Assembly (NCBI GenBank): GCA_900557355.1
Contig: USSR01000032.1
Coordinates: 1-20,465, forward strand
Length of the DNA: 20,465 nt
Direction of reading: 5' to 3'
From: an uncultured Bacteroides sp.
GTDB lineage: Bacteria > Bacteroidota > Bacteroidia > Bacteroidales > Bacteroidaceae
The notes under the pieces are model-generated. The model saw nothing but the letters and a program-made list of their open reading frames with translations. It was not told the DNA's origin and ran no database searches. Each line of letters begins with the position of its first letter. The stretch's first letter is position 1. The translations under genes were made by a program, and so were the position numbers. Shown here piece after piece: positions 1-20,465 of this stretch.

Positions 1-60
1 ACACCAATTGAAAAATACAGGGAACTGCTTCCTGACAGATGGGAAAAGGCTAATGGATAA
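1..60 (+). CDS. 3' end of an unidentified plus-strand gene
   Basis: Frame 1 is open from the window edge and ends with TAA at 58-60, giving the 19-residue tail TPIEKYRELLPDRWEKANG. The stop lies inside a strong intrinsic terminator (44-80), which supports this being a true gene end. The tail is too short to assign a family. It is the only convincing plus-strand gene in the window, and it is convergent with the minus-strand genes that fill the rest. Confidence 0.55.
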   Translation, partial: TPIEKYRELLPDRWEKANG

Positions 61-85
61 AAAGGGAGCATTAGCCTTTTTATTT
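44..85 (+). terminator. intrinsic terminator of the left-edge gene
   Basis: A perfect 12-bp stem is formed by AAAAGGCTAATG (44-55) and CATTAGCCTTTT (69-80), with a 13-nt loop, followed by TATTTT. The stem overlaps the stop codon at 58-60. The A run before and the T run after the stem would let it work in both directions, so it could also stop transcripts arriving from the minus strand. Confidence 0.85.
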
Positions 86-100
86 TAGCAAACTATATAG

Positions 101-241
101 AATCGCGGAGACGCTTACCTAATCGCCACAGGTGAAGAGGTGGTGAAGTTGTTACCCTTCACCCGCAAACTCCTTATTCATCGAAGAGACAGAGAAAAGG
201 TGAAAGAAAACATAGAAAGATTGAAAATAAATATCCGATGA
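101..241 (+). pseudogene. possible remnant of a plus-strand gene
   Basis: A frame beginning just after an in-frame TAG (98-100) stays open for 46 codons to TGA at 239-241. It reads NRGDAYLIATGEEVVKLL, then a basic and acidic stretch ending in RDREKVKENIERLKINIR. The composition looks like a real helical protein tail, but there is no ATG and no family I recognise. It may be the 3' fragment of a broken gene. The rest of the gap between 85 and 390 holds only the weak promoter-like site noted separately. Confidence 0.25.
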
Positions 242-312
242 GAAAATCCATTCTATTCTGTAATAATTAAAAACCGCACCGATTAATTACTAATCCGTTA
301 ATCACTATTTAA

Positions 313-383
313 TACCTTTGTGCACCATTATGAGCTTTCCAACTAAATTTCAAAAGAGCAACTACACCCAAACTTCATATTAA
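313..383 (+). promoter_or_regulatory. promoter-like box before a 17-codon open frame
   Basis: TACCTTTG at 313-320 fits the Bacteroides -7 consensus TAnnTTTG. No TTTG sits at the expected distance upstream. An ATG at 330 opens a 17-codon frame (MSFPTKFQKSNYTQTSY) that ends at TAA 381-383, seven bases short of the convergent DUF4369 gene stop. It could be the cut-off 5' end of a former gene. It could equally be chance in A/T-rich DNA. Confidence 0.2.
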
Positions 384-389
384 GAAGAG

Positions 390-1184
390 CTATTTTGAAA
401 TAGCCTCGATGAAACGAGGGGCATTATTATGTATACTATCCAACAGAGATTTAGTCTTTTCTCTATACTCCTCCTTTTTAATAGTATAGTCCCGCCAAGC
501 CAAAAGGATGTCCCGATCAGCTTTGGGCATTAAATTGAGAATATGCAGGCATTTGGAGAAAACAGGACTCTTTGACGCTCTTCGCCCATTCAAATAGAAA
601 GATAACCAATATCGTACAACATTTGGATACATAGCATATTTCTCTAAGAAAATAAATTTCCCTTCCTCGGCATATGTGTATACCTCACTTAAAGATATGC
701 ATTTATTATCTTTTAGAGTATCACTTTTTATTGTATCTTCTCGTTTAGTTCTTAAAGAACGCGTCTTACCAATTAGTTTCCCCCGTTCAATAATATATTT
801 GTTGTAATCGTCGTTTATAGAAGTACCTGACACATCACCATCACTTGCCCAGTCAACAACGCGCATCTGAATATTGCCAGGTTCTACTATAAAAGTTGTG
901 CTATATTTAAGATATCTGCTTTTACTACAAAGAACTAATGCTAAAAAAGGTTCTTGATTGATCGTCCCTTCATAATGAAACACTTTATCGACCACCAATA
1001 TACTGTCAATGAATGCTTGCTTTGAACGTTCATATTCACCTTGAAGAGATGAGAAATCATATAGCAATACATATTCATTATCCAAAGAATGATCAGGAAA
1101 TTCACCTCTGATTGTGTATCTTTTTTGTCCATAAGATAGATGTAGCATAGATACGAAAATAAAAAAGAATAGATGTTTTATCAT
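390..1184 (-). CDS. secreted DUF4369-domain protein lacking a thioredoxin domain
   Basis: 264 residues. Residues 1-20 are a signal peptide (hydrophobic run ending in SYGQ), so the product is exported to the periplasm or outer membrane. Residues 21-130 match the DUF4369 pattern: a beta-rich domain with a GEF near the start, a D-S-I element, a VEPGNIQM strand and a GTSINDDYN motif. In Bacteroidetes this domain is usually the N-terminal half of TlpA/AhpC-type thiol oxidoreductases. Here the protein ends with NNAPRFIEAISK, where the thioredoxin fold would normally start, and no CxxC is present, so redox activity is not expected. The start is supported by the leader ACTAATATT just before the ATG, which is identical to the leader of the radical SAM gene at 10567. 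It has its own copy of that promoter and may belong to the same regulon. Confidence 0.75.
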   Translation of the reverse strand: MIKHLFFFIFVSMLHLSYGQKRYTIRGEFPDHSLDNEYVLLYDFSSLQGEYERSKQAFIDSILVVDKVFHYEGTINQEPFLALVLCSKSRYLKYSTTFIVEPGNIQMRVVDWASDGDVSGTSINDDYNKYIIERGKLIGKTRSLRTKREDTIKSDTLKDNKCISLSEVYTYAEEGKFIFLEKYAMYPNVVRYWLSFYLNGRRASKSPVFSKCLHILNLMPKADRDILLAWRDYTIKKEEYREKTKSLLDSIHNNAPRFIEAISK

Positions 1185-1223
1185 AATATTAGTCCAAATA
1201 AAAGTTTATCATTCACGTTGTAA

Positions 1224-1254
1224 CAAAGAAAACCATTAATAGATTAATATAAAA
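1224..1254 (-). promoter_or_regulatory. predicted promoter of the DUF4369 gene
   Basis: On the minus strand a -7-like box TTTCTTTG (complement of 1224-1231) follows TTTT (1251-1254) with a 19-nt spacer, the Bacteroides spacing. Both boxes depart from TAnnTTTG and TTTG by one base, which suggests a weak promoter needing an activator. Element spacing is the same as at 10612-10642. The leader to the ATG at 1184 is 39 nt. The inverted repeat lies directly upstream. Confidence 0.5.
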
Positions 1255-1261
1255 ACATTAA

Positions 1262-1310
1262 CCGTATACAAATGTGTATACATTGGTAAATATACACACT
1301 TTGTATACGG
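1262..1310 (-). promoter_or_regulatory. long inverted repeat, possible operator or terminator (left copy)
   Basis: Arms CCGTATACAAATGTGTATA (1262-1280) and TATACACACTTTGTATACGG (1291-1310) pair with one bulge around a 10-nt loop. The left arm contains GTATAC twice. The repeat sits between the regulator remnant and the promoter, touching the -33 region. It could be a binding site for a dimeric HTH protein. It could also be a transcript hairpin followed by TTAATGTTTTT, that is, a terminator or attenuator. Position and preserved symmetry in both copies favour function. The sequence does not decide between these roles. Confidence 0.7.
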
Positions 1311-1324
1311 CTTTTAAAGAAAGA

Positions 1325-1390
1325 TCATTTTAAACGCAACGATTTAATAAAGTCAATAATCGTTTCATAAATAACATTCATTTTTAATAA
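1325..1390 (-). pseudogene. 3' remnant of an HTH regulator gene
   Basis: Reading the minus strand from about 1390 gives KMNVIYETIIDFIKSLRLK then TGA at 1327-1325. This matches, residue for residue in register, the end of the intact regulator at 10718-11098 (KMNVVCESITDFVKSLYLE). Of 19 aligned residues, 12 are identical and most changes are conservative. Homology stops at about 1388, and the transglutaminase gene ends only 13 bases further on. The rest of the regulator gene is absent, so this is a truncated duplicate. Confidence 0.75.
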
Positions 1391-1400
1391 CAGATAAAGC

Positions 1401-3329
1401 TTACCACCACACTTGTTTACCATCTTCATAAGTAAAAATTCTCTCCTCTACACCATTGGTTAGATTATGTAAAATATATAATCGGTCAGCAGGTACATTG
1501 GAAAAATTTAAACTGAAATCGGTAGCAATCTGTTCTCCAAAAAATTTCCAAGAAGAATTGTCCCAATATTCCAAACGATATTGATTTCCCGGAACTATAA
1601 AGTTAGAATCTGTTTGAGGAACATATCTTACGCGCGTTATCTCATATGAATTATCCTTTCCTAAATCTAAACAAATATTACCTTTTTCTCCTTTATTCTT
1701 CTTAAAATAAGTATCGAAACTCCGATCCAAAGCCATCGTCCAATTTGTTTTAGTTTGCTTTATTGGTTCTCCGCTAAATCCACCTGTCAATAGAACTTCA
1801 ACATTTGTCCCTCTCTTCTTCCCATAAAATTCTATTTCAGCCAAATTACCTTCTTTCTGTTCATCAAAAACTAATCGCACATACCTGTATGGTCTATTCA
1901 CTGTTACGGTTGAATCAAAAAAATCTTCATTCCCTAATTCATCAATTGTTATTAAAGTCCTGCCTGAAGAGAATTCTCTATCATCTGATACTTCTATTTT
2001 AGAGCCCAATAGTCCTTTCCTAAAAGAAGAAATGCGTGTGAATTTCGGGTATTTACGAACCAACCGCATATCTACATGATTTTTTGTGTAACATTGAATC
2101 AATTTTACTTCACCACTTTTGGTTAGAACAAACGGCTCTGTAGCCGAAATAAAAGTTCCATTAACATAAAAACCAGCCATATAACATACATCGCCTATCA
2201 TATTTTGAAAATGAAATACCCCATCAGTCACCTTACCAAAATCAACAGGCACCCATTTCTTATTATCAAACACACAAATAACTCCATAAGGACAGTTATT
2301 ATATTGTTTCATATCACTGCCCTTTATCTCCACATCATAGGTATTAAAATAAAGATGTGAGACATCCATGCGATTTGGATTTAGCATATAGTCAGGAACA
2401 TATTTTCTCGCATCCCCATCAATAACCTGTGTTTCAAAAGTTTGCCGATAAATTTTTGCTGGTTTATAAGCCAATTTCATTTTCTTTCGATCTAATGCGT
2501 CAAAAGCAAGAAATGCTCCACTATCCTTTAGAACTGCCACCCATTCATGTCCACCAGCTCTGTTCCCCCAACAATTAACATAATCTATTGTTGCAGGAAT
2601 GCCACAAGCACGTAAAGCTGCCACATAATACTCACAAAAATGACGACATGATCCTCTACGAGTTTTTTCTAATTGAGATTTAGTTAAAGATATCGCATAA
2701 TTCCACATTTGCTTACTATTTTGGTATTTACGTACTTTGACAAATTCGTGATATAGATCTTTTATAATCCGACTTTCGTCAAACATAGAATCTCTTAGAG
2801 AACGCAATTCCTCGAATTGTTTTCTTCGCTCCGGCTCTATTGGCTCATTGCCAACCCGATAAGGCAATACGTATCTGCAGAATAGATTAAAATCACGCGT
2901 GATAAAATTAGGGGCTGTTTGCCATGCTTCAAAAGCCACATCAATATTATCTATTAAAAAAGATGCAGATAAAGTTTTCCTATCATATTCACGTTCAAAT
3001 AGTGAAGGTTTCATTTTCCCATAAGTCTGAATTAAGGTATGCCAACATTTTTTTGCCAGTTCTGGTTCTGATGAGGTTTCTCCTTTTTTATTTAATTCAT
3101 CATAAAGTGCAAAAATCGTGTCATAACGTTCAATATCCTCTTTACAATAAGCAAATTTGTCACCTATATTATCCAACAATAATGTTGCTGCCGCTAATTT
3201 CAATGAATCATTTTGATAATGTGCTAAAACTTTCCGTGTGATAATCCTATTTCCAGAGTAGAAATATACTCCCCAGCAAATAACAGTAACGCCGAGAAGC
3301 AAAAAACTTATTTTCATCAACGCTTTCAT
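1401..3329 (-). CDS. transglutaminase-like protein with discoidin-like C-terminus
   Basis: 642 residues. Residues 8-25 form an N-terminal hydrophobic helix (signal anchor or uncleaved signal), placing the rest in the periplasm. Residues 215-285 hold a transglutaminase-like papain-fold core: RRGSCRHFCEYY with candidate nucleophile Cys228, GGHEWVAV with His261, and FDALD with Asp277 completing a Cys-His-Asp triad. Residues about 480-630 look like a beta-sandwich of the F5/8 C (discoidin) type: YRYVRLVFDE, an AEIEFYG strand, and a second module with a SFDTYF element. Such domains usually bind glycans or other surfaces. The start is 4 bases after the ligase-like gene stop, so it is the last gene of the operon. 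It could be a peptidase, an amide cross-linker, or catalytically quiet. Substrate is unknown. Confidence 0.75.
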   Translation of the reverse strand: MKALMKISFLLLGVTVICWGVYFYSGNRIITRKVLAHYQNDSLKLAAATLLLDNIGDKFAYCKEDIERYDTIFALYDELNKKGETSSEPELAKKCWHTLIQTYGKMKPSLFEREYDRKTLSASFLIDNIDVAFEAWQTAPNFITRDFNLFCRYVLPYRVGNEPIEPERRKQFEELRSLRDSMFDESRIIKDLYHEFVKVRKYQNSKQMWNYAISLTKSQLEKTRRGSCRHFCEYYVAALRACGIPATIDYVNCWGNRAGGHEWVAVLKDSGAFLAFDALDRKKMKLAYKPAKIYRQTFETQVIDGDARKYVPDYMLNPNRMDVSHLYFNTYDVEIKGSDMKQYNNCPYGVICVFDNKKWVPVDFGKVTDGVFHFQNMIGDVCYMAGFYVNGTFISATEPFVLTKSGEVKLIQCYTKNHVDMRLVRKYPKFTRISSFRKGLLGSKIEVSDDREFSSGRTLITIDELGNEDFFDSTVTVNRPYRYVRLVFDEQKEGNLAEIEFYGKKRGTNVEVLLTGGFSGEPIKQTKTNWTMALDRSFDTYFKKNKGEKGNICLDLGKDNSYEITRVRYVPQTDSNFIVPGNQYRLEYWDNSSWKFFGEQIATDFSLNFSNVPADRLYILHNLTNGVEERIFTYEDGKQVWW

Positions 3330-3333
3330 ATCT

Positions 3334-5343
3334 TTATTCTATTTCATTCTTCAAATTTTCATTATACCACAGATTAAATAAAAAAGAGTATTGCTCATTG
3401 ATTATTTTATTTATATCTTGCTCTACGGGAGGCATATAACTTCTGTCTTTAGAAAAAACACCTAATTCCATTATACTCCCTCTTTGTCGGTACAGACTAG
3501 CTTGTTCTAATTTTCCCTCTTTCTCCAATATGGAAGCTAAATTAAACCATACCCGGGATAGGTTGGGTAATTGTTTGCTAACTTCATTCAAATAGGACAG
3601 TGCTAAATCGTTTTTTCCTAATTGTAAAGCTATACTTCCCCATTTAGCTAATTTTATTACATTTAAAGGCTTTTCCTGTTTTTCTTTTAATAATCTGCCT
3701 ACTACCAGCTCTGCGAATCCAGGTTCTTGTTCATTAAGTTCTTTCCAAAAAGAAGTCCCAAGAATTCGAGGATTTTGTAAGATACAAGATCTTAATTCAG
3801 TTGCAGCGTTCTCTAACTGATGCTGTTGTTTATATTGCTCATATAGTGTCCACCGGAACAATAACTTGTCAGGATAGAGTTCCGTCATTTTTCTAAGTTT
3901 ATCTTCGTTGTGAACTGCATTTTCTTTTTCTGACCAGCAATATTCATAATAAGCCAGATGAACATCTAAGGGATTTTTTAATTGAGCTTGCTTTATACAT
4001 GTCAACGCCTTTGGTATATTAACCTTTCGATAAGCCATAGACTGATTAACTAATCTTGCAACATCATGATTAACGTTACAATTAAATCTAAAAATATAAA
4101 ATACACATATCCATGCCAAACAGGGTATAGCAGCTAAAATCTTTATATTCGATCGTTGCACAATTACTATTTCTTCTTTTTGCAGGAAAGCGATTAATAT
4201 CAAAGCTGATAATCGGACACTACTGGAATCAAAGAATGTAGAAAATGTTTGTTCCCGAAGAAAAAAGGCGAACAGAAAAAGAAATAATAGCCACAAATTA
4301 CGCTTCTTCGCCTTCACTAAGTAGTAAACTATGGATAAAAGAAATAATATATAAAATATCAGACCGGCATATCCGCCTTCAATACCTATCTTTAAAAATG
4401 AATTCGCAGCGTATGAAGTATAAGAGTCAACCCTTTTTTCTCCATGCAAATAATAGTCCTTTGCCAATGTGTAATTATTGAGTCCCACTCCAAAAGGATA
4501 TTCTTTCAAGACATCCGTTGTTGATTGGAAGGTATTTATTCGGCTTTTCGTACTACGCTGTTGGGATACAGTCTCATTTCCATGAAGTGTTTTTTTTATT
4601 TCTGTTGAATAAAGGCAAGCAACAACTATTACTAACAAACAATAGCCTCCACCAATAATTATCTTTTTCCTTTCGAATAATTTCCTATGTTCCAGCACAA
4701 TTAACAATATGATGAAAACAATACCGGCAAGATAAATACCTCGTGAGAATGAAACTAAAGCCAAACATAAGATTATTGCACCTGATAGTAAAGCTATACC
4801 TTTTATTATTTTATTCTCACTATAAATATAGACAGCCGTTATAATCCCGCCAAACAACCATTGAAGGCTACTCCATTCATTATTGGGTACTCCCAATGGT
4901 TTATATAAAAATCTGAAATCATAAAGAGAACTAAAACCCATTTCATGCACTGACACACAGAAAAGATAAAAAGAATAAAAGGCTAATGCGGATAAGACAG
5001 CAATACAAACGGTAAATGATGATAGCAATGACTGTTCTCCTTTCTTATCGTATGTGATAATATACCTCAAAAGAAAGTAATACAGGATATTTGATGTGAG
5101 TGTAATAAAAGAATACGCACTCCCTGCGAAATTAACAGTAGGTCCCATCCCTATATATGCCCATAAAAGGAGCAAACATAAATCAATGATAGTCAGTTTT
5201 ATCATTTGCCTGGTTAGACAGACAGTAAGGCAAATAACCAAAAGAAAAGTACAGATAAAGTATGGATCTTGTACGTAGAAAAAACGCATAAGAAACATGA
5301 AAACCAATAAACAACAAGCTATTTTATTTATTATTTTTTCCAT
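3334..5343 (-). CDS. O-antigen ligase family membrane protein with TPR tail
   Basis: 669 residues. Residues 1-400 contain about ten or more hydrophobic helices in the O-antigen ligase/polymerase (Wzy_C-like) arrangement, with a larger non-membrane loop at about 255-325 that ends in the typical ANSFLKIGIEGGYAGL segment. Residues about 420-640 are soluble and helical, with TPR-like repeats (for example the LALSYLNEVSKQLP and VWFNLASILEKEGK pair). Known members transfer lipid-linked glycans to lipid A core or to proteins (PglL/PilO types). The TPR tail is common in Bacteroidetes members. The start overlaps the end of the M50-like gene by 13 bases, indicating translational coupling, so it belongs to the peptide operon rather than to a separate O-antigen locus. 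A role in glycosylating or surface-anchoring the peptide or barrel is inference. Confidence 0.75.
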   Translation of the reverse strand: MEKIINKIACCLLVFMFLMRFFYVQDPYFICTFLLVICLTVCLTRQMIKLTIIDLCLLLLWAYIGMGPTVNFAGSAYSFITLTSNILYYFLLRYIITYDKKGEQSLLSSFTVCIAVLSALAFYSFYLFCVSVHEMGFSSLYDFRFLYKPLGVPNNEWSSLQWLFGGIITAVYIYSENKIIKGIALLSGAIILCLALVSFSRGIYLAGIVFIILLIVLEHRKLFERKKIIIGGGYCLLVIVVACLYSTEIKKTLHGNETVSQQRSTKSRINTFQSTTDVLKEYPFGVGLNNYTLAKDYYLHGEKRVDSYTSYAANSFLKIGIEGGYAGLIFYILFLLSIVYYLVKAKKRNLWLLFLFLFAFFLREQTFSTFFDSSSVRLSALILIAFLQKEEIVIVQRSNIKILAAIPCLAWICVFYIFRFNCNVNHDVARLVNQSMAYRKVNIPKALTCIKQAQLKNPLDVHLAYYEYCWSEKENAVHNEDKLRKMTELYPDKLLFRWTLYEQYKQQHQLENAATELRSCILQNPRILGTSFWKELNEQEPGFAELVVGRLLKEKQEKPLNVIKLAKWGSIALQLGKNDLALSYLNEVSKQLPNLSRVWFNLASILEKEGKLEQASLYRQRGSIMELGVFSKDRSYMPPVEQDINKIINEQYSFLFNLWYNENLKNEIE

Positions 5344-6524
5344 ATTATTTTTCTTAATAACGGACTCAACATTCTATACAGCATATAAAGAAAGAAATAC
5401 AAAAACACTATTTGTAAAATACATTGTTGCAGATTCCCCCAATTAGGCATTTGATGATGTGACAGATTCATTAATAATAGTTCAATTCTTTCAGGAAAAG
5501 TATGATAGAATCTAATAAAAAAAAGTGGTAGCATATACAAGAAATAAAATCCGAAAAAGAAGTTTACCACTATTGTATAGATAACCAATGCTATTTTAGT
5601 TCCTTTGGAGAGTGACATTAAGTAAGGAACTTTATTAGTATTTTTATGCCTAAATTTGTTTATCATATACAGCATCCATTCTTTTCCTTTTTGACGTAAA
5701 TTGGCAACACCTAAAACATCTGTCATAATCCAATATCCATCGAATTTAAAGAATGGATTTAGTGTGAGTAGGAAATTGAAATTCATAATCAATATGATAT
5801 AGCTCAATAAACTACTTTGAGAATATAAATAAATTACCAAAAATGGAATTAAAAGTAATATCTGGAAATAGACTCCTCCAACATTAACAATACATCTTTT
5901 TTTTCTTGGAAGTTTCCAGACGCTTGATACATCTGTATAAAAGACTGGTATATTAATGTACAATCCAAGCCCGATCCCTCCATGAGAAATATCAAAATAG
6001 CGACAAGCTGAAGCATGTCCTAACTCGTGAAAAAGAGAAGAAAGAATAAAAAAGAATAGTAATCCGCTTAAAATATAAATATTCAAATTTAGGTGTTCTT
6101 TACCTATTGTACTGTATTCTATAAAGTAGAGAACATCCAAAGCTATAAAAAATAATATGACGAACAATATGAACCATTTATTAAATAAAGGAGCTAACAA
6201 CGAGGAACATTTGTTGATGACATTCGCTGATATGAGTTCTCTATTATACAGAAAAGACTTTCTTTTGTTAGGAAGTTCGCTCTCTTTTTCCAACTTCTTA
6301 GCAAAATCATTTAAAAACGTCAAAATTTCCTCTTTCGAAAACTTTCCATTTTGTTTAGAATATTCTTCAATACTTGCTTCTTCACAACCGTTACATTTAA
6401 AGTAGGTCAGAAGTTCAGCCACATCTTTACCTATTTCAAAGAAACGTCCCGAAACCTCCATAAGAAAAGTTTCATGAAGGGAAGAAGTTGAAAATGGCCG
6501 GATTTCTATCTCTTGTAAATTCAT
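5331..6524 (-). CDS. PqqD-like domain fused to M50 (site-2 protease-like) membrane protein
   Basis: 397 residues from the ATG at 6524. An upstream ATG at 6608 is open but would overlap the barrel gene by 74 bases, whereas 6524 starts 10 bases after that gene's stop. Residues 15-80 resemble a PqqD/RRE-type leader-binding domain (FLMEVSGRFFEIGKDVAELL, then two short helices). Residues 115-395 form a multi-helix membrane domain. HELGH (His166, Glu167, His170) is the M50 zinc motif and NPFFKFDGYW (Asp262) is the matching distal Asp motif. PqqD-M50 fusions occur in RiPP loci, where they are thought to act on the precursor or its export. A leader-peptide protease or membrane chaperone role here is inference. 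It lies between the barrel gene and the ligase-like gene and is coupled to both. Confidence 0.75.
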   Translation of the reverse strand: MNLQEIEIRPFSTSSLHETFLMEVSGRFFEIGKDVAELLTYFKCNGCEEASIEEYSKQNGKFSKEEILTFLNDFAKKLEKESELPNKRKSFLYNRELISANVINKCSSLLAPLFNKWFILFVILFFIALDVLYFIEYSTIGKEHLNLNIYILSGLLFFFILSSLFHELGHASACRYFDISHGGIGLGLYINIPVFYTDVSSVWKLPRKKRCIVNVGGVYFQILLLIPFLVIYLYSQSSLLSYIILIMNFNFLLTLNPFFKFDGYWIMTDVLGVANLRQKGKEWMLYMINKFRHKNTNKVPYLMSLSKGTKIALVIYTIVVNFFFGFYFLYMLPLFFIRFYHTFPERIELLLMNLSHHQMPNWGNLQQCILQIVFLYFFLYMLYRMLSPLLRKIIWKK

Positions 6525-6534
6525 TTGCTTCGTT

Positions 6535-8850
6535 TTAATCGCTTGATATGGTTGACTGATTCGTATCTTGTATAACCGAGTTATCGAATTTATGTTTTTT
6601 CTTTCCAAAAGTGAAACGATAATTTACTGATAAGCTAATTACATGATCGCTAACACGAGGTATTCGGTTTTCATATCTTCTTTCATAACCAATTTGCTGA
6701 AGGTGCCCCTTAGAAACTGCCTTGTACGGCGTTTGCATATATAAATCAATATTCCAGTTGCTGATACTGTAACCAGCTCCGAATCCCAGCATTCCAGGAA
6801 AATGAGTCATAAGACCGGAAGTGATTTTCATATACTTTGATGGTGCCATATAGTTTACATCAAAGCTCCAACCATTATGCATATAAAAAAGAGAACAGCA
6901 AAAGAAAAAACGATCAAAAGAAAAATCTTTCCACAAGGACACATCCATGCGATCATAAATCAGCACTGGCCTTAAACTAAATATCTGGGGAATAATATCA
7001 TATTGCAAAGCCAATTCATAGTGCTGACTCAAACTTTTGCTTCCATTCAAATTTTGATATACAAACATTTTCCGTTCGTCATCATAACGATATAGTTCAT
7101 AGTTCTGCGGATTACTTATGTGCAAACTAGCATAAGAAAGCAATGTCCACCTGGAATTCATAGTCCAATCATAATTTAATCCTGCATTATATTGCAAATA
7201 GTCTTTTAATTTAGGATTTCCTACAAACATCTCGTATTCATTTTTTTTATATTCGTAACCGGTACGATTTGAAAGACTTATTTCTGTACTACGGACAGTT
7301 CCGGTCAACTTCAACGAATGTCCCTTATGAAGATAGGAGAGTTTCAATGAAGGTATGAAGAAAGAACTGAACACATGATTTCCATTCGTCGTAGTATATG
7401 ATAAATGTTCGGCAATGCTAGCTTGTAGATTAAATTTCTTCTTAATGCGATAATTATATGTAGCATAAAAACTGGTATTACCTTTATTTAAAAAGATCTC
7501 TGAATTTTGCCCCTCTTTTGTATTTAAGTTGTTAGTATGCGTAAAATTCTGATTTAGAGTCAAACTGACAGATGATTTATTTTTGAAACTTTTACTATAG
7601 TTACAATTAAGTCTTCCATACCAACTACCTTCGGCAGTAGCATTGGCATAAGAAGACGTTATGACTTCATCCGTACGCTGCTCATACCATCGATTGTAAT
7701 CGTTGTTTCCATAACTTCCATACAACTCCAATCGAAGTATCTGCCTTTTGGGAAGAGTACGATTATAGCGTAATTGTAAAGCCGGATTCAACCTAACAGT
7801 ATGTTTGTATTCTTGTTTCACGAGAACAGCGGATGTATTATTATACCGTTGCCGATTCCAGTTGTCATTTTCAGACATACTCCTATTCATCCGTAAAGAA
7901 GAGTAAAATGTTTGCAACTTATCTTTATATATATAATTTAGATAAGCTTTCAGGTTATTATTATTGTTTAATGAGGGCAATTCATCGTCTGTCCGGATGA
8001 TGGTTTCGTCAGGAAAATGATAAATTGTTTCGGTATATCCTTCGTCATGATTTCTAAAATGAGTATAATTGTCCGATACTGATACAGCCCATTCAGATTT
8101 TCCTTCAAAATACTGGGCAGTTCCTCGTCCAGTGCCTGTTGGTTTGTTCAATTGATGCCTTGCGTTTAAAGCGATTGTTCCTAAGTAATCCCGTTCTTTA
8201 AGTATATAATCTAATATAGTAGAAGCTTCCGGGTAATCGGAACGACCTTGAGAATAAAAATCTACACGTTTAATATCTTTTGGGTTTAGATTCTGCACTT
8301 CTTCCCGTGTTGCCTCACGTCCGTCAATACACAATAATACGTTTTCTCTATGATAAGTGATAGTTGCACTTCGAGGGTCAGCTTCCAGCCCCGGAATCAT
8401 TAACGCACGCAAAGCACTGTATCCGTCATAAGAGTGTCGTAACTGCTCGCGAGTAGGGAATGCCATTATTTTGTCTTCGGTATTTATCCGATTGGGAGCT
8501 AGCACAGTTACTTCCTGCATCTGTACCACTTTCTTATCCATCGTTATTTCTCCTAAACGAATCAGGGTCTCTTTGGTCGGATTCAATACTAAAGTAGTTT
8601 CTTTATAACCTAAATAACTGATTAATAGCTTGTACTTTTGTTCCGTATGTGGAAGTTTGAGTTCAAATTCTCCTTTACTATTCGTAGTTCCCCCTACCAC
8701 AAAAAGCGTGTCATTCAGATAGCAGCGTATAGTTGCAGCCACTAAGTCTTGTTTCTCTTCATCTATCAGATGCCCCTGAATTTTCAGTTCCTGTCCAAAA
8801 ACAGATATAGAAAAGAGTAACATACAAACTAAAAATACATTATTTTTCAT
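6535..8850 (-). CDS. TonB-receptor-like outer-membrane beta-barrel protein
   Basis: 771 residues. Residues 1-20 are a signal peptide (ends ISVFGQ). Residues 21-105 are a carboxypeptidase-regulatory-like Ig domain (GHLIDEEKQDLVAATI to LGEITM), as in SusC-type receptors. Residues about 125-225 form a plug-like domain (SYDGYSALRALMIPGLEADP and LCIDGREATREEV). Residues about 230-760 alternate aromatic beta strands typical of the outer membrane protein beta-barrel family, with a final barrel strand near SLSVNYRFTFGKK before a short polar tail. It lacks the usual SusC length (about 1000) and has no SusD partner, so nutrient import of a large glycan is less likely than passage of the peptide product or a small ligand. 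It follows the precursor gene after a 110-base gap holding a hairpin. Confidence 0.75.
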   Translation of the reverse strand: MKNNVFLVCMLLFSISVFGQELKIQGHLIDEEKQDLVAATIRCYLNDTLFVVGGTTNSKGEFELKLPHTEQKYKLLISYLGYKETTLVLNPTKETLIRLGEITMDKKVVQMQEVTVLAPNRINTEDKIMAFPTREQLRHSYDGYSALRALMIPGLEADPRSATITYHRENVLLCIDGREATREEVQNLNPKDIKRVDFYSQGRSDYPEASTILDYILKERDYLGTIALNARHQLNKPTGTGRGTAQYFEGKSEWAVSVSDNYTHFRNHDEGYTETIYHFPDETIIRTDDELPSLNNNNNLKAYLNYIYKDKLQTFYSSLRMNRSMSENDNWNRQRYNNTSAVLVKQEYKHTVRLNPALQLRYNRTLPKRQILRLELYGSYGNNDYNRWYEQRTDEVITSSYANATAEGSWYGRLNCNYSKSFKNKSSVSLTLNQNFTHTNNLNTKEGQNSEIFLNKGNTSFYATYNYRIKKKFNLQASIAEHLSYTTTNGNHVFSSFFIPSLKLSYLHKGHSLKLTGTVRSTEISLSNRTGYEYKKNEYEMFVGNPKLKDYLQYNAGLNYDWTMNSRWTLLSYASLHISNPQNYELYRYDDERKMFVYQNLNGSKSLSQHYELALQYDIIPQIFSLRPVLIYDRMDVSLWKDFSFDRFFFCCSLFYMHNGWSFDVNYMAPSKYMKITSGLMTHFPGMLGFGAGYSISNWNIDLYMQTPYKAVSKGHLQQIGYERRYENRIPRVSDHVISLSVNYRFTFGKKKHKFDNSVIQDTNQSTISSD

Positions 8851-8880
8851 TCTATATAAAATAAAAATAGAAGTTACATA

Positions 8881-8919
8881 TCAGTATACTCTCTCAAATC
8901 AATTGAGAGAATATACTGA
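8881..8919 (-). terminator. hairpin between precursor and barrel genes (partial terminator or mRNA stabiliser)
   Basis: TCAGTATACTCTCTCAA (8881-8897) pairs with TTGAGAGAATATACTGA (8903-8919) with one mismatch and a 5-nt loop. On the minus-strand transcript it lies about 42 bases after the precursor stop. No T run follows immediately, so it may give leaky termination or protect the 3' end of the precursor mRNA, letting the peptide be made in excess of the downstream envelope proteins. This is a common arrangement in peptide operons, but the role here is inferred. Confidence 0.6.
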
Positions 8920-8960
8920 AAATAGATTCAATAATTAGCTTTAATTCATTACGGAATTAC

Positions 8961-9203
8961 CTAATCTACCGAACAATGAAATCTTCCACAATGCTCTGAA
9001 CAATGGTCATCGCAATGAACGTCACAAGTAAATTCATCGCAATCTTTACCACAAGAATATGCTTCAACTCCATCAAAATCTCCAGATAGTAATCCACCGA
9101 TAGCCAACGGATCGGTTTCTAACCGCTGTTCCAATTCTTCAACATAAAGAGTTGGCAACTCTACATTCAAAGAACGTAGTTCTTTTTTCTCATTTTGTTC
9201 CAT
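8961..9203 (-). CDS. Cys/His-rich precursor peptide of a radical SAM RiPP
   Basis: 80 residues. Residues 1-45 look like a leader: charged N-terminus, then LNVELPTLYVEELEQRLE, then TDPLAIGGLLSGD with a Gly36-Gly37 pair. Residues 50-80 look like the core and carry all seven Cys (51, 55, 60, 64, 68, 72, 77), at intervals of 4, 5, 4, 4, 4, 5. Each of the last four Cys is preceded by His (63, 67, 71 or 76), and Asp follows three of the Cys. There is no signal peptide. It starts 23 bases after the stop of the radical SAM/SPASM gene. Cys-rich cores next to SPASM maturases are typical of thioether-forming RiPPs (sactipeptides and ranthipeptides), but the repeat pattern matches no family I know. A metal-binding peptide is the alternative. 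Confidence 0.8.
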   Translation of the reverse strand: MEQNEKKELRSLNVELPTLYVEELEQRLETDPLAIGGLLSGDFDGVEAYSCGKDCDEFTCDVHCDDHCSEHCGRFHCSVD

Positions 9204-9226
9204 AAAAATAAATTTTAATTAATATT

Positions 9227-10567
9227 TTATTTAATGCTTAAATAAGCCTTATTCGCAGCATTATGAACTATATCCTCCATATGCGTACAACGATGTTTCT
9301 GTAAGTTTTGTGCCGGACATCCACCGCCACACAGTAATGCGTATTTACAGCTTGCGCATATAGCATTCTCCAAAAGATAGGTCTTTCTCCAACGTTCTTC
9401 GACTTGCTCATTCCAAACAATATCATTATTCAAAGAATAATTACCTATACAATGTTCTTTTTGATTCACAGTCTCCCAGCATGTATAAATTCTACCAAAT
9501 GGATCAAACACAAATCCACCCGTTTGAGCACTACAAAAAGTAGAACGAAAAGATAGAGGTTTACCTTGTTTTATCGCTGCATGAATTCTACGATATACTC
9601 CATAATCTTGGCAAGTAGATTCCAAGCCATGTTTTTTATGCCATTCTATAAAATCTTTCTGTGAGAAGTATTGATAGGCTTTTTCTGTACTATCGGAATA
9701 ATTTCTTAATAATGCAGAGTTTATAGAAAATAAAGGGTTCTCTGTATAGCCCAAATCACAAAAAATCGTTTGTAATCCCTCTAAATCTTCTATATTGTTT
9801 CGATCAGCATTCACTCTAACTGAAATAGCAACTCCTTTATTCAAAGCAATTCCAATATTTTCTACAATCGTATCAAATGTAGGGTATCCTTGATAATGAA
9901 TACGACGTTGATTATGACGTTCTCTAATGCCGTCTATCGTTATCTGAATAAAGCTAATATCTTCCGGCGAGAGAAGATCTTCATAATATTTCAGGTCATA
10001 ACCATTAGAGATAGCAGAAAACTTAAATCCTAATTCTTTACCCTGTTCAATAATATAAGATATAATATTCTTATTTCTCTTTAATAGAGGTTCACCGCCA
10101 TACAAGGTTATTGACCTTGAGCGTAGTCTTTCGTCTGGTGCTATCTGTAATATAGCTTGATAGGCTTTATCTACCATCTCTTTGGTGAACGCTGTTCCAT
10201 CTTTCTGAATATCTTTTTCAAAACAATAGGGACAACGAAAGTTACAATCATAGGTAATTAGAAAAGTAAAACCTTTACGTAGTATACTTTCTTTTCTAAA
10301 AAGTGCTGTTGCTAAACGTTTAAAGTATTCTTTTTCTTCATCTTCTGTTTGTAAAGTGATATATCCTCTTTTTTCAAGAGCATCTTTTGTACTTTCTTCA
10401 CAAGGTAGCACAGCCCTATCAAAATAAGGATTTTCTATCAGAAACCTTACTATGGACTTATCTATTAAATCTATAGCACCGGTATAGCCATGTATTAATA
10501 GGCTATCGTCAGGTTCACTTTCTAATTCTATCGATATTGCATACGATGATAATCTGTATTTTTCCAT
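9227..10567 (-). CDS. radical SAM/SPASM peptide maturase
   Basis: 446 residues. Residues 1-95 form an N-terminal domain with features of RiPP maturases (possible leader-recognition region, not certain). Residues 100-300 are the radical SAM core: CNFRCPYC gives the CxxxCxxC cluster motif (Cys108, 112, 115), followed by LYGGEPLL and the ISNGYDL and QITIDG strands. The C-terminus is a SPASM domain with auxiliary cluster ligands: Cys345, GRIYTC (Cys363), the exact CX2CX5CX3C set at Cys404, 407, 413 and 417, and a last Cys427. Such enzymes act in the cytoplasm to make thioether or other crosslinks on precursor peptides, and the 80-residue Cys-rich peptide gene directly downstream is the obvious substrate. 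The start is supported by the conserved ACTAATATT leader shared with the gene at 1184. Confidence 0.9.
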   Translation of the reverse strand: MEKYRLSSYAISIELESEPDDSLLIHGYTGAIDLIDKSIVRFLIENPYFDRAVLPCEESTKDALEKRGYITLQTEDEEKEYFKRLATALFRKESILRKGFTFLITYDCNFRCPYCFEKDIQKDGTAFTKEMVDKAYQAILQIAPDERLRSRSITLYGGEPLLKRNKNIISYIIEQGKELGFKFSAISNGYDLKYYEDLLSPEDISFIQITIDGIRERHNQRRIHYQGYPTFDTIVENIGIALNKGVAISVRVNADRNNIEDLEGLQTIFCDLGYTENPLFSINSALLRNYSDSTEKAYQYFSQKDFIEWHKKHGLESTCQDYGVYRRIHAAIKQGKPLSFRSTFCSAQTGGFVFDPFGRIYTCWETVNQKEHCIGNYSLNNDIVWNEQVEERWRKTYLLENAICASCKYALLCGGGCPAQNLQKHRCTHMEDIVHNAANKAYLSIK

Positions 10568-10611
10568 AATATTAGTATGAATGAAAAATGTTTTTCAATG
10601 ATAATTTGTTG

Positions 10612-10642
10612 CAAAAGAATACATTTCTAAGTTAAGAGAAAA
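10612..10642 (-). promoter_or_regulatory. predicted promoter of the peptide operon
   Basis: On the minus strand the -7-like box TTCTTTTG (complement of 10612-10619) follows TTTT (10639-10642) by 19 nt. Each box is one base from the Bacteroides consensus, so it is probably weak unless activated. The leader to the ATG at 10567 is 44 nt. The left copy at 1224-1254 has the same arrangement. Confidence 0.5.
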
Positions 10643-10649
10643 ATATTAA

Positions 10650-10697
10650 CCATATACAAATGCGTATACATTTACTTATACACACATTTATATATGG
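10650..10697 (-). promoter_or_regulatory. long inverted repeat, possible operator or terminator (right copy)
   Basis: Arms CCATATACAAATGCGTATA (10650-10668) and its near complement (10677-10697) enclose an 8-nt loop. It starts 20 bases after the regulator stop and ends just before the -33 region of the maturase promoter. It could be the regulator gene's terminator (TTAATATTTTT follows) or a binding site for the regulator. Several bases differ from the left copy (for example CCG to CCA at the outer end, with GG retained), and some changes on the two arms compensate each other, which supports selection for symmetry. Confidence 0.7.
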
Positions 10698-10717
10698 TTT
10701 TACTATAAAAAAGAGAA

Positions 10718-11098
10718 TTATTCTAAATACAATGATTTGACAAAATCTGTAATAGATTCACAAACAACATTCATTTTTTTCTTCAATCTACTACGCCGTA
10801 TTCTAAAAGAACTCTCTAAAACATGAAACAACTCTGAAATTTGAGCATTATTAAAATCAATACGTAATAAAAGAATGATATGTATATCGTCTTCCGAAAG
10901 TGCAGGATAATAATGTCTTAACTTATAGATAAAACCATCCTGATGAAGATTTATCCAAAGTTCTAATTTATTCCAATCATGATTACTTATTACAGACAGA
11001 GATGTGATATAAATTTGTGCATCATAAGCTGTTTTCCAATCATTCTGTATATTTGAAACAAAACATTGGAGTTCTTCTAAATCTTCTTTTTCATTCAT
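10718..11098 (-). CDS. small LuxR-type HTH transcriptional regulator
   Basis: 126 residues, no signal peptide. Residues 1-60 are helical without a recognised domain. Residues 65-112 match the HTH found at the C-terminus of many Bacteroidetes TPR/DUF6377-type regulators: YPALSEDDIHIILLLRI, then QISELF and the recognition-helix region SSFRIRRSRLKKKMN. It resembles the output domain of those larger proteins without any sensor, so its activity may depend on abundance or on a partner. It starts 32 bases after the GH28 stop and ends 20 bases before the inverted repeat upstream of the maturase. It probably controls that promoter, and perhaps the duplicate promoter at 1224. A 3' fragment of a paralogue lies at 1325-1390. 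Confidence 0.7.
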   Translation of the reverse strand: MNEKEDLEELQCFVSNIQNDWKTAYDAQIYITSLSVISNHDWNKLELWINLHQDGFIYKLRHYYPALSEDDIHIILLLRIDFNNAQISELFHVLESSFRIRRSRLKKKMNVVCESITDFVKSLYLE

Positions 11099-11130
11099 AT
11101 TCGGATATTCTAAATTACTACAATTATGCC

Positions 11131-12540
11131 CTATTTCACCAATTCACCATTGATATAAAGGTTCTTGAAAGTCACATCTTTCGCCCCTTTAATATCATTT
11201 ACTCCTTTGGCTACATTATTAAAATGAGAATCCTCTACACTGATATTATATACATGTTTATCATCCTCCAATCCGATAATAAGCACACCCAATTTACTCT
11301 TCTCACAAGTTACATTCTTCAAATGCACATTACGGACAATCGGGTCAAACCCTCTCTTACATTTCTCCCGATTCTCATATTGCAGATTGATGCGAAGTAC
11401 AGCTTCACGACATTGGCCTACCGTCACATTGCGTACATATACATTTTCTATAAGTCCTCCGCGACAAGTGCTCGTCTTAATACGAATGACACGATCCAGA
11501 TTCGGGCTATCCATCCGGCAGTCTTCTACAAACAAGTTACGGTAACCACCGGAAATCTCACTGCCAATCACTACTCCTCCATGTCCATTCCTCATCATGC
11601 AACCACGTACGATAATGTTCTCACTGGGAATATTCCATTTACGCCCGTCTTCATTACGTCCTGATTTAATGGCAATACAATCATCACCCGTATCAAATGT
11701 ACAATTCTCAATCAACACATTCTTACAAGATTCAGGATCACATCCGTCTCCGTTAGGTCCACGATTGAAAACAGTTACTCCGCTAACAATCAAGCTCTCG
11801 CAGAAAAGAGGATGAATCACCCAAAATGGAGAGTTTAACAAAGTAACACCTTCAATCAAGATGGTGTGGCAGGAATGTAAGTTCAATAGCTGCGGACGCA
11901 TACCATCTTCCGGCTTCATCAGACGCTTGTAGACAGGAGTCGATGTTTCACCATACATCAACAGACGTTCACGACCTCCATTGCGTTGAGCCACCATGCC
12001 TTCTTTCCAACCATACTTTACGGCCCCACACATCGGCCACCAAGTTTCCATGCTACCTTGTCCGTCAATAATACCTTTTCCTGTTATGGCAATATTGCTT
12101 TCACCATAAGCATAAATCAAGGGGTGAGCGTTATAGCAATCAATTCCTTCCCAACGGGTTAAAACTGCAGGAAAATAAAGGCTTTGATCTGTAGAGAATT
12201 TCAAAACAGCTCCCTCTTCGAGATGGAAATTCACATTGCTCTTTAGAGTAATAGGTCCGGTATAAAAAGTGCCTTTAGGAACAATTACTGTGCCACCTCC
12301 TGACAGACTGCACTGTAAAATAGCCTGATTAATGGCTTCATGGCAAGGATTAGCCTCATCATCCGTTTTTGCTCCAAAATCAGTTATAAGAAATGTTCGT
12401 TTCGGAAAAGAGGTCCGTTTAATCTGTTTTTCGATACGGGCGCTTTCTTTAAATGCTTTATCAAAATCAACAGTATTCGCAGATGTTACCTCTGCCACAA
12501 AAAGCAACATCAGTAGTAAATTAATAGTTCTTCTCATCAT
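11131..12540 (-). CDS. GH28 family polygalacturonase-type glycoside hydrolase
   Basis: 469 residues with a signal peptide (1 to about 21), so probably periplasmic. The mature protein is a right-handed parallel beta-helix with the GH28 signatures in order: NGDGCDPE (263-270, first catalytic Asp), GDDCIAIKSG (285-294, the Asp pair), GHGG (319-322) and RIK (353-355, substrate carboxylate binding). The N-terminal FGAKTDDEA segment is the usual start of the fold. GH28 enzymes hydrolyse galacturonan or rhamnogalacturonan linkages, so the PUL probably targets a pectic glycan. Exo or endo mode cannot be settled from sequence. It is the last enzyme of the PUL, starting 35 bases after the DUF4450 gene. 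No terminator separates it from the regulator gene that follows. Confidence 0.92.
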   Translation of the reverse strand: MMRRTINLLLMLLFVAEVTSANTVDFDKAFKESARIEKQIKRTSFPKRTFLITDFGAKTDDEANPCHEAINQAILQCSLSGGGTVIVPKGTFYTGPITLKSNVNFHLEEGAVLKFSTDQSLYFPAVLTRWEGIDCYNAHPLIYAYGESNIAITGKGIIDGQGSMETWWPMCGAVKYGWKEGMVAQRNGGRERLLMYGETSTPVYKRLMKPEDGMRPQLLNLHSCHTILIEGVTLLNSPFWVIHPLFCESLIVSGVTVFNRGPNGDGCDPESCKNVLIENCTFDTGDDCIAIKSGRNEDGRKWNIPSENIIVRGCMMRNGHGGVVIGSEISGGYRNLFVEDCRMDSPNLDRVIRIKTSTCRGGLIENVYVRNVTVGQCREAVLRINLQYENREKCKRGFDPIVRNVHLKNVTCEKSKLGVLIIGLEDDKHVYNISVEDSHFNNVAKGVNDIKGAKDVTFKNLYINGELVK

Positions 12541-12575
12541 AATTCTTATCCTTTTATTAATATGTTATTTTTATT

Positions 12576-15500
12576 TTATTGCAATGTAACTCCCATCAGA
12601 CCGATAACAACATCGTTTGAAAGTGTTTCCAACGTCAGATGACTTAACTCTTTGGAAGGATTCAGAGGCATGTCCAAAAGTACACCTGCTCCCCCCTCGA
12701 TGGAACGTCCATAAACACCCTTTATGCCTAAGTCCTTTCCCAAGTCATTGCTAACCAAACCCGTCTTAAAATGAATGCGATAAGGACGGGGAGAAACAAC
12801 GGTGAATGCCTGACCATCAACATAGAAATCCTGTTCAATAGGACACCAGTTATCCGGATTCACTAATTCCAATACATCAGAAGTTCCATCTGTATAGTAT
12901 ACACGAACAATACCATTAGCAATGCGACACTGCATGTGGTTGGTACTGCCTGCCATCATTAAATAGGCATGAGAAGCCCGACCGGAAAGCGGAATACTCA
13001 AATTGTCGGGATAATTATCCCACAACGAAGTAAAAGCAATATTGCTTCCTTGAGCCAATGTTCGGAATGGCACACCCAGTTTGGTAGTCAGCATCTCATC
13101 ACGTACCAAGGCACGCAAACCTGCATCATCAATATCAGCAGTTAATTTGGGATGGCACCACTCGCCAATGCCCTGAACAGGAAGTTGCAAAGTGGTATAA
13201 GGCGAACGGGGTGTCAGATACTCATTCCGGAAAATATCAGTCACATTCGCATTGAACAAAGAATCCATATTCATCACCCGGCACTCTGACGTATTCACCT
13301 GTGAGAAAGGAAGAATGACTGATGTTTTTTCCGATTTCGTAATCTGTACGTTTACAGGCTGCCACCATTCCATCTGTCCTTGTTTCATGCGAACAAAGAA
13401 TGTATGATGCCCCAAATGATCATTGACCTTACTTCTTATAGATGTATCACTAACATTCGGTTGTATCAGCACTCCCTGCGGATCATATATTTCACCGAAT
13501 ACCGCCCCTAAAATGGATGGAACACGGATCTCCGCTAAAGCCTCCGCCTGTATTTCAGGCAAAACCGGATTCAGACAGTTTCCTTTCCACACAATTTCGA
13601 CAATTGCTTTTTGGGCAGAAGAAGCAGGAATAACAACCACCGGATAACCAGAAGCAGCTTCCGCAAAGCTCCAGTCAACTTCTTTCCCATTTACTTTCAC
13701 AGAATGAATCCTTTCTCTTCCGACATTCACTTGTAATGTCAATGCCAAAGGCGCCTTAAAACGTTGCTCTATCCGGTAAATATCCGTATCATTCTCCCTG
13801 ACAAAGTGATAGGTTATGTCAGGCAAAGAAATAGAAGCTTTTAACCATCCTGCGGGAAATCCCGGACGAATCACCATCTTCCCGTTCAATACATCGGGTA
13901 AAATGCCATACAATCCTTGTACCAGTAATCGGGAAGCTACCCCTATCGGATCTCCAAAGTCACGATAACACTCTCCACGGGCAGCATCATAAAAGCTGAC
14001 TTGCCCCAAATTGCCGGGACTGTTACCTAAGTACATACCATCCAGAAATGAACTTTTCATCAATCGATATGCCTCCTCCGGACGTCCTGCCTGGAAATAG
14101 GCCAAAGCTGTATGCATTACCTCTGCGAAAGCCACATTATTGATACTCCAGGAATAAGGTAACCAATTGGTAGTGGTAATCGTTGCATATCCCTCTTCCA
14201 GTCCATCGGCATACACGGGGATATGTGGTATTTCCGTATCAACATACCGTGTAGCCTGATATGCTTGAAAAGGATCGGCAACGTCGCTATCGAGTGCATG
14301 GTATATAGTCCATAATCCCGGACTTTCGTGAAGCCGGCGATGTCCCATAAAATCCTGATATTCCGCCCAACAACCTTTGCCCTGCATCCAAAGACGCTTA
14401 TTCATCGCTTTCAATATTTGCTCGGCTTCGTTCTGATAAGGTGAAGGGTCTTCGCCTATCAAAGAAGCAAGAAAAGCTGCCATTTTATTGGCACGGTAGT
14501 TATAAGCCGACGAATGGGTGACTGCGCCACTGTTGTAGTAAAGCGCATCACTTGCCCAAATACAAGCGTATGCATCATATAAACCATCATTGTCCGGATC
14601 ATAATTTAATTTTTCCCAAGCTAGATGGCGGGTAATCACAGGCCACATTTTGCGGACATACGCAGTATCTCCCGTCCAGTTGAAGTGCCATAACAATTCA
14701 TCCATGTAACAAAGATTCATGTCATAGTGGTGCATCTGGTTGTTACGTCCAGGATTCCGGCAAATATACCCATTACTATATTGAGGAGTTCCCCAACGTT
14801 TTTCCGAACGCGCCAGATTCATTGTAGAATCCTGTGCCGGATGAGGTATTGTATTCGGGACATCAGTCACCTGACTGGCTGCATAAGCATCAAAATGAGT
14901 CCGTGCCCGGTCATGCCAACCTAAAGCATCACCGGTATATCCGGCCCTCCACCCACTTAACGGCATACGCCAGCCAATAGCACCGTGCAACCAAACTTGT
15001 CCGTCCCAAATTCCATCGGCAGCTGCGACCAATGCACCACCCAACGTGTTCAAATAAGGGTCCGGCGTTTCTATCTTCAAATGAGAAGCCAATACCAAAG
15101 AGGCTGCCTCCGCTTGTTGATAAAGTTTACGGACATTATAGCCTTCGGAAACCTCCCCACGTACCAAGTATACTTCTTTCTGCAAAGAAAGTTCACCTGT
15201 GACAAGGTCAGTCGCTTCGGCAGGAAGTTCGAAGCAATCAGCCGGGTCTACCCCCATATCTCCATTACGACTCAAACCTTTTCCGGTAGCTCCCCCATGT
15301 TGCCAACGAAGTATAGCTCCTTTAGGCATATTCGAAGGAGAAAAACGCCAAATAGCTCCATCCATATCGGCTAATGCCAATACAGAAATACGCAGTTCTC
15401 CTTTTCCCCAAGACGGGTCTGTCAAATAATAGGTACGTTTTCCAGCCGAATAACGGGATTCACAATGCCCGGTGCGGTCAAGCGCTAATTCTGTTCCGTC

Positions 15501-15839
15501 ACGAAGAATGACTTTGAAACTTATATTTCCTCCGCGTCCGTTATTATAAAAAGCAAAAACCGGTCGGTCACTTGTTTCTACACGAAAGGGACTGTGACTA
15601 CCGTACAAAGCACGGGTATACCGATTCTTACCATTGACACAAACAAACTCATCACCATCGGGACGATATTGCAACGTCCTTTTTGTACCTCGCAGATGTT
15701 CATTCAAGGAGATGGATTCTTTAAAGTCACCGATCTGCTTTGCCTCTCTTTGAGCATTTAATGGCATCGCCGACAACATCAAGAGGCAACAAACAGTCAG
15801 CTTTCCTTGTAAAATAAGATTCAGATGAAAATAACTCAT
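12576..15839 (-). CDS. large secreted DUF4450-type protein, probable glycosidase
   Basis: 1087 residues with a signal peptide (about 1-29, ending MPLNAQ). Residues about 40-240 are beta-rich. Residues about 260-700 look like an all-helical (alpha/alpha)6 toroid, with aromatic and acidic motifs such as GIWDGQVWLHGAIGWRMPL, NYDPDNDGLYDAYACIWASD and NWLPYSWSINNVAFAEVM. The remainder is beta-rich. The length and order fit DUF4450 proteins common in Bacteroides pectin and arabinogalactan-type PULs. I make this assignment from general resemblance, so the family name is less certain than the fold. Catalytic residues are not assigned. It starts 16 bases after the stop of the lipoprotein enzyme gene, clearly in one operon with it. 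Confidence 0.7.
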   Translation of the reverse strand: MSYFHLNLILQGKLTVCCLLMLSAMPLNAQREAKQIGDFKESISLNEHLRGTKRTLQYRPDGDEFVCVNGKNRYTRALYGSHSPFRVETSDRPVFAFYNNGRGGNISFKVILRDGTELALDRTGHCESRYSAGKRTYYLTDPSWGKGELRISVLALADMDGAIWRFSPSNMPKGAILRWQHGGATGKGLSRNGDMGVDPADCFELPAEATDLVTGELSLQKEVYLVRGEVSEGYNVRKLYQQAEAASLVLASHLKIETPDPYLNTLGGALVAAADGIWDGQVWLHGAIGWRMPLSGWRAGYTGDALGWHDRARTHFDAYAASQVTDVPNTIPHPAQDSTMNLARSEKRWGTPQYSNGYICRNPGRNNQMHHYDMNLCYMDELLWHFNWTGDTAYVRKMWPVITRHLAWEKLNYDPDNDGLYDAYACIWASDALYYNSGAVTHSSAYNYRANKMAAFLASLIGEDPSPYQNEAEQILKAMNKRLWMQGKGCWAEYQDFMGHRRLHESPGLWTIYHALDSDVADPFQAYQATRYVDTEIPHIPVYADGLEEGYATITTTNWLPYSWSINNVAFAEVMHTALAYFQAGRPEEAYRLMKSSFLDGMYLGNSPGNLGQVSFYDAARGECYRDFGDPIGVASRLLVQGLYGILPDVLNGKMVIRPGFPAGWLKASISLPDITYHFVRENDTDIYRIEQRFKAPLALTLQVNVGRERIHSVKVNGKEVDWSFAEAASGYPVVVIPASSAQKAIVEIVWKGNCLNPVLPEIQAEALAEIRVPSILGAVFGEIYDPQGVLIQPNVSDTSIRSKVNDHLGHHTFFVRMKQGQMEWWQPVNVQITKSEKTSVILPFSQVNTSECRVMNMDSLFNANVTDIFRNEYLTPRSPYTTLQLPVQGIGEWCHPKLTADIDDAGLRALVRDEMLTTKLGVPFRTLAQGSNIAFTSLWDNYPDNLSIPLSGRASHAYLMMAGSTNHMQCRIANGIVRVYYTDGTSDVLELVNPDNWCPIEQDFYVDGQAFTVVSPRPYRIHFKTGLVSNDLGKDLGIKGVYGRSIEGGAGVLLDMPLNPSKELSHLTLETLSNDVVIGLMGVTLQ

Positions 15840-15855
15840 ATTTTTTTGTGTTTGA

Positions 15856-17967
15856 TTATGGTAATGGCTTCAATCCTTCCCAACGGACATTCCAAGTTCC
15901 ATCTTTCGGAAATCCCGGATTAGTCTCCGTACATCCGTCCCAACCGGCACACATCATCGCAATAGCAGTCAGCAAGCCGCCATTACCCGGTAAATAAATA
16001 CGTAAACGACCGTCCTGATAATTATGACCATTCGGCAAGTATGTGTTTGTGCGTTTATCCATCAGTAAAGCTCCGACGGCCTTTTCCGGTTCACCCAAAC
16101 GGGCAGCATTCATAGCCGTCATCGGATAATCCCATCCCCAGGTTTTACCCCAATTCCAGTTATCCCAAATCCAGTGCAATGTATTTTTCATATAATCTTC
16201 CCGGATAAGTTTATTCATCGGAAGAATACCGACTGCCCCTAATACTGCCATGTGGTCGGAAGTATAACGAATATCTTTATAAGTATCTATGGCTGTTTCA
16301 GCAGCCAGATAAAGTCCTTCATTATTAGATGCTAAAGGGGAAAGTTTATCGATCATTTCATCCCATTCCAAACTGCGTTGCTGTCCCATACGTTCACGCC
16401 ATTGTTGAGCGGTCTGCATGGCAAAATGCCAGTAAGAAAGTTCAAAAGGAGGATTAACTGTTTCTGCAGCACGCAACGTTTCTTGTGCAGGAATGGCACC
16501 TTTCAACACGTAACGTCCTTCCAGTTCATCGTATGTAGCAAAAGAGTACATAAATTCTGCAGTCTCCTGTACCAAACGATTATATTTCTCCAATACTTCT
16601 TTAGTCGGATCAGCACGATAAAGTAATTCTGCCAAATAAATTAAATGAGGTTGTTGCCAAATCAGAAAACTTCCTACTTTGGAAGGGGCTTCTGTTCCTG
16701 AAGGATCGGTCATTTTCATCCAGCGAACACCATCAAACCCTTGTCTTTGGGCTATTTGACGCGCTATCGGTTCAACCTTTTCATACCAGCCTAATGTACG
16801 GTCAAGTAAGTTGCTACGATTCCAAAGAGCAAATTGAGCTTCGTGCCACCAGATCATTTCAAGATGGAATTTGCCAAACCACGAATTATAGGTAAGCCCC
16901 GTCTCTTGCGGAGGAGTAGTACCTGCGCTCTGAATAGCAAGCAAATATTGGCTAAGTACCACACGTCGTTCCAGTTCTTTGGCCCGTGGGTCCGTACATG
17001 CCGAAAAGTCAACAGCTGCACCTTCCTTCCAAAACGAGTTCCAATAGTTTTTTGCTTCTTCTTGAGTTTGTGCTACAGTAACAGGCTGCGTTGAAAGAGC
17101 TGTACTAGTAAAAGCACATGTAAAAGCTAAATGATCGTCCATCGGAGTCAGGACAAAATAATGTTTTGCTTTCTCATTTAAAGTAGCCTTCCCTTCCCAA
17201 TACAAAGTTACGAAATACTCTGTGCTATCTAAAGTATGTTTCAAAACTGCGGAAGATTCATTTTGAGTAACAATAGTCGTTGTATGTTTATCAACGGCTT
17301 CCCAATTACACGCATCATCACAATGAGCGCCCGTAGGATACGGAAAGCGAAAACAAATCCCGGTATGCGCCTTAGAAGTAATATTTGCAGCAATCATATC
17401 ATTAGAAGGATGGCAGACTGTCTCCACTTGATAATCTTCACCGTTTAATTTAAACCGGCTTTCGATTTTTCCATCCCACAAGCAAAGTTTCTGATGAACG
17501 TCAGTTACCTGTCCAATATCCGTACCTTCTTCCACGTCAAAGCCGACAATTCCTAAATGAAGACGATGCGGATTGACACGAAACCAATTAGCGGCATCCT
17601 GTTGTCTGCCTTCTTCTTTGAATTGAGTAGCGTAAAGTTCTTTCTTTCCCCTGCCAAAATCGTATTCTTTCAGGGTTTCTTCCGGAGTAAGCCGGTCCGG
17701 ATTGGCGAAGCTATGCCAGCCCCACTGGCTCTGCGTTCCCAATGGAACTCCTTTTTTATAATTGTCCGGAAACGTCTGTAATCCGGTTATGTCTACCGTA
17801 TAAGCAAATTCTCCATTTCCTACAGAAAGTGAAGCTAATGAATCGAATGCCGTCACAACAGGACTATTCCTTTCTACTAATGCCTCGCGGTCAATTATCG
17901 GCTGATTTCCATCTCCGCAAGCTGTCCAAATAAAAAGTGCTGCAATAGATACTGCGAATGTTTTCAT
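15856..17967 (-). CDS. lipoprotein glycoside hydrolase with six-hairpin (GH65/GH95-like) fold
   Basis: 703 residues. The N-terminus is a lipoprotein signal (IWTAC, Cys17), so the enzyme is membrane-anchored. Residues about 30-300 form a beta-sandwich domain (SLSVGNGEFAYTVDITGLQT is typical of GH65-type N-domains). Residues about 330-680 form a helical barrel with ETGLTYNSWFGKFHLEMIWW, RQGFDGVRWMKM, and a closing YLPGNGGLLTAIAMMCAGW segment like the one that ends GH65 and GH95 catalytic domains. Substrate and catalytic residues cannot be fixed. Its place between susD and the DUF4450 and GH28 genes makes a role in trimming side chains of the same glycan likely. The terminator at 18015-18046 and a good -7 box at 17990 suggest it may also be transcribed separately from susCD. 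Confidence 0.75.
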   Translation of the reverse strand: MKTFAVSIAALFIWTACGDGNQPIIDREALVERNSPVVTAFDSLASLSVGNGEFAYTVDITGLQTFPDNYKKGVPLGTQSQWGWHSFANPDRLTPEETLKEYDFGRGKKELYATQFKEEGRQQDAANWFRVNPHRLHLGIVGFDVEEGTDIGQVTDVHQKLCLWDGKIESRFKLNGEDYQVETVCHPSNDMIAANITSKAHTGICFRFPYPTGAHCDDACNWEAVDKHTTTIVTQNESSAVLKHTLDSTEYFVTLYWEGKATLNEKAKHYFVLTPMDDHLAFTCAFTSTALSTQPVTVAQTQEEAKNYWNSFWKEGAAVDFSACTDPRAKELERRVVLSQYLLAIQSAGTTPPQETGLTYNSWFGKFHLEMIWWHEAQFALWNRSNLLDRTLGWYEKVEPIARQIAQRQGFDGVRWMKMTDPSGTEAPSKVGSFLIWQQPHLIYLAELLYRADPTKEVLEKYNRLVQETAEFMYSFATYDELEGRYVLKGAIPAQETLRAAETVNPPFELSYWHFAMQTAQQWRERMGQQRSLEWDEMIDKLSPLASNNEGLYLAAETAIDTYKDIRYTSDHMAVLGAVGILPMNKLIREDYMKNTLHWIWDNWNWGKTWGWDYPMTAMNAARLGEPEKAVGALLMDKRTNTYLPNGHNYQDGRLRIYLPGNGGLLTAIAMMCAGWDGCTETNPGFPKDGTWNVRWEGLKPLP

Positions 17968-17989
17968 GATTCTTTATTATTGTTATTTA

Positions 17990-17997
17990 CAAAAGTA
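17990..17997 (-). promoter_or_regulatory. -7 box before the lipoprotein glycosidase gene
   Basis: The minus strand reads TACTTTTG, a full match to TAnnTTTG, 22 bases before the ATG at 17967. The nearest TTTG upstream (18011-18014) is only 13 bases away rather than about 19, so the -33 element is poor. It would allow enzyme expression after the terminator that follows susD. Confidence 0.35.
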
Positions 17998-18014
17998 TTT
18001 ATTTTTGAAACAAA

Positions 18015-18046
18015 TGACGCGGATTCTCATTCAAAAACCCGCGTCA
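18015..18046 (-). terminator. hairpin terminator downstream of susD
   Basis: TGACGCGG (18015-18022) pairs perfectly with CCGCGTCA (18039-18046) across a 16-nt loop. On the minus strand it lies about 42 bases after the susD stop and is followed by TTTGTTTC. G/C-rich for this region, it is a plausible partial terminator that lowers transcription into the enzyme genes relative to susCD. Confidence 0.6.
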
Positions 18047-18088
18047 CTCCACCCTAATAATCCAATCCAAAGGATGATTTGAGGATCT

Positions 18089-19771
18089 TTATTTTAAATT
18101 CCATTTGATAAAATAGTCTCCATTCATTATTTTGGAACGAATGTCTTCAGCATTGCCAGTAGTTTCGTACTTTTCCGAAATATACTTCGCCATGAAACTA
18201 TTATCATTATAACGTTTTGCCATACGAATCATAGCCGGATAAACTTTTCCTTCGCATGCCATTTCCAGCATCATTTCTTTCAATATTTCTTCGTCATTGT
18301 TTTGTACATTAGATGTGAAAGTACGTGCTCCTAAGTTACTATAGCTTACTTCTACTCCACGAATCCCTCTGTCACCATATTTACGACTACCAATACCAGT
18401 TGTCCCGTTTGAATAATAATATACAGTACTATTATTCGTCCAATGAGGAGTAATACCATACCAATTGCCGGAATAAGTACCTTCCTCATCAATATCAAAC
18501 TCACTAGAGTAGGCATTGACTCCTACATTAATTAGTGCGTCAACTACAGATCTTCTACCTAATTGATTGAATGCTTCTGCCAACATAAAATAAAGGTCTG
18601 CACCGCGGTAGGTATATACGAATACATCATCGCGATAAGCGGTACGTACAGGTTTAGAAGTTGGACGGAATTTGCTGATAACCCATTTACCATTGTATTC
18701 AGATACTGTGTAACCCATTCTGAAATCTTTATCTTTACTACCCAGCGGACCGAAGTCATTATCTCTGAAACGTTCTACAGCGACCTCTGCCGGTGCCAGC
18801 CAATATTTATTCGGATAATCAGAGTCGAAATGCTTCAGCAGACTGTTTGTCTGCCTGTTTTGATAGTCATACATAATTGCTGACGCCGATTCATAATCAT
18901 ACGGAGTCTCGTTATTAAAGAAATTGGTATAATGACTGAACAACATATCATTACGTAAGAAAGCGATAGATTGATTGGTAGTACTTTGGTAGATACTGTT
19001 CATCTTATTAAGTATCAAGTTGACACATTGTTGGTATCTACCTAACCACAAACAAATCTCTGCATATAGAGCATAGTAAGGAGGAGTCATCATATCCCAG
19101 CGGCGATATTCACTATTTGCCAGCTCCGTATCCGGGTCTACCCAGTCTTTCCATGCTGTTTCGTAAGTTCCTCCAATATTGTCATAACCAATATCTAGCA
19201 GATTCTTGCAAGCTACCATCGTTTCGTCAAGATTCAATATGTCAAACTGTGACAAATCTCTCAACGAAGTCATTGGTTTATCCACCCATGCTACTTCTCC
19301 GTAGATTTTAGCGATCGTCATAAACATCCATGCCTTGACACGCAGCGTGCTGCTGACCAATGCTTTATAGTGGCTTTCATTAATAGAGTTCTTTTCTTCG
19401 TATGTTTTCAATTTCCGAAGATAATCGTTACAGGCATTTATTACTTCGTAGAATCCAGAAGGATCTGCATATGAATTACCACTTAAATCATCATCGTAAT
19501 TGTACAAGTTGTAGAGTTCAGTGGGTGCCGTTGCAGTCGGCACCACCATTTCTCCCCGAAGTTCATTCAGATAAATCACTTTGTCTCCAATGGCTTGCAT
19601 TTTAGTCATGATACCAATGTAACCGGAGTACATCTCACTTTCTTCTGATATATAATCCTCATTATCCAGGGTAACATCTGTATCAGGATTGAAGAAGTCA
19701 TCGCATCCTCCCAATAAAGTAACCGCCAGTATGAAAGCGGCATTTAATAATATCTTTTTCATCTTCATCAT
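18089..19771 (-). CDS. susD: SusD/RagB family outer-membrane glycan-binding lipoprotein
   Basis: 560 residues. The lipoprotein signal ends LLGGC (Cys23) followed by DD, as in surface-exposed Bacteroides lipoproteins. The N-terminal part after the anchor (FFNPDTDVTLDNEDYISEES) is the usual SusD opening, and the TPR-like helical scaffold follows (VKAWMFMTIAKIYGEVAWVD, YYALYAEICLWLGRYQQCVN, LYFMLAEAFNQLG). The C-terminal region carries the EMMLEMACEGKVYPAMIRM element typical of the family. SusD proteins sit on the SusC barrel as a lid and capture glycan at the cell surface. The ATG overlaps the susC stop by one base (TAATG), so the pair is translationally coupled. The gene name is used in the family sense only. 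Confidence 0.93.
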   Translation of the reverse strand: MMKMKKILLNAAFILAVTLLGGCDDFFNPDTDVTLDNEDYISEESEMYSGYIGIMTKMQAIGDKVIYLNELRGEMVVPTATAPTELYNLYNYDDDLSGNSYADPSGFYEVINACNDYLRKLKTYEEKNSINESHYKALVSSTLRVKAWMFMTIAKIYGEVAWVDKPMTSLRDLSQFDILNLDETMVACKNLLDIGYDNIGGTYETAWKDWVDPDTELANSEYRRWDMMTPPYYALYAEICLWLGRYQQCVNLILNKMNSIYQSTTNQSIAFLRNDMLFSHYTNFFNNETPYDYESASAIMYDYQNRQTNSLLKHFDSDYPNKYWLAPAEVAVERFRDNDFGPLGSKDKDFRMGYTVSEYNGKWVISKFRPTSKPVRTAYRDDVFVYTYRGADLYFMLAEAFNQLGRRSVVDALINVGVNAYSSEFDIDEEGTYSGNWYGITPHWTNNSTVYYYSNGTTGIGSRKYGDRGIRGVEVSYSNLGARTFTSNVQNNDEEILKEMMLEMACEGKVYPAMIRMAKRYNDNSFMAKYISEKYETTGNAEDIRSKIMNGDYFIKWNLK

Positions 19772-20465
19772 TAGAATTTCAAGTTAATACCCAGTTTGAC
19801 AGATTTCGGTTGCATCACTTTCGCATAATCAAATCCTTGTGTAGCATTGCTGCCAGATGAATAAGCGAATTCCGGATCCATACCCAAATATTTGGTAGCG
19901 GTCAACAGGTTTTCTCCTGTCACATAAATTGTTCCTGAACGGAAAAAATTCCAAACTGGTTTGTCGAAATTATAGCTTAACGTAATACTCTTCATGCGTA
20001 GGAAAGAAGCATCTTCAATCCAACGGGAAGAGAAGTTGTTATTGCCGATAGCATCTCCATAGCTAGCGCGTGGAATATTGGTAACCTGTCCTTCTACATT
20101 CCAACGGTTGGTCACTGCTACACTTTGGTTAGAGAAAGAAGAAACTGATTCCAGTGTCCTTCTTACCGCATTGTATGCCTCATTCCCTTTTGAATAAGAA
20201 ATTCGGCCGCCAGTGCGAAATGCTTATAACGGATATTGGTATAGAATCCTCCAAAGTAATCAGGAGTGGCACTACCCAATGATACATAATCTTTAGAATC
20301 GATGCGTCCGTCATTATTCTGGTCTACATAACGTACATCACCAGCACTATATGCTTGATTACTGCTGTTGGTCAATGCGGCTTCACTCGCTTCCGCTTGG
20401 GTAGAGTAGACGCCATTTGCTTGCAATCCGTAAAATTCGTATGGATTTCCACCTACACGACTTAC
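19771..20465 (-). pseudogene. susC: 3' part of a SusC-type TonB-dependent transporter gene, frameshifted
   Basis: The gene enters from the right edge reading VSRVGGNPYEFYGLQANGVY and continues with the DQNNDGRIDSKDYVSLGSATPDYFGGF motif region found near the end of SusC barrels. After KHFALAAEF the frame is lost. Reading resumes one frame over as SYSKGNEAYN, VTNRWNVEG and the conserved SRWIEDASFLRMKSITLSYN, ending at TAA 19773-19771. Restoring one T in the TTT run at 20199-20201 rejoins the frames exactly (E-F-S-Y-S-K-G). This may be a true mutation, phase-variable slippage, or a sequencing error. As read, the barrel would lose about 140 C-terminal residues, including the last strands, and should not assemble. 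The 5' part lies outside the window. Confidence 0.88.

Follow-up and report, generated by a model that had tools for sequence, protein, structure and literature searches.

The locus described here raises the question of what a peptide maturation operon without an ABC exporter gene does with an outer membrane barrel of its own. Within the window, by which we mean the whole 20,465-nt stretch of DNA that was analyzed, six intact, ATG-started genes span positions 1401 to 10567 on the minus strand, separated in the order from maturase to transglutaminase by gaps of 23, 110, 10, -13, and 4 nt. Intactness, shared strand, and spacing bear out the single tight operon that a preliminary description had proposed. 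It had also reported that several genes overlap; the sole overlap is 13 nt, between the M50 and WaaL-like genes, and the start codon of the M50 gene is ATG 6524, not the upstream TTG 6608, so that this gene and the barrel gene do not overlap. No structured RNA was found at gathering scores. Upstream of the maturase gene, a 126-aa protein (10718 to 11098, minus strand) resembles the C terminus of TPR regulators that precede related operons (25 to 29% to the 510- to 638-aa proteins of L026, L041, L042, L043, and L044) and scores 16.4 bits against the BT3442 family (cut-off, 940); its membership in the operon is uncertain.

The 446-aa maturase (9227 to 10567, minus strand) is a radical SAM/SPASM protein (Pfam Radical_SAM, 1.2e-12; SPASM model TIGR04085, 56.6 bits with a cut-off of 27) with a CX3CX2C cluster motif, the three cysteines of which are invariant across the maturase alignment (from which, as from the transglutaminase alignment, L044 was left out and in which L073 to L075 were not included, the L048 maturase piece being below the length limit). 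Among the best 25 of 66 families, no NCBIfam model for the whole maturase was above its cut-off, nor was any for the M50 protein or the precursor. The best RiPP maturase model, TIGR04463 for Cys-rich RiPPs, gave 143.5 bits (cut-off, 525) and the PapB-type ranthipeptide model NF047865 gave 119.3 bits (cut-off, 340), and both assignments were rejected. An anti-phage role was likewise discarded, the maturase matching viperin models only, over the radical SAM core.

In the 80-aa precursor (8961 to 9203, minus strand), positions 9063 to 9203, with the motif LETDPLAIGGLL, were taken as the leader, and positions 8961 to 9062 form a core with seven Cys and four His residues. Of 22 loci with related maturases, 17 have a LETDP/METDP-type precursor next to the maturase. 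Median identity is 82% for the leader and 31% for the core in 11 close relatives, a subset that we chose from 31 precursors; across 18 precursors from the window, genome loci, and plasmid, identity is 58% for the last 24 leader residues and 25% for the core (P0001, which nearly duplicates the window precursor, P0022, and matches that were fragmentary or out of frame were left out of a set of 25). A conserved leader and a variable core beside a radical SAM/SPASM maturase support, at the level of sequence, a RiPP-type locus. The peptide had been described as Cys/His rich: each of 31 cores has two to nine cysteines, except one decayed core with none, and His richness is a trait of the window's allele, 15 of the 31 cores having no His at all. 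By composition, the 31 cores share no common metal-binding ligand pattern, and a metallophore was rejected on this ground.

When genomes were searched for maturase and precursor, a check proposed in the preliminary description, the other four genes were found to co-occur with them: the 17 loci with the same type of precursor carry the barrel gene in 15 cases, the M50 gene in 15, the WaaL-like gene in 14, and the transglutaminase gene in 14. Of 158 genomes of the genus, 10 have an M50 relative, which adjoins the maturase in 8 of them, and 7 have the WaaL-like protein, in each case inside these loci; these counts are lower bounds, the search having scored part of the first-look candidates per genome (six per genome for the barrel). 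Because the M50 protein is so rare in the genus and mostly adjoins the maturase, the grouping of the operon is no accident. Gene absence is only partly judgeable in G986 (L072 and L076), which stops at a contig edge, in G829 (L074), which ends just past a second, shorter barrel, and in G262 (L026), whose contig begins about 1 kb past the precursor. A complete, mobilizable 18.8-kb Muribaculaceae plasmid bears all six genes, one of them split by an insertion, and no ABC exporter was found on it; the plasmid search returned this record with its full set and a Rhodococcus radical SAM protein. A pattern scan of viral contigs yielded no relative, and a scan of genome contigs with back-translated patterns yielded a single distant locus (22% identity).

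With one C39 and one HlyD reference query, neither the 17 loci nor plasmid CP061010 gave a match at 1e-8 other than ATPase cross-matches to MacB genes in L027 and L048, in line with the earlier statement that C39 ABC transporter and HlyD are missing. In contrast, seven of nine Bacteroidales radical-SAM RiPP clusters presented in passages of PMC10352776 have a C39 transporter; they too have a radical SAM maturase, and the window leader also has a GG. The main text of that paper mentions neither TonB, M50, O-antigen, nor transglutaminase, and no description of the six-gene set was found in the literature searched. The view of an undescribed RiPP-type locus with accompanying envelope genes, in which neither C39 nor HlyD was found, is thereby upheld.

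The M50 membrane metalloprotease (397 aa; 5331 to 6524, minus strand) contains HELGH and NPFFKFDGYW, and HE.GH and FDGYW are invariant in 12 aligned rows. Its best matches, both below threshold, are the protease models of daptides (NF041824, 82.9 bits with a cut-off of 300; residues 53 to 317) and of YydH/LiaK epipeptides (55.0 bits with a cut-off of 225; residues 95 to 313), with both residue ranges numbered on the TTG-started ORF; the precursors and partner genes of those systems presumably differ from those found here. Of the PqqD-M50 architecture that had been assigned to this protein, the M50 part stands, and Pfam finds no PqqD domain; the N-terminal part is possibly a leader-binding domain.

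The 669-aa protein that follows (3334 to 5343, minus strand) had been called O-antigen-ligase-like and does have the WaaL fold, with two conserved Arg residues. Unlike the WaaL ligase (7tpg), it carries an added C-terminal TPR domain, and A, P, or S occupies, in nine of nine rows, the position aligned with WaaL H313 (counted from the printed alignment), which we take to be the catalytic His. From the M50 and WaaL-like alignments L044, a near copy of L043, was left out, as was the L025 WaaL-like protein, whose ORF start was wrongly called. The transglutaminase-like protein (642 aa; 1401 to 3329, minus strand) matches Transglut_core at 2e-07 and, in its C-terminal discoidin-like domain, F5_F8_type_C at 0.0047, which is below cut-off; the third transglutaminase position is not conserved among its relatives. 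Conceivably, one of these two proteins joins the peptide to an envelope glycan, lipid, or protein for display. The replaced His and the unconserved transglutaminase position speak against this, as does G206, in which maturase, precursor, barrel, and M50 genes are present and the WaaL-like and transglutaminase genes are absent from the 20 kb read, and we consider display quite improbable. Attachment at the cell surface, one of the two fates that the preliminary description had suggested for the peptide, finds no support in the barrel either: since it is exchanged with the core and persists without it, as set out below, recognition of an exported peptide is the more fitting role.

The barrel protein (771 aa; 6535 to 8850, minus strand) consists of a signal peptide, a carboxypeptidase-like domain, a plug, and a barrel, and structure comparison assigns it the fold of a TonB-dependent transporter, with the plug inside a 22-strand outer membrane barrel. 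An EVTVL-like segment at residues 113 to 117 (V114 invariant and E113 and V116 nearly so in the A2 alignment) is a candidate TonB box. The 50 structure matches listed are receptors or importers.

Comparison of the window with L040, the nearest locus with a different allele, revealed 358 mismatches in 2,399 positions (14.9%) between 9022 and 6628 and 63 in 7,303 (0.9%) outside. This 2.4-kb stretch is the best two-breakpoint segment (log-likelihood gain, 359.6) and forms an allelic cassette (6628 to 9022), exchanged as a single block, which comprises most of the precursor core, the stretch between the two genes, and almost the entire barrel; the leader belongs to the part of low divergence. Against L023, the same segment has 0 mismatches in 2,399 positions, with 32 in 7,303 outside. 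Between the window and L040, dS is 0.402 for the barrel, 0.019 for the maturase, 0.042 for the M50 gene, 0.036 for the WaaL-like gene, 0.020 for the transglutaminase gene, and 0 for the leader; the core has a dS of 0.15 and a dN of 0.23. For this one close pair, the alignment shows a joint exchange of core and barrel. The pairs L041/L042 (identity of 32% for the core, 64% for the barrel, 77% for the maturase, and 85% for the M50 protein) and L043/L044 (92% for the core, 98% for the barrel, and 99% for the maturase) are consistent in direction with core-barrel matching. Co-replacement of the putative ligand and receptor determinants is clear in the window/L040 pair, from which the evidence mainly comes.

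Family-wide covariation of core and barrel beyond relatedness was not significant. In partial Mantel tests, core and barrel similarity given the maturase correlated with an r of 0.11 (p = 0.14) for 14 loci, 0.00 (p = 0.50) for 12, and -0.25 (p = 0.96) for 10; the core instead follows the maturase given the barrel, with an r of 0.49 (0 of 2000 permutations) for 14 loci, 0.32 (p = 0.007) for 12, and 0.13 (p = 0.20) for 10. L026, L027, L045, and L048 were omitted for want of a complete core or a barrel or for broken frames. L028 and the plasmid locus L068 share a near-identical core Cys segment with barrels only 30% identical. For L040, P0147, and P0150, the variable positions of the barrel tend to face outward (5, 4, and 13 of 530 shifts), and for P0146, P0148, and P0149 they do not (129, 132, and 112 of 530), with heights hand-assigned from the DSSP line rather than from coordinates, and outer-loop variability was set aside as an indicator, the alleles disagreeing.

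Gene content shows that barrels are kept in genomes from which maturase and peptide are absent, whether through loss or because they were never acquired. At the chromosomal site of L041 to L044, G411, a MAG of 71% completeness, has a barrel 98.8% identical to that of L043 and the remains of an M50 gene; the 18 kb read contains no gene for a maturase, precursor, WaaL-like protein, or transglutaminase. The G315 barrel, 93.4% identical to that of the window, has no maturase or precursor near it, and G315, like G411, G305, and others, has no maturase at 1e-60 genome-wide. L042 has a second, truncated barrel that is 74% identical to the barrel of L043 and 25% to its own. The case that the preliminary description had named as refuting its reading exists in part, in the form of barrels unaccompanied by maturase or peptide. 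Because the barrel is co-replaced with the core and retained in peptide-less genomes, it may act on the recipient side.

Alternatively, the barrel could be the exit, a TonB-dependent-like outer membrane conduit that releases the modified peptide and is matched to the core for passage. In two barrel-less loci (G203:C3 and G693), the WaaL-like gene is immediately followed by genes for a MacB-type ATPase, two permeases, and TolC (Pfam-checked for G203:C3), which have no match in any of the 15 barrel loci. They fit an export role of the barrel and to that extent count against a receptor, although they sit outside the barrel's operon position. Related barrels adjoin C39 ABC genes in L109 and L110, as read from sequence, and passages of PMC8939145 predict export via TonB-receptor-related proteins of Bacteroidetes graspetide loci. 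With intact barrels persisting without peptide and maturase, and with the structure matches listed being receptors or importers, we regard an exit as possible but doubtful.

The same co-exchange and retention would also fit immunity: the peptide could be a bacteriocin, and the barrel a resistant form of its target in the producer or a shield for that target. Such co-acquisition of a surface molecule with a secreted agent is known from the BSAP systems of Bacteroides, in which BSAP genes adjoin resistant-target-replacement genes and strains sensitive to the toxin possess a different form of the target, according to passages of PMC4999547; BSAPs, however, are MACPF-domain proteins and not peptides. 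The barrel is unlike a gene held by most strains as another allele, with strong group I barrels in at least 6 and group II barrels in at least 13 of 158 genus genomes, and we consider a bacteriocin unlikely.

We favor, with a probability of roughly 0.45, a RiPP system built around a peptide and its own receptor or protector barrel. By analogy with its family, the radical SAM/SPASM enzyme would recognize the conserved leader and install bonds, probably thioethers, in the Cys-rich core; the M50 protease would cut the leader off at the inner membrane, and the WaaL-fold/TPR and transglutaminase-discoidin proteins would take the core as their substrate or transport it in the periplasm. The barrel would be matched to the core, the two being replaced jointly and leader, maturase, protease, and the rest remaining unchanged, and on the recipient side it would re-import the released peptide, perhaps with bound cargo, or protect against it. 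Set against this reading, the cassette rests mainly on one genome pair, and among distant loci the core goes with the maturase instead of the barrel; the replaced His of the WaaL-like protein and the lack of a shared metal-binding pattern among the cores also count against it.

Our results suggest a lock-and-key peptide system without precedent in the literature searched. Barrel and peptide would work like the pyoverdine/FpvA pair, likewise a variable secreted ligand with a matched TonB-dependent receptor, for which passages of PMC11734721 describe producers with one or with several receptors and genomes with a receptor alone, the last of which are also found here. Unlike pyoverdine, the ligand is predicted to be ribosomal, so that a change needs only a new core. 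Most methanobactin operons (mbnA/mbnT) likewise pair a TonB-dependent transporter with the precursor of a RiPP (PMC3621798); here, in contrast, maturation is of the radical SAM/SPASM type, no MATE exporter was seen, and M50, WaaL-like, and transglutaminase genes are added. With considerable reserve, and as a rather doubtful proposition, we suggest a new RiPP class in which core and TonB-dependent receptor together make up a single specificity cassette that can be exchanged within a constant, mobile operon, the inner membrane being crossed without an ABC exporter by means of the M50 protein and a WaaL-fold protein lacking the ligase His.

The locus offers a concrete case for the role of TonB-dependent barrels in Bacteroidota RiPP loci, for which export had been predicted (passages of PMC8939145), and for the exit of a RiPP from a Gram-negative cell without an ABC exporter in the operon. 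Because a single barrel and some 30 residues of a peptide encoded by a gene would determine specificity, types could be deduced from sequence and put to experimental test. Little is known about the ligand-receptor systems through which gut Bacteroidales interact socially; if the new-class proposal is true, these bacteria would comprise producers, strains with several receptors, and strains with a receptor alone, among which peptide types are traded, exploited, or resisted.

The six intact operon genes all lie on the minus strand of the window (10567 to 1401) in the order maturase, precursor, barrel, M50 protease, WaaL-fold/TPR protein, and transglutaminase-discoidin protein, with intergenic gaps of 23, 110, 10, -13, and 4 nt. 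Upstream are a 126-aa protein and then genes reading as a polysaccharide-utilisation locus, among them a DUF4450 protein and one further gene; this region also holds a GH28-like gene and the terminal part of a SusC-like gene, both called by reading of the sequence, and a SusD-like protein scoring below the Pfam cut-off. A DUF4369 gene (390-1184) lies downstream.

The maturase search (E <= 1e-60) gave 22 loci in 21 genomes from overlapping samples: genus, 10/158; family, 6/301 (search run at 1e-20, where 19/301 match); order, 2/393; phylum, 3/228; and samples round other matches, 4/61, 1/5, 1/18, and 3/200. Gene content was scored by comparing 12- to 20-kb stretches with reference proteins, with L137 and L138 scored separately. 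A precursor with a LETDP or METDP leader adjoins the maturase in 17 of the 22 loci, and these 17 include a barrel in 15, M50 in 15, the WaaL-like gene in 14, and the transglutaminase in 14. The other five comprise G334 and G421, where no such precursor was found beside the maturase (G334 has a C39 ABC transporter and HlyD), G986, which ends at a contig edge, G1151, with a LETKP precursor plus M50, and G1110, with M50 and no precursor found. Among the 17, the WaaL-like and transglutaminase genes were not found in G206, nor the transglutaminase in G383, and the G829 locus ends at the contig end. The G262 locus, in which M50, WaaL-like, and transglutaminase genes were not found and the core has nine residues and no Cys, looks decayed, although the contig begins roughly 1 kb beyond the precursor. 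In the genus sample, 8 of the 10 genomes with M50 relatives (E <= 1e-10; 10/158) have them adjoining the maturase, and all seven WaaL-like proteins (E <= 1e-20; 7/158) are inside maturase loci. The six-gene set proposed in the preliminary description is thus a real, recurring grouping, and that observation was right and stronger than first put. Several relatives also carry a small secreted DUF3244-like protein after a TPR regulator (L042 9348-9716, L041 11656-12057, L043 13326-13706, and L075 8483-8959); none was seen in the window.

The window and its counterpart in G324 (L040) are near-identical over the operon, with the exception of a single block. Its best two-breakpoint placement extends from 9022, within the precursor, to 6628, near the barrel end, with 358 of 2399 columns differing inside and 63 of 7303 outside; the precursor leader shows 0/141 differences and the core 20/102. 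At synonymous sites the barrel diverges by 0.40 and the maturase, M50, WaaL-like, and transglutaminase genes by 0.02 to 0.04. Because synonymous change rises locally, the block is best explained as imported DNA rather than faster protein change. In G001 (L023), the nearest assembly to the window among the genomes searched, the block shows 0/2399 differences and the rest 32/7303. The same tendency is seen in two further close pairs: identity in core, barrel, and maturase is 32%, 64%, and 77% for L041/L042 and 92%, 98%, and 99% for L043/L044. These four loci share one site by their flanking genes. In L042, a second, truncated barrel has 74% identity to that of L043 and 25% to L042's own, as would be expected of past replacement there. 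Second barrels were also seen in L074 (11368-15398; tandem, shorter, 571 aa), L029 (1121-3415; upstream), and L073 (2409-4135; upstream, broken). The SusC/SusD-like genes of the window (18089-20465), G001 (L023 1-3173), and G324 (L040 39-2425) look unlike each other by their first residues, and the genes adjoining them begin alike; perhaps they are a second exchangeable pair.

Across loci, core-barrel similarity given the maturase was not correlated (14 loci, r 0.11, p 0.14; 12 loci, r 0.00, p 0.50; 10 loci, r -0.25, p 0.96). With the barrel accounted for, the core follows the maturase over 14 loci (r 0.49, 0/2000 permutations); the values were r 0.32, p 0.007 with 12 and r 0.13, p 0.20 with 10. 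The Cys segments of L028 and the plasmid locus L068 are almost the same (58% for the complete core), and the two barrels are 30% identical. Between L029 and L074, identity is 62% in the core, 70% in the barrel, and 77% in the maturase, which leaves no excess core-barrel similarity. Variable barrel positions lean outward in L040 and the related barrels P0147 and P0150 (5, 4, and 13 of 530 circular shifts), with no such lean in P0146, P0148, and P0149 (129, 132, and 112 of 530). Hence, the exchanged core-barrel cassette rests mainly on one pair, window/L040. We consider a RiPP paired with an exchangeable receptor of its own the best reading, at a probability of roughly 45%; a bacteriocin accompanied by a shield ranks third and is improbable.

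Barrels also occur without the peptide. Genome counts here are lower bounds, with six candidates scored per genome. Some match (1e-60), mostly distant, is present in at least 57/158 genus genomes. At least 6/158 have a strong group I barrel (>= 589 bits), which lies in the operon in four and outside it in two (G315, G305). Group II barrels (E <= 1e-130) are present in at least 13/158; those of G302, G314, G206, and G336 belong to the operon, G383 has a truncated extra copy, and eight are elsewhere. We read 18 to 20 kb round both group I and seven of the eight group II orphans; the eighth, in G426, is on a 9.4-kb contig with a C39-type gene adjoining the barrel. The clearest case, G411, occupies the L041-L044 site, with a full-length TPR regulator, a barrel 98.8% identical to that of L043, and an M50 remnant; the other operon genes were not found in the 18 to 20 kb round the barrel. 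A divergent transglutaminase-like protein and a further Wzy_C protein accompany the G315 barrel, which has 93.4% identity to that of the window. More distant orphans (32 to 46% to L043) may do something else. Distant barrels in L109 (6618-15746) and L110 (6373-9089) adjoin genes reading as C39 ABC transporters, in L109 together with a gene resembling a TPR regulator, a small protein, and a further radical SAM enzyme.

That the barrel is the exit for the peptide ranks second and seems rather unlikely. One would not expect a barrel to persist alone if its only use were to export its own peptide. The available text of PMC8939145 predicts graspetide export in Bacteroidetes for TonB-receptor-related proteins, so the link between such barrels and RiPP loci is not new. 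Allelic pairing and barrel-only loci are absent from that text. The Bacteroidales RiPP survey PMC10352776, in the portions available, ties such clusters to C39 transporters, and no description of the six-gene set was found in the literature searched, a body outside which many subscription papers and preprints fall. Comparisons with known systems were drawn from the accessible parts of PMC11734721, PMC3621798, and PMC4999547; the reference lists of PMC12710340 and PMC11444679, as far as available, point to PMC11734721 and nothing further.

Returning to the peptide's path, two architectures exist. At G203:C3 and G693, a barrel was not found, and an ABC ATPase, two MacB/FtsX-type permeases, and a TolC protein (Pfam check on the G203:C3 genes) directly follow the WaaL-like gene. 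None of the 15 barrel loci matched these proteins, and G203 holds one locus of each architecture. MacB/TolC pumps draw substrates from the periplasm. Since they do so, and the M50 and WaaL-like pair alone is common to both architectures as inner-membrane components, our inference points to this pair as the candidate for the inner-membrane step. The preliminary description suggested that the peptide is moved or attached at the cell surface; attachment ranks fourth and is the least probable reading.

Similar palindromes lie on both sides of the operon (1262-1310 and 10648-10699; also L023 19835-19939), each beside a 3' piece of a regulator-like gene. The DUF4369 gene is whole in the window (390-1184) and split in G001 (L024 80-873), and L107, the G315 locus, has several copies of its relatives. 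Identity of the window to G001 and G315 starts at 119 (stretch 119-398; L107 6699-8515). A mobile element may lie next to the operon, since the G315 counterpart of 119-398 adjoins a phage-type integrase gene. In the Muribaculaceae plasmid CP061010, C39 ABC, HlyD, MacB, and TolC gave no match; the WaaL-like gene is interrupted by an insertion and the transglutaminase gene is on the opposite strand. This complete 18,812-bp mobilizable plasmid carries all six operon genes, and the unit is therefore self-contained and mobile.
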